From an uncultured Paracoccaceae bacterium (GTDB taxonomy: Bacteria; Pseudomonadota; Alphaproteobacteria; Rhodobacterales; Rhodobacteraceae), in the NCBI GenBank assembly GCA_947489705.1, contig CANLEQ010000022.1, positions 1 through 62,203 of the forward strand: a stretch of DNA of 62,203 nt, written 5' to 3'. Positions 1 through 62,203 of the stretch are shown piece after piece. How positions within the stretch are numbered: the stretch's first letter is position 1; each line of letters begins with the position of its first letter. A program made the position numbers and the translations under genes. The notes under the pieces were generated by a model, which made no database searches, was not told the origin of the DNA, and worked only from the letters and a program-made list of their open reading frames with translations.

Positions 1-678
1 AGCATGGCGGAGCCAAGCGCCGCGTCTGGCGCAAGGTCCACCTCGCCATCGACGAGGGTGAGGCGGATCAGGAAAGGTCCCGGTGGGGCGTTTCCCCGCC
101 GAACATGGAAGTCTGGGCCGTCGAGAGTTCACTGGCGAATGCCACTGGTCCGAGAGAGCCAGTGGACGGCAGCGGCGTCGACGATGCGCCCATGTTGCCA
201 GGCCTCCTGTCGCAGGTTCCCGCGGACGAGCCGATCGCCTCGGTCACCGCCCCCTCTCGGGACATTGCTCCGCAATGCCCTGTCGGGCAGTGGATGGCGC
301 CTATGACGGGCGGGCCTGCCGCGACGCCGTCGCCAACCGTGGCGCTGATGCGCTCGCCATTGTGCTCGAACCAATGGCGCACAAGGCTCGCTCCCGCCGC
401 GTCGGAACGCCAGACCGTGGAAGAAGGACAGTCCCGGTGCGGGGGCAAGGAACGAGGCCCTGCGAGCCATAAAGCGCTTCGGACGCGCGCTCTGGCGGAC
501 ATGGAGTGGCTACCATCGACGCAGCCGCGTCGAGACCAAGATGAACTGCATGAAGCTCCTCGGTCAGAAGCTCATGTCACGGGACTTCGACCGCCAGACC
601 GCTGAGACCCAGGTCCGCATCGCCATCCTCAACCGCTTCACCGCACTCGGCGTCCCCGTCACGCAGCCCGTCGGCTAA
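1..678 (+). pseudogene. IS5-type transposase remnant, 5' truncated by the window edge
   Basis: Scattered frames reproduce the C-terminal half of an IS5-family DDE transposase. Near the start is HGGAKRRVWRKVHLAIDE, around 300-345 YDGRACRDAVANRGADA, and from about 444 ARNEALRAIKRFGRALW, followed by a SGYHRRSRVETKMNC-like block and DRQTAETQVRIAILNRF before a TAA at 676-678. The blocks lie in different frames, so at least two frameshifts separate them and no functional enzyme can be made. The DDE active site is incomplete in what is visible. I could not identify terminal inverted repeats or a target duplication. It lies next to another decayed stretch, so this end looks like a graveyard of mobile and redundant DNA. 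Family assignment is by motif recognition only. Confidence 0.8.
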
Positions 679-685
679 CGTCAGA

Positions 686-1378
686 CGGGGAAAGGGGAGA
701 TCCGTTCGTCAGGCATTTCGTGCAACAAGGCCACGAGAATGTCGCGGTATTCGGGCTCGAGCGTGGACAATCCGATTCCCACCTAATCGGCAATGGGAAA
801 GAACGAGATCAACGCGGCCATCAGTATCGTGTTGAAATCGCGCTAGCCGATGAATAGAAGCGCCAGAACCGGCACGAGCGTCGCTTTCGGGATCGCGTTG
901 AACCCCAGGAGCAACTGGTAGAGCGCGTCGCGCGCGGTGCGGGAGAATCCCATTGCCATGCCCAGAAGAACTCCGGCGATCACGGCGATGAGCAACCCCG
1001 CGACCGTGCGCCACAAGGTCTGCCATGCGCCGAGCAGGACCGGCGACCAGCCGCGTGAGTGTGAACTTGCCGCGTCCCGATGGCCCGACAACCGCGCAGA
1101 AGCTGCCCTTAGGGACGGCGATATCGAGACCGTCCAGTACCGGCCAAGGCGGGGAACGCCCCGGTCGCGACTTTCGGGATCGCGTCGAGCAATCCGTTGC
1201 CTTTGGTGATCGTGACCTCGAGGCCCTGATCCTTGAACATGCCTTCGTCGACGGCGAGAGTGTAGGGCGCGGCCGGCCCCTCGAACTTCCAGTCGAGCGC
1301 GAACGGCATTTCGGTCTGCGCCGCGGCGACACCTACGGTCAAGCTCATTACTCCCGCGACGGCAAGGGCGTTAATCAT
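686..1378 (-). pseudogene. Collapsed ABC transporter operon (NMT1/SsuA-type binding protein, ATPase and permease fragments)
   Basis: Read on the minus strand, three partial genes follow one another directly. First is the N-terminus of an NMT1/THI5-like periplasmic binding protein (1378 to about 1150, signal peptide then LDWKFEGPAAPYTLAVDEGM). Next is an ATPase N-terminus (about 1149 to 1039) with a degraded Walker A, GPSGRGKFTL. Last is part of a SsuC/TauC-like permease (about 1046 to 686) with WSPVLLGAWQTLWRTVAG and FNTILMAALISFFPIA. The permease frame carries two in-frame stops (around 843 and 784). The gene order binding protein-ATPase-permease is that of taurine, sulfonate or pyrimidine-precursor importers. 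Internal deletions removed most of each gene while leaving a head-to-tail mosaic. No product is expected. Confidence 0.8.
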
Positions 1379-1839
1379 CTCTTCTGTCTTTTGTGGACGA
1401 GCTTGCCAGTCGGTCGCGGCACCTTCCGGCGCAGACGGATGGAGGACGATCTCGGCGAAAGAGGCTTCCATTTTCATGCCCGCTTGATGGGCGACGTGAT
1501 CAATACGCGTGCAAGAAGCGGAAGCTTCGCGAAGTTCGTGCCCATTCCGGCGGCAGGTCGTCCCAGTCTGGTGTGTCTCTCGGACGGGATCGCGAAGACG
1601 TCTCGGAGACGATCCGCCGGGGTCTTACCAACGAGAAGGAGGAAGCGGGATGGGCGTTTGCCTGGCCGTAACGAACGCAATGCGGAGAATCATGATTATG
1701 TAATTACGCAAAGCGGTCTTCGTCCCCGGCTGCGGCGTGTCCGAGCGCCGACATGGCTTGCCCGCTGGGATCTAAATCGCACCCGCTTTCACGTCGTGTA
1801 AACTTCGGCGGAGCATAAGGTTTCGAACGGAGGCCAACC
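1379..1839. other. Intergenic stretch upstream of pyp
   Basis: About 460 bases with no convincing gene. The left part is continuous with the decayed ABC relic. The right part, more AT-rich from about 1680 to 1830, should contain the promoter of the pyp operon, but I see no clear sigma-70 hexamers. An ACGGAGG-like ribosome binding site lies just before the ATG at 1840. Confidence 0.5.
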
Positions 1840-2208
1840 ATGCTCGACAACATTTCCCAATTCGAAACGATCAGTTTGCAGGATCTGGAAGCGATGGAGG
1901 ATGACGAGCGCGATCGGCTTTCCTTCGGTGTGATCGGCATGCAGGCGGATACCGTCGCGGATGTCTACAACGCCACGGAATCGCAGATGTCCGGGGTGGC
2001 GCCGGACTCGGTGCTCGGCGTGCCGTTCTTCGAAACCATCGGCCAATGCATGAACAACTTCATGGTCGCCCAGCGTTTCGAGGACGAGCGGGAGCTCGAC
2101 GATATCGTTCCTTATGTCCTGACCCTGCGTATGCGGCCGCAACGGGTGCGCCTGCGTCTTCTCGCCTCGGCGGACATCTCGCGGCAATACATCCTCGTCG
2201 AGCGTTGA
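1840..2208 (+). CDS. pyp: Photoactive yellow protein (blue-light photoreceptor)
   Basis: A 122-residue protein matching the length and fold pattern of photoactive yellow protein, a small cytoplasmic PAS-fold receptor carrying a thioester-linked p-coumaric acid. The residues that define the family are present: Cys70 (chromophore anchor, Cys69 in Halorhodospira PYP) in FFETIGQCMNNF, and Tyr43 and Glu47 (Tyr42 and Glu46, which hydrogen-bond the phenolate) in DVYNATES. Thr50 is conservatively replaced by Ser51, and Arg52, which gates the chromophore pocket, is Val53. The C-terminus keeps the MxPxxVxxxxxxA strand pattern. It is the first gene of a tight operon with a GGDEF protein (17-base gap) and the PYP-specific ligase. 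Conserved photochemistry residues make a functional receptor likely; its output partner is inferred from context. Confidence 0.95.
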   Translation: MLDNISQFETISLQDLEAMEDDERDRLSFGVIGMQADTVADVYNATESQMSGVAPDSVLGVPFFETIGQCMNNFMVAQRFEDERELDDIVPYVLTLRMRPQRVRLRLLASADISRQYILVER

Positions 2209-2225
2209 CCCAAGGGAATGAGCTT

Positions 2226-3503
2226 ATGTCGAACGACGAGAAGCTGCTGCAGTTTCTGTATGCCTGCCCCGTCGGGCTGATCGAGTTCGACGCGTCGGGT
2301 CGCATCACGATGATAAATCCGCATGCGATGCAGCACCTTCTGCCGCTGGGCGGGCCTGCTGCCAGCGAGAATTTCTTCACCGCGATGGAGAATTGCGCGC
2401 CGGAATTGCGCAGCATCGCGGGGAGCTACACGTCGGATCATGGAACCATCCGCGGCAGCCACCGCATATTCGTGGATCTGGCCGAGAAGCGCCGGAAGGG
2501 ACGGCCCCAGGTCCTCTCCTGTTCGCTCGTGAAGCTCGGGGCCGAACGGTTCATGGCGACCCTCAGCGATATCAGCGACGAGGTCGCGCGCGAACACCGT
2601 TTGCGCCAGGCGGATACGTGGTTCTCCGCATTGATCGACGGGATCAACGATTACGGCGTCATCGTCGTCTCGGGCGACCTGACCGTCATCTCGGCAAACC
2701 GCTCTTTCTCCAGACAGACAGGACGATCCTTCGAGCAGGTGATAGGACGGTCCGTTGGGGACATCCTGTTGACCCCGGATGCGGATGATCCCGGGATGGA
2801 CAGCGTGGAGGACCAGTTCTGCATGGCCGCCCGGGACGGCTGGAACCTCTACGAGGGCTGGGAGCGGCGCGCGAATGGCGAACGCTACTGGTGCCAGCGG
2901 CTGATCGTCGTCCGCGACGAAGACGAAAAGGCGGGGGACTCGACGTTCTCCGTGATCTTGCGGGACGTTCCGCCGCGCGAGAGCGATTCAGGCGATCTGA
3001 TAACCATGCTGACGCGGGACGACCTCACCGGGGCGTCCAACCGGATGTATTTTCACAAGACGCTTCGGCGCGAAAAGCTGCGGTGGCAAAGCCGGAAAGA
3101 TCCGCTTTCGCTGGTCATGCTCGATCTCGATCATTTCAAGGCGATCAACGACCGTTTCGGTCATCCCGGCGGTGATGCGGTCCTTTGCGCCGTGGCGCGG
3201 ACCGCGCTGGCCATGAAACCCGCAAATGCGGTATTCGCCCGTCTCGGGGGCGAGGAATTCGCGCTTCTGTTGCCCGGGCGGGGATTGCAGGAGGCTTCCA
3301 GGATCGCGTCGGATCTCTGCGACGCGATCGCACGGACGCCGATCGAGGCGGCCCAAGGGAAGATCACGGTCACCGCGAGCCTTGGCTGCGCCGAACTCGG
3401 CGAAGTGCAGGGATCGACCGACGACCTCATCGAACTGGCCGACAGTCGACTTTACCACGTGAAACGCACCGGGCGGAATCGCGTGCTCGCGACGACGCCA
3501 TGA
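2226..3503 (+). CDS. PAS-PAS-GGDEF diguanylate cyclase
   Basis: A 425-residue soluble protein without membrane segments. Residues about 5-120 and 130-250 form two PAS-like domains, and residues about 262-420 are a GGDEF domain with the active-site loop GGEEF at 341-345, metal and substrate residues in LDLDHFKAINDRFGH (299-313) and the DDLTGASNR signature before it. It should make cyclic di-GMP from two GTP. The RxxD inhibitory site normally nine residues before GGDEF is absent, so product feedback inhibition is not expected. It sits between pyp and the PYP chromophore ligase; its stop overlaps the next ATG (ATGA at 3500). An AAGGGAA ribosome site precedes the chosen ATG; longer upstream reading would overlap pyp. 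A role as PYP output is inference. Confidence 0.92.
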   Translation: MSNDEKLLQFLYACPVGLIEFDASGRITMINPHAMQHLLPLGGPAASENFFTAMENCAPELRSIAGSYTSDHGTIRGSHRIFVDLAEKRRKGRPQVLSCSLVKLGAERFMATLSDISDEVAREHRLRQADTWFSALIDGINDYGVIVVSGDLTVISANRSFSRQTGRSFEQVIGRSVGDILLTPDADDPGMDSVEDQFCMAARDGWNLYEGWERRANGERYWCQRLIVVRDEDEKAGDSTFSVILRDVPPRESDSGDLITMLTRDDLTGASNRMYFHKTLRREKLRWQSRKDPLSLVMLDLDHFKAINDRFGHPGGDAVLCAVARTALAMKPANAVFARLGGEEFALLLPGRGLQEASRIASDLCDAIARTPIEAAQGKITVTASLGCAELGEVQGSTDDLIELADSRLYHVKRTGRNRVLATTP

Positions 3504-4651
3504 GGTCCGGTCGACTGCCCCGGGCCGCGCTTCGCCGTCTCGTCGCGGCCCTGATCGACGTGGAGATGCAGCGTCAGCGCGGTGGTCGAGGGGCCCTCGC
3601 CTCGGGTCCGACTGAATGCCTCGAACTCGATTCGCTCGAACGGCTTGGCGTGGTGGCGATCCTGCACGAGACATTCGATCTGCCGAACGATGCCTTCGGA
3701 GAGGAGCCCTTCGATACGCTCGACGAATGGGTGGACGCAATCGCGGCGCGGCAACCCAGCCGGCTGGTGGCAAGGACGTCGGGATCGACCGGACGGCCCC
3801 GCCCCTGCTCGCACGACATCGCCGACCTGATGGCGGAAGCGGCATGGTTCGCCGAGCAAGTGCCGGAATGCCAGCGCGTGGTGGCTATGGTACCGGCGAC
3901 GCACCTTTACGGGATTGTCTGGACGGCGCTCCTGCCCGGGCTGATGGGCGTGCCCGTTCTCGAGGCGGCAATCGGCAGGCTGCCGCCGCTGCAGGCGCAC
4001 GACATGATCGTCGCGGTACCCGAACAATGGAGTGCGCTTCTGCGGGTATGCTCGAACTGGCCCCCGAACGTCATCGGCGTGAATTCCGCCGGACCGCTCG
4101 GTGAGGGCATTGCCGCGGCCGCAATGGATGCGGGTCTCGCGAAGATGATCGACGTCTACGGATCCACGGAAACCGGCGCGATCGGCATGCGCCACGCTCT
4201 CGAAGACGGATATGCATTGCTGCCGCACTGGCGCATCGGCGAAGACAAAGGCGAGCCGCAGCTTGTGTCCCGGGACGGACGGCGTCTGGGCTTTCCGGAC
4301 CGCATCGCGTTTCTGGATGAGGGGCGTTTCAAGCCGACCGGGCGTTTCGACGGCGCCGTGCAGGTGGGCGGTCTCAACGTCTATCCCCTCCATGTCGCCA
4401 CACGGCTGAAAAGCGTTCCGGGCGTGGAGGATGCGGCTGTCCGTCTCGGCTCGAACGGGCGGCTCAAGGCCTTTCTGGTCCCTGCCGAAGGCCATCTTCC
4501 CGCGGATATCGAGACGAGCGTCCGCCAACTCGCGAGAGAGCATTTCGGCCCGGCCGAGCGCCCGTCGCATTTGAGCTTCGGACCGGCCCTTCCGAAAAAC
4601 GCCATGGGGAAGCTGTCCGACTGGAGCGAGACCGCGCCCGCAGACGGCTAG
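3500..4651 (+). CDS. pcl: p-Coumarate:CoA ligase for PYP chromophore activation
   Basis: A 383-residue ANL-superfamily adenylating enzyme, shorter than plant 4CL or acyl-CoA ligases (about 540) but in keeping with the PYP-activation family. Visible motifs: phosphate loop TSGSTGRPR (93-101), YGSTETG (220-226), the PTGRFDG hinge region (279-285) and PKNAMGK with catalytic Lys371. It activates p-coumaric acid to the CoA thioester that is transferred to the PYP cysteine. The first 85 residues are not a canonical ligase N-domain. They contain LDSLERLGVVAILHETF around Ser45, which resembles an acyl-carrier-protein phosphopantetheine site. The ATG overlaps the cyclase stop, implying translational coupling. 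No tyrosine ammonia-lyase gene, the usual third member, is in this window. Confidence 0.92.
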   Translation: MRSGRLPRAALRRLVAALIDVEMQRQRGGRGALASGPTECLELDSLERLGVVAILHETFDLPNDAFGEEPFDTLDEWVDAIAARQPSRLVARTSGSTGRPRPCSHDIADLMAEAAWFAEQVPECQRVVAMVPATHLYGIVWTALLPGLMGVPVLEAAIGRLPPLQAHDMIVAVPEQWSALLRVCSNWPPNVIGVNSAGPLGEGIAAAAMDAGLAKMIDVYGSTETGAIGMRHALEDGYALLPHWRIGEDKGEPQLVSRDGRRLGFPDRIAFLDEGRFKPTGRFDGAVQVGGLNVYPLHVATRLKSVPGVEDAAVRLGSNGRLKAFLVPAEGHLPADIETSVRQLAREHFGPAERPSHLSFGPALPKNAMGKLSDWSETAPADG

Positions 4652-4747
4652 CATCGCGATGCCACGGGCTGGCCCCGTAAGTGGCTCCCGAAGACACGAG
4701 GGAAGCCAGGTTTGCCGCCATCGCAAGGACGCCGAGAACGGCGTGGG

Positions 4748-5710
4748 TCATTCCAGAACGCGAATCGGCGCGCCTGCCTTCCACGCAGCCACCGCCTCCG
4801 CCATCTGAGTGTAGAACAGCCGGAACGTCTGTTCGCTGACATAACCGATATGGGGCGTCAGCAGCAATCGCCCCTCGGCGATCAATGCCGGGTCTCGCAA
4901 CGGATCATCGGACGGAAGCGGTTCGACTTCGTAGACGTCCACGGCAGCTGAATGAGGCCGGCCCTCCCGCAGTCCGTCGAGCAACGCCGCGCTGTCGACG
5001 ATCGGCCCGCGCGACGTGTTGATGAACGCCGCACCGGGCTTCATCGCGGCGAACGCCTCGCGTCCGATGAGCCCCCGCGTCCGGTCGGACAACAGAAGAT
5101 GGACCGAGGCAACATCCGACCGGGACATGATCTCGTCGAGACTTGCGCAGAATGTCGCCCCATGCGCCGCGGCACGATCGGGGGTCAGATTCTCCGACCA
5201 GGCGCAGATTCCCATCCCGAAGGGCCGCGCAAGCGCCGCGACCTTCTGGCCGACCTTCCCGAGCCCGATCAGACCGAGCGTCAATCCCTGAAGATCGCGC
5301 CCCATCCCCGTCTGCCAGCCGCCGGAGGCGATGTTTCCCGCCTCGGGGACGATTCGCCGGCCGAGCCCCAGCATCGTCGCCATGAAGAATTCCGCCGTGG
5401 TGGTCCCGCGCATTTCGGTGCCGCAAACGCAGATACCCAGCTCTTGCGCCGCCCGGAGGTCGATGGACTGGTTGCGCAGCCCGGACGCCACGATCAGGCG
5501 AAGGTTCGGCAGCGCGCGCAGCACGTCACCCGGCAGGGGTGTCCGTTCGCGCATGACACAGAGAACCTCGAACGGTTCCAGCCGCGCGACCAGCGCCTCG
5601 GGGTCTGCGACGGTATCATGGAACGCGACGACGTCGCCGAGCGCCGACCAGTCGGCGAACGAGCTGGCCACCCCCGCATAATCGTCGAGAAGGGCGATGG
5701 ATGTCGTCAT
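4748..5710 (-). CDS. D-2-hydroxyacid dehydrogenase family protein
   Basis: A 320-residue NAD(P)-dependent dehydrogenase of the D-isomer-specific 2-hydroxyacid family, which reduces 2-oxoacids to D-2-hydroxyacids or the reverse. The Rossmann motif LGLIGLGKVGQKVA lies near residues 145-158. The catalytic set is visible as Arg in NTSRGPIVD, Glu in DVYEVEPL and His in LTPHIGYVSE. The ATG overlaps the end of a short upstream reading frame (ATGA), and the gene is last in the minus-strand tct cluster, so it probably acts on the carboxylate imported by that system or on a product of it. The exact substrate (glyoxylate/hydroxypyruvate, phosphoglycerate-like or other) cannot be read from the sequence. 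Confidence 0.9.
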   Translation of the reverse strand: MTTSIALLDDYAGVASSFADWSALGDVVAFHDTVADPEALVARLEPFEVLCVMRERTPLPGDVLRALPNLRLIVASGLRNQSIDLRAAQELGICVCGTEMRGTTTAEFFMATMLGLGRRIVPEAGNIASGGWQTGMGRDLQGLTLGLIGLGKVGQKVAALARPFGMGICAWSENLTPDRAAAHGATFCASLDEIMSRSDVASVHLLLSDRTRGLIGREAFAAMKPGAAFINTSRGPIVDSAALLDGLREGRPHSAAVDVYEVEPLPSDDPLRDPALIAEGRLLLTPHIGYVSEQTFRLFYTQMAEAVAAWKAGAPIRVLE

Positions 5711-5876
5711 GCCGGCTCCTCCCCGTCCCAGTCGACCGGGCCATCGAGATAGCGCAGGCCCTTCGCCGCGAGCTTATCTCGGAGGTTCAGAAGGTCGAGC
5801 GTCCGCCCGCCTCGCGCAGGCCGTCGATCACCTCGGCTTCCGCCCTGAGGATCTCGCGAATGGCCATTCCCATCAT
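5707..5876 (-). pseudogene. Short frameshifted reading frame between tctA and the dehydrogenase
   Basis: From ATG at 5876 (or 5873), preceded by an AAAGGGA ribosome site, a frame begins MGMAIREILRAEAEVIDGL and runs to a stop at 5787. If one base is corrected near 5805 it continues as LNLRDKLAAKGLRYLDG and ends at 5707, overlapping the dehydrogenase start by ATGA. The corrected product would be about 56 residues. I do not recognise it. The in-phase junction with both neighbours suggests it was once a translated small gene or the stump of a larger deleted one. No upstream stop separates it from the tctA frame. Confidence 0.4.
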
Positions 5877-7411
5877 TGTCGGACGTCCCTTTAAGTCACT
5901 GTGTTTCGGTTGCCCGGAGACCGGACGGTTGGGGCGCATGACGCCCCAGAGCACCCAGCCGAGCATCAGGACCGTGAGCGCCAGGAACACCGCGCTGACC
6001 GGCCGCTCCAGAAAGATCATCGCGTCGCCCCGGCTCAGCAGCAGCGATCGGCGCAGGTTCTCCTCGATCATCGGTCCAAGGATGAAGCCCATGAGCAGCG
6101 GCGCGGCCTCGAACCCCAGGCGCATCAGCAGGAAGCCGACGCCGGACATCCCCGCCACCAGCAACACGTCGAAGATCGACCGCTTGAGGCTGTAGACGCC
6201 CACGCAGATGAGCAGGATGATCGAGGGGAAGAGCAGCCGGTAGGGAAGCTGAGGGTCCTCACCCAGAGCTGAATGAGCGGTATGTTGAGGATCAGCAGCA
6301 TCAGGTTGCCGATCAGGAAGCTGACGACGAGCCCCCAGGAGAGATCCGGACTCTCGGTGACCACACGCGGCCCCGGAGCGATGCCGTGGATGAGCAGTGC
6401 CCCGAGCATCAGCGCCATGATCGCGTCGCCAGGGATGCCGAGGGTCAGGGTCGGAATGAAGGCCGATTGCGCGGCCGCGTTGTTGGCGCTTTCGGGCGCG
6501 GAGATCCCCGCGATGTTTCCGGTTCCGAACGTCTCGGGCGCACGCGAGGTGCGCTTCTCGACCGCATAGGCCATGAACGAGGCCATAAAGCCGCCGCCCG
6601 TCCCGGGCAGAAGGCCGACGCCGGTTCCGACCGCCGCGCCGCGCACCAACGGCCAGGGCGGCTAGCGCCATTCGTCGCGTGTCGGCATGAGGGAACGCCA
6701 GCTCACGACGGAATTTCCGCCTCCCGCGCCGGCGCCGCTGCCGACGGAGGAGATGACTTCCGTCACGCCGAAGAGAGCCATCGCGATCACGATGATGCTG
6801 ATGCCGTCCATCAGTTCGGGCGACCCGAAGGTCATCCGCATGGTGCCGGAATTCACGTCGATGCCGACCAGACCGACGATGAGACCCAGAAGCATGCTCG
6901 CGAACCCCATCGTCGGCTTGCCCTGGCCGATCGATCCGGCGGCGACAAGGCCCAGCACCATCATCGAGAAATAATCGGCCGAGTGGAAGTTCATGGCGAC
7001 GCGCGCGAGCGGCGGCGCCAGAAAGATCAGCACGACGATCGCCACGCACGAACCGAAGAAGGACGCGATCGTCGTGATCATGAGGGCGGATCCCGCCCGG
7101 CCCTTCTGCGCCATGGGATAGCCGTCGAGGCAGATGACCGCGGACGAGGCCGTTCCGGGCAGGTTGAGCAGCATCGACGCGATGGATCCGCCATATTGCG
7201 CGCCGTAATAGATGCCCGCCAGCATCACGAGGGCGGCGGTGGCCGGCACGTGGAACGTGAGCGGCATCAGAAGCGAGATCGCCGCGAGATGCCCGATCCC
7301 GGGCAGGACGCCGACGATCATGCCGACCGACACGCCCACGAAACAGTAGAACAGGTTCTCGAGCGACATCGCCGTGACGAAGCCGAGCTGCAGACTGTCG
7401 ATCAGGGTCAT
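5787..7411 (-). pseudogene. tctA: TctA-family large membrane subunit of a TTT transporter, broken
   Basis: Clear TctA homology along its length: MTLIDSLQLGFVTAMSLENL at the start, GVLPGIGHLAAISLLMPLTF, YYGAQYGGSIASMLLNLPG and later NAAAQSAFIPTLTLGIPGDA, with the expected run of membrane helices. TctA normally forms the channel of tripartite tricarboxylate transporters. Two lesions are visible: an in-frame TAG at 6664-6662 after TRDEWR, with homology resuming immediately in the same frame, and a one-base frameshift near 6252 after PLIQLWVRTL. The start overlaps the tctB stop as TGATG. No upstream stop ends the C-terminal frame until 5787, so it may run past the original terminus. With tctB also shifted, true decay is more likely than isolated sequencing error, but assembly error is not excluded. 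Confidence 0.85.
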
Positions 7412-7861
7412 CAGAGGGTCCATTCGATGAACGGCACCGGCACGCCGAGCAGCCAGGCGAAGAGCAGCCAGACCGCCGGGACGAGGACGAGTGCCAGAAC
7501 CAGCAAGCCCAACCGTCGGTCTGCGGGCCTGCGCGAGGCCCGCGATCAGGACCGTCGCGACCCCGGCGGGGCCGAGGCCCGTCTTCGGCAGAACGACGGC
7601 GAATGCGACGATCGCGAACGGCATGACGAAAAGCGCCCGCCAGGGCGGGGCCGGCAGCGCCTCGCGCTCCCGTGCGGCACCGATCAGGATCAGCACGCCC
7701 ACAAGGCACATCAACCCGCCGAGGAGCACCGGAAAGAAACCGGGGCCCATCTGGCGCGGCGTGCCGATGCCGTAATCCATGGTGACGTGGACGACCCCCG
7801 CCCCGATGGCAATCGTCGCGAAGCCGGCGAGGGCCTCCTTCGAGCCTAGATAACCTGTCAT
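7411..7861 (-). pseudogene. tctB: TctB-family small membrane subunit of a TTT transporter, frameshifted
   Basis: Starts MTGYLGSKEALAGFATIAIG after a strong AGGAGG-type site and contains the typical TctB pattern GIGTPRQMGPGFFPVLLGG and four hydrophobic segments. After the residues RRPTVGL (about 7515) the frame must shift by one base to continue as LLVLALVLVPAVWLLFAW and reach the natural end FIEWTL at the TGATG junction with tctA. Unshifted, translation would run into the tctA frame and make a TctB-TctA fusion. The subunit is needed with TctA for uptake, so the system is predicted inactive unless frameshifting or sequence error is involved. Confidence 0.85.
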
Positions 7862-7932
7862 CGCGGGCCTCCTCTCCCTGCGGGCTCTTGGATCCGGGGC
7901 ACGTGCCGAGCGGCACACCCCGGATGCCGCGA

Positions 7933-8895
7933 TCACTCGGCGGTAATGCCTGCCTCGTCGATGATGGTCGCGAATTGACCGCGCAGCGTATCGAGCATTG
8001 CGACGAAGTCCTCGCGCTCCATCGGCGAGACGAGCGCGCCGCGGGCGCCGAACGTCTCCGCCGCTTCATCCGAGTTCAAGAAGGCCACCACGTCGGTGTG
8101 GATCTTCTCGACGACATCCTCGGGCGTTCCGGCCGGCGCGAAGAGACCGGCCCACTGGCCGGCGGCCACATTCGGAACGCCGCTTTCGATCAAGGTCGGC
8201 ACATCGGGGTGGGACTCGACCCGCTCCGCCCGCGCCACGCCGAGGATGCGGATGTCCCCGCTATCGACGAAAGGCCCCACGGACGACAATGCGACCACGC
8301 CCACCTCGACCTCGTCCGAAGCGACGGCCGTCGCCGCGGGTGCTCCGCCGCGATAGGGGATGTGGATCGTCTCGAGATCCATTTCGTAGTTGATCCATTC
8401 CGGCACAATATGGTTCAGGGACCCAATTCCGGCCGACCCGAAACTGAGCTCGCCGGGCGTGGCGCGCGCCGCCTCGACATAGTCGGCGACGGTTTCGAAC
8501 GGGGTATCGGCATTTGCGGCCAGCACCAGGGGCGTATCCGATATCATCGTGATCGGCATGAAATCCGTGGCGGCGTCGTAGGGGACGTCATCGAAGAGCG
8601 CCGGATTTATGACGTTCACCCCCATATCCGAGACGAAGAGCGTATGACCGTCGGGTTCCGACTGCGCGACCGCCGTGGCCGCGATGAAGCCCGCGCCGCC
8701 CGTTCGGTTGTCGACGATGACTTCCTCGCCCCATTCCCGCGACATCGCCTCCGCCACGGTGCGTGCGGCGATGTCGGCGATGCCGCCGGGCGCGTAGGGG
8801 ACGATGATGGTCACGGTCTCGCGCGGCCAGTCCTGTGCGAGGGCCGGAGCGGCCAAGAGCACGGCGCCTACGGCACCGCAAAGCAGCCTGTTCAT
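7933..8895 (-). CDS. tctC: TctC-family periplasmic binding protein of the TTT transporter
   Basis: A 320-residue Bug/TctC-type solute receptor with a signal peptide (MNRLLCGAVGAVLLAAPALA, cleavage expected after residue 20). Family signatures are present: TIIVPYAPGGIADIAARTVA near the mature start, VDNRTGGAGFIAATAVA and GSAGIGSLNH. Such proteins capture carboxylates in the periplasm for the TctAB permease. The start at 8895 is supported by GGGAGG eight bases upstream; an upstream extension to 9060 is in frame but would run through the divergent promoter. This gene is intact although tctB and tctA downstream are broken. Transcription is divergent from a GntR regulator with a palindromic operator between them. 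Confidence 0.93.
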   Translation of the reverse strand: MNRLLCGAVGAVLLAAPALAQDWPRETVTIIVPYAPGGIADIAARTVAEAMSREWGEEVIVDNRTGGAGFIAATAVAQSEPDGHTLFVSDMGVNVINPALFDDVPYDAATDFMPITMISDTPLVLAANADTPFETVADYVEAARATPGELSFGSAGIGSLNHIVPEWINYEMDLETIHIPYRGGAPAATAVASDEVEVGVVALSSVGPFVDSGDIRILGVARAERVESHPDVPTLIESGVPNVAAGQWAGLFAPAGTPEDVVEKIHTDVVAFLNSDEAAETFGARGALVSPMEREDFVAMLDTLRGQFATIIDEAGITAE

Positions 8896-8960
8896 GTGAT
8901 CCTCCCAGGATCGTTCTACGGAGCGGGGCCACAGAAAGGCACCAGCCGGGCCCGTGAAAT

Positions 8961-8975
8961 ATTGGTGCAACCAAT
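8961..8975. promoter_or_regulatory. Probable GntR/FCD operator between tctC and its regulator
   Basis: ATTGGTGCAACCAAT is a perfect inverted repeat (6-bp arms, 3-bp spacer). It fits the TTGGT-N3-ACCAA form known for FCD-type GntR regulators such as PdhR and GlcC. A further half-site, AATTGGTCA, starts at 8981. The site lies 66 bases upstream of tctC and 84 bases upstream of the GntR start, as expected for control of both promoters. Confidence 0.7.
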
Positions 8976-9058
8976 CTGGCAATTGGTCAGGAAAAATCTT
9001 GCCGGGTGCTGCAAAGCGCGATATTGGAAAACCAGAACAGCAATGGTCATCAATCGTC

Positions 9059-9757
9059 ATGTCCTCAAGTCATTCAGCCCTGGTCCAGCTTCGCGCCTTC
9101 CTCGCGCAGCCCCAGATGATGCCGAACACGAAGCTTCCACCGGAACGCGAACTCGCCGAGCAGATCGGCGTGACGCGCGGCCAGCTACGTAAGGCACTGG
9201 CGGTTCTGGAGGGAGAGGGCCTGCTTTGGCGGCATGTCGGCAAGGGCACGTTCGTAGGAAGCGCACAGCCTTTCGAAATGATCAGTCTCGCGGAGATCGC
9301 GAGAATTTCCAGTCCGGCAGAGGTCATGCGCACCCGTCTGGTGGTCGAGCCGGCCCTTTGCTCGGAGGCGGCCGTCCAGGCAACGACCAACGATATCAGG
9401 TTCTTGCGTGAGTGTTCTTCGGACAGTCGCGCAGCCCAGACCTGGCGGGAATACGAGTCCTGCGACAACCGGCTGCACAAGGCGATTGCGGATGCCGCGA
9501 ACAATCCGATCACGTCGGCGCTCTTCGACATGGTCGCGGGGATCCGCCGTACGGTCGTATGGGGCCGATTGCGCCCCGATCGCGCCCGGCCTGCCCCCGA
9601 TCACCACTCCTTCGCGGAACACGACGCGATCATAGAGGCGATCGAACAGCGTGATCCGGCCGCGGCCCGTGCACGGATGCATCGGCATCTCGCCTCGGTG
9701 GAGCGACATCTCTTCGCGCCCGACGACCGCGGTCGAGCGGAAACCGCCCGCGGGTGA
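9059..9757 (+). CDS. GntR/FadR-family transcriptional regulator (FCD domain)
   Basis: A 232-residue regulator. Residues about 8-75 form the GntR winged helix (KLPPERELAEQIGVTRGQLR then LEGEGLLWRHVGKGTFV), and the rest is the all-helical FCD ligand domain, with metal-ligand-type residues in MRTRLVVEP, the NRLHKAIADAANNP block and FAEHDAIIEAIEQRD. FCD regulators usually sense organic acids. The ATG at 9059 is chosen because the operator lies upstream; an in-frame extension to 8954 would translate through it. It is divergent to tctC and upstream of the RraA and FAH genes, so it probably controls the whole cluster, releasing DNA when the imported acid or a metabolite binds. Confidence 0.9.
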   Translation: MSSSHSALVQLRAFLAQPQMMPNTKLPPERELAEQIGVTRGQLRKALAVLEGEGLLWRHVGKGTFVGSAQPFEMISLAEIARISSPAEVMRTRLVVEPALCSEAAVQATTNDIRFLRECSSDSRAAQTWREYESCDNRLHKAIADAANNPITSALFDMVAGIRRTVVWGRLRPDRARPAPDHHSFAEHDAIIEAIEQRDPAAARARMHRHLASVERHLFAPDDRGRAETARG

Positions 9758-9783
9758 CCGCCGTCTGCCCGCAAGATGAATCC

Positions 9784-9799
9784 AACCAATTTGACCAAT
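9784..9799. promoter_or_regulatory. Second set of GntR half-sites before the RraA-like gene
   Basis: AACCAATTTGACCAAT holds two ACCAAT half-sites as a direct repeat, the same hexamer that makes up the palindrome at 8961-8975. It ends 25 bases before the ATG of the downstream gene, placing it at the likely promoter of the RraA-FAH pair. Confidence 0.45.
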
Positions 9800-9824
9800 C
9801 CTGCAAAACAACGGAGATATCCCG

Positions 9825-10496
9825 ATGCCGGACGATCAAGGTCTTGCCGCCGACATGCTCGCGCGGTTTCGCCGCATAGGCACCTCGACCCTTTCCGACG
9901 CCCTCGACCGGCTCGGCCTGACCGGCGCGGTCGAAGGGCTGATCTCGCTCCAGCCGCTTGCGGACATTGCCGGGCAGGCTTTCACCGTTTCCTATCTTCC
10001 CGGCGGGCATCGGGGTGGAACGGTCGGCGATTTCATCGATCAACTCGGACCCGGCAGCGTCGTCGTAATCGACAATCGCGGTCGGACCGATTGCACCGTC
10101 TGGGGCAACATCATGACCGAGGTGGCTAAGGCCCGGGGCGTGGAGGGAACCGTGATCGACGGCGTGAATCGCGACCTGCGCGAAAGCCGCGAGATTGATT
10201 ATCCGATCTGGTCGCGCCGAAGTCACATGCGCACGGGCAAGGACCGCGTGGTCCTGAACGCGACGGGCGTGCCGGTGCGCCTCGACAAGGTCCGGGTAGA
10301 TCCCGGCGACGTGATCCGCGCGGATGCGAACGGCGTCGTCGTGGTGCCGCTCGATCGCGCGGAGGACGTGCTCGTTGCCGCCGAAGAGATCGAGGCCAAG
10401 GAGGACGCGATCCTCGCCGCCGTGCGCGCGGGTATGCCCCTCGGCGAGGCCAGGACGAAACACGGCTACCACGCTTTGCAAACCCGCAACGCGTGA
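9825..10496 (+). CDS. RraA-like protein / 4-hydroxy-4-methyl-2-oxoglutarate aldolase family
   Basis: A 223-residue protein of the RraA/HMG-aldolase superfamily. Characteristic segments are TSTLSDALDRLG near the N-terminus, VVVIDNRGRTDCTVWGNIM (the GNIM corresponds to the conserved GE-x-L/M block) and VEGTVIDGVNRDLRE, with the DGxxRD metal/pyruvate-enolate motif. Class II aldolases here cleave 4-hydroxy-2-oxoacids to pyruvate plus another oxoacid; other members bind RNase E. The neighbouring FAH-family hydrolase, dehydrogenase and TTT importer favour the catabolic enzyme role. ACGGAG lies nine bases before the ATG. Its promoter region has half-sites matching the divergent GntR operator. Confidence 0.85.
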   Translation: MPDDQGLAADMLARFRRIGTSTLSDALDRLGLTGAVEGLISLQPLADIAGQAFTVSYLPGGHRGGTVGDFIDQLGPGSVVVIDNRGRTDCTVWGNIMTEVAKARGVEGTVIDGVNRDLRESREIDYPIWSRRSHMRTGKDRVVLNATGVPVRLDKVRVDPGDVIRADANGVVVVPLDRAEDVLVAAEEIEAKEDAILAAVRAGMPLGEARTKHGYHALQTRNA

Positions 10497-10517
10497 TCAA
10501 CGAGGCAGGAGAGACAG

Positions 10518-11216
10518 ATGAACCAGACACCCCCCTACGTCATCGCCGCCCCCGAAGCGGCGAGCCTTCCCGTTCGCGGAACGGATTCCCGGTTCCCGGT
10601 GCACCGCATCTATTGCGTTGGGCGGAACTACGCCGCCCACGCCGTTGAGATGGGACACGATCCCGACAAGGAGCCCCCCTTCTTCTTCCAGAAAAGCCCG
10701 ACCTGCCTCGTCACCGACGGCGCGCCGGTTCCGTATCCGACGATGACCGAAGATTTCCATCACGAGATCGAGCTGGTCGTGGCCCTGTCGAAGGGCGGGA
10801 GCGACATTCCCGTGGAAAGCGCGCTCGATCATGTCTTCGGCTATGGCGTCTGCCTCGACATGACCCGGCGCGATCTCCAGGCCGTCGCCAAGAAGGCCTC
10901 CCGCCCCTGGTCCACCTCGAAGTCGTTCGACGGCGCGGCGCCGTGCGGGGAGATCGTTCCGGTGTCCGAGATCGGCCATCCGGATCGTGGCGCGGTCTGG
11001 CTCGATGTGAACGGGACACGCCGTCAGGAGGGTACTCTGGAGCAGATGATCTGGAAGATCCCCGAGGTCATCAACACGCTGTCGCAGCTCTTCGCGTTGC
11101 GCCCCGGCGATCTCATCATGACCGGCACGCCCGCCGGTGTCGGCTCCCTGGTGCGGGGCGACGATCTTCACGGCCACGTGGACGGGGTCGGAGATCTGAA
11201 GCTTTCGGTCGTCTAG
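10518..11216 (+). CDS. Fumarylacetoacetate hydrolase family protein (fumarylpyruvate hydrolase-like)
   Basis: A 232-residue FAH-fold enzyme, the size of gentisate-pathway fumarylpyruvate hydrolases. It has the entry motif RIYCVGRNYAAHAVEMG, the metal-binding acidic residues in HHEIELVVAL and CLDMTRRDLQ, then SKSFDGAAPCG and the C-terminal PGDLIMTGTPAGVG. These enzymes cleave C-C bonds of acylpyruvates or decarboxylate oxaloacetate-like compounds with Mg2+. It follows the RraA-like gene by 21 bases and ends before a strong hairpin. Together the pair suggests breakdown of a 2-oxo-4-hydroxy or acylpyruvate-type acid to pyruvate. Confidence 0.9.
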   Translation: MNQTPPYVIAAPEAASLPVRGTDSRFPVHRIYCVGRNYAAHAVEMGHDPDKEPPFFFQKSPTCLVTDGAPVPYPTMTEDFHHEIELVVALSKGGSDIPVESALDHVFGYGVCLDMTRRDLQAVAKKASRPWSTSKSFDGAAPCGEIVPVSEIGHPDRGAVWLDVNGTRRQEGTLEQMIWKIPEVINTLSQLFALRPGDLIMTGTPAGVGSLVRGDDLHGHVDGVGDLKLSVV

Positions 11217-11280
11217 CAGCCCCGGCAGGCGCGTGGCGGCGAGCTTGAAGCCAAGCTGAAACCCGTGGGTCTCAGGCCAT

Positions 11281-11317
11281 CGGCCCCCGGCGCGGAGAAT
11301 GTCTGCGCCGGGGGCCG
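11281..11317. terminator. Strong GC hairpin between convergent genes
   Basis: A perfect 13-bp stem (CGGCCCCCGGCGC at 11281-11293, complement at 11305-11317) with an 11-base loop lies between the FAH gene (+) and the repeat-protein gene (-). There is no T-run on either side, so it is not a textbook intrinsic terminator, but the stem strength and convergent position fit transcript-end protection or bidirectional termination. Confidence 0.7.
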
Positions 11318-11352
11318 AAACGATTGGTGCGTCGCTGAGATTGTGAGGCGTC

Positions 11353-11832
11353 TTAGTCGTCTGTGTCGTTGAAAGTCTCGAGATACAGAAGCGCGAGCGA
11401 CGCGGTCGTGTGCGCGTCAGCATCGACACCGAGCGTACTCGCGAGTTGCGCCTGACCCGGCGAGACGCCGTTCTGGGTCGAGACGACATCCGTATTGGTG
11501 ATATCGCGAACGCGCTGGTCGTCATTCTCTTCGAGTGCGCTGCGCAGCGCGATCAGATCGGAGGTCGAGTAAGCGCCGGGTTCCACACCGAGCGAACGGG
11601 CAAGCTGTGCCTGACCTGCGGAAGCGCCGTTCACCGTGCGCGCGACGTCGCCGCCGGTGATCAGTTCGATGAGCTGGTCGTCGTTCTCTTCGATCGCGCG
11701 TCGCAGCTGAATAAGTTCGACATTGGTGTATGCGCCCGGCTCCACGCCGAGCGACCGGGCAAGCTGCGGTTCGGCAAGTGCGGGAGCGGCCAGAGTCAGG
11801 GCGGCGGCGGTCAATGCAATAGCGGATTTCAT
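11353..11832 (-). CDS. Secreted small repeat protein of unknown function
   Basis: A 159-residue protein with a signal peptide (MKSAIALTAAALTLAAPALA). The mature part is three imperfect copies of a roughly 45-residue unit: QLARSLGVEPGAYTNVELIQ and QLARSLGVEPGAYSTSDLIA, each followed by LR-x-A-x-EENDDQ, then a divergent QLASTLGVDADAHTTASLAL. The units are separated by similar linkers (VNGASAGQA and QNGVSPGQA). It is acidic and probably periplasmic or extracellular. I recognise this layout as occurring in Rhodobacteraceae but know no assigned function. An AAAGG site precedes the ATG. It stands alone between convergent and divergent neighbours. Confidence 0.75.
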   Translation of the reverse strand: MKSAIALTAAALTLAAPALAEPQLARSLGVEPGAYTNVELIQLRRAIEENDDQLIELITGGDVARTVNGASAGQAQLARSLGVEPGAYSTSDLIALRSALEENDDQRVRDITNTDVVSTQNGVSPGQAQLASTLGVDADAHTTASLALLYLETFNDTDD

Positions 11833-12061
11833 CGGTGTAACCTTTCGATGTCGGATGCCGTAATGCGGGCATCCTGAAGTGAGATTTTCTATCGAAGCGC
11901 TCGCTTGCGCCTCTGATGACCGAGAAATATGCCACGTGCGGAAAAATCTAAGTCGGCAGGAATGCCCTCGATCTTGTGCGGTGGCGCACAACCCGGATGG
12001 GCAACCCATATCCTCTCGCGCGGCTGGCGGGTGCAGGTCGTCGCGGCAGGGCCGACTTGCT

Positions 12062-12895
12062 CTAGGAGGTGAGGCGACGCACGATCCGTAACGCTTCTGA
12101 GGCGCTCATTCCGGAGCTGAGCGCCGGATCGTAGAGGAGGTCCAGCAGCGCCTCGTCATGGGCCGTGAGCACCCCGAACTCCTCGTCGTCGTTGAAGATC
12201 GACGGTCGCGCCACGCGGCAGTCGTTCGGCAAGCCCAGCCCCTGGGCGAGCTCCTCTTCCATGCAGGCCCGGCGCATCAGGGGGCCATGCTCGGCCCGAA
12301 GGATGGCCAGCGCGCCACGATAACCGCGGCGGCCATCGGCATGCGGCAGCGCCACGACCAGGCACGAGACCGACGGCGGCATGCGCTCGATCCGGGAGAT
12401 GGTCGCCGCGTTCAGGCCGAGCCCGGAGGCGCGCAGGAACGGACCGATCTGGCGGCGTTCGGCATCCGAGATCATCAGCACCTGAAAATTGGGATCGCGG
12501 GTGGTCATCGTGATGGAATGACCCGTGATTCCGCTCAGACGCCGCGCGTATCGCGCGACCGATCCCGCGACTTCGCGCCGCTCCTCGGCGCCGACGCTCG
12601 CCCCGAAGCGCAGGCCTAGACGCACGGGGTCCTCCCACCGCATCAGCCGCCCGTCCCCGCCCCGGCCGTATTCATGCCGCAGTGCAATCTCCTCGAAGCT
12701 GCGAAGAAGGCGCGCGCCGTCATATGGTGCATCGGCTGGCCGCGGATCCTGTCGCAATCGCCCCGTCGAGACGAAAGACGCCTCGATCCCGGCATAGCGC
12801 TTCGCGAGATCGGAGCCCCACGACCTCTCCGGCGCCGCGATCGACGCTGTCGCCATCAGCGCGAGAAAAGACGCGCCTTTCAGTAGTGCAGCCAT
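12062..12895 (-). CDS. DUF2927-like secreted protein
   Basis: A 277-residue protein with a signal peptide (about residues 1-20, ending near TASIAAP). It shows the pattern of DUF2927 proteins common in Rhodobacterales: LMRWEDPVRLGLRFGASV, an RYARRLSGITGHSI block, NFQVLMISDAERRQ, and a conserved C-terminal region with CMEEELAQGLGLPNDC followed by FNDDEEFGVLTAHDEALLDL. The cysteines may form disulfides. Some members have been regarded as metalloprotease-like because of an acidic/His pattern, but a HExxH motif is not present here. The ATG at 12895 is preceded by a GGGGG stretch; an in-frame start at 12937 is possible. Function unknown. Confidence 0.7.
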   Translation of the reverse strand: MAALLKGASFLALMATASIAAPERSWGSDLAKRYAGIEASFVSTGRLRQDPRPADAPYDGARLLRSFEEIALRHEYGRGGDGRLMRWEDPVRLGLRFGASVGAEERREVAGSVARYARRLSGITGHSITMTTRDPNFQVLMISDAERRQIGPFLRASGLGLNAATISRIERMPPSVSCLVVALPHADGRRGYRGALAILRAEHGPLMRRACMEEELAQGLGLPNDCRVARPSIFNDDEEFGVLTAHDEALLDLLYDPALSSGMSASEALRIVRRLTS

Positions 12896-13233
12896 GAGCC
12901 CCCCGAACCACGAAACGCGCAAGCCGCCCGTTCGCATCTGAAGCCTAGCCGAGCCCGAGGGACCTGTCCAAGACCGTGTCGCCGCTGTGCGGGGAGATCT
13001 CGGCGCGGCACTTGCGCGCAACTTCACCTCGCCGCGAGCGGCGCGCGGGGGATCCAGCGTGGCGACGTTCCGAGCGAACATCGGGATGCCGTTCGCGGCA
13101 TTTCACGCCTTCCGCCACGCGACAAAGATGGAAAGCGACGCAACGTAGCGGCGTGTTCCTCACTTGCGCCTCGCCGGGCGAAGCGGAATGCTGGTGCGAC
13201 TACATCCCCCACGACGGTAAATGCCAGGGAGCC
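12896..13233. other. Intergenic region between the DUF2927-like gene and oppA
   Basis: About 340 bases separating divergent genes; it must hold both promoters. I see no recognisable gene, repeat or convincing hexamers. The sequence is GC-rich up to about 13110 and contains open but non-coding-looking frames. AGGGA at about 13226 is the oppA ribosome site. Confidence 0.5.
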
Positions 13234-14856
13234 ATGACCATGCTACGACGCACGCTTCTCACGATGACCGGCCTGTCCGCGCTCGGGCTCGGCGGCCCCC
13301 TCCTTGCGGCCGACGTTCCGGACGGCGTGACACTTGCCGAGGATCAGACCTTTTCCTATCGCGAGCTCGATCAACCGGCCTCGATCGATCCGCAGCTGGT
13401 CGAAGGCGTTCCGGGCGCCCATGTCGTGCAACAGCTTTTCGAAGGGCTGATGATCCAGAACGCCGATGGCGAGACCATTCCCGGGGTCGCGACCGGTGTC
13501 GAAGCCAACGACGACAATACCGAATTCACCTTTACCCTGCGCGAGGATGCGCGCTGGTCGAACGGCGATCCGGTGACCGCGCAGGATTTCGTCTATGCTT
13601 GGCGACGCGCCGCGGACCCCGCGACGGCCTCGCAATATGCGTGGTTCGTCGAGCTCGCCGCCATCGAGGGCGCAGCCGAGATCATCGCCGGCGACGCGGC
13701 GCCCGACACGCTGGGCGTCGAGGCCGTCGACGACCGCACGCTTCGCGTCACCCTGAGCGAGCCGAAGCCCTATTTCCCCGAGATGACGGCGCATACGACC
13801 TTCGCGCCCGTACATCGGGCCACGGTCGAGGAATACGGCGACGACTGGACCAATCCGAGCAACATCGTCTCGAACGGCGCCTACATGCTCGACGACCTGC
13901 AGCTCAACGAATTCTGGACCGCCTCCAAGAACCCCGAATACTGGGACGCCGACAACGTCGTGATCGAAGAGGTGACGAGCTACATCATCAACGATACCAG
14001 CCAGGCGCTGACCCGCTGGGAGGCGGACGAGTTCGACCTGCTCGAACCCGTTCCCGCCGGCAGCTTTCCGCGCCTGCAGGAGCAGTATCCGGACGCCGCG
14101 CATTCGACCCCGCGGCTTTGCAGCTACTACTATTCCGTGAACATGCGCGAGGATGCGCCCGAGGCGTTGAAGGACGTGCGCGTGCGCCGCGCCCTCGCCC
14201 TCGCCATCGACCGGGACGTGATCGTCGAGCGGCTGCTCCAGGGCGGGCAGACGCCGGGCTATACCTTCACGCCCGATGCGACGGCCGGTTTCACCGCGCC
14301 CGAGATCGATTACGCGACCTGGACGCAGGAAGAACGCGACCAGCGCGCGAAAGAGCTGATCGACGAAGCCGGATACGACGATCTGAACTTCCGCCTGCTC
14401 TACAATACCGACGAGTCGCACCGCCAGATCGCGACCGTCATCAGCCAGATGTGGAGCCAGAAGCTCGGGGTGTCGACCACGCTCGAGAACCAGGAATGGT
14501 CGACCTATCTCGACACGCGCAATGCCGGCGATTTCGACCTGTCCCGCGCGGCATGGTGCGGGGATTACAACGAGCCGTCGACCTTCCTCGACGTGCTGAC
14601 CACCGGCATTCCGCAGAATTCCGGACAGTTCTCCAACGGTGAATACGACGAGCTTCTCGCAAGTGCTGCAACCGCCGAGAACCGCACGGAAATCTATACC
14701 CAGGCCGAGGCGATCCTGTCCGAGGACATGGCGGTGCTGCCGATCTATCACTATGCCAACGCGTTCCTGCTCGACCCGACGATCAAGGGCTTTCCCATGA
14801 ACAACGTCGAGAACAACTGGTACGTGAAGGACTTCTACCGCGTCGCGGAGGAGTGA
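13234..14856 (+). CDS. oppA: Oligopeptide ABC transporter, periplasmic binding protein
   Basis: A 540-residue extracellular solute-binding protein of family 5 (OppA/DppA) with an N-terminal export signal (MTMLRRTLLTMTGLSALGLG, ending near PLLAAD). Diagnostic segments are SIDPQLVEGVPGAHVVQQLF near the N-terminus, EFTFTLREDARWSNGDPVTA, NGAYMLDD and the VRRALALAIDRDVIVERLL helix. It should capture oligopeptides in the periplasm for the OppBC channel. It is first of a five-gene operon. AGGGA precedes the ATG at 13234, with a second in-frame ATG at 13240. A 9-bp stem-loop just after its stop may raise its transcript level relative to the downstream membrane genes. Confidence 0.92.
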   Translation: MTMLRRTLLTMTGLSALGLGGPLLAADVPDGVTLAEDQTFSYRELDQPASIDPQLVEGVPGAHVVQQLFEGLMIQNADGETIPGVATGVEANDDNTEFTFTLREDARWSNGDPVTAQDFVYAWRRAADPATASQYAWFVELAAIEGAAEIIAGDAAPDTLGVEAVDDRTLRVTLSEPKPYFPEMTAHTTFAPVHRATVEEYGDDWTNPSNIVSNGAYMLDDLQLNEFWTASKNPEYWDADNVVIEEVTSYIINDTSQALTRWEADEFDLLEPVPAGSFPRLQEQYPDAAHSTPRLCSYYYSVNMREDAPEALKDVRVRRALALAIDRDVIVERLLQGGQTPGYTFTPDATAGFTAPEIDYATWTQEERDQRAKELIDEAGYDDLNFRLLYNTDESHRQIATVISQMWSQKLGVSTTLENQEWSTYLDTRNAGDFDLSRAAWCGDYNEPSTFLDVLTTGIPQNSGQFSNGEYDELLASAATAENRTEIYTQAEAILSEDMAVLPIYHYANAFLLDPTIKGFPMNNVENNWYVKDFYRVAEE

Positions 14857-14865
14857 TGGAAATAT

Positions 14866-14894
14866 CGGTGACGCGGACAGCGTTTGCGTCACCG
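14866..14894 (+). promoter_or_regulatory. Stem-loop between oppA and oppB
   Basis: CGGTGACGC (14866-14874) pairs perfectly with GCGTCACCG (14886-14894) around an 11-base loop, ten bases after the oppA stop. No T-run follows. This is the position where ABC operons often carry an RNA hairpin that stabilises the binding-protein message or partly terminates transcription. Confidence 0.65.
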
Positions 14895-14975
14895 AGCGTG
14901 CGGGGCGGTCAGCGCCCGCCGCGCCTCGCATAAGGCGGAAAATGGGCACCGCCCGACATTGCCCGGAGCCACGTC

Positions 14976-15899
14976 ATGACCAGCTTCATCCTGCGCCGCC
15001 TCGCCGTGGCGATCCCGACGCTTCTGGCGCTCATCGTGTTCTCGTTCCTGCTGATGGAATTCTCGCCCGGCAGCCCCTTCGCCACCGAGCGCGGCATTCC
15101 TCCGGCGGTGATGGCAAACCTCGAGGCGAAATACGGGCTCGACCGATCCTTGATCGAACGGATGGGCATCTATGTCTGGAACATCGTCAGCGGGTTCGAT
15201 TTCGGGCCGTCCTTCTCGTTCTCGAACCGCAGCGTGAACGACATCATCGCCCAGGGGTTTCCGGTCACGCTGACCTACGGGTTCTGGTCCTTCGTGGTTG
15301 CGGTTCTCGTCGGCGTGACGCTGGGCGCCTTCGCGGCGATCAGGCACAATTCGGTGCTCGACTATGCCGCGGTGGGGGTCACCGTCGGCGCGCAGGTCCT
15401 GCCGAATTTCGTCATGGCGCCGATCCTCGTGCTGGTCTTCACGCTGTGGCTCGGATGGCTGCCGGGCGGCGGCTGGCAGGGCGGCCAGATCGAATACATC
15501 ATCCTGCCGGTCATCGCGCTCTCGACCTCCTACATGGCCTCGATTGCCCGGATCACCCGCTCCTCGATGCTCGAGACGCTGAATGCGGGCTTCGTGCGGA
15601 CCGCGCGGGCCAAGGGTCTTCCGATGCGCCGCGTCATCCTGCGCCACGCACTCAAGCCCGCGATGCTGCCGGTGGTGAGCTATCTCGGGCCCGCCTTCGT
15701 CGGCATGATCACCGGATCGGTGGTCATCGACGTGTTCTTCTCGACGGGCGGCATCGGTCAGTTCTTCGTCAATTCGGCCCTGTCGCGCGACTATTCGGTG
15801 ATCCTCGGCATCACGATCCTCTTCGGGGCACTCACGATCTTCTTCAACCTGCTCGTCGACGTGGCCTATGCCTGGATCGACCCCAAGATACGGTATTGA
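14976..15899 (+). CDS. oppB: Oligopeptide ABC transporter permease OppB
   Basis: A 307-residue inner-membrane permease of the DppB/OppB type with about six hydrophobic helices. The N-terminus FILRRLAVAIPTLLALIVFS and the periplasmic loop with ATERGIPPAVMANLEAKYGL are typical. The cytoplasmic EAA loop that contacts the ATPases is seen as NAGFVRTARAKGLPMRRVIL. With OppC it forms the peptide channel. It follows the intergenic hairpin and is separated from oppC by nine bases. Confidence 0.93.
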   Translation: MTSFILRRLAVAIPTLLALIVFSFLLMEFSPGSPFATERGIPPAVMANLEAKYGLDRSLIERMGIYVWNIVSGFDFGPSFSFSNRSVNDIIAQGFPVTLTYGFWSFVVAVLVGVTLGAFAAIRHNSVLDYAAVGVTVGAQVLPNFVMAPILVLVFTLWLGWLPGGGWQGGQIEYIILPVIALSTSYMASIARITRSSMLETLNAGFVRTARAKGLPMRRVILRHALKPAMLPVVSYLGPAFVGMITGSVVIDVFFSTGGIGQFFVNSALSRDYSVILGITILFGALTIFFNLLVDVAYAWIDPKIRY

Positions 15900-15908
15900 G
15901 GTCTTTCG

Positions 15909-16829
15909 ATGAGTGATGTCACCACCGCCGAGGCGCATCTCGATCCTGACCTCTTGCATGGCAAGGGGCGGTCGCTCTGGGCCGATGCCCGCCGCCGGTT
16001 CCTGGGCAACAAGGCGGCCGTGGCCTCGCTCCTGATCCTCGCGCTGGTCGCGCTGTTCGCCCTGTTCGGCCAATTCCTGACCCCCTGGAGCAATGCCGAG
16101 ATCGACTGGAACCTTCTGGGCGCGATCCCGCAGGAAGGCGGCCCCGATCTCGAGACGCGTCACTATTTCGGCGTCGACGAGACCGGGCGCGACCTCTATG
16201 CCCGCGTGGTCCAGGGCACACGGATCAGCCTTGCTGTCGGGATCGTCGGGGCGCTCATCTCGGTCGTCGTCGGCACGGCCTACGGCGCCGTGGCGGGGTA
16301 TGTCGGTGGCAAGACCGACAACGCGATGATGCGCTTCGTCGACCTGATGATGTCGATCCCCTACATGTTCGTGCTGATCCTGCTGCTGGTGATCTTCTCG
16401 CGCTCGATCATCATGCTATTCGTGGGAATTGGGCTCATCTCGTGGCTCGACATGGCCAGGATCGCGCGCGGTCAGACGCTGTCGATCCGCAATACCGAAT
16501 ATGTCGAGGCGGCGCGCGCCATCGGCGTCTCCACCCCCATGATCATCCGCCGCCACATCGTCCCCAACCTGATCGGCGTCGTGATCGTCTATGCCACGCT
16601 TCTGGTGCCGCAGATGATCATCTTCGAATCGTTCATCTCGTTCCTCGGGCTCGGCGTGCAGGAGCCGGCCACCTCGTGGGGGGCGCTGATCAACCAAGGC
16701 GCCGCCAACCTGCGCAACGGAACGCCCTGGATGCTGGGGTTCCCGCTCGCCTTCTTCGTCGTCTCGCTCTTCGCGCTGTTCTTCCTCGGCGACGGGCTTC
16801 GCGACGCACTCGACCCCAAGGATCGCTGA
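15909..16829 (+). CDS. oppC: Oligopeptide ABC transporter permease OppC
   Basis: A 306-residue permease, the partner of OppB. It has the OppC N-terminal helix after a cytoplasmic segment (RFLGNKAAVASLLILALVAL), the HYFGVDETGRDLYARVVQG signature of DppC/OppC proteins and the EAA loop NTEYVEAARAIGVSTPMII. About six membrane helices are predicted by eye. The stop overlaps the oppD start (TGATG at 16827-16831), indicating coupled translation of the permease and ATPases. Confidence 0.93.
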   Translation: MSDVTTAEAHLDPDLLHGKGRSLWADARRRFLGNKAAVASLLILALVALFALFGQFLTPWSNAEIDWNLLGAIPQEGGPDLETRHYFGVDETGRDLYARVVQGTRISLAVGIVGALISVVVGTAYGAVAGYVGGKTDNAMMRFVDLMMSIPYMFVLILLLVIFSRSIIMLFVGIGLISWLDMARIARGQTLSIRNTEYVEAARAIGVSTPMIIRRHIVPNLIGVVIVYATLLVPQMIIFESFISFLGLGVQEPATSWGALINQGAANLRNGTPWMLGFPLAFFVVSLFALFFLGDGLRDALDPKDR

Positions 16830-17809
16830 TGCCGCTTCTTTCCATCGACAATCTCGGCGTCGCGTTCGAGACGCCGGACGGCGAGGTGCAGGCCGTGAAC
16901 GGCCTGAGCTTTGCCGTGGAGCCGGGAGAAACGCTCGCCATCGTCGGCGAATCCGGGTCCGGCAAGTCGCAGACGGCCTTCGCCACGATGGGGCTTCTGG
17001 CACGCAACGGACATGCGACCGGGCGCGTGACCTTCGACGGCAGGGATCTGATCGGCCTGGGCGAACGGGAGCTGAACCGGATCCGCGGCGATGCCATGTC
17101 GATGATCTTCCAGGACCCGATGACATCGTTAAACCCTTACCTCAAGATCGGCCCGCAGATGACTGAAATATTTCAGCTTCATAAAGGGGTGGGAAGGCGG
17201 CAAGCCCGTGCCGAGGCGGTGCGGATGCTCGATGCCGTGCGCATCCCCGACGCGAGGGCCCGTCTGGACCAGTATCCGCACGAATTCTCGGGCGGAATGC
17301 GTCAGCGGATCATGATCGCGATGGCGTTGCTGTGCCGACCGAAACTGCTGATCGCGGACGAGCCGACAACGGCGCTCGATGTCACCGTGCAGGCGCAGAT
17401 CCTCAAGCTATTGGCCGAGATCCGGGCCGAGTTCGGCACGGCGATGATCCTCATCACCCACGATCTCGGGATCGTCGCCGATACCTGCGACAGGACGCTG
17501 GTGATGTATGGCGGTCGCGTGATGGAGCGGGGTCCGACCGACACCCTCTTCGCGCGGCCCTCCCATCCCTATACCGTGGGCCTGATGCGCGCCGTTCCGC
17601 GGCTCGACGTGGATCAGGACGACCTTCTGACGATCCCCGGCGAGCCGCCCGACATGAGCCGCCTTCCCGGGGGCTGCCCGTTCGCGCCGCGCTGTGCCCA
17701 TATGCGCGAGGTCTGCCGCGATGTCATGCCGCCGCTCGAACCGTACGGCGCCTTGCATCGCGCCTGCCATGCGCCTCCGGCCGAAGTCGAGACGGAGGCC
17801 GTCCGATGA
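16829..17809 (+). CDS. oppD: Oligopeptide ABC transporter ATPase OppD
   Basis: A 326-residue ATPase with Walker [10 protein letters not shown] near residue 40, Q-loop [10 protein letters not shown], signature FSGGMRQR, Walker [14 protein letters not shown] and switch His in LITHDLG. The C-terminal oligopeptide-type extension has the cysteine cluster [18 protein letters not shown] typical of OppD/DppD, which may bind an iron-sulfur cluster. The start codon overlaps the oppC stop and the end overlaps the oppF start. An unusually AT-rich 14-bp palindrome (CTGAAATATTTCAG, 17163-17176) lies within the coding sequence. Confidence 0.95.
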
Positions 17810-18804
17810 GCCTTTTGCAGATCCGCAATCTCGACGTCACGTTCGACGTCGCGCCGCGTCAATCCTGGCCCTGGACGCGGCCGAAGAAATTGCAGGCCGT
17901 CAAGGACATGAGCTTCGATCTTGAAGCGGGGCAGACGCTCGGCGTGGTCGGTGAATCGGGGTCCGGCAAGTCGACGCTCGCCCGCGCGATCGTGGGGACG
18001 GTGCCGGCCTCGGGCGGCCGGATCCTGTGGGACGGCGGCGATCTGGCACAGCTGACACCGCGCGAGCGTCGCCGCCACCGGCGGGACGTCCAGATGGTCT
18101 TCCAGGACCCGCTCGCCGCGCTCAACCCGCGCATGAACGTGGGCCAGATCATCTCGGAGCCGCTGCTGACCCACCATCCCGAGACGAGCAGGGCCGACGC
18201 CCGACGCCGCGCGGGCGAGATGATGGAGCGTGTCGGCCTGCTGCCCAACCTCCTGAACCGTTACCCCCACGAATTCTCGGGCGGTCAGTGCCAGCGTATC
18301 GGCATCGCCCGCGCCCTCGTTCTGAAGCCCCGGCTGTTGATCTGCGACGAGCCGGTCTCGGCACTCGACGTGTCGGTGCAGGCGCAGGTGGTGAACCTTC
18401 TCAAGCGGCTCACGCGCGAGATGGAGCTGTCGATGATCTTCATCGCGCATGACCTCAGCGTCGTGAAGCACGTCTCGGACCGCACTCTGGTCATGTATCT
18501 CGGTCGCAAGATGGAAGAGGGCGATGCCCGCACCATCGTCCGTGCGCCGCGTCATCCCTATACGCAGGCCCTCATCGCCTCGGTTCCCATACCCGATCCG
18601 GTGCGGGAACGTGCGCGCATCCGCCCGGTGATCGAGGGCGAACCGCCCTCGCCCGTGACGCCGCCTTCGGGCTGCGTCTTCCGTACCCGTTGCCCGAAGG
18701 CGCAACCCGATTGCGCCGAGCGGGTGCCCCCCATGCTCGAGCCCGAAAGATCCCATCTGGTTGCCTGTCCCTATCAGGAGGTCATCTCGCCGCTCGCCGT
18801 CTGA
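17806..18804 (+). CDS. oppF: Oligopeptide ABC transporter ATPase OppF
   Basis: A 332-residue ATPase partner of OppD. It has Walker [11 protein letters not shown]-loop FQDPLAALNPRMNVGQII, signature FSGGQCQRIGIARAL (note Cys in place of the usual Arg after GGQ), Walker B LLICDEPVSALDVSVQAQ and the switch FIAHDLSVV. The C-terminal region has the cysteine pattern GCVFRTRCPKAQPDC. It begins with an ATGA overlap with oppD and closes the operon. Confidence 0.95.
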   Translation: MSLLQIRNLDVTFDVAPRQSWPWTRPKKLQAVKDMSFDLEAGQTLGVVGESGSGKSTLARAIVGTVPASGGRILWDGGDLAQLTPRERRRHRRDVQMVFQDPLAALNPRMNVGQIISEPLLTHHPETSRADARRRAGEMMERVGLLPNLLNRYPHEFSGGQCQRIGIARALVLKPRLLICDEPVSALDVSVQAQVVNLLKRLTREMELSMIFIAHDLSVVKHVSDRTLVMYLGRKMEEGDARTIVRAPRHPYTQALIASVPIPDPVRERARIRPVIEGEPPSPVTPPSGCVFRTRCPKAQPDCAERVPPMLEPERSHLVACPYQEVISPLAV

Positions 18805-18870
18805 GGCATGCATCGCGGCAGCGGCGCCCCGCGGGGCTCTTCACCGCTCCGCCGGCGTCCCAGACCGGGA

Positions 18871-20364
18871 CTACCTGTGGCCGGTCCATCCCCGGTCGTC
18901 GGTGAATGCGCGTGCGGGCGAGATCTCGACCGGATCATAGGCGTCGGTGCCGTCATCCAGATCGGCGAGAGGAAGGCGAGAGGCCGCGAGGACGATGTTG
19001 GTGCGGCCCGTCGAATTGAGCGCGCCCCGCTCCGCCAGCACATGGGGATAAAGATCGCTGAGGATCGCATGGACCCCACGGGCGAGCGGCCCGTCTGGTG
19101 TGTCGATGAGGTTGACGTAAACCGGCCCGTCGACGATCGCGCGCAGGCGGTCGAATGTTTCGCGCGTGACCAGATGCGCCGGGACCGAGTTCGAGGAGAA
19201 GGCGTCCATCACGGCGGCGTCGAAGCGCCGCTCGGTCTCGTTCAGATAGACCCGTCCGTCGGCGTGAACGATGCCGAGACGTGCCTCGGGATCCTCGTCG
19301 CCGCGCCCTGCCACGTGGCCCGTCTTCGTGATCATCGCTCCGGCCGCCGGCATGTGCTGTCGTACCACCCGCGTGATCAGCGGGTCGATCTCGACGGCGA
19401 CCGCCCGCGCGTCGGGCCGTGTCGCGAGAAGCCTGGTCGGCAAGGTATAGCCGCCCCCGCCGATGAAGAGCACCGACGCATCCGGGCTGAGATCACGCTC
19501 CAAGCGCGCCCAGATCCACCGCGTGTAGGACAGGACGAGCTCAGGATCCTCGCGCGCCGCCTCGCCATCGCCGCCGATCCCCTCGGCGGCCTGCGAGATG
19601 CCGTCGGCATAGAGACGGACCTCGGCGCCCCGCCGGGCGACATGAAGGCATGAGAGGCCCGATTCATACTCGCAGATCCGGCCGCCCGCGAGGCCCGCAA
19701 AGACGATGAAGGCGGCGGCGCCGATCACGACACCGGAACGCGGCTCGTCCCCCTGGCCGGCCGTTTTCCCCCGCATGCCGCCGCCGGGTGTTCCACCCCT
19801 CACCAGCGGCACGCAGGCAAGCGCCGCGACACCGCAGGCCGTGAAGGTCAACGCCGAACCTGCGAGCGGAAGGGCGACGAACCCAGCCAGGATCGCGCCC
19901 AGGATCGCCCCCGACGATCCGGCCGCCAGGACGAGCCCTAGCGACGAGCCCTCGCGACCGGGCCGGGCGTCGATCGCGGCCTTGGCCAGGAACGGAGACG
20001 GCAGACTGACCAGCACCGATGCCGGAAAGAACGCCACGACGACGCCGAGCAGCATTCCTGCCGTCCCCCGCGCGCCTGTCGCGTAAACCAGGCCAAGCGC
20101 GGTCGGGGAAAGCGCCATCAGCACCGCCGTTGCCACAAGGGCCATGCGGACATTGCCGGCCGCCACGCGGCGCGACCGCTCGGCGACCAGCCCCCCGAGC
20201 GCGTTGCCGAGAGAAAAGCCCGCGAGAACGGTCGCGATGACGGCGGTCCAGGTCAGCAGGGAGGTGCCGAAGAACGGGGCCAGAACTCGGCCCGCGGCGA
20301 TCTCGTATGTCAGGCCCACGGCCGAAAGGACGAAGATCAGGCCGATGGTGATCGAGAACCGCAT
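18871..20364 (-). CDS. Membrane-anchored spermidine-synthase-like protein
   Basis: A 497-residue fusion. Residues about 1-215 hold six or seven hydrophobic helices (starting MRFSITIGLIFVLSAVGLTY), and the rest is an SpeE-like Rossmann methyltransferase-fold domain with VLFIGGGGYTLPTRLL followed by AVAVEIDPLITRVV. The region where aminopropyltransferases carry their catalytic Asp (DSSDP-like) reads DAFSSNSVPAHLVT, so spermidine synthesis is doubtful and the ligand is unknown. AAGGAG precedes the ATG at 20364; a longer in-frame extension upstream lacks homology. It is a single gene, convergent with oppF and divergent from the LOV kinase. Confidence 0.8.
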   Translation of the reverse strand: MRFSITIGLIFVLSAVGLTYEIAAGRVLAPFFGTSLLTWTAVIATVLAGFSLGNALGGLVAERSRRVAAGNVRMALVATAVLMALSPTALGLVYATGARGTAGMLLGVVVAFFPASVLVSLPSPFLAKAAIDARPGREGSSLGLVLAAGSSGAILGAILAGFVALPLAGSALTFTACGVAALACVPLVRGGTPGGGMRGKTAGQGDEPRSGVVIGAAAFIVFAGLAGGRICEYESGLSCLHVARRGAEVRLYADGISQAAEGIGGDGEAAREDPELVLSYTRWIWARLERDLSPDASVLFIGGGGYTLPTRLLATRPDARAVAVEIDPLITRVVRQHMPAAGAMITKTGHVAGRGDEDPEARLGIVHADGRVYLNETERRFDAAVMDAFSSNSVPAHLVTRETFDRLRAIVDGPVYVNLIDTPDGPLARGVHAILSDLYPHVLAERGALNSTGRTNIVLAASRLPLADLDDGTDAYDPVEISPARAFTDDRGWTGHR

Positions 20365-20680
20365 GCGAGCTCCTTGTCGCTCTAACCGGCGAAACCGGGC
20401 TCGCCTTCGCGGAAACTGGCGCATGCGGGGCACAGAGGAAAGCCTCGATCGGGCCAATCGCATGAGCGCGCGCATCGTGCACGCCAATACGAGCAACAGG
20501 CGCGAGGGTGGGTTATAATGAGTATCCGAGCGAGGGATACCGCATGGATCGGGACAGTCCGAAGGCGTCATTCCGTATGGCCCCCGGCATTCCGTATCCG
20601 GTCGGTAAATACCGGCGTGCGCAACTTTAGGTTGCTTTACGTTCCTCGCGTGGTTAACGACTCCACATTTGCACTCGTCG
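20365..20680. other. Divergent intergenic region before the LOV histidine kinase
   Basis: About 315 bases between divergent genes. AT content rises from 20600 to 20680. Small dyads are visible (GGTAAATACC near 20604, and GCAAC/GTTGC around 20620-20635), but no site I can assign to a regulator. No gene is seen. Confidence 0.5.
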
Positions 20681-21772
20681 ATGTCCGGTTCGCCCATGAA
20701 AAAGAATTCTCCAGCCGCCGAAAGCTGGTCCAAACGATCCGAGGCGTCGTATGCCGACGTGCGGCACAATATTGGCGGGTACAACGTTCAGGAGTTTCGG
20801 GACGAATCCGCGACGTTGTTCAGCAAGGCGATGGCGCAGACGCGCATGGCCGTCATCCTGGCCGATGCACATCTCCCCGACATGCCCATCGTGTTTGCCA
20901 ACAAGGCATTCAGCGAGTTGACGGGCTATTCCCCAGAAGAGATCCTCGGGCGGAATTGCCGTTTCCTGCAAGGTCCGCAGACCGACCCGGCCGCAGTGGC
21001 GCGCATGCGGACGGCGTTGCAAGACGAAGACGTGATCGTGCTCGAGATCCTGAACTACCGTAAGAGCGGAGAGTCGTTCTGGAATGCGCTGCATCTCGGC
21101 CCCCTCTACGACGAACAGGGCAATCTTCAATATTATTTCGGGTCGCAGTGGGATGTCAGCAACGTCCACGCCGCCCGCGAGAACGAGGAACACGCCAAGA
21201 TCCTCGCACGGGAATTGTCGCACCGGGTCAAGAACATGTTCTCGATCGTCAGTTCCGTGGTCAGCATGACCGCGGAGCGACACGATGCGCACGCCGTGGC
21301 CGAAGATATCAACGACCGGATCTTTGCGCTCGGCCGTGCCTACGAGATCACGCTCAAGGAATCCTCGCGACAGGAGGTGCGGTTGCAGCCTCTGGTTGAA
21401 TCCGTGCTCGAACCCTATTCTTCGGCACAGGAGCACTCTCTGGAGATCGGCGGCCCGAACCTGAAGATCCCGGTCACCCAATCCGCGACGATAGGCTTGA
21501 TCCTGCATGAACTGGCCACCAACGCGGTGAAGTACGGGGCCTTCCGGACGAACCGGGGAACGATATCGGTGGATTGGTCCGTGACCGAGGAGGACGACGA
21601 GCGCATTCTGGAATTGACGTGGCGAGAGCAGGCCTCGACCCCCGATACGCCTCCGGACCATGACGGAAGCGGAACCGGGATCATCCAGAGTATTCTTGAC
21701 GCGAGCGACGGGGAAATCACGCGGGAGTGGCAGGCCGGAGGCTTGCGGGCATCCATTAGATTGCCGTTATGA
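20681..21772 (+). CDS. LOV-domain HWE-family sensor histidine kinase (blue-light receptor)
   Basis: A 363-residue soluble kinase. Residues about 50-165 are a LOV domain with the flavin-binding GRNCRFLQ motif (Cys93 forms the photo-adduct), NYRKSGESFWN and the glutamine of YFGSQWDVS. The kinase part has the phospho-acceptor His181 in ELSHRVKNMFSIV, the N-box HELATNAVKYGAF (276-288) and the W-x-E of TWREQ (314-317), so it is HWE type. Light-induced flavin-cysteine bonding should alter autophosphorylation. The start is uncertain: 20681 and 20696 are both possible and neither has a good ribosome site. Its stop overlaps the first response regulator (ATGA). Brucella LOV-HK has the same LOV-HWE combination. 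Confidence 0.93.
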   Translation: MSGSPMKKNSPAAESWSKRSEASYADVRHNIGGYNVQEFRDESATLFSKAMAQTRMAVILADAHLPDMPIVFANKAFSELTGYSPEEILGRNCRFLQGPQTDPAAVARMRTALQDEDVIVLEILNYRKSGESFWNALHLGPLYDEQGNLQYYFGSQWDVSNVHAARENEEHAKILARELSHRVKNMFSIVSSVVSMTAERHDAHAVAEDINDRIFALGRAYEITLKESSRQEVRLQPLVESVLEPYSSAQEHSLEIGGPNLKIPVTQSATIGLILHELATNAVKYGAFRTNRGTISVDWSVTEEDDERILELTWREQASTPDTPPDHDGSGTGIIQSILDASDGEITREWQAGGLRASIRLPL

Positions 21773-22188
21773 CGGAATCCGGTTCGATGAGCGATTTGTG
21801 CCATGTCACCGAGAAGCATGCCGTCAGGGGACTGAGAGGCTCGCTCGTGCTCGTCATGGAGGACGAGCCCCTGATCCTCATGGATATCGTCAGGACGCTG
21901 AAAGGCGCCGGGGCTTACGTGTTGCGCGCCCGGACCATTCGCAAGGCGCATGCCCTTCTGGCCGAACGGAAAATCGACGTCGCGATCATCGACGTGAATA
22001 TGGGGCACAACAGTACGTGTCTCAGCGTTGCCGAGGATCTCCGCACCCGGCGCATTCCCTTCTGTCTCTATTCCGGCGATCTGAACGAGGCGGGAGAGTT
22101 CATCTCCCGACTGCGCGCGCCCCTGATCCGCAAGCCGGCAAGCAAACGCGCCATCGTCGATGCGGTTGCAAGGTTGTTCCAACGCTGA
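21769..22188 (+). CDS. Receiver-only response regulator
   Basis: A 139-residue single REC domain. The acidic pocket is EDEP (31-34), the phospho-acceptor is Asp75 in VAIIDVNMG, and the switch lysine lies in APLIRKPAS. No output domain follows, so it passes phosphate on or acts by protein contact, as in HWE-kinase phosphorelays. The ATG overlaps the LOV kinase stop, making it the most likely partner. A shorter start at 21787 is possible and would remove six non-conserved residues. Confidence 0.9.
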   Translation: MTESGSMSDLCHVTEKHAVRGLRGSLVLVMEDEPLILMDIVRTLKGAGAYVLRARTIRKAHALLAERKIDVAIIDVNMGHNSTCLSVAEDLRTRRIPFCLYSGDLNEAGEFISRLRAPLIRKPASKRAIVDAVARLFQR

Positions 22189-22270
22189 CCCCAGCGTCCG
22201 GTGTGTTTGCAGTGCGTTAGCCTCGGGAAAGGACCGTGGGCTGCAAAGCCACAATCATCACGGTTCCTTC

Positions 22271-22693
22271 ATGCCTCCATCGCCCCCCATCAAGGTCTTC
22301 GTCGTCGAGGACGAGCCGATTATCCAGAACCTGCTGAGCAGCCAGCTCAAGTTGATCGGTGCCGAAGTCGTCGGCACGGCAAGATCGATGAAGAAGGCGG
22401 TGGAACTGGCCAAGACCATCGAAAGCGACATCGCGATCCTGGATGTCTTTCTCGGCATCGACTACAGCTTTCCCGTCGCCGAGATCCTCGATCAGCGCGG
22501 GATCCCATATATCTACGCGACGGGGCATCCGCTCCAGCTCGACCTCAACGGACGTGAACGCGCGCCGTCCGTCGAAAAGCCTTTTCGAAGCGAAGATCTG
22601 AAGGCAGCGATGGATCGCAGCTTCAGGCTCCGCAAGGAACGCCCGTTCACACCCCCCGGAATGCTCCGGCGCCTTTGGCGCAGACTGACATAG
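22271..22693 (+). CDS. Second receiver-only response regulator with basic tail
   Basis: A 140-residue REC domain starting at ATG 22271: acidic pocket VEDEP (12-16), phospho-acceptor Asp58 in AILDVFLG, Thr in YATGHP and the switch lysine in SVEKPF. After the domain is a short basic tail rich in Arg/Lys and Leu/Pro (RLRKERPFTPPGMLRRLWRR, about 116-135), which could be a docking or membrane-association element. It follows the first regulator by 82 bases on the same strand. Two receivers beside one HWE kinase suggest competition or a phosphate-sink arrangement. Confidence 0.88.
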   Translation: MPPSPPIKVFVVEDEPIIQNLLSSQLKLIGAEVVGTARSMKKAVELAKTIESDIAILDVFLGIDYSFPVAEILDQRGIPYIYATGHPLQLDLNGRERAPSVEKPFRSEDLKAAMDRSFRLRKERPFTPPGMLRRLWRRLT

Positions 22694-22772
22694 ACGCATG
22701 CGAGCGGGATCGACGCCCGGAATATCGGCTGCATTCATCGTCCCGTTTGACACGACAAACCGGCTGCTTTCG

Positions 22773-23444
22773 TCAGAATGCCTTCCAGACGCCGAGCTTG
22801 AGCGCATTGGCGCCGTTGGTCAGCTTGAAGGTCGCGCCGATCTCCACGAACCAGTCACGCTCCAGCGCGCGGACATAGGCCGGCGCGAGCGTGGCGGACC
22901 AGTCGTCGTCGGACGGTTTGGAGGTCTGGATCTGCAAGATGGAGAGTGAGCCGTTCTCGTGGTTCACGCCGAACGTCGCATCCAGCTTTCCCAGACGGGA
23001 GCCATCCCCCCTGAACGCGTAATTCGCCTCGATGCCCGTCCAGCCCGACCGAGCGCCGATCTGCCAACCGCGACCCCAGCTCGCACCGGGACGAAGGACG
23101 CCATATCTCTCTCCGTCGATATCGACGGCTCCGAACCCGAGCTCGACGGCAACTGCGTCCGGCACCTGCAACTCCACGAGGGAGCGGCTGAGAAAGACGA
23201 TCGCTGACCGGTCCCGTGAGGTGGGATTGTACCCCGCGTCGAGCCCCAGGCTCAGCGCCTCGCTCACGCCGTATTCGAAGAACAGCGAGCTGTAATCCTG
23301 ATCCTCGGTCTCGTTGAGCTGCAACTGGTGAGAAAGCGACACGAAGCCGTTGCCTTCACCTCGTGGCCACGCCGCCGCAGTCGCGGTTTGTGGCGCCGCA
23401 AGGAGCGCGGCCGCGAGCCCCGGAACGAGGCACCATTTGCGCAT
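22773..23444 (-). CDS. Outer-membrane beta-barrel-like protein
   Basis: A 223-residue protein with a signal peptide (MRKWCLVPGLAAALLAAPQT, cleavage near TATAAA). The mature part alternates polar and aromatic residues in short strands (GFVSLSHQLQLNETEDQDYS, LSLGLDAGYNPTS, WSATLAPAYVRALERDWFVE) and ends in KLGVWKAF with a C-terminal phenylalanine, the usual barrel-assembly signal. I do not recognise a specific family. AGGAG precedes the ATG at 23444. It is convergent with the response regulator and divergent from the TRAP operon. Confidence 0.65.
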   Translation of the reverse strand: MRKWCLVPGLAAALLAAPQTATAAAWPRGEGNGFVSLSHQLQLNETEDQDYSSLFFEYGVSEALSLGLDAGYNPTSRDRSAIVFLSRSLVELQVPDAVAVELGFGAVDIDGERYGVLRPGASWGRGWQIGARSGWTGIEANYAFRGDGSRLGKLDATFGVNHENGSLSILQIQTSKPSDDDWSATLAPAYVRALERDWFVEIGATFKLTNGANALKLGVWKAF

Positions 23445-23644
23445 CGCGATACTCCTGTCCGTCGTGAACATCATCGCGGATCGGATCCGCGATGACAATG
23501 TGCCGTACCGGCCGCACGGACCTTCGGCGCAAGGTGAATGACCGCCCCGCCTCGGCAGGTTCGGAAACCGTTCTCCGGCCGCAAGCACCGCCTGTACCAT
23601 CTACGGCGCAAAATTAGGCGCACGAAGCCACCTGAATACATTTC

Positions 23645-23674
23645 TTGCGCGAAAGTGAAACGTGGTGTCATAAT
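23645..23674 (+). promoter_or_regulatory. Possible sigma-70 promoter of the dctPQM operon
   Basis: TTGCGC (23645-23650) and CATAAT (23669-23674) are separated by 18 bases, in a locally AT-richer stretch 63 bases before the dctP ATG. This is a match by eye only. Confidence 0.35.
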
Positions 23675-23736
23675 CGTCACCATAAGAAGACCGGAGCATC
23701 GATCGCGACCGGCCTTCGCTCAGGGAGGAATGGAAC

Positions 23737-24717
23737 ATGAAGAGAATAGTCAAGCTCGCCATGGGGGTCGGTATCGCCGCGTTGACGGCCGGCGCATCCC
23801 ACGCGGTCGAACTGGTGGGGGCGGTCCAGTTCGACGAGGATCACGCATTCACGCGCGCCCTGCGCGAGTTCGAGCGGGTAGCGGGCGAATGTTCGGGCGG
23901 ATCGCTGACCTTCGATCTGCACCTCAATTCCGAGCTCGGGCTCGAAAAGGATTATTTCGAGAACATGAGCCAGGGCATCGCCGTGGATTACGGCATCGTC
24001 AGCCCCTCGCACATGTCGACCTTCTCGCAGAAGGCGCCGCTCATGGACATGCCGTTCCTGTTCCGCGACCTCGATCACTGGAACGCGGTGATGGAGCAGG
24101 ACGCGCTCGCGCCGCTTGCCCAGGACGTGCTGGAACAGGCCAACGTGCGGCTCATCGGCTATGCCGGCGGCGGCACGCGGAACCTCATCGTCAACCATCC
24201 CGTGACCAACATGGAAGAGTTGACCGGCCTGCCGATGCGGGTGATGGGCGCGCCGATCCAGACGCAGATCTTCGAGGCGATCCAGGCGGCCCCGTCCGTC
24301 ATCGCCTATGACGAGGTCTACAACGCCATCCAGACCGGCGTGATCGACGCGGCCGAGAACGAGGCGGCGGGCATCGAGCAGATGAAGTTCTACGAGGTCG
24401 GGCCTGACATCTCGCTGACCAGGCACGCGATCACCGTGCGCCCCATCGCGTTCTCCAACGCGACCTTCGAACGCCTGACCCCGGAGGAGCAGGACTGCGT
24501 GCTCGAGGCCGGCAAGGCCGGCGGTGCGCTCGGCCGCGAGGTCGAGAGCAGCCAGGACAGCGAGAAACTCGCCGCGATGGAAGAGGCCGGCCTGCTGACC
24601 ACCCACGAATTCACCGAGCGCGACAAGCTGCTGGAGCTCGCTGCGCCGGTCAAGGAGGACTACGCCGAACAGCTCGGCGCGACCGACGTGCTCCGCGCGA
24701 TCGAAGCGGTGGAATGA
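23737..24717 (+). CDS. dctP: TRAP transporter periplasmic binding protein (DctP family)
   Basis: A 326-residue DctP-type receptor with a signal peptide (MKRIVKLAMGVGIAALTAGA). Family features are the early FDEDHAFTRALREFERVAGE, the carboxylate-binding arginine in LTGLPMRVMGAP, and YDEVYNAIQTGVIDAAENEA (the EVYTALQTGVVDG-type motif). It binds an organic acid for the DctQM permease. A strong GGGAGGAATGGAAC site precedes the ATG. It is the first gene of a three-gene operon. The substrate is not deducible. Confidence 0.93.
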   Translation: MKRIVKLAMGVGIAALTAGASHAVELVGAVQFDEDHAFTRALREFERVAGECSGGSLTFDLHLNSELGLEKDYFENMSQGIAVDYGIVSPSHMSTFSQKAPLMDMPFLFRDLDHWNAVMEQDALAPLAQDVLEQANVRLIGYAGGGTRNLIVNHPVTNMEELTGLPMRVMGAPIQTQIFEAIQAAPSVIAYDEVYNAIQTGVIDAAENEAAGIEQMKFYEVGPDISLTRHAITVRPIAFSNATFERLTPEEQDCVLEAGKAGGALGREVESSQDSEKLAAMEEAGLLTTHEFTERDKLLELAAPVKEDYAEQLGATDVLRAIEAVE

Positions 24718-24787
24718 TCCTCCCGGCATCCGGGGCGCCGCGGCGTCCCGGATCCTGCCAGCCCCCACATCCCCATCGCGAGGCGTC

Positions 24788-25282
24788 ATGCGCATTCTGC
24801 TGAACGCGTACTACAACGTGCTGAAGTTTCTGCTGACGGTGATGATGGCGGCGCTGATCGTTCCGGTGACGATGCAGATCCTCAGCCGCTATACCGGCAT
24901 CATCCCGCGCTATATCTGGACCGAGGAAATCGCGCGGTTCTGCTTCGTCTGGATCATCCTCATCGGCGCGATGATCGCCGTGCGCGACGGGACGCATTTC
25001 GACGTCGACGTCCTGCCGCAAAGCGACCGCCCGCCGATCAAGTTCGCGATGAAGAGTTTCGTCAACCTGGCCATTCTCGTGATGGCGCTGTCGTTCCTCT
25101 GGTGGGGGTGGGACTTCTACATCCTGGGCTCGCGCCAGCAATCCGAGATCTCGGGCCTGCCGATGCTGGCGATCTACGTGGCCTGGCCGCTTGCCGGGGC
25201 CACCTGGACGATCTTCACGCTCGAGCGGATCTGGGACGATTTCCGCGACCTGAAAGGGGATACCGCTCATGGGGCCCGGTGA
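24788..25282 (+). CDS. dctQ: TRAP transporter small membrane subunit (DctQ family)
   Basis: A 164-residue four-helix membrane protein. The segment IWTEEIARFCFVWIILIGAM is the typical DctQ core, followed by the VRDGTHFDVDVL loop and two more helices. It pairs with DctM. It overlaps the start of dctM by 14 bases, which implies coupled translation. Confidence 0.92.
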   Translation: MRILLNAYYNVLKFLLTVMMAALIVPVTMQILSRYTGIIPRYIWTEEIARFCFVWIILIGAMIAVRDGTHFDVDVLPQSDRPPIKFAMKSFVNLAILVMALSFLWWGWDFYILGSRQQSEISGLPMLAIYVAWPLAGATWTIFTLERIWDDFRDLKGDTAHGAR

Positions 25283-26573
25283 AGTTGCCGCCATTCTCTT
25301 CAGCACATTCGGCGTGCTGGTCTTCCTGCGGGTACCGGTGGCCTTCGCGCTCGGGCTCGCCGTGGTTCCGGTCTTCTTCATCGACGACCGGCTGACCCCC
25401 GTCCTGTTGATGCGGGAAATGTTCAAGAGCTACAATTCATTCGTGCTGCTGGCCGTGCCGTTCTTCCTGCTGGCCGCGAACCTGATGAACTCGGCCGGGA
25501 TCACGGACCGGCTCATCCGCCTCTCGCGCGCGATGGTCGGCCATCTTCCCGGCGGGCTGGGGCACGTGAACATCGTCGTGTCGATGCTGTTCGCGGGGAT
25601 TTCGGGCTCGTCGACGGCGGATGCGGCCGGGATCGGCTCGCTGCTGATTCCGCAGATGAAGAAGGAAGGCTACGACGCGTCCTTCGCGGTCGCCATCACC
25701 GCCTGTTCCAGCGTCATGGGCGTGATCATCCCTCCCTCGATCCTGATGGTCGTCTGGGGCGGGCTCATGTCGGTCTCGATCGGCGGGCTGTTTCTCGCAG
25801 GCGTCGTGCCCGGCATTCTCATCGCCGGCTCGCAGATGCTGACCGTCTATATCTACGCCAAGCGGCGCGGATACCCGGTGCATACCCGCTCGACCCTGAT
25901 GGAGCTGGCGCGCGCGGCGTTCTCGGCCTCGCTGGCGCTGATGACGCCGATCATCATCGTCGGCGGGATCGTCGGCGGCTTCTTCACGCCGACCGAGGCT
26001 TCGGTCGTCGCGGTGCTCTACTCGCTGCTTCTAGGCGTCTTCGTCTACCGCTCGATCACTCCCCGGCAGCTGCCTTCCGTACTCTACGACAGCGCACGTT
26101 TCGCGGCGATCACGCTCTTCTGCATCGGCACCGCCTCGGCCTTCGGCTGGTGCCTGGCCTATTTCAAGATCCCCGCGGCCCTCGTCTCGCAGATCGACCA
26201 GATGGGCCTCGGGGTGATCGGTATCGGCATCATGAGCGCGCTGGCCTTCCTGCTCATCGGAATGTTCATCGACGCGATCCCGGCGATCATCATCCTCGGC
26301 ACCGTCCTCTATCCGGTGACCGAGCATGTGGGCATGCACCCGATCCACTTCGCCATCATCGGCGTAATGAGCCTCGCCTTCGGTCTGGTCACCCCGCCCT
26401 ACGGGCTCTGCCTGCTGATCGCGGCCTCGCTGGGCAAGATCCGCCTCGTGGATGCGCTGCGCGACGTGGTGGTCATCCTGATCCCCATGACGGTCGTGCT
26501 GATGATCATCATCCTGTTGCCCGACCTCATCCTGGCATTGCCGCGCTGGATCATGCCGCGCTTCGTGCAATAG
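25269..26573 (+). CDS. dctM: TRAP transporter large membrane subunit (DctM family)
   Basis: A 434-residue permease with about twelve hydrophobic segments. Signature parts include VPFFLLAANLMNSAGITDRL, SMLFAGISGSSTADAAGIGS and IPPSILMVVWGGLMSVSIGG, which carry the two sodium-binding hairpins of TRAP permeases. It uses a sodium gradient to import the ligand delivered by DctP. It begins 14 bases inside dctQ and ends the operon. Confidence 0.95.
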   Translation: MGPGEVAAILFSTFGVLVFLRVPVAFALGLAVVPVFFIDDRLTPVLLMREMFKSYNSFVLLAVPFFLLAANLMNSAGITDRLIRLSRAMVGHLPGGLGHVNIVVSMLFAGISGSSTADAAGIGSLLIPQMKKEGYDASFAVAITACSSVMGVIIPPSILMVVWGGLMSVSIGGLFLAGVVPGILIAGSQMLTVYIYAKRRGYPVHTRSTLMELARAAFSASLALMTPIIIVGGIVGGFFTPTEASVVAVLYSLLLGVFVYRSITPRQLPSVLYDSARFAAITLFCIGTASAFGWCLAYFKIPAALVSQIDQMGLGVIGIGIMSALAFLLIGMFIDAIPAIIILGTVLYPVTEHVGMHPIHFAIIGVMSLAFGLVTPPYGLCLLIAASLGKIRLVDALRDVVVILIPMTVVLMIIILLPDLILALPRWIMPRFVQ

Positions 26574-26750
26574 CGAGGTGCCCCCTGCCCCTCGCCCCCC
26601 GTTCGGGAGAGACGATCTGAGCCCCAAATCGACTGAAGCCTCGAGGTTCGCGAATTTTCGCTTGCGCGACATCACCCCTTTGGGATGACGTAAGATGATT
26701 TCAGCTCGCACTGACCAAGATCTTCAGGCGCATTTTCCGGAGGTGAATCG

Positions 26751-29027
26751 ATGAGCGGAACTTCCAATCCGGTAGAGCGGGTCCCTGCAGGCGATGCGCG
26801 CTTCGGCGGGCTGCTCTGGGGAACGCGGTGGGCCGGAGCGGAAATTCTCTATGCTTTTCCCGACAGCGCGTCTGCTTACGATTACGATGCCGGAACTCCC
26901 CTTCTCGGGACCGACAGGATCGAGATCGCCCACGAGCGGTATCTCAACAGGTTCGCCTCCCTGACCGAGGCTCAGAAAACGGCAGTCGCCTTCGCCCTGG
27001 ATGCCGATGCCGGCCGGATTGCAAGTGCGGGGTTCTCGGTCGAGGGCTTCACCCGGCTCGGCATCACCGAGCAGACCACCACCGACGATGGCCGCCACGC
27101 CCAGCTCAGGTTCGCAAACACGAGAAGCGAGAGCCTGGAGACGGCAGAAGTCGCGGATTTCCCGGGCGGCAATCTCACCGCCACCAGGGACGACGACGGG
27201 GACATCTGGTTCGGTCCCAACTATGGCAAGTATCTCTATCCCAAAGCGGGTACCTATGGATGGGCGACCCATCTCCACGAGATCGGACATGGCCTGGGTC
27301 TCAAGCATCCGCACGACGACGCAGGGTGGCTCCGCATCGTCGCCGAAGAATGGGATTGGCTGGAATACAGCGTCATGTCCTATCGGTCCCACGAGAATGA
27401 TGATGTGGAAGGCTCATACGTCAATGAATACGGGGGCTTTCCGCAGACGTTCATGATGAACGATATTGCAGCGCTTCAATACCTCTACGGGGCCAATTAC
27501 GAGATCAATGCCGGCGACACGGTCTATTCCTGGCGGCCTTGGTCGGGCACAACGATGGTCGATGGCAAGGTCGCGATCGAGCCCGAAAGCAACCGCATCT
27601 TCGCGACGATCTGGGACGGCGGTGGAACCGATACCTACGATCTCGGCACCTATCGGAGCGACCTCTCCCTCGATCTGCGGCAGGGGCGGGCTTCCCGGTT
27701 CGACAGCAGCCAGCTTGCCCGGTTGAGCGAGTGGTGGGACATTCGGGCGGCCGGTAACATCTACAATGCGCTGCGACACGAGAACGACGACCGGTCGCTC
27801 ATCGAGAACGCGATCGGCGGGCACGGCGACGATCTGATCGTCGGCAATTGGGGCGCGAACCAACTGACCGGCGGCGGCGGACGGGACGATCTCTCGGGAT
27901 TGTGGGGCGACGACAGCTTTCGGTATGCGGGCGACGTCGCCGGCGCGGATGGTTCCGATTATCTCTACGGCGGCGAGGGGGTCGACCGCATCCTTCTGGA
28001 AGGCCGGGGGCGTTTCGATCTCTCCGGTCTGACGGCATGGTCCATCGAGGTCATAAGGTTCGCCGACGGGCCGGGGGAGGACAAGCGCCTGCTCCTGTCG
28101 AGCGCGACATTCGACGCCTCTCCCGGTTTCGACGAGATGATCGTTCGCGGCAATTCGGACCCGGACGGCTTCGATACGCTCGTGATCGAGGTGCAGCCCG
28201 GATCGGGCGCGTCTCTGTCGCTGAACGGATGGGCGTTCGAGGAGTGGCAGGGTGGACGCGACGCGATCGTCCTGCGCGGCGATGCCACGGCCAACACGAT
28301 CGTGGGTTCGGCCGAGGACGACCGCATCGAGGGCCGGAGCGGCGACGACAGGCTCTTCGGAGGACAGGGGCAGGACAGCCTTCTGGGGGGATGGGGCGCC
28401 GACATGCTCGGCGGCAGCATCGGGAACGACGATCTCGACGGTGGCGGAGCGGACGACGCGCTCTGGGGCGGGGCCGGGCAGGATCGACTCCGCGGCGGAT
28501 GGGGGGCCGACACGCTCGGCGGCGGGGCGGGGAACGACGATCTCGACGGTGGCGGTGGGGCGGATCGCCTCTGGGGCGGTGCGGGGCAGGACCTTCTTCG
28601 CGGTGGCTGGGGGGCCGACACGCTCGGCGGCGGCCCGGGCGACGACATTCTCGACGGCGGCGGGGGCGCCGATCTCTTCTGGGGAGGCGGCGGGAGGGAC
28701 GTGTTTCGCTTCGGCGATCTTTCGGATTCGCGCCCCGATGCGATGGACGTCGTTGCCGATTTCGACCCTGCCGTGGATCGCATCGATCTCGCGGCGCTGG
28801 ATGCACGCCACGCGACGGACCGCGACGACGCCTTCACCTTCCTGGGCGTCGCGTCCATGCAGGACATCCTCGATGCCGGGCCGGGGATATTGTGGCTTGA
28901 AAGCGATGGGGTCGATACCGTCCTGATGGCCAATGTCGACCGGAACGCCGCGGCGGACTTCGCCCTGCTTCTCGAGGATGGGCGTCGAACCGCCGAGGAT
29001 TACGACGAGACCACGTTCCTCATCTGA
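26751..29027 (+). CDS. Serralysin-like M10 metalloprotease with RTX repeats
   Basis: A 758-residue secreted protease. The zinc site HEIGHGLGLKHP begins at His176 (ligands His176, His180, His186) and is followed by the Met-turn YSVMSY. The N-terminus has no signal peptide, as expected for type I secretion. Residues about 340-430 and 515-650 contain calcium-binding GGxGxDxLx nonapeptides, the second block in near-identical 36-residue units. After them come a hydrophobic beta segment (DAMDVVADFDPAVDRIDLAA) and an acidic end, DETTFLI, typical of ABC-exporter substrates. No exporter genes lie nearby. The ATG is preceded by GGAGG. Probable role: extracellular protein degradation, fitting the oligopeptide importers in the window. 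Confidence 0.92.
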   Translation: MSGTSNPVERVPAGDARFGGLLWGTRWAGAEILYAFPDSASAYDYDAGTPLLGTDRIEIAHERYLNRFASLTEAQKTAVAFALDADAGRIASAGFSVEGFTRLGITEQTTTDDGRHAQLRFANTRSESLETAEVADFPGGNLTATRDDDGDIWFGPNYGKYLYPKAGTYGWATHLHEIGHGLGLKHPHDDAGWLRIVAEEWDWLEYSVMSYRSHENDDVEGSYVNEYGGFPQTFMMNDIAALQYLYGANYEINAGDTVYSWRPWSGTTMVDGKVAIEPESNRIFATIWDGGGTDTYDLGTYRSDLSLDLRQGRASRFDSSQLARLSEWWDIRAAGNIYNALRHENDDRSLIENAIGGHGDDLIVGNWGANQLTGGGGRDDLSGLWGDDSFRYAGDVAGADGSDYLYGGEGVDRILLEGRGRFDLSGLTAWSIEVIRFADGPGEDKRLLLSSATFDASPGFDEMIVRGNSDPDGFDTLVIEVQPGSGASLSLNGWAFEEWQGGRDAIVLRGDATANTIVGSAEDDRIEGRSGDDRLFGGQGQDSLLGGWGADMLGGSIGNDDLDGGGADDALWGGAGQDRLRGGWGADTLGGGAGNDDLDGGGGADRLWGGAGQDLLRGGWGADTLGGGPGDDILDGGGGADLFWGGGGRDVFRFGDLSDSRPDAMDVVADFDPAVDRIDLAALDARHATDRDDAFTFLGVASMQDILDAGPGILWLESDGVDTVLMANVDRNAAADFALLLEDGRRTAEDYDETTFLI
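28392..28715 (+). repeat. Three 108-bp tandem units encoding RTX nonapeptides
   Basis: Copies begin at 28392, 28500 and 28608 (the landmark TGGGGNGCCGACANGCTCGG recurs at exact 108-base spacing). Each unit encodes 36 residues, i.e. four nonapeptides, of the GGWGADTLGGGxGNDDLDGG type. The second and third copies are nearly identical at the DNA level, indicating recent duplication or gene conversion. Confidence 0.85.
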
Positions 29028-29030
29028 CGC

Positions 29031-29066
29031 GCCGGCCGCTCAGGCCCCCGTCCCGCCGCGGCCGGC
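29031..29066. terminator. Possible convergent hairpin after the protease gene
   Basis: GCCGGCCGC (29031-29039) and GCGGCCGGC (29058-29066) can form a 9-bp stem with an 18-base loop between the end of the protease gene and the end of the GST gene on the other strand. No T-run follows; the right arm lies in GST coding sequence. Confidence 0.35.
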
Positions 29067-29786
29067 GGCGAGCAGGCGGTCGGCGTTCTGGTTGAATGTG
29101 CCGGAATCATTCTCGACCGTCCGCTTGCCCGTGCCGCGGTTCTGGCGATCCTTCATGAGGTCGATCGCGCGCCGCACCGCAGGCCGCGCCTTAAGCCGCC
29201 CGCGCCAGTCGGCGACGCTCGGAAAGCGATCGAGCGACGAGCCGAGCGGCTTGGCTATGAACGCCCAGGGGAACGCCTGCATGTCGGCGATCGAATAGGC
29301 GCCGCCGAGGATGTAGGGCCGCTCGCGGAGCCGGTTCTCCAGCACCGCCATCGTGCGCTCGTATTCCCCCAGATAGCGGCGGAAGCCGTAATCGCGGTCG
29401 GCCTCGGGCGCGTAGTTGCGGTAATGGCTGAGCTGTCCGCCCATCGGCCCCTGGCTTCCGGTCTGCCAGAACAGCCACTCGTCGAGCTCCTTGCGCGCCC
29501 GCCTGTCCGTCAGGGGTGGCGCGAAGCGCCCGGCCTTCTCCGCGAGGTAGAGCAGGATGGCGCCGGATTCGAAGACCGGCAGCGGCGCCGTACCGTATCC
29601 CTCCGCCGGGGCATGGTCGAGGATCGCCGGCATCTTGGCGTTCGGGCTGATGGCGAGAAAGTCCGGCGCGAACTGGTCCCCGTCATGGAGCGAGACGGGC
29701 TTCAGATCGTAGGGAAGTCCGGTTTCCTCCAGCATGATGGCGACCTTCCAGCCGTTCGGCGTGGGCGCGTAATGGAAGTCGATCAC
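29040..29786 (-). CDS. Glutathione S-transferase, YfcG/YghU-like
   Basis: A 248-residue GST. The N-terminal thioredoxin fold starts FHYAPTPNGWKVAIMLEE, the TPNG pattern of nu-class/Ure2p-like enzymes that act as disulfide-bond reductases with two glutathiones, and ends with PVFESGAILLYLAEK carrying the conserved Glu-Ser that binds glutathione. The C-terminal helical domain contains YILGGAYSIADMQAFPWAF. GTG at 29786 is the chosen start, with GAGGAG upstream and a GTGA overlap with the preceding CoA-transferase stop, so the two genes are probably co-translated. The functional link may be a thiol ester or electrophilic intermediate. Confidence 0.88.
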   Translation of the reverse strand: MIDFHYAPTPNGWKVAIMLEETGLPYDLKPVSLHDGDQFAPDFLAISPNAKMPAILDHAPAEGYGTAPLPVFESGAILLYLAEKAGRFAPPLTDRRARKELDEWLFWQTGSQGPMGGQLSHYRNYAPEADRDYGFRRYLGEYERTMAVLENRLRERPYILGGAYSIADMQAFPWAFIAKPLGSSLDRFPSVADWRGRLKARPAVRRAIDLMKDRQNRGTGKRTVENDSGTFNQNADRLLAAGRGGTGA

Positions 29787-31015
29787 GGTCCGCTCTCCTC
29801 TTCTGCCGCCGCCCCCGATGCGAGCAGCGCGGCGATGTCGCCGTCGGCCAGGCCGGCCTCGGCGAGGACGGCGCGCGTATCCGCACCGAGCCCCCGCGCC
29901 GGCGCGGGCTGGTCCGGCGCATGGGTGTCGAAGCGGGCCGGCGGACGGGCGCTCCGGATCGGGCCGGCGCCGGGGTGGTCGAGTTGCAGGATCGTCCCGT
30001 TCGTCGTCACCTGCGGATGGTCGATCACCTCGCTGCGTCTCAGGACCGGCGCGCAGGGCACGTCCTCGGCACGCAGCCGGTCCATCCACCCGGCCGTCGT
30101 GTCGGCGCGGAGGGACTCCTGGGTGAGCGCCATGCGCGCCGCCTTGTTGGTCTCCCGCGCCTCGACGCTGGCGAAACGCGGATCCTCGAGCCAGTCCGGC
30201 CGGGCGGTCGCCCGCGACAGGCCGGCCCAGGTCTTGTCGGTATGCGCGCTGACGGCCATGAAGCCGTCGGCGGTCTCGTAGATCAGCTCGACGTAATCCT
30301 GCGCCCCGCTTTCCTCGTCCCACGTCTCCTCGACGGCCTCGTCGCCGACGAAGGTCTGCCCGGTGAAGTCGGAGGCGAAGAGGAAGGCCACGATCGTGTC
30401 GAGCATCGACAAGCGCACGTGGTCGCCCTGCCCGGTCCGGGCACGCGCCAGCAGCGCCGCGGTGATCGCCTGGCTCGCCTGGATCGCGGTGACCTTGTCG
30501 GGCACGATGGTGCGCACGAGATTGGGGCGGCCACGGCCCTGCCCCTGTACCGCGGCGAGCCCGGAAAGCGCCTGGATCAGCGGATCGTAGACCGGCCGCT
30601 CGGCCCAGTCGCCCTCGAAACCGAACCCCGCGATGGAGACATAGACGATATCCGGCCGCAGGGCCCGCACCGAGGCTTCCGAAAGACCGAGGCGATCCGC
30701 CACGCCGGGCCGCCAGTTCTGCACGAAGACATCGGCCGTCCGCAGGATCTCGCGCAAGGCCTCCAGCCCCTCCGCGCGCTTGAGGTCGAGCGCGACGGAC
30801 CGCTTGGAACGGTTGTTCTGCAGGAACGATGCCGACCATCCGGCACGGCGCCCGGCCACCTGGCGCGAATGGTCCCCACCCCTGGGGTTCTCGATCTTGA
30901 TCACATCCGCACCCTGATCGCCGAGGATCATGGTGGCCATCGGCCCCGCGATCATGGACGTCGCATCGACGATGCGGATCCCCTGCAGCGGTCCGGCCAT
31001 ATGGGGTCCATCCAT
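29783..31015 (-). CDS. CaiB/BaiF family III CoA-transferase
   Basis: A 410-residue family III CoA-transferase, which moves CoA between carboxylic acids. Signatures: PLQGIRIVDATSMIAGPMAT, the ADVIKIENPRGGDHSR block, NRSKRSVALDLK and the catalytic aspartate in VRLSMLDTIVAF. The C-terminal EDVPCAPVLRRSEVIDHPQV motif is typical. ATG at 31015 is used; a GTG at 31033 and an ATG at 31000 are alternatives. It overlaps the GST gene. No dedicated regulator or transporter is adjacent, so the acyl substrate is unknown. Confidence 0.9.
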   Translation of the reverse strand: MDGPHMAGPLQGIRIVDATSMIAGPMATMILGDQGADVIKIENPRGGDHSRQVAGRRAGWSASFLQNNRSKRSVALDLKRAEGLEALREILRTADVFVQNWRPGVADRLGLSEASVRALRPDIVYVSIAGFGFEGDWAERPVYDPLIQALSGLAAVQGQGRGRPNLVRTIVPDKVTAIQASQAITAALLARARTGQGDHVRLSMLDTIVAFLFASDFTGQTFVGDEAVEETWDEESGAQDYVELIYETADGFMAVSAHTDKTWAGLSRATARPDWLEDPRFASVEARETNKAARMALTQESLRADTTAGWMDRLRAEDVPCAPVLRRSEVIDHPQVTTNGTILQLDHPGAGPIRSARPPARFDTHAPDQPAPARGLGADTRAVLAEAGLADGDIAALLASGAAAEEESGP

Positions 31016-31174
31016 CTCTACACGTTTCGCCACAACTTCGTGCCCGACGGCGGCAAGTCAATCGCCCTCGCGCCCGAAGCTTGGTGTTGGCCAGCCGGGC
31101 AAGAGGACGGCCGGTCCACGAACGCGCCGTCGCGCGTTCGGACGATGCCCGTTCCCGGCGGCGGCGCGGAGAGC

Positions 31175-32113
31175 CTACCGGCCCGCCGCGTCGAGCCTCT
31201 CCATCTCCGCGCCCGTCAGGTCGAGATCCGCGGCGCCCAGCATCGTGTCGAGCTGGCGCGCGTTGCGGGCACTCGCGATGGGCGCGGTGACGCCGTCCTT
31301 CCCGATCAGCCAGGCAAGCGCCACCTGAACCGGTTCCACGCCACGATCCTGCGCCACGGCGTGAAGGGCATCGAGAACCTGCGGACCCTTGCCCTCGAAA
31401 TAACCGCCGAGCATCGCCTCGCGGTCGGTTCCCGCGATATCGTCCTTCGAGCGGTACTTGCCGGTCAGGAACCCCGAGGCGAGCGAGAAATAGGTCGTCA
31501 CCGCCATGCCGTGACCGATCGCGACGTCCTTCTGCGCCGTCTCGTAATCGCGCGAGACCAGATTGTATTCCGGCTGGAAAACCTCGTAGCCCGCCTTGCC
31601 GTCGCCCTGCGCGGCCGAAACCGCCTCCTCGAGCCGCTCGGCGGAATAGTTCGAGGCTCCGACATGCCGGATCTTGCCCTGCTCCTTGAGCTTGCCGAAG
31701 GCCCCGAGGCTCTCGGCCAGGGGCGTGTCGGGATCGTCGCGATGGGCGAAATAGATATCGAGATAGTCGGTCTTGAGCCGCCTGAGCGAATCCTCGCAGG
31801 CGGCGATGATATTGGCCTCCGAAAGCCCCTTGCGGCCTTCGAGCATGCCGACCTTGCTCATCAGGACGAGGTCGTCGCGGCGTCCTGTCCGGGCGATCCA
31901 GTCGCCGATCACCTCCTCGGATTCGCCCCCCGAATTGCCCTCTGCCCAGGCCGAGTAGACATCGGCCGTGTCGATGCAGTTGAAGCCGCGATCCAGAAAG
32001 CGGTCGATCAGGTCGTGCGACGTGTCGCGGTCGGCCGTCCATCCGAAGACGTTGCCGCCGAAGACGATGGGCGCGATCTCGAGGCCGGTAAGGCCGAGCT
32101 GTCGGGTTTGCAT
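31175..32113 (-). CDS. Aldo/keto reductase
   Basis: A 312-residue NADPH-dependent oxidoreductase of the AKR superfamily (potassium-channel beta/YajO-like group). The tetrad is visible: Asp and Tyr in CIDTADVYSAW, Lys in LVLMSKVGM and His in DIYFAHRDDPDT. NADPH-binding residues lie in the C-terminal IASARNARQLDTML. GAGGAG precedes the ATG at 32113. It is on the same strand as the CoA-transferase but 159 bases away, and divergent from the next ABC operon. Confidence 0.92.
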   Translation of the reverse strand: MQTRQLGLTGLEIAPIVFGGNVFGWTADRDTSHDLIDRFLDRGFNCIDTADVYSAWAEGNSGGESEEVIGDWIARTGRRDDLVLMSKVGMLEGRKGLSEANIIAACEDSLRRLKTDYLDIYFAHRDDPDTPLAESLGAFGKLKEQGKIRHVGASNYSAERLEEAVSAAQGDGKAGYEVFQPEYNLVSRDYETAQKDVAIGHGMAVTTYFSLASGFLTGKYRSKDDIAGTDREAMLGGYFEGKGPQVLDALHAVAQDRGVEPVQVALAWLIGKDGVTAPIASARNARQLDTMLGAADLDLTGAEMERLDAAGR

Positions 32114-32403
32114 GGGTGCTCCTCGTTTCCGTTCGCCGGGCCAACGCGGCAAGCGCCCGTTTCGTTCGCCGCCGCCTGCGGTGCGCGGTTCGTCGGCCGG
32201 CACCCTGCGCAGCGGATTGCGGCCGCCCCTGCGGCGTCGGGGACTTGCGGCTCACCGCGCGGGCGCCGGTTGACGGCCCCGCCGCGGTGAAGTGAAAGGA
32301 TCCGGGCCGGGGACGCGATCGACGTGCGGGCCGTGCCCCATCTCCGCCGCCGCGACAAAGCCGCGGCAATACCCTCCACCCCGATCACGGGAACAGTCGC
32401 ACC

Positions 32404-33957
32404 ATGGATCTTTGCAACGCGGTCCCGATGAAAAGACCGCTCCGCTCCGCCGCTCTCGGTCTCGCGCTCGCGCTGAGCGGTCCCGCCGCCTCGTTTGCCG
32501 AGGCGCCCGAGATCCTGACCATCGCCGCCCCCTGGCACGTGATGAGCCGCGACCCGTCTGTCTCCGGCGACGGGTTCCAGCGGATGCAGGTCGCCGAAAC
32601 CCTTGTCGACGCCGATACCGAGGGCAGGCTGCGACCCGGTCTCGCCACCGACTGGCGCGTTTCCGGCGACGGTCTCGAATGGCGGTTCACCCTGCGCGAA
32701 GACGTCCTCTTCCACGACGGAACCCCGCTCACCGCGGATGCCGCGATCGCCGCCCTCGACCGCGCGGCATCGCGGCCGGGCGTGCTCGACAAGGCGCCGA
32801 TCTCCGCGATCCGTGCGGCGACGGACGATATCGCGATCACCCTCTCCGAACCCTTCGCGGCCCTGCCCGCGCTGCTGGCGCATTCCTCGGCGATCATCCT
32901 CGCACAATCCTCGTTCGACGCCGAGGGCGCGCCGCAAGACGTGGTCGGGACCGGCCCCTACCGCGTGACCGCGATCGTCCCGCCGCAGACGATGGAGCTT
33001 GCGCGGTTCGACGATTACTGGGGGCCGAAGCCCGCCTTCGCCGAGGTTCGCTTCCTCTCGGCGAGCCGCGCCGAGACCCGGGCGCTCATGGCCGAGAGCG
33101 GCGATGCGCAGCTCGTCTACACGCTCGATCCCCCAAGCTTCTCCCGGCTCGCCCGCCTCGACGGCATCGTGACCGAGGCGCGCAGCATCCCCCGCGTCAC
33201 GCTGCTCAAGGTCAATGCGGGCCACCCGTTCCTCTCCGATCCGCGCGCGCGTCGCGCGCTCAGCCTCGCGATCGACCGCAACGGCATCGCCAAGGGCATC
33301 CTGCGCTTTCCCCGGGGCGGTGCCTCGCAGCTCTTTCCGCCGGCGATGGCGGGCTGGCACGATCCCGACCTCGACCCGCTCGCCCACGATCCCCAGGCCG
33401 CGCGCGCGATCCTTGCCGATCTCGGCTGGACCGAAGGGGCCGACGGGATCCTCATGCGCGACGGGGCGCGGTTCGAGCTGAGCCTGCGCACCTATCCCGA
33501 CCGGGCCGAGCTACCGATCATCGCCGCCGCCCTGCAGGAGCAGCTGCGCCGGATCGGCGTGGCCCTCGACATCTCCGTGGCCAACCATTCCGAGATTCCC
33601 GCAGGTCACCACGATGGCTCGCTCGAACTGGCGCTCCATGCCCGCAATTACGGTCTCTCGACGGACCCGATCGGCGCGGTCTTCCTCGATTTCGCGAAGG
33701 GCGGCGGCGATTGGGGGGCGATGGGCTGGTCGCGCGACGATGTTGACGCCGCCATCGCGGGCCTTGCCACCACCGCCGATCCCGATGCGCGCGCCCCGCA
33801 TCTCGCGGTGCTGAGCGCCGCGCTGCAAGAGGATCTGCCGGTCATCCCGATCGCCTGGTACCGCGGGACGCTCGCCCATGACGCGCGCTTGCAGAACGTG
33901 ATCCTCGACCCGTTCGAGCGCAGCTATGGCGTCGCGGGGCTCGCGTGGACGGATTAG
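32404..33957 (+). CDS. Peptide/nickel-type ABC transporter binding protein
   Basis: A 517-residue family 5 solute-binding protein. The signal sequence is KRPLRSAALGLALALSGPAA. Core segments: LRPGLATDWRVSGDGLEWRF, VLFHDGTPLTADAAIAALDR, GTGPYRVT and DPRARRALSLAIDRNGIAKG. The arrangement with a fused double ATPase is like nickel or glutathione/peptide importers, but metal versus peptide specificity is not readable. ATG at 32428, directly before the signal peptide, is as likely as 32404. It overlaps the permease gene by 13 bases and heads a four-gene operon. Confidence 0.88.
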   Translation: MDLCNAVPMKRPLRSAALGLALALSGPAASFAEAPEILTIAAPWHVMSRDPSVSGDGFQRMQVAETLVDADTEGRLRPGLATDWRVSGDGLEWRFTLREDVLFHDGTPLTADAAIAALDRAASRPGVLDKAPISAIRAATDDIAITLSEPFAALPALLAHSSAIILAQSSFDAEGAPQDVVGTGPYRVTAIVPPQTMELARFDDYWGPKPAFAEVRFLSASRAETRALMAESGDAQLVYTLDPPSFSRLARLDGIVTEARSIPRVTLLKVNAGHPFLSDPRARRALSLAIDRNGIAKGILRFPRGGASQLFPPAMAGWHDPDLDPLAHDPQAARAILADLGWTEGADGILMRDGARFELSLRTYPDRAELPIIAAALQEQLRRIGVALDISVANHSEIPAGHHDGSLELALHARNYGLSTDPIGAVFLDFAKGGGDWGAMGWSRDDVDAAIAGLATTADPDARAPHLAVLSAALQEDLPVIPIAWYRGTLAHDARLQNVILDPFERSYGVAGLAWTD

Positions 33958-34889
33958 CCGCATCGCTCGCTGGCCGGCTGGGACAGGCCTGTCTCGTCGC
34001 GCTCGTCATCGGCATCGCAAGCTTCGCGATGATGCACGCCCTTCCGGGCGACGCGGCGTTCCGCATTGCGGCGGGGCGCTACGGCTACGACGTGACCGAT
34101 GCCGCGGCAGCGGCGGCCGTCCGCGCCGAACTCGGTCTCGACAGGCCGCTCGCCGCACAGCTTCTCGACTGGCTGGGATCGCTGGCCCGGTTCGATCTGG
34201 GCCGATCGACGGTCTCCGGAACGCCCGTGGCCGAAGAGATCGGGGTGCAGCTGATGCATTCCCTGCTCCTGGCATTCGCCGCGATCCTGCTGTCGCTCGT
34301 CATCGCGGCGCCCTTGGGCATCGCCGCGGCGCTGCGGCCCGGCGGGATCTTCGACCGCGCGGCGCTCGGGGTGTCGACCCTGCTGCGCGCGACGCCCGCC
34401 TTCATCACCGGGGTGGTCCTGATGCTGGTCCTCGCGGTCTGGGCGGGCGTGGCACCCGTCGCGGGGCACGGCACGACCGACACGCTGCTGCTGCCGGCGC
34501 TCACGCTGGCGCTGGGGCTTGCGGCGGTCTCGAACCGGGTCGTGCGCGATGCCGTCGTCGAGGTGACGGACTCCGACCAATACGCCTTCGCGCTCGCCAA
34601 GGGATTGAGGCGGCGGACCGCACTCACCCGCCATGTGCTGCGCAACGCCGCGATCCCCGTCATCGCCTATATCGGGGTGCAACTCGTCTTCCTGATCGAG
34701 GGCGTCGTCATCATCGAGGCGCTGTTCGCCTGGCCCGGCATCGGCCATGCGCTGGTCCACGCGATCTTCGCGCGCGACATCCCCATGGTGCAGGGCACGG
34801 CACTGGCGCTCGGGTTGATGTTCGTCGCGCTCAACTTCGCCATCGACCTCGCCTGCCGCCTCATCGATCCGAGGGACGCCGCCGCATGA
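33945..34889 (+). CDS. Peptide/nickel-type ABC permease, DppB class
   Basis: A 314-residue permease starting with GTG inside the end of the binding-protein gene. It has about six helices, the DppB-type early segment ASFAMMHALPGDAAFRIAAG, and an EAA loop DQYAFALAKGLRRRTALTRH. The late FAWPGIGHALVHAIFARDIP is typical of this class. It forms the channel together with the next gene, which begins at an ATGA overlap. Confidence 0.9.
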   Translation: MDGLAASLAGRLGQACLVALVIGIASFAMMHALPGDAAFRIAAGRYGYDVTDAAAAAAVRAELGLDRPLAAQLLDWLGSLARFDLGRSTVSGTPVAEEIGVQLMHSLLLAFAAILLSLVIAAPLGIAAALRPGGIFDRAALGVSTLLRATPAFITGVVLMLVLAVWAGVAPVAGHGTTDTLLLPALTLALGLAAVSNRVVRDAVVEVTDSDQYAFALAKGLRRRTALTRHVLRNAAIPVIAYIGVQLVFLIEGVVIIEALFAWPGIGHALVHAIFARDIPMVQGTALALGLMFVALNFAIDLACRLIDPRDAAA

Positions 34890-35692
34890 CCCCTGCCGCA
34901 CCCCGCCCCGTCGCGCCTGGGCGCCTGACCGGTATCGCGATCGTCTGCGCGCTGGCGCTCACGGCGTGGCTCGCCCCCGCGCTCTGGGCCTTCGATCCCG
35001 CGCGTCAGTCGCTGATGGACACGTTGCAGGCGCCGAGCGCGGCGCATCCGCTCGGCACCGATCACCTCGGCCGGGACATGGTGGCACGGATGGTCGCGGG
35101 CGCGCGCCTGACGCTGTCGCTCGCCGCGCTGGCGGTCGTGACCGCGGCGATACCGGGGGTGATCCTCGGCATGGTCGCGGGGCTCGCGGGCGGCTGGACC
35201 GACCGCGTCATCACGACCTTCGGCGACGCGGTTCTGGCGCTGCCGGGATTGCTGCTCGTCCTTGTCCTTGCGGCCATCGCGCCGGGATCGTGGTGGGCGC
35301 TCTATGTCGGGCTGTCGCTGACGCTCTGGATCGAGTATTTCCGCTATGTCCGGGCGCGGACGCGAATTCTCGCCGCCGCCCCCGCGGTCGAGGCGTCGCG
35401 CCTTCTGGGTATGGGGCCGGTCTATATCCTGCGGCGGCATTTCTGGCCCGAAGTCGCACCGGGCCTCGCGACGATCGCGGCGTTCGGGGCCGCGACCTCG
35501 ATCGCGGCCATCGCGGCACTCGGCTTCATCGGCGTGGGACTGCGCCCGCCCACCGCAGAATGGGGCCTCATGATGGCCGAGCTCCTGCCCTATTGGCGCG
35601 AGGCGCCCTGGCTTCTGTCGCAGCCGGTGCTCGGCGTGACGCTGACCGTTCTGGCGCTGCACATGATCGCCCAGCGGGGCCCCGCCCGATGA
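34886..35692 (+). CDS. Peptide/nickel-type ABC permease, DppC class
   Basis: A 268-residue permease, short for the class (usually about 280-300). It contains the HPLGTDHLGRDMVARMVAGA signature and the EAA loop APAVEASRLLGMGPVYILRR. It overlaps its neighbours on both sides (ATGA at 34886 and at 35689), so the whole system is translationally coupled. Confidence 0.9.
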   Translation: MTPAAPRPVAPGRLTGIAIVCALALTAWLAPALWAFDPARQSLMDTLQAPSAAHPLGTDHLGRDMVARMVAGARLTLSLAALAVVTAAIPGVILGMVAGLAGGWTDRVITTFGDAVLALPGLLLVLVLAAIAPGSWWALYVGLSLTLWIEYFRYVRARTRILAAAPAVEASRLLGMGPVYILRRHFWPEVAPGLATIAAFGAATSIAAIAALGFIGVGLRPPTAEWGLMMAELLPYWREAPWLLSQPVLGVTLTVLALHMIAQRGPAR

Positions 35693-37107
35693 CCCGCCTC
35701 GACGTGAGCGACCTCCGCGTCGCCGCCGGCGGCCTGCGCCTCGTGGGGCCGGTCGCCTTCTCGATCCGAAGCGGCCGCCCGCTGACCGTCCTGGGCGAGA
35801 CCGGTGCGGGCAAGAGCCTGATCGCCCAGGCCATACTCGGCACCCTGCCGAGAGACCTTTCGGCGAGCGGCGCGATCTCGCTCGACGGGGTGCACATCGA
35901 CGCGCTGCGCCCGCGCCGGCGCGCCGCCCTTCGCGGTCGCCGCATCGCCCTCCTCCCGCAGGAGCCCTGGTCGGCGCTCGACCCGACCATGATCGCCCGC
36001 GATCAGGTCGCGGAATCGCATCGGTTCGTCGCCGGCCGGTCCGCGAGCCGCGCACGCGAGGCGGCCGCGGCCGATTTCCGGACCCTCGGCCTCACCGGCG
36101 CCGAGACGAAGCTGCCCGGCGCATTGTCGGGCGGCATGGCGCAGCGCACGGCTTTCGCGGCGGCGCGCGCAGGCGGCGCCGATCTGCTGCTCGCGGACGA
36201 GCCGACAAAGGGACTCGACGCTGACATGCGTGACGAGGTGACCGCGCTGCTGTCGAAGGCGGCGGCCGCGGGCGGCGCGCTCCTGACCATCACCCACGAC
36301 GTGGCCGTGGCCCGCGCGCTCGGCGGAGATATCCTGATCCTGCGCGGCGGCGAGGTGGTCGAGCGCGGGCCGGCCGACACCCTCCTCGCCGCGCCGCAAT
36401 CGGATTACGGCCGCGAACTCGTCGCGGCGGACCCCGCGACGTGGCCGCGCAGACCGCGCCGCAAGTCGGGCGCACCGCTGCTTTCGGCGACAGATCTGTC
36501 GGTGCATCGCGCGGGCCGGCCGCTTTTTTCCGGGCTCGACCTCGAGATCCGGGCGGGCGAGCGGGTCGCCGTGACCGGGCCCAGCGGCGTCGGCAAGAGC
36601 TCGCTCCTCGACGCGCTGGCGGGCCTCCTGCGCCCGGCGGAGGATGCCATCCGTCACGCCACGCCGCCCGGGCCGCGGCGTTTGCAGAAACTCTATCAGG
36701 ACCCGCCCGCGGCATTCCCGCGCCACATCACGCTCGGCCGCGCGCTGCGCGACGTGGCCTCCCGCCACGACGTTCCCTGGACGCGGGTGAGCCAGCTGCT
36801 CGACCGGCTGGGCGTCGCGCCCCTCCTTCTCGACCGCCGCCCCGACAGCGTCTCGGGCGGCGAGCTTCAGCGCATCGCGCTCGCCCGCGTGCTCGCCTTG
36901 GAGCCCGCGCTGCTGCTGGCCGACGAGCCGACGTCACGGCTCGATCCGGCCACGCAGAAGCGCGTGATGGACCTGCTCGCCGAAATGGCCGGAGAGGCGG
37001 GCATCGCCGTGCTGCTTGTCACCCACAACCCGGATATCGCGAAGAAGTGGACCGACCGGCAGATCCGTCTCGACGCGCTCGCAAGACCGCGCGCGACGCT
37101 CGGATGA
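35689..37107 (+). CDS. Fused double ABC ATPase (DppD-DppF type)
   Basis: A 472-residue protein with two complete ATPase domains in one chain. Domain 1 (about 1-245) has Walker A GETGAGKSL, signature LSGGMAQR and Walker B LLLADEPTKGLD. Domain 2 (about 260-465) has GPSGVGKSS, SGGELQRIALARVL and LLLADEPTSRLD. Switch histidines are in TITHDV and LVTHNPD. The second domain lacks the oligopeptide-type C-terminal cysteine extension. The fusion replaces the separate OppD/OppF pair seen in the first peptide system and fixes a 1:1 ratio. Confidence 0.92.
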   Translation: MTRLDVSDLRVAAGGLRLVGPVAFSIRSGRPLTVLGETGAGKSLIAQAILGTLPRDLSASGAISLDGVHIDALRPRRRAALRGRRIALLPQEPWSALDPTMIARDQVAESHRFVAGRSASRAREAAAADFRTLGLTGAETKLPGALSGGMAQRTAFAAARAGGADLLLADEPTKGLDADMRDEVTALLSKAAAAGGALLTITHDVAVARALGGDILILRGGEVVERGPADTLLAAPQSDYGRELVAADPATWPRRPRRKSGAPLLSATDLSVHRAGRPLFSGLDLEIRAGERVAVTGPSGVGKSSLLDALAGLLRPAEDAIRHATPPGPRRLQKLYQDPPAAFPRHITLGRALRDVASRHDVPWTRVSQLLDRLGVAPLLLDRRPDSVSGGELQRIALARVLALEPALLLADEPTSRLDPATQKRVMDLLAEMAGEAGIAVLLVTHNPDIAKKWTDRQIRLDALARPRATLG

Positions 37108-37168
37108 GGCGCCTTTCCGAGCCAATCCGGGGGAGCGACCTTGCCGCCACGACGCCCGCGGCACGTGA

Positions 37169-37190
37169 AATGTTTCGCGCGCGAGACATT
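37169..37190. repeat. 22-bp near-perfect palindrome in convergent intergenic DNA
   Basis: The arms AATGTTTCGC and GCGAGACATT flank a central GC, with one mismatched pair. It lies 62 bases after the double-ATPase gene, before the convergent TRAP gene. It could be a transcript-end hairpin or a regulator site; there is no T-run. Confidence 0.45.
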
Positions 37191-37267
37191 GGCGCGCTGG
37201 ACGGGCGCGCCAATTGGCCGCCGCCGGGTAGTTGCGCGCTCCTCCCGCGGGCGCGAGATCCGGCGAT

Positions 37268-39247
37268 CTAGTTCGTCGCGACGGGCGCTGGGGCGGTCGA
37301 GTCCGTTCGACCGCGGTGCAGGTATCCGGCGGCCAGTCCCGTCACCAGGAGAAGGCCGGCAAGTGCGATCCATTTCTCCTGCCAGGGGCCCGGAACGGTA
37401 TAGATGAACCCGGCGCCCAGCAGCGCAAGGATGCCGCGTTCGATCCAGCCGAGGGGCCGGAACCACCACCCCTCGAACACGGCGGGCATTAGCAGGAAGA
37501 ACACCAGAAGTGCTAAGAAATCGAACAGGATCTGGTCGACGGTTCCGTCGAGCAATTCCCCGAAGGCAAAGGCGAAGGGCAGGATGTAGAGCGCCTTGGC
37601 CATCAGGACGCTGTGCCAGCCGGTCTTCATCGGCGGTGCCTTGGCGACGCGTGCCGCGACGAAGGCCGTCATACAGACGGGCGGGGTGATGGTGGAATCC
37701 TGGCTGAGCCAGAGGATGATCATGTGCGCGGCGAAGAGGCTCACGCCCAGCTGTTCCAGTGAGGGCGCGGCCGTCGCGGCCAGCAGGACATAGGCCGCCG
37801 AGACCGGCAGGCCCATGCCGAGGATATAGGAGCTGAGCGCGACGAGGCAGAGTGCGGCCAGCAGCGATCCTCCCGACAAAGCGAGGATGATCGTGGACAG
37901 CTTGACGATCAGGCCGGTCGCCACGATGACCGAATAGATGATCGCCGCGCTGACACCGAGTGCCGTCAGGGAGATCATCACGCGGCTGCTGCCCTCAAGT
38001 GCCACGAGCAGCCGTTCGGGCGTCATCCGCGTATGGCGCCGGATATAGCTGATGGGCACGATCAGGCAGATGCAGATGGCCCCCGCATAGAACGGCGAAT
38101 AGCCGACGAGCAGCATCCAGATGAGGATGATCAGGGGCACGAAGAGATGCCCGCCATCGGCCAGCACCTTCTTCAGCTTCGGAAGCTCGGATTTCGGCAG
38201 GCCCGCGAGATTGCGTTTGGCCGCCTTGGTGTCGATGTAGAAATAGAGCGACGCGAAATAGAGGATCGCCGGCAATATGGAATAGAGCAGCACGTCCCTG
38301 ATCGGCACGCCCGTGAATTCCGCCAGGATGAAGATCGTCGCCCCCATGATCGGCGGGGTGAGGATGCCCCCGACCGAGGCCACCGTCTCGATCGCGCCCG
38401 CCTCGTGCGGCCGGAACCCGATACGCTTCATAAGCGGGATCGTCAGCGATCCGGTCGTGACCACGTTGGCGATGGAGCTGCCCGAGATCGATCCCATCAG
38501 GCCGCTCGAGATCACCGCCACCTTGGCCGGTCCGCCGCGGCGATGGCCCGCGATGCTCAGCGCGAAATCGGTGAACACCTTGTCGCCGCGGGAGACGGCG
38601 AGAAAGACGCCGAAGGACAGGAAGATGAAGACGAAGGTCACCATCAACCCGGTAATGAAATTGAACATGCCCGAGGTGAAGACATAGATGCTCTCGACCA
38701 TGTCGAGTGCGGAAACGCCCCGGTGCTTCAGGACGCCGGGAAAGATCGGCCCGGCCAGCGCGTAGAAGATGAAGGCGAAGTTGATGATCACGATCGACAT
38801 GCCGATCGTGCGTCGCGTCGCCTCGAAGATTACCGCGACGCAGGCGATGCCCGCCACGATGTCGAGCGGTTCGAGCGGCGTGTAATAGGGGATCCGCATG
38901 TTGAAGCGGTCTTCGGAATAGACCGTGTAGGCGAAGGCCAGGAACGCGACCGCCGCCCAGCAGATGTCGACGATCGAGGGATAGGGGGCGGGCTTGCCCC
39001 GCGTGAAGGCCGGATAGACGAGGAATGTGAGCGGGATCATGATCGCGAGATGCGTGGCCCGCGTCGCGATCGGCGTCCAGGTGAAGGTGAAGGCCCAATA
39101 GAGCGTCAGAAGAAACCCGCCGGCCGCGAGGAGGGTGATGAAATAGCCGAACCAGCCTTCGGGCCGGCGTTGCTCGGGGGGGAAGATCTCGTCTTGCAGC
39201 GATTGCACGCTTGCCGAACGGAAATAGCTGTCGACCCTCTTCAGCAT
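37268..39247 (-). CDS. Fused DctQ-DctM TRAP permease (TAXI type)
   Basis: A 659-residue membrane protein, about 16 helices, combining the small and large TRAP subunits, as is usual for TAXI systems. The large-subunit part has GGPAKVAVISSGLMGSISGS, VVTTGSLTIPLMKR and ASVGGILTPPIMGATIFILA, the two sodium/substrate hairpins. It imports the compound bound by the TAXI receptor encoded just upstream (89-base gap). Together with the FAD oxidoreductase gene it forms a three-gene minus-strand operon. Confidence 0.93.
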   Translation of the reverse strand: MLKRVDSYFRSASVQSLQDEIFPPEQRRPEGWFGYFITLLAAGGFLLTLYWAFTFTWTPIATRATHLAIMIPLTFLVYPAFTRGKPAPYPSIVDICWAAVAFLAFAYTVYSEDRFNMRIPYYTPLEPLDIVAGIACVAVIFEATRRTIGMSIVIINFAFIFYALAGPIFPGVLKHRGVSALDMVESIYVFTSGMFNFITGLMVTFVFIFLSFGVFLAVSRGDKVFTDFALSIAGHRRGGPAKVAVISSGLMGSISGSSIANVVTTGSLTIPLMKRIGFRPHEAGAIETVASVGGILTPPIMGATIFILAEFTGVPIRDVLLYSILPAILYFASLYFYIDTKAAKRNLAGLPKSELPKLKKVLADGGHLFVPLIILIWMLLVGYSPFYAGAICICLIVPISYIRRHTRMTPERLLVALEGSSRVMISLTALGVSAAIIYSVIVATGLIVKLSTIILALSGGSLLAALCLVALSSYILGMGLPVSAAYVLLAATAAPSLEQLGVSLFAAHMIILWLSQDSTITPPVCMTAFVAARVAKAPPMKTGWHSVLMAKALYILPFAFAFGELLDGTVDQILFDFLALLVFFLLMPAVFEGWWFRPLGWIERGILALLGAGFIYTVPGPWQEKWIALAGLLLVTGLAAGYLHRGRTDSTAPAPVATN

Positions 39248-39336
39248 GGCCCCGACCTCTCCTCTTGGGGGGATGCACCGCGCGCGGGCGGGGCGCGCGA
39301 TGCGATGGATTCAGGGGGTCGGCACGAAGCCGGCCT

Positions 39337-40371
39337 TCATTCGATCCAGCCGCGCTCGCGGTAATAGCGCGCAGCACCCTCGTGCAACTCGATGCCGAGG
39401 TTCTCGGGCATGTCCTCGGGCGCCCAGCCCTCTTCGTAGCTGTAGGCGGCCGCGGCGAGCCGCTCGGGGTTCTCTGCCACGCATTTCACCATCTGGTAGA
39501 TGATGTCCTCGTCGATATCGGCCCGCGTGAAGAGCGCGTAGGGCACGCCGACGGTCTGCACGTCCTCGGTCTGGCCGGGATAGGAATTGGCCGGGATCGT
39601 GTAGGTGCCGTAGCCGTATTCGTTCGTGAAATAGTCGATCACCTCGTCGTCGAGGCTCATCAGCGTCGAGGGCGTGGTCTCGAACATGCGGGTGATCTGC
39701 GAATAGGGCGGCTCGGACATCGTGCCGTAGAGATCGAGCTTGCCGTTCGACCAGTCCTCGAACCGCTCGCCCATGGAGCCGAAGATCATCGCGCCGCCCC
39801 AATCGTCGATCTCCTCGAAGGAGGTGCCGTAGTGATCGAGCAGGATCGACATCGCGAAATGCTCGCTCGCGCCCGGAACCCCGGTGCCGAAGAACACGCG
39901 CGGTTCCTTCTCGACGAGCTCGTCGAAGGTCTCGAACGGCGCGTCGTTGGTGCGCATCACGTGGAACGCGTTCGTGGCGAGCGAGAGGACCGCGCGCAGA
40001 TCCTCCATCGGCTCGCCGGGATTGATCTCGTTGTTGCCGCGCTGCGCCATCAGCAGGAACGGCCCGTACGACAGCCCCAGCTCGGAGCGGCCGGTGCCGA
40101 CGCTCATCACGTTGCCGATCGCGCCCGATCCGACCTGGACGCCCACGGGCTCGCCCTGGTAATTGGCGTTGGTCAGCTCAGCGATCGCGGTTCCGGTGGG
40201 AAACCAGGTGCCGGTCGGCGTGCCCGTCACCATCAGCAACGGCTCGTGCTGACCCAGATCCGCGGGGCAGCTGCCCTCCTGCGCGAAGGCGCCCGTGGAC
40301 GCGCCCGCAACCATCGCGGTCGCTAGCGCCAGCCGGGCGGTGCCCGTGGTCAAATTCTTCGAATTGGTCAT
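39337..40371 (-). CDS. TAXI-family TRAP binding protein
   Basis: A 344-residue periplasmic receptor with a signal peptide ending near TGAFAQEG. TAXI signatures are TGTPTGTWFPTGTAIAELTN near the N-terminus, VQVGSGAIGNVMSVGTGRSE and the GTGVPGASEHFAMSILLDHY block. AGGAGG precedes the ATG at 40371. TAXI receptors generally bind glutamate-like or other small carboxylates; the adjacent amine/amino-acid oxidase gene makes an amino acid or imino acid a reasonable guess. Confidence 0.92.
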   Translation of the reverse strand: MTNSKNLTTGTARLALATAMVAGASTGAFAQEGSCPADLGQHEPLLMVTGTPTGTWFPTGTAIAELTNANYQGEPVGVQVGSGAIGNVMSVGTGRSELGLSYGPFLLMAQRGNNEINPGEPMEDLRAVLSLATNAFHVMRTNDAPFETFDELVEKEPRVFFGTGVPGASEHFAMSILLDHYGTSFEEIDDWGGAMIFGSMGERFEDWSNGKLDLYGTMSEPPYSQITRMFETTPSTLMSLDDEVIDYFTNEYGYGTYTIPANSYPGQTEDVQTVGVPYALFTRADIDEDIIYQMVKCVAENPERLAAAAYSYEEGWAPEDMPENLGIELHEGAARYYRERGWIE

Positions 40372-40438
40372 GATGACCTCCTGTTGCGGGTTGGACTGTC
40401 TTCGTTGTCGGAGGGCCGTGTTGTCCCGGCCCTTGGCG

Positions 40439-41767
40439 TCAGTCGGGCTGACACTTGAGCGTCGATTTCCGGAGCGCCCTTTCCGCGATGTATCGACGAA
40501 AGGGCTCTGGCGGCATCGGCGTGGGCGCCGGGACCGACTGGACGGTCCGCAGCAGGTCGGACTCGACCCCGCTGGCGAGCTCCGCCAGCAGCGTGCCGGA
40601 GATCGCGCCGAGGCTGACCCCGATCCCGCAGCACGACGACGAGGCATAGAGCCCGGGCGCGAATTCGCCGAACATCTGGCCGTGATTTGCGGGATAGGAG
40701 ACGATCCCGCCCCAGGTATGTTCGATCGGCAGATCGCGGAGTGACGGCCAGCGGTCGTCGATCGCCTTGCGATGCTCGCCGCGCACCGCGTCGAGCGCCG
40801 GCCCCTCGAAGCGCAGGTCGCGCCGCGCGTAATTCGTCGACTTGCGCATCAGGATCCGATTGTCCGCGGTCCGACGCAGCGATGCGGCGCCGTGGATCGC
40901 CGGGACCAGCGAAAAGGGAGCGTCCTCGGGGAATGTCGCGGCCTGTTCCGCGCTCATGGGCGCGGTCAGGCTCGCATGCGTCGCAAGATACATGTACCGC
41001 CCGCGGCCGTAGCCGAACTGGGGCAGGAAGATGTTGCTGCAGAGCATGACCTTGTCGCATTGCACCGTCGCCCCCGGCAGCATCAGCCGGAACGGCGCCT
41101 GCCGCGACATCTCCAGAACCGGGCTGGCATCGGCGATGGTCACGTTGTCGGGCATGCTGTCGGCGAGCCCGCGCAGGAGAGAGACCGGCTGGATGATGCC
41201 GCCGCCATGGATCGCGATGCCCGATCCGTAGAAGTCGGTGCCGAGCTGATGCCTTACCTCTTCGGGCGAGACCCAGTCGATCGTGGTGCCGACCGCTTCG
41301 TAGCCTTCCTTCAATCCGCGCAGGTAGCTCTCGCCGACGGGATTGGTGCTCGCCTTGATGCGTGGACGGTCGGACCAGTTGCACTCGATCCCGAAATCCT
41401 GCGCCTGCCGGCGCAAGAGCTCGGTGCCGGCCCGCATCAGCCTGGTCTTCTGCCGGGCCCGGTCGAGCGACAGGCCCTTGATCCCCCCCTCGGGCGCGAG
41501 CGATTCCGTCACCACGCCCGAATTGCGCCCCGATGCGCCGTATCCCAGGGGCAGCGCGTCGAGCAGGATGATGCGGTGGTCCTTGTTGAGCTCGGCCAGA
41601 CGGCGCGCGCAGGAGAGGCCCGTATAGCCCGCCCCCACCACCACCCAGTCCGCGTGGTGATTGCCGGAAAGGGGCGTGACCGGGCGATCCTCCAGAATGG
41701 CGCTCCAGCCATTCTTCTGTCCGTCCCCGGGAAGCAGAGCGGGTTTGATCGAAGAATAGACACCCAT
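40439..41767 (-). CDS. FAD-dependent amine/amino-acid oxidoreductase (DAO/PuuB-like)
   Basis: A 442-residue flavoprotein of the DAO superfamily. The dinucleotide motif VVVGAGYTGLSCARRLAEL is at about 42-60, followed by LLDALPLGYGASGRNSGVV, and a C-terminal FAD contact GLYASSSCCGIGVSLG. The N-terminal extension before the FAD motif resembles gamma-glutamylputrescine oxidase-type enzymes (PuuB/OrdL). It probably oxidises a secondary amine or amino acid imported by the TAXI-TRAP system that follows it. The promoter region has a CTTTGCAAAG palindrome and a GTGAAA-N3-TTTCAC dyad. Confidence 0.88.
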   Translation of the reverse strand: MGVYSSIKPALLPGDGQKNGWSAILEDRPVTPLSGNHHADWVVVGAGYTGLSCARRLAELNKDHRIILLDALPLGYGASGRNSGVVTESLAPEGGIKGLSLDRARQKTRLMRAGTELLRRQAQDFGIECNWSDRPRIKASTNPVGESYLRGLKEGYEAVGTTIDWVSPEEVRHQLGTDFYGSGIAIHGGGIIQPVSLLRGLADSMPDNVTIADASPVLEMSRQAPFRLMLPGATVQCDKVMLCSNIFLPQFGYGRGRYMYLATHASLTAPMSAEQAATFPEDAPFSLVPAIHGAASLRRTADNRILMRKSTNYARRDLRFEGPALDAVRGEHRKAIDDRWPSLRDLPIEHTWGGIVSYPANHGQMFGEFAPGLYASSSCCGIGVSLGAISGTLLAELASGVESDLLRTVQSVPAPTPMPPEPFRRYIAERALRKSTLKCQPD

Positions 41768-41815
41768 GACGGCCCAACCAGTTCGTTGCAGTTCATTAGC
41801 ATCGATGTTGCACAG

Positions 41816-41825
41816 CTTTGCAAAG
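41816..41825. promoter_or_regulatory. CTTTGCAAAG palindrome upstream of the FAD-TAXI-TRAP operon
   Basis: A perfect 10-bp palindrome 49 bases upstream of the FAD oxidoreductase ATG, in AT-rich DNA. The core TTTGCAAA recurs 59 bases upstream of the amidohydrolase gene (52366-52373), so both operons may answer to one regulator, possibly the nearby LacI protein. Confidence 0.4.
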
Positions 41826-41859
41826 ACCAGTCAACCGGACTCGCATCAGAAAAACAGTT

Positions 41860-41874
41860 GTGAAAATATTTCAC
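41860..41874. promoter_or_regulatory. GTGAAA-N3-TTTCAC dyad upstream of the same operon
   Basis: Perfect 6-bp arms around ATA, 93 bases upstream of the FAD oxidoreductase ATG. It has the size of a dimeric regulator site. Its regulator is not identifiable from the sequence. Confidence 0.4.
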
Positions 41875-42014
41875 CGCTCTGCCGGAGAAATTATCCGTTA
41901 TGCTACGGGGACGTGGGCTCGGAAGGTGGGCAAGACCAGGTTTGCCTTGCGACGCACGCCGCTAACCCACAGGCCGTTCGCAGCGTTGCAAACGTGATTA
42001 CATCGTCGGAATTT

Positions 42015-42044
42015 CCGCGCCGCGCCGCGCCGCGCCGCGCCGCG
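42015..42044. repeat. Six tandem copies of CCGCG
   Basis: A pentanucleotide repeat lies ten bases beyond the stop of the FAD oxidoreductase at 42054, followed by a GCCGGCC stretch. Copy number may vary by slippage. It is non-coding and might form a hairpin at the end of the ten-gene operon. Confidence 0.8.
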
Positions 42045-42053
42045 CCCGCCGGC

Positions 42054-43319
42054 CTAGAAGCGCGAGATCGCGAAGGGGGCGATGTCGATTTCGGGCGCGT
42101 CGCCCGTCACGATGGCGGCCATCGCCCGCGACGCGGTCGGTCCGTTGATCATGCCCGAGGACGAGAAGCCGAACATGTAGAACAATCCGTCGATCCGCTG
42201 CGATCCCGAGAGGATCGGAAGACCATCGGGCAGATAGGAACGAAATCCCCGCCACACGCTGGTATCGTCCGTCCGGATGCCCGGAAGAACCTTGTCGACA
42301 TGGGCCAGCATGCGCCCGATCAGGTCGTGCCGGAAGGGTTGCCCCTCGCGCCCGAACTCGTAGATCCCGGCAAGCCTTATTGCGCCCTGCATCGGCGTGA
42401 CGGCGAAGCGGAAATCCATCGGCAGGACCGGCCGGTCGAGCGTCACGCCGCTGTTGCGCAGCATGACGTGATAGCCGCCCACCGATTGATGCGGCACCTG
42501 TTCCCCGGCCTCGCGTGCGAAACGCGCCGTGGCCGTCCCGGCGGCGAGAACGACGCGGTCGGCCGAAAGACGGCGCGCCTCGGTCTCGACGCCGGTGATC
42601 CTGCCGCCTTGCCTATCGATCCCCGTGACCCGCTCGCGGATCACCGTGCCGCCGTGCTTTCGGAAGAGGTCGCAAAGCTTGCCAATCATTGCCTGCGGGT
42701 CGCGCGCATGGTGGAAGGCCGGGGAATAGAGCCCGTGCGAGTAGCTGCGCGAAACGGAGGGGACCAGATCCTCGAGCGCCTGTCCCTCGACCCGTTCGAT
42801 CTGGATCCCGGCCTCCCGGATCGCCGCCATCCGCTCCCATTGCGCATCGCGTTCCTCGGCGGACCGCATCAGGGCGACATTGCCGCCGGCCTCGACCAGA
42901 TCCTCGGCCCCGGCATCGAGCAACATCTGCCGGTAATATCCGACGCCCGGTCTTGCGAGGCTGCCGAGCGCGGTCGTGATGCGGGCGACTTCGGCCTCGC
43001 TGGCATGGCGCAGCATCCGCAGGAACCACGGGGCCATCGCCGGAAAGGCGCGCCAGGAGATGTTGAGGGGCGAGGCCGGATTGCGCAGCATCCGCATCAG
43101 GGAAACCGGCGTCATTCCGGCGAAGACCGGCCTGAGATTGGTGTTCACCACGATCCCCGCATTCCCGGAGGATGCCCCCGATCCCGGTTCGGCGTGATCG
43201 ACAAGCGCCACGCGCGCACCGCGGCGCCCGAGCTCGAGCGCGGTGCAGATGCCGATGATGCCGGCGCCGACGACGATGCAATCGAAGCCGTCGGGCGTGG
43301 TGGTGTCAGGCTGCGTCAT
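42054..43319 (-). CDS. D-amino-acid dehydrogenase-like FAD oxidoreductase (DadA-like)
   Basis: A 421-residue DAO-family flavoprotein. The FAD site is CIVVGAGIIGICTALELGRR (about 14-33), then LVDHAEPGSGASSGNAGIVV, the SGNAG pattern of DadA. C-terminal FAD contacts include DGLPILSGSQ and FGFSSSGMINGP. DadA-type enzymes oxidise D-amino acids to imines and feed electrons to quinones. It overlaps the amidase stop (ATGA) and is the last gene of the ten-gene operon that begins with amidohydrolase and RidA; RidA-type proteins hydrolyse the imines such enzymes release. Confidence 0.88.
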   Translation of the reverse strand: MTQPDTTTPDGFDCIVVGAGIIGICTALELGRRGARVALVDHAEPGSGASSGNAGIVVNTNLRPVFAGMTPVSLMRMLRNPASPLNISWRAFPAMAPWFLRMLRHASEAEVARITTALGSLARPGVGYYRQMLLDAGAEDLVEAGGNVALMRSAEERDAQWERMAAIREAGIQIERVEGQALEDLVPSVSRSYSHGLYSPAFHHARDPQAMIGKLCDLFRKHGGTVIRERVTGIDRQGGRITGVETEARRLSADRVVLAAGTATARFAREAGEQVPHQSVGGYHVMLRNSGVTLDRPVLPMDFRFAVTPMQGAIRLAGIYEFGREGQPFRHDLIGRMLAHVDKVLPGIRTDDTSVWRGFRSYLPDGLPILSGSQRIDGLFYMFGFSSSGMINGPTASRAMAAIVTGDAPEIDIAPFAISRF

Positions 43320-44734
43320 GGTGTTTCCTCCGGGTCGTAGGGCAGCGGCACCGCGGCCCAGCCGCTGTCGCGTTCGAGAACGCGGGCCGCCCGGGTGATC
43401 GTCGCCTCGCCCCAATGGGGCCCGACCAATTGCGCCGAGAGCGGCAGGCCGTCGCGCCCCAGACCAAGCGGCACGGCGATCGCGGGATGCCCGGTCAGGT
43501 TCCAGGGGCTGGCCTGCAGCGGCCAGATGGCGGGGCCCGTCGATCGGGTCGCGCGCGGAGCCGTGCTCAGCGAGATCGCCGTCAGGATGGTGTCGCACCG
43601 GTCGAATTCCGCCGTCACGATCTGCCGCAGCCGCGCGCCGAGACGGCGCGCGTCGATGTAATCCGCCGCGCCGATCCCCGCGCCGATCGAAAAGCGGCGC
43701 GCGGCGATGATCCCGAACTTGTCGAACCGCGTTCGCAGCGCCTCGCGATGGATCGCGAAGGATTCCGAGGCCATCACGATCCGGGCGCATGCCGCGAAAA
43801 GCCGGTAGGGCGGAAGCTCGATCGGCACGATCCCGGCCCCGGCCGCGCGGAGCAGATCCTCCGCCCGGTCGAGCGCGGCGCGCATGTCGTCGCTGAAGGT
43901 CGGCTCGCCGCCGAAAAATCCCCTCGGAATGCCGATGGTGAGGCCGTCCACCCCGGCCTCGAGCCCAGATACGTAATTGTCGACCGGCCTGTCGACGCTG
44001 CCGGAATCGGACGGGTCGTGGCCCGCGATCGCCTGAAGAGCGGTCGCCGCGTCGCGCACGGATCGGGCCAGCGGGCCGCAGTGATCGAGGCTCGGGGCCA
44101 ACGGATAGACGCCGCGGCGCGAGACACGCCCGAATGTGGGCTTGAGGCCGACGGTTCCGCACCATGCGGCAGGCCCGCGGATCGACCCCGTCGTGCAGCT
44201 TCCGGGCGCCAGCGGCACGAAGCCCGCCGCAATCGCCGCCCCCGATCCCGACGACGAGCCGCCCGGATGGTGGTCGAGGTTCCAGGGATTGCGGGCCTGC
44301 GGGCGCGGCAGATCCCCGGACGGGCCGCCGAGCGCGAATTCGAACGTGTCGAGCTTGCCCAGAAGAACGGCACCCGCCGCACGGAGCCGTTCGACCACAG
44401 CCGAATCCTTCGCCGCGACATGCCCCTCCATCAGATGCGACTGGCAGGAGGTCGGCTGTCCCTCGACGTCGTAGATGTCCTTGATCGCGTAGGGAATGCC
44501 CTGGAGCGGGCCGGCATCGCGGCCTTCGGCAAACGCCGCGTCGGCCGCGCGTGCGGCCTGCATCGCGCCCTGGGCATCCACGTGCACCATCGCATGGATT
44601 TGGCCGTCGAGCCTCGCGATCCGGTCCAGTGCCCGCCCGGTCAGGCCCTCCGACGTCACCCTGCCCGCGCGCAGATCGCGCGCCATCTCGTCCGCGCTGC
44701 CCGGGACGGCGTCGGAGAGAGGCTCAGCCCTCAT
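43316..44734 (-). CDS. Amidase-signature enzyme (AtzE/GatA-like)
   Basis: A 472-residue amidase. The Ser-cis-Ser-Lys triad is visible: Lys85 in YAIKDIYDV, cis-Ser160 in HPGGSSSGSGAA and nucleophile Ser184 in SCTTGSIRGPAAWCG. The residues just before the nucleophile, CTT instead of the usual DTG/DTA, are unusual. It hydrolyses an amide of unknown identity. The start at 44734 lies inside the end of a 59-residue gene (11-base overlap), an arrangement like atzG-atzE, where a small protein is needed for the amidase. A dedicated ABC importer precedes both. Confidence 0.9.
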   Translation of the reverse strand: MRAEPLSDAVPGSADEMARDLRAGRVTSEGLTGRALDRIARLDGQIHAMVHVDAQGAMQAARAADAAFAEGRDAGPLQGIPYAIKDIYDVEGQPTSCQSHLMEGHVAAKDSAVVERLRAAGAVLLGKLDTFEFALGGPSGDLPRPQARNPWNLDHHPGGSSSGSGAAIAAGFVPLAPGSCTTGSIRGPAAWCGTVGLKPTFGRVSRRGVYPLAPSLDHCGPLARSVRDAATALQAIAGHDPSDSGSVDRPVDNYVSGLEAGVDGLTIGIPRGFFGGEPTFSDDMRAALDRAEDLLRAAGAGIVPIELPPYRLFAACARIVMASESFAIHREALRTRFDKFGIIAARRFSIGAGIGAADYIDARRLGARLRQIVTAEFDRCDTILTAISLSTAPRATRSTGPAIWPLQASPWNLTGHPAIAVPLGLGRDGLPLSAQLVGPHWGEATITRAARVLERDSGWAAVPLPYDPEETP

Positions 44735-44903
44735 CGCGGGGCTCTTGCGGATTGGCGAGCGCGTCGCGGATCTCATCGAGGAACGTCAGCAGATGCGAGA
44801 AATCCTGCACCGTGTCATCCAGGCGATCGGGCGGACAGTCGATGCCCTCGCGGCTCAACGCGTCGAGCAGCCGGGTCCGCGCATCGGGGTGGGGATCGGA
44901 CAT
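44724..44903 (-). CDS. 59-residue protein coupled to the amidase (AtzG-like position)
   Basis: A very short gene between the ABC binding protein and the amidase, overlapping the latter by 11 bases. The product is helical-looking and acidic (MSDPHPDARTRLLDALSREG at the start, then DTVQDFSHLLTFLDEIRDAL) with no signal peptide. GAAAGG lies six bases before ATG 44903; ATG 44909 is the alternative. Its size and position match AtzG-type (GatC-like) small subunits that stabilise AtzE amidases, though I cannot confirm sequence homology to that family. No independent function is known. Confidence 0.7.
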   Translation of the reverse strand: MSDPHPDARTRLLDALSREGIDCPPDRLDDTVQDFSHLLTFLDEIRDALANPQEPRDEG

Positions 44904-44962
44904 CGTCATCCTTTCGCAAGCGGAGGACCGGCGCACCGGCCCTCCGAAGGTCCGGCGGGCGT

Positions 44963-46174
44963 TCAGAGAAGACCCGCTTCCTTGGCGGATGTCGTGTAGG
45001 CCGCCTCGATATCGGCGAGCGTCTCGTCGGCGGTCTTCTTGCCGGTCATGAACTCGACCACGTTCTTCTCGATGGCGTCGTTGATGAGGCCGCGCCAGAT
45101 CGTTGAGGGGGTGGGCTTCGCGCCATTCTCGATCGTGGCGATGGCGCCGTCGGCCATCTCCGTCGGCTCGAACCCGTCGATCAGCCAGATGGCCAGATCG
45201 TTGTTCTCCTCGACCATCTCGGCATCGCCGCCTTCGAGGGCGACGCGGAACGCGGCCTCGGCCTCTTCGTCGGAGATGTTCTTGGCAATCGCGAAGCCAT
45301 CCCAGGAATACATCGCCGCGGGGATCCCGCCGGGCTCGGCCGCGGGCGCCGCCGCCGTCGCCACCAGTCCGACGACCTCGCTTTCGTTCGGGTCGTCCAT
45401 CTTGGCCGCACGCGACGCCCAGAAGTTCGAGAAGGCGATCTTCTTCAGCTGAAACTGCTGCTGGACATAGGTCGCGTCCGCGACGAGATATTCGGGATCC
45501 ATGTAGGCCGCGAGCTTCTTCATCATCTCGAGCGTCTTGCGGCCGGCCTCGGAATCGACGGCAGGGGTGTTGTCGTCGTTCACGAAGGTTCCGCCATATC
45601 CGACGAAGAGGTTGTTGAAGTCGATGCCGATGTTCCAGTCCGCCATCCAGGTCGCGCCGAGCGGATAATCGACGACGCCCGCCTGCTCGATCTTCTCGGC
45701 GGCGGCAAGCACCTCGTCGTAATTCTGCGGGACCTCGATGCCGAGCTCGTCGAAGATGTCCTTGCGGTACATGAGGTGCTGCATGTTGACCATGAAGGCG
45801 ATGGCCATGATCTTGCCGTCGATCCGGATCAGCTGGTTCGGATTGAGATCCTGCCCGAATTCTGCGACGAGCTCGTCGAGCGGGCGGATCGTCCCCTCGT
45901 TGAGCAGCGGCACGATGGTTCCGTTGTGAACGCTGCTGATGTGGTAGAGGGCGGGATCGGCGGCGAGCGCCGGCGCGCTCTTGGTGCGGACTTCCTGGTC
46001 GAGCTCGACCTGAACGTTGCCGCATTCCTGCATGTTGTCGGCGATCGCCTTGTAGGCGGGGAAGGCCGACGTGATGACCTTGATCGGAACGTCGTTCTCG
46101 AAGGCGCAGTCGGCGGCGGCTCCGCCAGCCGCGAGGATCGACAGCGTGAGGCCAAAGGTAAGTTTCCTGATCAT
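44963..46174 (-). CDS. Carbohydrate-type ABC transporter binding protein (family 1)
   Basis: A 403-residue extracellular binding protein, signal peptide MIRKLTFGLTLSILAAGGAA. The body has the MalE/UgpB-type layout: VNMQHLMYRKDIFDELGIEV and YDEVLAAAEKIEQAG in lobe one, FSNFWASRAAKM and SWDGFAIAKNISDEEAEAAF later. AGGAG precedes the start; the ATG overlaps the ATPase stop (ATGA). Although the family is called sugar-binding, the operon (amidase, DadA-like oxidase, RidA) suggests a nitrogenous ligand. Confidence 0.9.
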   Translation of the reverse strand: MIRKLTFGLTLSILAAGGAAADCAFENDVPIKVITSAFPAYKAIADNMQECGNVQVELDQEVRTKSAPALAADPALYHISSVHNGTIVPLLNEGTIRPLDELVAEFGQDLNPNQLIRIDGKIMAIAFMVNMQHLMYRKDIFDELGIEVPQNYDEVLAAAEKIEQAGVVDYPLGATWMADWNIGIDFNNLFVGYGGTFVNDDNTPAVDSEAGRKTLEMMKKLAAYMDPEYLVADATYVQQQFQLKKIAFSNFWASRAAKMDDPNESEVVGLVATAAAPAAEPGGIPAAMYSWDGFAIAKNISDEEAEAAFRVALEGGDAEMVEENNDLAIWLIDGFEPTEMADGAIATIENGAKPTPSTIWRGLINDAIEKNVVEFMTGKKTADETLADIEAAYTTSAKEAGLL

Positions 46175-47289
46175 CTTGACGTTTCTCCTGTTGGATGGCG
46201 GCCGTTTGCGGCCTTTTCTGCGGTTGATGGGCGCGCGCTTTCGTCGATCCGCACGCCGGTTCGTGAATCGAAGAGATGACAGACGGAGGCAGGCACGTGC
46301 GCGTGTACGATGTCTCCGACCTCCGCGCGGAAATCCTTGGCGGCCTTGACCGACAGGAGTGTGCCGCCGGTCCGGATCGTGGCCATCGTGCAATCGCCCA
46401 GAAGCTCCAGCGAATAGAGCGGGGCCGATATTTCCGCCGCATCCGGCGCGATGCCCGAATCCTCGGCCCGGAAACCCAGCGTGACGGGGCCCTCATGCAC
46501 GGTCGCGATGCCCTCGACGCGTACATGCTCGCCGGTGAACGTTCCCGCGCGGATCTCGCCGTCGATGAGGTTCATCGCCGGCGATCCGATGAACCCCGCG
46601 ACGAAGGTATTGGCGGGCCGGTCGTAGATGGCGATCGGCGTGCCGATCTGCTGGACGACGCCGGCATTCATCACGACCACCCGATCGGCGAGCGTCATCG
46701 CCTCGACCTGATCGTGGGTCACGTAGATCGTCGTGGTGGCGAGGCTGTGTTGAAGGTTCTTGATCTGCGCCCGGGTCGAGACGCGCAGCTTTGCGTCGAG
46801 GTTCGAGAGCGGCTCGTCCATCAGGAAGACGGTGGGCTCGCGCACGATGGCCCGGGCGAGGGCGACGCGCTGGCGCTGTCCGCCCGAGAGCTCGGCGGGC
46901 TTGCGATCGACGAAATCGTTCAGCTCGACCATGTCGACGGCGCGCTGGACCCGCGACTGGTGGGTGGAGGCGTCGACCTTTCGGACCTTGAGCGGAAAGC
47001 GGATGTTCTCCCAGACCGTGAGGTTCGGGTAGAGGCCGTAGGACTGGAAGACCATCGCGACGTCGCGATCCTTGGGCTCGAGGTCGTTGACGCGTCTCTC
47101 GCCGATATAGATGTCGCCCGAACTGACGCTTTCGAGCCCCGCGACCATCCGCATCGTCGTGGTCTTGCCGCATCCCGAAGGGCCGAGCAGGACCAGGAAT
47201 TCCTTGTCGGCGATCTCGAGATCGAGGGAATCCACGCCGGTAAAGCTGCCCCAGCGTCGCGTGACCCCCTTGAGCGTGATCGTTGCCAT
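46171..47289 (-). CDS. ABC transporter ATPase, MalK/UgpC family
   Basis: A 372-residue ATPase with Walker A GPSGCGKTTT, Q-loop VFQSYGLYPNLTVWENI, signature LSGGQRQRVALARAI, Walker B VFLMDEPLSNLDAKLR and switch YVTHDQVEAMT. Residues from about 240 are the regulatory TOBE/OB-type domain of the MalK group (VTLGFRAEDSGI). It powers the two permeases encoded upstream. The C-terminal tail beyond about 350 is rich in charged and small residues and not conserved. Confidence 0.93.
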   Translation of the reverse strand: MATITLKGVTRRWGSFTGVDSLDLEIADKEFLVLLGPSGCGKTTTMRMVAGLESVSSGDIYIGERRVNDLEPKDRDVAMVFQSYGLYPNLTVWENIRFPLKVRKVDASTHQSRVQRAVDMVELNDFVDRKPAELSGGQRQRVALARAIVREPTVFLMDEPLSNLDAKLRVSTRAQIKNLQHSLATTTIYVTHDQVEAMTLADRVVVMNAGVVQQIGTPIAIYDRPANTFVAGFIGSPAMNLIDGEIRAGTFTGEHVRVEGIATVHEGPVTLGFRAEDSGIAPDAAEISAPLYSLELLGDCTMATIRTGGTLLSVKAAKDFRAEVGDIVHAHVPASVCHLFDSRTGVRIDESARPSTAEKAANGRHPTGETSR

Positions 47290-47298
47290 GCCTGCCCC

Positions 47299-48657
47299 CT
47301 ACCCTTTTACCGCGCCGGCGGTCAGGCCGCTGACGATCTGCTTCTGGAACGCCATCACCAGCAGGAACAGGGGCGCGGTGATGCTGACGGCTGCCGCTAC
47401 CGCCTGGACCTGATCGGTCGTGGTCGTCTCGGAATTGAAGAACTGCGTGATCGACGGGACCATCGTCTGGTTCTGCGAATTGAGCAGAAGCGAGCAGATC
47501 AGATAATCGTTGTAGGCCAGCAGGAAGCTGAAGAGGCCGGTCGTCACCACGCCCGGCCACATCACGGGCATGATCACCCGCCGGAAGGCCTGTATGTCCG
47601 AGCATCCGTCGATCCGCGCGGCCTCGTCGAGCTCGGCGGGAATGGACTGGAAGAAGGAGCGCAGCATCCAGATGGTGAAGGGCTGGTTGATCGACACCAG
47701 CACCGCGATCACGGCGAGAGGCTGTCCGTAGAGCGTGGGCGGCGTGGTCGAGAAAAGCCCGAGCACCCAGCCCAGCACCGGCATGTCCCAGAAAGGTTGC
47801 AGGATGTCGCGGCTCGCGATGAAGGGCGGAAGGTATCCCGTGACGAGCACCGAATGCGGAAGCGAGCGAAAGACCAGCGCCAGGATCAGCAACCAGAATG
47901 CGACCGTGCTCTTCGAGCGCGACAGCCCGTATCCCGCCAGCGTCCCGACGGTGAGCGAGATCGCCGTGACGCCCGCGGTCACGTACATCGTGTTGAGGAA
48001 GTTGCGGTAGAACCCCCTTTCCACCCAGACCGACAGGTAATGCTCGGCCGTGGCCCCGAGCAGCGGCCGCGTCAGAAGCTCGCCAAGGGGCAGCACGCCC
48101 AGCACCGCATCGATTGACGGCAGGATGGCGGGCACCAGGACGATCAGAACGAGAAGGCTCCCCGCGACATAGATCACGGCCGAGATCAGCGTTCCCAGCA
48201 CGCCATCCTCGTCGTCGGCGTCGTCCGAAAACCCCAGAAGCCAGACGATCCCCGCCCCGATCCCCGCGCCGAGGATCACGAAGCCGATTGCGCCATCGCC
48301 GCGCACGAGAAGCCACAGGCATGCCGCATAGGCGCCCAGAAGCACGATCCGCCCGAGACGACGCGCCGAAAAGAGATGGACGGCCCGTCGCCCCAGCGCC
48401 TTCGGCACGCGGTAGAGGCAATAGAGGACGCTGCCCACCAGCACGATATCGGACAGCGAGATGCCGCCGCGCAGGTCGCGCGTCCGCGGCCCGAGGATGA
48501 CCTGCAGCGGATTGTCCGAAAACGCGTCGAGCGGCACCTTGAACGACATCGTCACGATCCAGAAGAGCGGGAGCAATGCCAGCAGGCTCCAGAATACCAG
48601 AAATCCGGTACCGGCGAGTTTCAGGCCGAAGGGGCGGGAATCCGTATCGGTCGCCAT
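47299..48657 (-). CDS. MalG-type ABC permease with a large N-terminal membrane insertion
   Basis: A 452-residue permease, against about 280 for ordinary MalG-type proteins. After the first helix (FLVFWSLLALLPLFWIVTMS) about 150 extra residues carry three or four additional hydrophobic segments (for example ISLSDIVLVGSVLYCLYRV, GRIVLLGAYAACLWLLVRG, ISAVIYVAGSLLVLIVLVPA) and an acidic loop DDADDEDG. The standard core follows: NFLNTMYVTAGVTAISLTVG and the EAA loop EAARIDGCSDIQAFRRVIMP. The insertion shows no frameshift or stop. Its role could be to bind a partner or alter topology. Spacing of nine and ten bases to its neighbours places it within the operon. Confidence 0.9.
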   Translation of the reverse strand: MATDTDSRPFGLKLAGTGFLVFWSLLALLPLFWIVTMSFKVPLDAFSDNPLQVILGPRTRDLRGGISLSDIVLVGSVLYCLYRVPKALGRRAVHLFSARRLGRIVLLGAYAACLWLLVRGDGAIGFVILGAGIGAGIVWLLGFSDDADDEDGVLGTLISAVIYVAGSLLVLIVLVPAILPSIDAVLGVLPLGELLTRPLLGATAEHYLSVWVERGFYRNFLNTMYVTAGVTAISLTVGTLAGYGLSRSKSTVAFWLLILALVFRSLPHSVLVTGYLPPFIASRDILQPFWDMPVLGWVLGLFSTTPPTLYGQPLAVIAVLVSINQPFTIWMLRSFFQSIPAELDEAARIDGCSDIQAFRRVIMPVMWPGVVTTGLFSFLLAYNDYLICSLLLNSQNQTMVPSITQFFNSETTTTDQVQAVAAAVSITAPLFLLVMAFQKQIVSGLTAGAVKG

Positions 48658-48667
48658 GTCTGCCTCC

Positions 48668-49684
48668 TCAGGCCCTGTGGTCGCGCCAGGCGCGGCGCAG
48701 CACCGGGAAGATGATGATGACGATCCCGATCATGGTCAGCATCGACGCCGCCGCGGCCCGTCCGATCGCGCGGTTGCCGGAATCGTCGGGCTGCAGGAAA
48801 TCGTAGGTCAGCCATTGCAGCGAGATCCGCTGCGACTGGGCGTTGAAGGCGACGATCTCCTCGAACACGCGGTAGCTGTCCATCAGGTGGATGAGCGTCA
48901 CGAACACGATGAGCGGCATCAGATGCGGTACGATGACGTATCTCAGCCTCTCGAACCGGCTCGCACCGTCGATCATCGCCGATTCCACGGTATCGCGGTT
49001 CACGCCCTGCAATCCCGCATAGAAGATCACGAAGGCGAAAGGCGCGATGTGCCAGACGCGATAGAACATCATCAGCGCCTCGACCGCCCAGCCGCGCGTC
49101 ATGACCGAGACGTTCCTGTCGAGCAGACCCTCGATGAGTTGGGTGACGATCCCGTCGCCCACGAACAGCCAGTAGATCGAAATGCCCCCGATGACGGGCG
49201 TGATGATGTAGGGCAGCAGCGACACGAAGATCACCGGTCCCCGCAGACGCTGCGTCGAGTTATTGACGGCCAGCGCGATCGCCAGCCCGAGCCCCAGCAC
49301 GAAGGGCAGCGTGACGAAGGTGAAGGTCAGCGTGAAGCGGAGCGCGCGCCAGAAATCCACCCGCAGGATCGCGCCTGGATTGCGGGAGGCGAATGCCTCG
49401 CGGACCGCCTCGGGATTGACCACAGACCGGTAGAGTTCGAGCCCGACGAAGGTGGTGTTCTCGACCGGACGGCCGAATTCGTCCAGCACGGCCTGCGATT
49501 TCGTGACCGTCGTGCAGACCTGCGATGGAAAGCCCGGCGTGCAGGTCTCGACCTCGACCGCTTCCACCACGGGCACGGAGAGAAAGAAGCTCTGCCAGAA
49601 GACACCGCAGAGGGGCAGCGCGATGAAAAGCACCATCAGGAAAATCGACGGTCCGACGAATTTCCAGAAGGTCTTGCGTCTCAT
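48668..49684 (-). CDS. MalF-type ABC permease
   Basis: A 338-residue permease with about six helices. Between helix one (FVGPSIFLMVLFIALPLCGV) and helix two is a periplasmic loop of about 80 residues with two cysteines (CTPGFPSQVC), likely a disulfide. The EAA loop is ESAMIDGASRFERLRYVIVP. It partners the unusual MalG-type protein encoded next. Confidence 0.9.
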   Translation of the reverse strand: MRRKTFWKFVGPSIFLMVLFIALPLCGVFWQSFFLSVPVVEAVEVETCTPGFPSQVCTTVTKSQAVLDEFGRPVENTTFVGLELYRSVVNPEAVREAFASRNPGAILRVDFWRALRFTLTFTFVTLPFVLGLGLAIALAVNNSTQRLRGPVIFVSLLPYIITPVIGGISIYWLFVGDGIVTQLIEGLLDRNVSVMTRGWAVEALMMFYRVWHIAPFAFVIFYAGLQGVNRDTVESAMIDGASRFERLRYVIVPHLMPLIVFVTLIHLMDSYRVFEEIVAFNAQSQRISLQWLTYDFLQPDDSGNRAIGRAAAASMLTMIGIVIIIFPVLRRAWRDHRA

Positions 49685-49718
49685 CGCGCGCGCCCCCGAG
49701 CTATGTCTGCAACGGCGC

Positions 49719-51005
49719 TCACCCCGCTTGCAGCCGGTCGAGCCGGATCTGCGCGGCGCGGCGGTGCCCTTCGAGCCCCTCGCTCGCGGCCTGTCGTGCC
49801 GCGGGCGGTGCGAAGGCGCGCACCCCTGCGGGTTCGAGCCGCTGATGCGTGGCGATCTTCACGTATGTTCCGGCCCAGAGCCCCCCGGTATAGCGTCCCG
49901 CCGCCATCGTCGGCAGCGTGTGGTTGGTACCCGCGCACTTGTCGGAATAGACCACGCTCGCAAGCTCGCCGATGAAGAGCGAGCCGTAATTGCGCAGCTC
50001 CTGCGCGAAATCGCATGCGTTCGCCGTATGCACTTGAAGATGCTCCGCCGCGATGTGGTCGGAATAGGCGATCATCGCCGCCTCGTCCTCGGCCACGGCG
50101 ATCTGGCCGTAATCGCGGTAGGCGGGCGCGGCAGTATGGGCCGTCGAGAGATCCTCGAGTTGCCGTTCGATCTCGGTCGCGACGTCGCGCGCCAGGCCCG
50201 CATCGGTCGTGATCAGCCCCACGCGGGTGCGCACGTCGTGTTCCGCCTGGGCCAGAAGGTCGGTGGCGATGATCTCCGGGTCGCCGGTGCTGTCGGCGAG
50301 GACATAGATCTCGGACGGCCCCGCGAGCTGGTCGATGCCCACGGGCCCGAAAACCTGGCGCTTGGCCTCGTTCACGAAGGCATTGCCGGGGCCCACGATC
50401 TTGTCCACGCGCGGCACCGTCTCGGTCCCGTAGGCCATCGCCGCGATGGCCTGCGCGCCCCCGATCAGAAAGATGCGGTCCGCGCCGGAAAGGTGACAGC
50501 CGGCGATCATCGCTCGGTGCGCGTTGGGCGGCAGGCAGGCGATGACCTCTTCGACGCCGGCCACCTTGGCAGGGACGATCGTCATCACCGGCGCGCTGAG
50601 CAGCGGATAGCGTCCGCCCGGGACATAGGCCCCGACCCGTGCGAGCGGGATCACGCGGTGTCCCAGAAACGCGCCCGGCGCGGTCTCGATGTCGAGCGGC
50701 AGAATGGTCGCCATCTGCGCCTCGGCGAAGCGGCGCACGTTGGCGATCGCGAATTCGGTATCCACCCGGGTCTGCGGGTCGAGCTCGGCAACCGCCGCCT
50801 CTCGCGCCTCGGCCGAGACCTCGAACGCCTCGAGGTCGCTCCGGTCGAACTTGCGGGCATATTCCGCGACCGCCGCATCCCCGCGCGCCCGCACCTCCGC
50901 CAGCACGCCCGCGACGATGCCCTCGATCTCGGCCGTGTCGCCGGAGGGGCCGCCGCCCGGCGCCTTGACATGCGATATTCCGGGAAACGTGGGGGACGTG
51001 GTCAT
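49719..51005 (-). CDS. Histidinol-dehydrogenase-family enzyme, catabolic paralogue 1
   Basis: A 428-residue zinc- and NAD-dependent dehydrogenase of the HisD/HpsN family, which oxidises a primary alcohol to a carboxylate in two steps. The zinc and catalytic residues are all present: Gln253 and His256 (LAQAEHD), Glu321-His322 (AEHLQV), Asp355 ([10 protein letters not shown]) and His414 (LEGHRRA). No other histidine-biosynthesis gene is nearby; the operon holds RidA, an amidohydrolase, an importer and an amidase, so the substrate is probably an amino-alcohol or similar, not histidinol. It shares many positions with paralogue 2 at 55340-56668, but the two are clearly divergent. Confidence 0.9.
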
Positions 51006-51033
51006 GGAGCGGCCTTTCGCGATGGCTTGGGCG

Positions 51034-51411
51034 TCAGGATGCGTCGGCGACGACGATCATCTCGACCTTCAGGTTCTTGTTGGCGAGGTTGACCTCGGCA
51101 CAGGCACGCACCGGCGGATTTTCCGGATCGACCCAGTCGTTCCAGGCCTCCGTCACCTCCGGGAAATGCATCAGGTGCGACAGCCAGATCGTGATATGCG
51201 CGATCCGGCTCTTGTCCGAACCGATGCTGTGCAGCCGCCGTTCGATCTCGGCGAATATCGCGACGGCCTGCTCGGCGGCGGTCTGGTCGTGGCGAATGGG
51301 CAGCGGCGGGATGACGGTCATGTAGGCGACACCGTTGAGGACCGCGATCGAGGCGGACTTGACGGCCGAGACGCTCTGCGCCTCGGTGGACTTGAGGTGC
51401 TGGACGATCAT
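51034..51411 (-). CDS. RidA family protein (imine/enamine deaminase-like)
   Basis: A 125-residue YjgF/YER057c/UK114 protein. The RidA C-terminal segment VRACAEVNLANKNLKVEMIV keeps the arginine that binds the carboxylate of 2-imino acids. RidA enzymes hydrolyse reactive imines/enamines released by PLP or FAD enzymes. Its place in an operon ending in a DadA-like oxidase supports a role in clearing the imine. The ATG overlaps the amidohydrolase stop (ATGA). Confidence 0.9.
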   Translation of the reverse strand: MIVQHLKSTEAQSVSAVKSASIAVLNGVAYMTVIPPLPIRHDQTAAEQAVAIFAEIERRLHSIGSDKSRIAHITIWLSHLMHFPEVTEAWNDWVDPENPPVRACAEVNLANKNLKVEMIVVADAS

Positions 51412-52307
51412 CGGCCGACCTCCGGAAAGTCGTAGAGTTCCGCCGGATTGTCGCGCAGGATCGCGGCCAGCACCGCCTCGTCAGTCGTGTAGTCCAGCAG
51501 CAGGTCCAGCAACGACGCATGGTCGGGGATCGGCTCGTTCAGCACGGGCAGCATGGATTGTGGCCATTCGCTGCCCCAGACGACACGGCGCGGCGCGGCA
51601 TCGAGATAGGCTTTCGCGATCGGCACGAGTTCGGGCCATGGGGCCGGCCGTTTGTGGCGCCCGGCATAGGGCGCGGTCAGCTTGACCCAGCCCTGCCCGC
51701 TCTCGAGCAGTCTCAGAACGGCCTGGACGGCCGGGTGATCGACCTCGAGCGCGTCGATGAATTTCCCGTAATGATCGAGAATGACCGGAGAGGGCAACGC
51801 GAGCAGCCGGTCGACCAGCCCGGGCAGCTTTCGGCCGTCGATCTGGAGGTCGATATGCCAGCCGTAGGGCGCGATCCTGGCGGCGATGCCCTCCAGCGCG
51901 TCGAGCGACAGGATGCCGTTGTTCATCTCGAACCGGATGCCGCGCACGCCCGCATCCGTCAGCCGTTGCAGGGCTTCGTCGTCGATGTCGGGTTCGATCA
52001 CCGCCACGCCCCGCGCATCGCCGTCGAACGCGGCGAGTGCGGCGAGCAGGTTCGAATTGTCGGCGCCGTGCGTCACCGACTGGATCACGACGGCACGCGA
52101 CAATCCCAACCGGTCGCGGATCGCGCGGACGTAATCGGGCACGCGCGCCACCGGTGGCGGATAGGGCGTATCGCCGCGCGGCGGAAAGGCGGGATCGAAG
52201 ATGTGCATGTGGCAATCGCAAGCGCCCGCCGGGGCCTCGAGACGTGCCCGGGTCAGTGTCTGAACCTCGACCGGAGCGGGTTTGGTCTTGTCGAGAGCTG
52301 AGGCCAT
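51408..52307 (-). CDS. Amidohydrolase family 2 protein (PDC-hydrolase/lactonase-like)
   Basis: A 299-residue TIM-barrel hydrolase of the amidohydrolase_2 group, which contains 2-pyrone-4,6-dicarboxylate hydrolase LigI and sugar lactonases. The metal/catalytic start CDCHMHIFDP and the later VILDHYGKF are typical. The C-terminal motif that usually reads GSDWPH or GTDWPH is GSEWPQ here, so the general-base aspartate is replaced by glutamate. A lactone or cyclic amide is the likely substrate. It is the first gene of the ten-gene operon. ATG 52307 is used; in-frame starts up to 52364 exist and the ribosome site is weak. Confidence 0.85.
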   Translation of the reverse strand: MASALDKTKPAPVEVQTLTRARLEAPAGACDCHMHIFDPAFPPRGDTPYPPPVARVPDYVRAIRDRLGLSRAVVIQSVTHGADNSNLLAALAAFDGDARGVAVIEPDIDDEALQRLTDAGVRGIRFEMNNGILSLDALEGIAARIAPYGWHIDLQIDGRKLPGLVDRLLALPSPVILDHYGKFIDALEVDHPAVQAVLRLLESGQGWVKLTAPYAGRHKRPAPWPELVPIAKAYLDAAPRRVVWGSEWPQSMLPVLNEPIPDHASLLDLLLDYTTDEAVLAAILRDNPAELYDFPEVGR

Positions 52308-52365
52308 CTCGCGTGTATCCTCGAATGATCCGATGTCGCGTTCACCAAAACACGGCATGAACACC

Positions 52366-52373
52366 TTTGCAAA
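52366..52373. promoter_or_regulatory. TTTGCAAA site in the divergent promoter region
   Basis: Within the short AT-rich region (about 52310-52490) that separates the amidohydrolase operon (-) from the glutathionyl reductase gene (+). The same core occurs upstream of the FAD-TAXI-TRAP operon at 41817-41824. Confidence 0.35.
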
Positions 52374-52492
52374 CCTTTTTAAGATCTTCGTGTTTACCCG
52401 TCAGAAGCGATATTTCCCTGTGGAAAATGGGAGAGAACAGGCGCATTATTCAGTAAAATCGCCAAGAACGGCTGTTCATTAAGGGGAAAGCT

Positions 52493-53464
52493 TTGGGAAT
52501 CTTGATCGAGGGGCGCTGGTTCGGCGGCGACGACCGGCAGATCGGCGCGCAGGGCTGGGAACCGCGCCAAGAGAAAATCCGGCGCAAGATCGAACCCTCT
52601 CCGACCGATCGCGGCCTGCCCGCCGAGGCGGGACGCTATCATCTGATCGAGTGCCCGGGCTGCCCGCTCAGCCACAGGGTGACGATGGCATTACGGATGA
52701 AGCGTCTTGATGGCGTGATCTCGACCGCGCGGGTCCGCCCCGTCATGGGGCCAAACGGGCGCGAATTCGATCTCGGCCCCGGGCAGGCGGCCGATCCGAC
52801 CATCGGCGCGCGGTACCTCTACGAGGCGTATCTCGCCACCGATCCGGAGTATTCCGGCCGTGCCTCGACCCCCGTGCTCTGGGACAAGACGGAACGCAGG
52901 ATCGTCTCGAACGCCTATTCCGAGATCTTCGGCATGGTGAACGGCGCCTTCGAAGAGTTCACCGATATCGGGATCGATTTCCGTCCCGCCGAACATGCAC
53001 GGGACCTGTCGGAAACGATGACCTTTCTTGGCGAGAACCTGACGGGTGCGGTCTATCGATGCGGTTTCGCACGTGATCAGGACGTCTTCGACCGGTATGT
53101 CGGGCGCATCGCGAAGGCCGTCGCCGAACTGGAGCGCCGGCTCGGCGCGCGGCGCTTTCTGGTCGGCGATAGCATCACCGAAGCCGACCTGGGCCTTCTC
53201 GCCTGCCTGCTTCGTTTCGACGCGATCTATCTTCCGCTCTTCCGGTGCACGAGCGTCAGGATCGCGGACCAGCCAGCGCTGTGCCGCTACATCGACCGCC
53301 TCATGGCCCTGCCGGAGATTTCGCAAAGTTTCGATCTCGCGGCCTCGATGACGCATTACTACCGGTCGCACGCCCATCTCAATCCGACCGGCATCGTTCC
53401 CCCGGCGCCGCCGAAAGGCTGGTCGGCTGCGGCTGAATCCAATACCACCCTCGGCAGGCGATAA
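52493..53464 (+). CDS. Glutathionyl-hydroquinone reductase-like protein (YqjG/Xi-class GST)
   Basis: A 323-residue Xi-class GST. These enzymes remove glutathione from glutathionyl-hydroquinones using an active cysteine in a CPWAHR motif; here the site reads ECPGCPLSHRVTMAL, keeping Cys-Pro and His-Arg. Other family features are TPVLWDKTERRIVSNAYSEI (glutathione-binding Ser region) and the helical domain RFLVGDSITEADLGLLACLL with RFDAIYLPLF. TTG at 52493 is taken as the start because AAGGGGAAAGC precedes it. It is divergent from the amidohydrolase operon and followed by a LacI regulator gene. Confidence 0.82.
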   Translation: MGILIEGRWFGGDDRQIGAQGWEPRQEKIRRKIEPSPTDRGLPAEAGRYHLIECPGCPLSHRVTMALRMKRLDGVISTARVRPVMGPNGREFDLGPGQAADPTIGARYLYEAYLATDPEYSGRASTPVLWDKTERRIVSNAYSEIFGMVNGAFEEFTDIGIDFRPAEHARDLSETMTFLGENLTGAVYRCGFARDQDVFDRYVGRIAKAVAELERRLGARRFLVGDSITEADLGLLACLLRFDAIYLPLFRCTSVRIADQPALCRYIDRLMALPEISQSFDLAASMTHYYRSHAHLNPTGIVPPAPPKGWSAAAESNTTLGRR

Positions 53465-53499
53465 TTCAGGACCCAATGCACCCCTACGGAGACCAGGCG

Positions 53500-54576
53500 A
53501 TGAGCGAAACCTACGCGAACGGGGCCGGCCGCCGGCGCGCATCGTCCGCGGACGTGGCCGCGCTGGCGGGCGTCTCCCGCGCGACCGTCTCGCGCTGCTT
53601 TACCGATGGCGCGTCGATCAAGCCCGAGACGCGCGATCGCATCCTCGCCGCGGCGCGCGACCTCGGCTACGAGCCGAACCTGCTCGCGCGCATGCTGAAC
53701 AAGCAGGAAAGCAACATCATCGCCGTGCTGACATCCGATTTCGCGAACCCGTTTCAGCCGGCGCTGATGGAGGCGCTGACCGGCCGGATGCGCGAGGAGG
53801 GCCTGACGCCGCTCCTGCTTAAAGGGCAATCGGCGACCGAATCCGCGGATGCGCTGATCCAGCTCGCCCTCTCCTATCGCGTCGCCGCGATCGTGGTGAC
53901 GGTCCTCAACGCGTCGCACCGCATGATCGCGCGCTGTTTCGAGGCGGACGTCCCGCTCATCTTTCTCAACCGCGTGGCCGAGGATACGCCCGCGATCTCG
54001 GTCTGCGTCAATTCCCGCAGTGGAGCGCATCGCATCGCCGAGGTCCTGGTCGAAGGCGGCACGACCCGGATCGGCATGATCTCGGGCAAGGCCGGTTCAT
54101 GGACAAATTCGATGCGCCGAGGCGGCTTTCGGCAACGGCTCGATGAGCTGGGATACGACGTGCTGACCTCGATCCAGGCCGATTTCTCCTATGAAGGGGG
54201 CCGCGTCGCGGCCTTGGAGATGATGGACGCCTATCCCCGGCTCAACGCGATCTATGCGTGCAACGACGCGATGGCGTTCGGCGCGATGGACGCCATCCGC
54301 TACGATCGCGGGCGGCGCGTGCCCGACGACATCGCCGTGATCGGCTTCGACGACGTGCCGGTCGCCGCGTGGGGCGCCTACCGGCTGACCACGATCCACC
54401 AGCCTGTCGCCCAGCTCGTGGAACAGACGATCCATATCCTCAAGAGGCCCGATCGTGGTCTTGCCCTCTCCGAACAGGCCTTTCTCCATGACGGGCATTT
54501 CGTCCAGCGCCTGACGACCAGCCCGGTCAAGCTCGGCGACGGCGACACCGACGAACGCGACCCGCCGCCCGCCTGA
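53500..54576 (+). CDS. LacI-family transcriptional regulator 1
   Basis: A 358-residue regulator. The N-terminal helix-turn-helix is SADVAALAGVSRATVSRCFT, followed by the hinge region PNLLARML and a periplasmic-binding-protein-like effector domain with AIYACNDAMAFGAMDAIR and IAVIGFDDVPVAAWGAYRLT. It is on the plus strand between two minus-strand catabolic operons, convergent with the SDR gene. It may regulate the 42-52 kb operon and the FAD-TAXI-TRAP operon, which share a TTTGCAAA core. GGAG lies about ten bases before ATG 53500; 53476 is an alternative start. Confidence 0.9.
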   Translation: MSETYANGAGRRRASSADVAALAGVSRATVSRCFTDGASIKPETRDRILAAARDLGYEPNLLARMLNKQESNIIAVLTSDFANPFQPALMEALTGRMREEGLTPLLLKGQSATESADALIQLALSYRVAAIVVTVLNASHRMIARCFEADVPLIFLNRVAEDTPAISVCVNSRSGAHRIAEVLVEGGTTRIGMISGKAGSWTNSMRRGGFRQRLDELGYDVLTSIQADFSYEGGRVAALEMMDAYPRLNAIYACNDAMAFGAMDAIRYDRGRRVPDDIAVIGFDDVPVAAWGAYRLTTIHQPVAQLVEQTIHILKRPDRGLALSEQAFLHDGHFVQRLTTSPVKLGDGDTDERDPPPA

Positions 54577-54581
54577 GCCCC

Positions 54582-55343
54582 CTATTCCGCGGTCCAGCCT
54601 CCGTCGACCATATGGGCGCTTCCGGTGACGAGCGCTGCGGCATCGGAGGCGAGATAGATCACGGCGCCCAGGATGTCCTCGATCGTGCCGACCCGTCCGA
54701 GCTTGATCTTGCTTTCGAGCCAGGCGCGTTTGTCGGGATCGGCGAAGGTCGCCTCGGTCAGGGCGGTGCGGATGAAGGTCGGGCAGACCGTGTTCACGCG
54801 GATCCCGGCCGGCCCCCATTCGATCGCCATCGCCTTCACCATCCCTTCGAGCCCGTGCTTGCTCGCGCAATAGACGGCGCGGTCGATGCCGCCGACATGG
54901 CCCATCTGGCTGGAGATGTGGACGATCGATCCGGGCTTGCCTGCCGCGATCAGTGCCCTGGCCGCATGGCCCGACAGGAAATAGGCCGCCCGCAGGTTCA
55001 CCCCCATCACTGCGTCGAAATCCGCCGGATCGGTGTCGATCGCGGCGCTGTGACGGCCGGTTCCGGCGGCGTTGACCACCACGTCATATGCGCCGTCGTC
55101 GAAGAGCGCGGGCAGCGCGTCGAGATCCGCGATGTCGGCGGGCCGGGCATCGGCCGTGAATCCCGCCGCGCGCAACTCCGCCACGAGATCCTCGAGCGGC
55201 TCGGCGCGCCGGGCGACGCAGGTCACCTGCGCCCCGGCCTCCGCCAGCGCCGCGGCGCATCCGCGCCCGATCCCCGACGAGGCGCCGGTGACGAGCGCGC
55301 GGCGCCCGTCGAGCCGGAAGGATGGCGTGCGCGGAAGGCTCAT
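54582..55343 (-). CDS. Short-chain dehydrogenase/reductase
   Basis: A 253-residue classical SDR: cofactor motif [11 protein letters not shown] (19-29), NAAG, catalytic Ser in HISSQMG and Tyr-x3-Lys in YCASKHG, and a C-terminal [13 protein letters not shown]. It interconverts an alcohol and a ketone with NAD(P)H. Its start overlaps the stop of the HDH-family gene (ATGA) and it ends the LacI2-controlled operon, so it probably oxidises a secondary hydroxyl or epimerises the substrate before or after the HDH-family step. Confidence 0.92.
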
Positions 55344-56668
55344 TCCGCGGCCTTCGTGGCCGGGGCCGCTTCGCCGTAGGGTACGTTCGCGCCACCGTAA
55401 CGTCGGACGCGCAGGTTGCATTGCTCGGCATGGCCCACGAACCCTTCTAGCATGCAGAGCCGCGATCCCACGGCACCGATCCGCGCGGCGGCGTCGTCGG
55501 TCGTGACCTTCTGATAGCTGTGGGTCTTGAGGAACTTGCCGACCCAGAGCCCGCCGGTATAGCGGCCGGCCTTCATCGTCGGCAGCGTGTGATTGGTGCC
55601 GATCACCTTGTCGCCGTTGGCCACGTTGGTGCGCGGCCCGAGGAACAGCGCGCCGTAGCTGGTCATGTGGTCGAGGAACCAGTCGTCGCGGTCGGTCATG
55701 ACCTGAACGTGTTCGGAAGCGATGTCGTCGGCGACCTCGAGCATCTCGTCGTAGCTGTCGCAGAGGATAACCTCGCCGTAATCCTCCCAGCTTTTGGCGG
55801 CCGTGTCGGCGGTGGGCAGGATCTTCAGCAGGCGGTCGATCTCGGAAAGGGTCTCCTCGGCCAGCTTGCGCGAATTGGTGACCAGGACGGCGGGCGAATT
55901 GTAGCCGTGTTCCGCCTGGCCCAGCAGGTCGGTCGCGCACATCTCGGCATCGACCGTCTCGTCGGCGATGACCATCGTCTCGGTCGGCCCCGCGAAGAGG
56001 TCGATCCCCACCCGCCCGAAAAGCTGCCGCTTGGCCTCGGCCACGAAGGCGTTGCCGGGCCCGACGAGCATGTGGACGGGCTCCATCGTCTCGGTCCCGA
56101 TCGCCATGGCGCCCACGGCCTGGATGCCGCCCAGCACGTGGATCTCGTGCGCGCCGCCGAAATGCATGGCGGCGATGACGCCCGCATTGGGTTCGCCCTT
56201 GAAAGGCGGCGTGCAGGCGACGATGCGGGGCACGCCCGCCACCGCGGCCGTCACGACCGACATGTGGGCCGAGGCGACCATCGGGAACTTGCCGCCCGGC
56301 ACGTAGCACCCGACCGATTGCACGGGGATGTTCTTGTGGCCGAGGATCACGCCCGGCAGGGGCTCGACCTCGATATCGGTCATCGAGGCCCTCTGGGCCT
56401 CGGCGAAGGCGCGGACCTGGGCCTGTGCGAAGCGGATATCCTCGATCTCCTGGGCCGAGAGCGTGGCGATCAGCGCGTCGATCTCGTCCTGGCTCAGGCG
56501 AAAGCTCTCGGGGGTGTAATCGTCGAACTTCTTCGACAGATCGCGCACGGCCGCATCGCCGCGCGCCTCGATATCGGCGAGCGTGTCCTCCACGATCCGC
56601 CGTGTCTTCGCGTCGTCGGCGACACGCTCTTCCGCAGATCGTCCTCGTTTCAGATGGTCTATGCTCAC
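55340..56668 (-). CDS. Histidinol-dehydrogenase-family enzyme, catabolic paralogue 2 (HpsN-like)
   Basis: A 442-residue HisD-family dehydrogenase. Zinc and catalytic residues: Gln251 and His254 (GQAEHG), Glu319-His320 (SEHVQV), Asp353 ([10 protein letters not shown]) and His413 (VGHAEQ). Its sequence style ([50 protein letters not shown]) is closer to sulfopropanediol dehydrogenase HpsN than to biosynthetic HisD. HpsN converts 2,3-dihydroxypropane-1-sulfonate to sulfolactate. GTG at 56668 is the start, with AAAGG upstream. The operon contains a TAXI-TRAP importer, aldolase and SDR but no suyAB or slcD-like genes, so the true substrate may be a non-sulfonated polyol acid. Confidence 0.88.
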
Positions 56669-56696
56669 GGGGAATGTCCTTTCGTTGTGTAGCGTT

Positions 56697-57446
56697 CTAA
56701 GTCAGGCCGAGCGCGTCCCGCCATTCCGTGGCGGGCGCTCCGCGCAAGAGCGCCGTGTGGTCCGAGCCCACGACGATGAACCGCGCGCCCGTCGCGCGAT
56801 GTGCCGCGAGGTCTTCGTGCGGCGCGCAGTAGAGGCCGGTCGCGGTGCCCGAATGGCCCAGGACCCGCGCGGTGATCCCGGCGATCTCGGGGTCGAAGAA
56901 ATCGTCCTTGTCGAACCCGACGGCCAGATCAGCGCGCCCAACGAAAAGACCGTCGACGCCCGGAACCCCGGCGATGGCCGCGAAGTTCTCGGCCCCCTCG
57001 GGGTCCTCGATCTGGCAGATCAGGGCGACCTCGTTCCGGGCATTGTCGAGATGATCCTTCAGGGGCCGCTTTCCGTAGCGCGCCGCGCGGGTCGTTCCGG
57101 CGAACCCGCGCCCGCCGGCGCCGAAGGCCATGCGCCGCACGATCCGCCCAGCCTGGGCCGCATCGTTCACATGCGGGACCAGCAGCCCGGCCGCACCGCT
57201 ATCCATCGCCTGCAGGATTGTATCGGGGCTGTCGTTGGGGATGCGCACGATCATATCGAGCCCGAGCGCCCGTCCGGTCAGGATCGCACCGTCGATCTCG
57301 GCCCGTCCGAAGGGGGCGTGCTCGGCGTCGATGACGAGCGTGTCGAAGCCGCATTGCGCGAGCATCTCGACCATGATCGGATGCGGGGTCTTGAGGAAAG
57401 TCGCGAGAACGACCTCTCCGGCCTGGAGCTTCTGGCGGAATGTCAT
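56697..57446 (-). CDS. HpaI/HpcH-family aldolase
   Basis: A 249-residue class II aldolase cleaving 4-hydroxy-2-oxoacids to pyruvate and an aldehyde. Catalytic histidine in [10 protein letters not shown], pyruvate-binding arginine in [11 protein letters not shown], and metal ligands in [10 protein letters not shown] and [15 protein letters not shown]. The start overlaps the TRAP permease stop (ATGA). Together with the downstream HDH-family enzyme and SDR it suggests oxidation of an imported polyhydroxy compound to a keto-deoxy acid that is then split. Confidence 0.92.
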
Positions 57447-59350
57447 GGATGCACCTCCTTGGTGTTGGTCGGCTCGCCGCGATCGGCAGTCCGGGAATTG
57501 ACCCAGAGCAATCCGCACAGGATCGCGAGAGCGGCAAGCGTGGCGGTCCAGGGCGTCAGCAGGGCGAGCCCGGCCGGCACCGCCCAGATCGGGACCAGGA
57601 ACGACCGGCCCCAGAGCGGCGCGAACCCCAGCAGATGCGCCACCGACACCGCGAAGACCGCGCCCGAGATCAGCGCGCGGGCAACCGCCTCGGGCCCGCC
57701 CACGCCCAGCATGCCGGGATAGGCGAGAAAGAGCATCGGCAGCACGTAGGCCGTCGCGCCGAGGCGCAGCGACTGCACCGCCACCTTCATCCACGGCGCC
57801 TGCGCGATCGCCGCCGCGACGAAGACCCCGAGGCAGACCGGCGGCGTCATCACCGAAAGTGCCGCGTAGTAGAGCACGAACATGTGGACGACAAGCGGCT
57901 CGATCCCCTGCTGGATCAGAGCGGGCGCGAAGACCGCCGCGACCATCACATAGGCGGCCGAGGTGGGCAGCCCCATCCCCGCGATCAGGCACACGATCGC
58001 CATGAGCGCGGCGATCAGCGCCACGTTGCCCTGCCCGACCGACAGCACCGCCGAACTGATGGCCACCCCGAGCCCGGTGAGGTTCAGAAGCCCCACGAAG
58101 ACCTGGGCGCCGACGAGCAGGATGCCGACGATGACGATGCCGCGGCCCCCTTCCTCGAGGGAGCGGACGACGATGCGCAGGATCCCGCGTGGATCCTCCC
58201 CCGCCCAGGCCCGGGCGAGGATCACCGCGACGATCATCGCGATCATCGCGTAGCATGCGGTAAGCTCGACCGAATTTCCGTTGAGAATGCCGAAGATCAA
58301 TCCACCGAGCCCCGCCACGATCGGCGCGATCCGCGCGACGGAAAGCGCGTCGTGCCAGTCGGGAAGCTCCGACGTATCGACCGGCGTGAAGCCACGGCGC
58401 CGCGCGATCACGTGCACGGTCGTGTAGACGCCGAGATAGAACAGCAATGCTGGAACGGCCCCCGCGATCGCGATGGCCCAGTAGTTGATCCCGACCAGCT
58501 CGGCCATGACGAAGGCGGCGGTGCCCATGATCGGCGGCGCGAGCTGTCCGCCCGTCGAGGCGACCGTCTCGACCGCGGCGGCGTAGCTCGCCGGGTATTT
58601 GAGGCGCTTCATCAGCGGGATCGTGAAATTGCCGGTCGTCGCGACATTGGCGACGGTCGATCCGTTGATCGCGCCGAAGAACCCCGATGCGAGCGTCGCG
58701 ATCTTGGCAGCACCACCCGGCCGCGACCCGCCCAGCCGCGCGGACAGCTCGTAGAAGGTCTCGCCTGCCCCGCTATGGAGCAGAATCGCCCCGAAGAGCA
58801 CGAAGGCGGCCAGCGTCGTCGAGGCGACATTGACGAGCATCCCCCAGAGCCCGCGATCCGACAGGAACACGATCTCGGTGATGTAGGCGGCGTCGAAGCC
58901 CCGATGCCCGAAGCTGCCGGGAATGAGATTGCCGAAGAACGCGTAGGCCACCGACAGCGCGACGATCACCGGAAAGACCAGGTTCGAGGTACGGCGCGAC
59001 AATTCCAGGATGGCAACGAGGGTGCCGAAACCCATGACCATGTCCCAGGGGGTGGCCCAGGGCAGATCCGTCATGATCGTCTCGAAATTGACGATGATAT
59101 AGGTGACCGAGACGGTGACGATCCCGACGATGGCCGCGTCGATGACGATCCCGAGGGGCCTCAGGCGCGTGCCGTCCCAGAGCGGATACATCAGAACGCC
59201 GAGTGTCGTAATCATCAGGACGAAAAGCCCGCGCTGGATCAGCGATTCGAACGGCCCGGTGAACGAGGTGTAGAAGATGAACAATCCCAGAATCACTGCC
59301 AGAACTGAAATCGCGCGGGCCCGGATCGGGGCGGCTGTGGACAGGGGCAT
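57443..59350 (-). CDS. Fused DctQ-DctM TRAP permease (TAXI type), second system
   Basis: A 635-residue permease with about 16 helices, homologous to that at 37268-39247. Conserved hairpins: GGAAKIATLASGFFGAINGS, VATTGNFTIPLMKRL and ASTGGQLAPPIMGTAAFVMA, and later IAGMGLPTSAAYVMVAAVFA. It takes up the ligand of the TAXI receptor encoded 103 bases upstream. It overlaps the aldolase gene, tying transport to metabolism. Confidence 0.93.
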   Translation of the reverse strand: MPLSTAAPIRARAISVLAVILGLFIFYTSFTGPFESLIQRGLFVLMITTLGVLMYPLWDGTRLRPLGIVIDAAIVGIVTVSVTYIIVNFETIMTDLPWATPWDMVMGFGTLVAILELSRRTSNLVFPVIVALSVAYAFFGNLIPGSFGHRGFDAAYITEIVFLSDRGLWGMLVNVASTTLAAFVLFGAILLHSGAGETFYELSARLGGSRPGGAAKIATLASGFFGAINGSTVANVATTGNFTIPLMKRLKYPASYAAAVETVASTGGQLAPPIMGTAAFVMAELVGINYWAIAIAGAVPALLFYLGVYTTVHVIARRRGFTPVDTSELPDWHDALSVARIAPIVAGLGGLIFGILNGNSVELTACYAMIAMIVAVILARAWAGEDPRGILRIVVRSLEEGGRGIVIVGILLVGAQVFVGLLNLTGLGVAISSAVLSVGQGNVALIAALMAIVCLIAGMGLPTSAAYVMVAAVFAPALIQQGIEPLVVHMFVLYYAALSVMTPPVCLGVFVAAAIAQAPWMKVAVQSLRLGATAYVLPMLFLAYPGMLGVGGPEAVARALISGAVFAVSVAHLLGFAPLWGRSFLVPIWAVPAGLALLTPWTATLAALAILCGLLWVNSRTADRGEPTNTKEVHP

Positions 59351-59453
59351 GGGTCTGGTCCGGATATGACACGGGATGGCAGAGAAATGGGCCCGCAGGC
59401 CCGCATGGCGGGACGCCAGTGCGGCGATCGGAGCCGCACCGGCGTCCGGATAC

Positions 59454-60419
59454 TCACTTCAGCCGGTCGGGCACCTCGTAGCCCGCTTCCTCGTAATAGC
59501 GGACCGCGCCGGGATGGAGCGGGCTCGTCGCGTAGTCGAGCGTCAGCTGCGCCAGATCCTCGCCCTCGAGCGTCGGGAAGGCAGCGGCCTGCTTGTCCAC
59601 GTTCTCGACCGCGGCCTTGGTGAGATCGTAGGCGGTCTGATCGTCCATGCCGGGACGGGCCGAAACGCCGATCATGAAGCCCCATGTCTTGTAGGGGCCG
59701 CTGTCTTCCATGTCGCCGCCCGGCATCTCGACGATCGAGAGTTCCGGAAGCTCGGCCTGGATCTGCGCGACCTCCTCCTCGCTCAGTCCCACGACATGCA
59801 GCGGGGTGAAGGCGGCGATATCGGTGGTCAGCGCGTCGAACCGCGTACCGACCGCCGATTTGACGAACCCCTCGGAGCGGTCGTCCTTGATCGCATTGGC
59901 AAGTTCGCCGTTGGTTCCGCGCACCCATTCCGGCGTGATTCCGAAGAGCGCGAACACGTCTTCCGACGTGGCCTCGGTCGAGGATCCGCGCATGCCCGGC
60001 CCCATCGTCACGCCGTCGAGATCGCTGAGCGACACGTAATCCCCGTCGCGCTGCATCACCACGTTCTGCGGCGCCAGCGAATAGGCCCAGAGCAACTTCG
60101 ATTCGATCGGCCGGTCGGAAAATTCCTTCATGCCGTTATAGGCGTGGTAAAGCGTCGAGGTCGTGATCAGCCCGATATCGAGCTGTTCACGCGCCATCCG
60201 CTTGAGGTTGTCGACCGTCGCTCCGGTCTCGACGACGCTGGCCTGATACTTGTCGGGATAGGTCTCGTTGACCAGCCCCGCGAGGGCCGCGAAATAGGCG
60301 TAATGCGCGCTTTGAGAATTGGTGGCACCGAAGGCGAGGCGGTCCTGCGCCCCCGCGCCCTGAGCCCCGAATGCGAGCGCCGCGAAGGCGGTCGCGCCGA
60401 GAATGGCCTTGAATGACAT
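59454..60419 (-). CDS. TAXI-family TRAP binding protein, second system
   Basis: A 321-residue receptor with a signal peptide ending near AQGAGAQD. It has the TAXI pattern GATNSQSAHYAYFAALAGLV, VETGATVDNLKRMAREQLDI and GPGMRGSSTEATSEDVFALF, but lacks the TGTPTGTW-type opening of the other TAXI protein, so the ligands are probably different. GGGAGG lies before the ATG. A 19-bp near-palindrome 21-39 bases upstream is the likely LacI operator. Confidence 0.9.
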   Translation of the reverse strand: MSFKAILGATAFAALAFGAQGAGAQDRLAFGATNSQSAHYAYFAALAGLVNETYPDKYQASVVETGATVDNLKRMAREQLDIGLITTSTLYHAYNGMKEFSDRPIESKLLWAYSLAPQNVVMQRDGDYVSLSDLDGVTMGPGMRGSSTEATSEDVFALFGITPEWVRGTNGELANAIKDDRSEGFVKSAVGTRFDALTTDIAAFTPLHVVGLSEEEVAQIQAELPELSIVEMPGGDMEDSGPYKTWGFMIGVSARPGMDDQTAYDLTKAAVENVDKQAAAFPTLEGEDLAQLTLDYATSPLHPGAVRYYEEAGYEVPDRLK

Positions 60420-60439
60420 GATTTCCTCCCGAATTTCTC

Positions 60440-60458
60440 CCTAGGAGAATCTCTTAGG
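60440..60458. promoter_or_regulatory. Probable LacI operator upstream of the TAXI-TRAP-HDH operon
   Basis: CCTAGGAGAATCTCTTAGG is a 19-bp palindrome with a central A and one mismatched pair, between the LacI2 gene and the TAXI gene. A related half-site, ATTCTCTAAG, occurs at 61514-61523 upstream of the LacI2 gene, consistent with autoregulation. Confidence 0.65.
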
Positions 60459-60506
60459 TCCGGTGCCGTCGCGCGGGCAACAATTTCGAGAGCCGGTGAA
60501 ATTATT

Positions 60507-61499
60507 TCAGCACGACGATCGCCGGATCTTCATCTCGCCCGGCAGGATGCGGATCTTGCCCCGGATGTCGTCCTCGTCGAAGATCATCTTGACGGCTTCG
60601 CCCAGCATCCGGCGCGCCGGTTGGCGGATCGTGGTCAGGTCGTAGCTTTCCCATCCCGCCATCGGAATGTCGTCGAAGCCGACGATGGCCACGTCGTCGG
60701 GCACCCGGATGCCGAGATGCCGCGACATGTCGATCGCCGCCAGCGCCATCACGTCGTTGCAGCAAAAGAGCGCATCGATGCGGGGTCGCATCGTCAAAAG
60801 GTCCCGGCTCGCCTCGAGCGCGGCATCGTATTCGAAGAGCCCCATCGCCTCGCCCGACAGCGCCATCCCGGCCTCGCCCAGGGCATCCGCAAATCCCCGG
60901 GAGCGTTCCAGATGGGTGGAGGTATCGGGACGTCCGCCGAGAAAGGCGAACCGCACGCGGCCCCGTTCGAGCAGGTGCTGCGCCACCATCCGCGCGCCGC
61001 CGTAATTGTCGCAACAGACCGCACTCGATTGCCGGTCGGCCTGAACGCGGTTGTAATGGATCACCCGGATCTGTGCCTCGCGGCAATGCCGCGCGAGCCG
61101 CGACGACATCGTGGCCGACGCGATGATCGCGCCGTCGACCCGGTAATCGAGCACCTGCTCCATCACGTCGTCGACCTGCAACCCCTGCGGGATCGAGTGG
61201 AACAGCATGCGGATGCTGCGCGCATGGAGGATCTGCGACAGGTATTGCACGGTGGCGGGATAGAACGGGTTCGCCATATCCCCCATGACCAGAGCGACCG
61301 AGCGGTGCGAGAAACCGTCCGAGAACCGCGCGGCGGGCCCACTATAGCCGAGCTCCTTGGCCACGGCGAGGATCTTGCTGCGCTTTTCGGCCGCGATGGG
61401 CGCGGAGGGGCGAAACGCCCGCGACACTGCCGAGACCGAGAAACCGGTCCGCTCGGCGATCGTCCTGGCGGTAACCTTCGTCAAACCCTGCCTGCGCAT
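60507..61499 (-). CDS. LacI-family transcriptional regulator 2
   Basis: A 330-residue regulator. The HTH is TARTIAERTGFSVSAVSRAF followed by the hinge near KELGYSGPAARF. The effector domain contains ALVMGDMANPFYPATVQYLS, ALFCCNDVMALAAIDMSR and VAIVGFDDIPMAGWESYDLT. It is transcribed in the same direction as, and just ahead of, the TAXI-TRAP-aldolase-HDH-SDR operon, with an operator-like palindrome between. ATG 61499 is chosen because a related half-site lies just upstream at 61514-61523; an in-frame ATG at 61529 would cover it. Confidence 0.92.
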   Translation of the reverse strand: MRRQGLTKVTARTIAERTGFSVSAVSRAFRPSAPIAAEKRSKILAVAKELGYSGPAARFSDGFSHRSVALVMGDMANPFYPATVQYLSQILHARSIRMLFHSIPQGLQVDDVMEQVLDYRVDGAIIASATMSSRLARHCREAQIRVIHYNRVQADRQSSAVCCDNYGGARMVAQHLLERGRVRFAFLGGRPDTSTHLERSRGFADALGEAGMALSGEAMGLFEYDAALEASRDLLTMRPRIDALFCCNDVMALAAIDMSRHLGIRVPDDVAIVGFDDIPMAGWESYDLTTIRQPARRMLGEAVKMIFDEDDIRGKIRILPGEMKIRRSSC

Positions 61500-61674
61500 A
61501 TGTATCGAACGGCATTCTCTAAGTCTCATCCATTTTCCGCGCCGTGAACAGCCCCCTCGACCTTTCGGATGAACCGCCGGCCCTTGAACGGATCGCGCTA
61601 CATGACATGATCCTTCCTTCCCGCCGGCGCGAAAGATCATCCTCGCCGATCGGTTGCTAAAGCGACGATCGCAG

Positions 61675-62181
61675 ATGACCCAGTTCGTCCAGCCGGACCT
61701 GGTGAACCTGCCCGAGGGCGAACCGGGCGTCCTTGTCGACGTCCGCTTCGGGCCGTTGCTGCGTCTTCGGCGCAACACGCGGCCGAATTCCGCGCGCGCG
61801 GGGCCCTTTGCCGCCGCGACGTGGCCCTTCCTACCCTCGGTCACGGCATCCCGTGGCGCGCCTTCGCCCTGCAGGAGCGCCCGCGATGTCCAGCGGACCG
61901 CCCTCGACGAGCTCGGCCTGCCCGTCGGCCCGTGGCTCGACGCCGCCGGGACCGCGATCCGCGCAGGCACCGCGGGGACCTGCCCCGTCGCCGTGCCGCG
62001 CCACGGCGAGACCCCGCTCGGCATCCTTCGCGATCGCGTCTTCGAGGTCGGACCGGGGCAACGCATGGCCTTCGTTACCAATGCGGCCGACACGGGCCCG
62101 AACCGTGCGGCAATCGCGGATAGGGCCAGTGAACTGGCCCCCTTTTCGACCGGACACTCGAGCATGACCATGGAGGCTTAG
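61675..62181 (+). pseudogene. Gutted metallo-beta-lactamase-fold (RNase Z-like) gene
   Basis: The start MTQFVQPDLVNLPEGEPGVL and the fragments LGHGIPWRAFALQERP (shifted frame, about 61833-61880), ELGLPVGPWL and PGQRMAFVTNAADTGPNRAA match successive parts of RNase Z-like MBL proteins. The HxHxDH metal motif and about 100 residues between the first and second blocks are missing, and two frameshifts bracket the FALQER segment. The last 25 codons after about 62110 no longer resemble the family. No active enzyme is possible. The remaining open frame is therefore a remnant, not a new gene. Confidence 0.7.
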
Positions 62182-62195
62182 GGATATCCCTAAGC
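62176..62195. repeat. Perfect 20-bp palindrome at the window end
   Basis: GCTTAGGGATATCCCTAAGC is fully self-complementary, overlapping the end of the decayed MBL frame. It may be an operator for a gene beyond the window or a mobile-element edge; the flank on the right is not available. Confidence 0.7.
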
Positions 62196-62203
62196 ACGTG
62201 CTT

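Follow-up and report, generated by a model that had tools for sequence, protein, structure and literature searches.

A PAS domain of an adjacent diguanylate cyclase as the candidate docking partner of a clade-C photoactive yellow protein

It was found that the photoactive yellow protein (PYP) gene of the window (the whole stretch of 62,203 nucleotides analysed here) lies in a three-gene locus that probably acts as a compact light-to-c-di-GMP module, with PYP docking on the first PAS domain (PAS1) of the neighbouring diguanylate cyclase. I put the probability of this reading at about 0.6. PAS1 is the best candidate for the docking domain, based on its near-exclusive co-occurrence with PYP and on adjacency. 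The functional link between PYP and the cyclase, as read from gene order, is well supported but not new, since the association of clade-C PYPs with GGDEF genes has already been published (available text of PMC9664959 and PMC12826048).

The three genes and their products

The features of the locus are listed in Table 1. The sequence-only reading had described a PYP with its photochemical residues, a PAS-PAS-GGDEF gene 17 bases downstream and a ligase overlapping the cyclase by ATGA, and each of these descriptions was borne out. In the sequence, the ATG of pyp is preceded by GGAGG, and the gap between pyp and dgc is 17 nucleotides. A sigma-70 promoter scan of positions 1450-4900 returned none (shuffles 0.4), terminators were at chance level, and Rfam had no match over the whole window.

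Table 1. Features of the pyp locus in the window
Feature	Coordinates	Strand	Remarks
pyp, clade-C photoactive yellow protein, 122 aa	1840..2208	+	Y43 1966-1968, E47 1978-1980, C70 2047-2049, M98
dgc, diguanylate cyclase, 425 aa, PAS1-PAS2-GGEEF	2226..3503	+	
PAS1, aa 1-124 of the cyclase	2226..2597	+	no Pfam match; candidate PYP docking domain
PAS2, aa 129-250 of the cyclase	2610..2975	+	ordinary PAS by Pfam; common away from pyp loci
GGDEF domain, aa 258-422 of the cyclase	2997..3491	+	GGEEF motif 3246-3260; PxxA instead of RxxD
pcl, 4-coumarate:CoA ligase family, 383 aa	3500..4651	+	ATGA overlap with dgc at 3500-3503

The window PYP scored 53.5 bits (E 2.3e-14) against NCBIfam TIGR02373, missing the equivalog cut-off of 143 bits, and is by this score a relative outside that cut-off. 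A Pfam scan of the protein gave no match, and among solved structures it comes closest to the PYP domain of Ppr (1mzu, E 2.2e-9). In the alignment, Y43, E47, C70 and M98 correspond to Y42, E46, C69 and M100 of Halorhodospira halophila, so that the equivalents of Tyr42, Glu46 and Cys69 of the family are all present, while S51 stands at T50 and V53 at R52. Judged by the marks given in the available text of PMC9664959, namely the loss of Phe92, Phe96 and Trp119 with Met100 kept, the protein belongs to the divergent clade C (V90, L94, Y117 and M98). According to the same text, clade C equals group 6 of an earlier study and has no thoroughly characterised member. Among 83 clade-C PYPs, Y43 is found in 82 and E47, C70 and M98 each in 83. 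N73, F74, Q78, R79, D82, R97 and R99 are conserved in 98-100% of these 83, while 12 classical PYPs mostly have different or varied residues at these positions.

In the window cyclase, Pfam recognises the second PAS only (residues 133-248), and no Pfam PAS model matched PAS1. At E 0.01, at most four of the 26 PAS1 members scanned match any Pfam model, the hits being spread over four PAS models with one member each. The AlphaFold model of PAS1 has a PAS-like order, beta-beta-helices-beta-beta-beta-long helix, with 10-residue pLDDT means of 66-92 and one of 56 at residues 81-90. The fold-match lists were filled by GGDEF or PYP and barely covered residues 1-140. The idea that PAS1 is a duplicated PYP was unsupported (profile comparison probability 12%). 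Mean identity across the cyclases is 0.51 for PAS1, 0.51 for GGDEF and 0.43 for PAS2, and the invariant PAS1 positions are L7, Y12, P15, G17, G25, N31, N49, P59 and D115. The GGDEF domain scored 138 bits, and GGEEF, which conforms to GG(D/E)EF, is present in all 83 cyclases compared. The inhibitory-site RxxD, common in diguanylate cyclases but not obligatory, is retained in 46 of the 83.

The ligase is a near full-length match to the TIGR02372 family (285 bits, E 6e-85, residues 7-372; equivalog cut-off of 334.7 bits missed) and lies beside pyp in the three-gene locus. Ligases of this kind convert p-coumarate to p-coumaroyl-CoA for the PYP chromophore.

Recurrence of the locus and joint occurrence of PAS1 with PYP

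Is the arrangement peculiar to this genome? The best 80 of 270 confirmed clade-C relatives were compared, and a cyclase-type gene is at pyp in 80/80 and pcl within the fetched stretch in 60/80. The adjacency of pyp and a GGDEF gene is conserved across genomes, and the case that the sequence-only reading had set as its refutation, a GGDEF gene beside pyp in this genome only, does not hold: a cyclase-type gene comes after clade-C pyp in the relatives compared, which belong to Alphaproteobacteria, Betaproteobacteria, Gammaproteobacteria and Acidobacteriota. A coincidental or decayed neighbourhood with no functional link is scarcely credible for the same reason, and the frames are intact and the active sites conserved. 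What speaks for it is that the DNA upstream of the operon resembles, by eye, the remnants of a transposase and a broken transporter, that several other genes of the window exceed the operon in GC3, and that a protein search of 394 family genomes found PYP in the own genome only.

A PAS1 protein accompanies the clade-C pyp at all of these best 80 of 270 loci: 77 have PAS1..GGDEF, one has PAS1..GGDEF-EAL, and two are damaged (in L055, from a MAG, the PAS1 gene is broken into frames; in L073 the gene is interrupted by about 2 kb). A stand-alone EAL gene exists at 45 of the 80 loci and some EAL match at 59. At pyp loci, PAS1 heads outputs of the types PAS-GGDEF, GGDEF-EAL, PAS-GGDEF-EAL and HisKA-HATPase, or no output, and it is retained without PAS2 and/or GGDEF as PAS1-GGDEF-EAL, PAS1-HisKA, PAS1-PAS2 or PAS1 alone. 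The earlier proposal, that gene order points to the cyclase as the partner of PYP, therefore stands only in part: the adjacency recurs widely, but the constant partner looks like PAS1 and not the cyclase as such, because some relatives lose or replace GGDEF and keep PAS1.

I performed searches for PAS1 and clade-C PYP in genomes and plasmids. Among 151 genomes of Sphingomonas (the genus of relative G774, by title of its locus), the 17 with strong PAS1 are also the 17 with strong clade-C PYP, and no genome is discordant (Fisher p 8e-23, a statistic that ignores relatedness), and 19-26 nucleotides lie between the two matches in 17/17. In Massilia (the genus of G776, again by title), 53 of 62 genomes have both, eight have neither, and one has PAS1 only, its copy lying where a contig of 3,683 bases ends. 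Strong PAS1 is found in nine of 379 genomes of Burkholderiales (the order of G784, likewise by title), with PYP adjoining in 9/9, the direction tested being from PAS1 to PYP. Among 72,556 plasmid records, PAS1 has 13 matches, of which the 11 strong ones all have a clade-C pyp on the same record; PAS2, used as a control, has 299 matches. A class-wide search of 385 genomes adds negatives only, because the own genome is the sole one with a strong match to PAS1 or to clade-C PYP. Weak PAS1 matches in 27 further genomes (28.8 bits or less) and weak PYP matches in 13 (67.4 bits or less) were treated as other PAS domains and as classical or fused PYPs. The searches by class and by order scored at most 11 candidates per genome and may therefore have passed over weak PAS1 copies. 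Viral contigs gave no match to the single PYP and one to the PYP alignment, an edge fragment whose HMM scores are identical to those of a Polymorphobacter locus.

The pairing has exceptions. On a plasmid from Comamonadaceae (L009), the clade-C pyp has no PAS1 within 5 kb or elsewhere on the record. The second clade-C pyp of G816 (L160) has none in the 9 kb read, and G816 has PAS1 elsewhere. For a weak PAS1 (85-89 bits) in G1172 (L161), the 14 kb that were read contain no PYP, and that genome has two other pyp loci. Further weak PAS1 matches are two on plasmids (E 2e-3 and 8e-3) and one in a genome (31.8 bits), with surroundings unread or partly read.

PAS domains commonly bind ligands. PAS1 could itself sense a ligand or cofactor, an input integrated with light, so that PYP and the PAS1 protein would serve one pathway side by side and never touch, and the EAL matches at 59 of the best 80 of 270 loci would fit such a pathway. 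I give this little credence: the invariant PAS1 positions include no Cys, His or Trp, and strong PAS1 is in 0/134 Sphingomonas and, the contig-end case aside, 0/8 Massilia genomes that have no strong clade-C PYP.

It was also assessed whether co-variation points to PAS1. From 91 cyclase loci, eight that were broken, cut or near-duplicate (L011, L012, L055, L073, L077, L084, L086 and L094) were dropped, and 70 non-redundant loci of the remaining 83 were used. The evolutionary distances of PYP correlate with those of PAS1 at r 0.80, of PAS2 at 0.82 and of GGDEF at 0.83; this fails to single out PAS1 because all operon genes correlate at 0.80-0.95. In an AlphaFold model of a PYP-linker-PAS1 read-through, both domains fold (pTM 0.50), and a confident mutual placement or interface was not obtained. 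Neither the distance correlations nor the read-through model favour PAS1 over the other domains. Because operon genes co-occur for many reasons, PAS1 could have a role in the operon that involves no contact with PYP. PYP might then control the c-di-GMP enzyme via PAS2, GGDEF or the linker, leaving PAS1 as a conserved dimerisation or targeting domain only. The roughly equal distance correlations of the operon-mates and the frequent dimerisation of PAS domains agree with this alternative, which I nevertheless consider unlikely, since PAS1 stays where PAS2 and/or GGDEF are absent, and PAS2 is frequent without PYP while PAS1 is not.

Proposed mechanism and the supply of p-coumarate

In the proposed mechanism, the ligase would convert p-coumarate, probably taken up from outside, to p-coumaroyl-CoA, which would load Cys70 of the clade-C PYP. 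PYP would dock on PAS1, as the near-exclusive co-occurrence and adjacency suggest. Blue light would isomerise the chromophore and rearrange the segments that follow Cys70 and surround M98. The residues there hardly vary within clade C, mostly differ in classical PYPs and are assumed to face the partner. The rearranged PYP may alter its fit to PAS1, and the change may pass through PAS2 and the linker helix to the GGEEF dimer. No direction of the light effect on the cyclase is predicted. In the sequence-only reading, the c-di-GMP level set by blue light would in turn govern motility or attachment. Since the product-inhibition RxxD is missing, control of the cyclase should rest mainly on the PYP input. 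In relatives, PAS1 would connect PYP with GGDEF-EAL proteins or with histidine kinases.

No aromatic or histidine ammonia lyase (PF00221) was found in the own genome, and p-coumarate is therefore probably imported. PF00221 is likewise absent in 13 of 25 relatives, which were hand-picked for spread from the best 80 loci and are of unstated completeness. The missing lyase suggests that some carriers may need outside phenolics to see blue light. Does the module sense p-coumarate instead of, or besides, light, with the loading state of PYP as the signal? The ligase gene is present in 60 of the best 80 of 270 loci despite the missing lyases, and the titles of several carriers name them as isolates from leaves or lichens, both of which would suit such a sensor. 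It seems rather improbable, since the photochemistry residues, needless for a loading sensor, are kept (Y43 in 82/83; E47, C70 and M98 in 83/83).

In a broader form of the docking reading, which I favour slightly, PAS1 would be a dedicated, portable and so far uncatalogued PYP-docking domain for plug-in partners (cyclase, cyclase-phosphodiesterase, histidine kinase or output-less protein), and in carriers without an aromatic ammonia lyase the module would act as a coincidence gate that combines blue light with p-coumarate from the environment.

Relation to known systems

PYP is among the best-studied photoreceptors. The available text of PMC13250908 (for H. halophila) and of PMC9664959 (section 7) still describes free-standing PYPs as lacking an identified signalling partner. 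The near-exclusive pairing of PYP and PAS1 offers studies of binding and structure a defined target of 125 residues, and the natural fusions of PAS1 to cyclases, phosphodiesterases and kinases suggest a ready two-component optogenetic pair.

As far as their available text goes, PMC9664959 reports GGDEF genes as frequent neighbours of clade-C PYPs and proposes that light regulates biofilm formation via c-di-GMP, and in PMC12826048 the count of pyp operons with GGDEF/EAL proteins is 29 of 113. The window shares the clade-C marks and the adjacent GGDEF gene with these systems. Both papers, in that text, treat the cyclase as a neighbour; the addition of this analysis is one PAS domain as a constant companion that moves between output types, which was not found in print there. 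In Idiomarina loihiensis, as in the window, a single-domain PYP is beside a GGDEF protein, but it belongs to clade A instead of clade C; biofilm control via c-di-GMP was proposed for it (van der Horst 2009, as cited in the available text of PMC9664959 and PMC12826048). The H. halophila pyp-pcl-tal cluster (available text of PMC12826048) resembles the window in having pyp with pcl, while it has tal and no cyclase where the window has a cyclase and no lyase was found. Ppd of Thermochromatium tepidum, described as a PYP-phytochrome-GGDEF-EAL fusion in the available text of PMC9664959, likewise feeds PYP into a c-di-GMP enzyme; Ppd is one chain with a phytochrome, whereas the three genes of the window encode separate proteins and no phytochrome. 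In a LOV-activated diguanylate cyclase (PDB 8c05), the photoreceptor is in the same chain as the cyclase, while that of the window is a separate protein.

A clade-C PYP and its neighbouring cyclase

Aligned with 12 classical-type PYPs drawn from the fetched loci, the window PYP has V90, L94, and Y117 in place of Phe92, Phe96, and Trp119, and retains Met100 as M98. It thus agrees with all the marks of clade C, a divergent PYP group, given in PMC9664959: loss of those three residues and retention of Met100. The same paper describes the clade as having no characterised member. The Arg52 position is Leu, Ile, or Val in all 83 clade-C PYPs. Eight residues (N72, N73, F74, Q78, R79, D82, R97, and R99) are conserved in 98-100% of the 83 sequences, while the 12 classical PYPs mostly have different or varied residues at these positions, with the exceptions of N72 (N in 7/12) and R79 (R in 3/12). 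In the protein chain, these eight positions follow the chromophore cysteine and surround the Met100 loop. In Halorhodospira halophila PYP, the region after the chromophore cysteine and the Met100 loop shift upon illumination.

Is the gene order peculiar to this genome? A contig scan of 84,980 species with 10 clade-C PYPs as queries gave 270 confirmed relatives. Among the best 80 of the 270, a protein with the same PAS1 (the first PAS domain of the cyclase) is encoded at pyp in 80/80, and PAS1..GGDEF lies directly downstream of pyp in 77/80. Thus, the pyp-GGDEF adjacency, from which the sequence-only reading had paired the cyclase with the photoreceptor, extends well beyond this genome. On either strand of the fetched flanks, some of which are shortened by contig ends, 60 of these 80 loci have pcl (p-coumarate:CoA ligase), 45 have a small EAL gene, and 59 have an EAL match of some sort; no lyase was found at any of them. 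Among the plasmid loci, 9 of 11 have the cyclase. By title, the loci can be assigned to Alpha-, Beta-, and Gammaproteobacteria and to Acidobacteriota; one MAG is titled Deltaproteobacteria.

In a tree of PYP and cyclase (63 rows), the window groups with one uncultured Rhodobacteraceae and three Salinisphaera, which are Gammaproteobacteria, with support of 100/100. This grouping hints that the entire pyp module may have been transferred between lineages. By protein search, PYP is present in one of 394 genomes of the window's family, namely its own genome. The GC3 of the operon is 0.77-0.80 versus 0.83-0.90 for seven of nine other measured window genes; the two nearest have 0.78 and 0.80.

PAS1 as the companion of clade-C PYP

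PAS1 and clade-C PYP are near-exclusive companions. PAS1 and PAS2 (the second PAS domain) were queried separately by tblastn against 72,556 plasmid records. PAS1 matched 13 records, 11 of them at E 1e-17 or better; all 11 carry a clade-C pyp, and the two weak matches (E 2e-3 and 8e-3) lie outside pyp records. PAS2 matched 299 records. The PAS1 copy of a Massilia GGDEF-EAL protein retrieved the identical 11 records.

Twenty-six aligned PAS1 domains served as the query for the genome samples. Among 151 genomes of one genus (that of G774, Sphingomonas by title), strong PAS1 and strong clade-C PYP occur in the identical 17, both are absent from 131, and no PAS1 was found in three with only weak PYP matches (44-55 bits). 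The 62 genomes of a second genus (that of G776, Massilia by title) have PYP in 53, PAS1 in 54, and neither in 8; in the surplus genome, G1003, PAS1 lies on a 3,683-base contig, at its final base. Strong PAS1 was found in nine of 379 Burkholderiales genomes (order of G784; three already in the Massilia count) and weak PAS1 in one (31.8 bits), and PYP adjoins PAS1 in all nine strong cases. In 385 genomes of the window's class, only its own genome has strong PAS1 or strong clade-C PYP. No PAS1 or GGDEF match was found within the stretch examined at 11 classical-type or fused PYP loci, where pcl lies beside pyp in seven and a kinase match occurs in two. Three exceptions to the companionship are listed in the table; for one of them, L161, no PYP was found within the 14 kb examined.

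At pyp loci, PAS1 heads PAS-GGDEF (the window type), GGDEF-EAL, PAS-GGDEF-EAL, and histidine kinase outputs; PAS1-GGDEF-EAL occurs at 10 loci of the main locus sets and at further loci in the genus and order samples. The architectures of L163-L167 and L173 indicate that PAS1 is retained where PAS2 or GGDEF is lost. Judging from the sequences, PAS1 appears to move between output types and to be the constant element of the partner. Over 70 loci, PAS1 is as conserved as GGDEF (mean pairwise identity 0.51 each) and more conserved than PAS2 (0.43). The PAS1 of the window has no match in Pfam, at most four of the 26 members match a Pfam model at E 0.01, and the best relative of the PAS1 profile among solved structures is weak (E 0.002). 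A PAS domain shared by PYP partners is not described in the titles and abstract openings covered by the literature searches.

Features of the window and of related loci
Locus	Coordinates	Feature
Window	1-1480	Upstream of pyp: transposase-like remnant, broken transporter-like frames (by eye)
Window	5787-9060, minus strand	Convergent with pcl: tripartite tricarboxylate-type transporter-like genes (by eye)
L003	4992-5354	Clade-C PYP publicly annotated 'phosphonate transporter'
L007	4971-5360	Same annotation
L008	5004-5372	Same annotation
L174	5143-5511	Same annotation
L008 (Caballeronia)	5004-9433	Clade-C pyp-cyclase-EAL opposite classical pyp-pcl pair
L174 (Caballeronia)	5143-9513	Same arrangement
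L010 (Indioceanicola profundi plasmid)	1477-6622	Contiguous classical pyp, pcl, aromatic ammonia lyase, clade-C pyp, GGDEF gene; last four overlap, one base each
L171 (G922, Sphingomonas sample)	4330-4548	Second, broken clade-C pyp copy
L094 (IMG/VR contig)	13-1678	pyp and cyclase at extreme contig edge
L086		PAS1-PAS-GGDEF-EAL at pyp
L055 (MAG)		PAS1 gene at pyp split into frames
L073		PAS1 gene at pyp interrupted by about 2 kb
L013 (plasmid)		Classical PYP and pcl
Caballeronia SBC2 (twelfth plasmid locus)		pyp-cyclase-EAL, from annotation
L147, L154		PAS1-headed histidine kinase (HisKA, HATPase_c) behind PAS1-GGDEF-EAL gene
L148, L149		PAS1-headed histidine kinase (HisKA, HATPase_c)
L163, L164 (two Massilia-sample genomes)		Cyclase gone; pyp followed directly by PAS1-GGDEF-EAL
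L165, L166, L173		First partner PAS1-PAS2; no GGDEF or other output domain found
L167		First partner PAS1 alone; output domain not found
L009 (plasmid)		Exception: clade-C pyp without PAS1 cyclase
L160		Exception: second pyp of G816
L161 (G1172)		Exception: weak PAS1-PAS2-GGDEF gene, degenerate GGDEF motif

Proposed signalling and chromophore supply

The operon structure, the conserved catalytic and photochemical residues, and the absence of RxxD are established here. In the proposed mechanism, PYP would dock onto PAS1, and light would modify the PYP-PAS1 complex and change c-di-GMP. The small EAL protein of 45 relatives (among the best 80 of 270) would supply the opposite activity; the window has no EAL match. 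PAS1 is not favoured by the distance correlations with PYP (PAS1 0.80, PAS2 0.82, GGDEF 0.83), and a PYP-PAS1 read-through structure model (pTM 0.50) did not give docking.

No lyase of the PF00221 aromatic ammonia lyase family was found in the window's own genome (given as 100% complete; controls positive in 5/14), and 13 of 25 carrier genomes tested have none. Since this family also spans histidine and phenylalanine lyases, I know of no route from tyrosine or phenylalanine to p-coumarate without it. Uptake of p-coumarate is raised as a possibility in PMC12826048, and the lyase-absence counts of the own genome and the carriers support it.

In Caballeronia, the facing pyp arrangements suggest that a single ligase may serve both PYP receptors. 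The 'phosphonate transporter' misannotation hides the clade-C PYP family in public records. The pyp-cyclase pair of L094, at the contig edge and with HMM scores and spacing identical to those of the Polymorphobacter multimanifer locus L077, is probably host flank.
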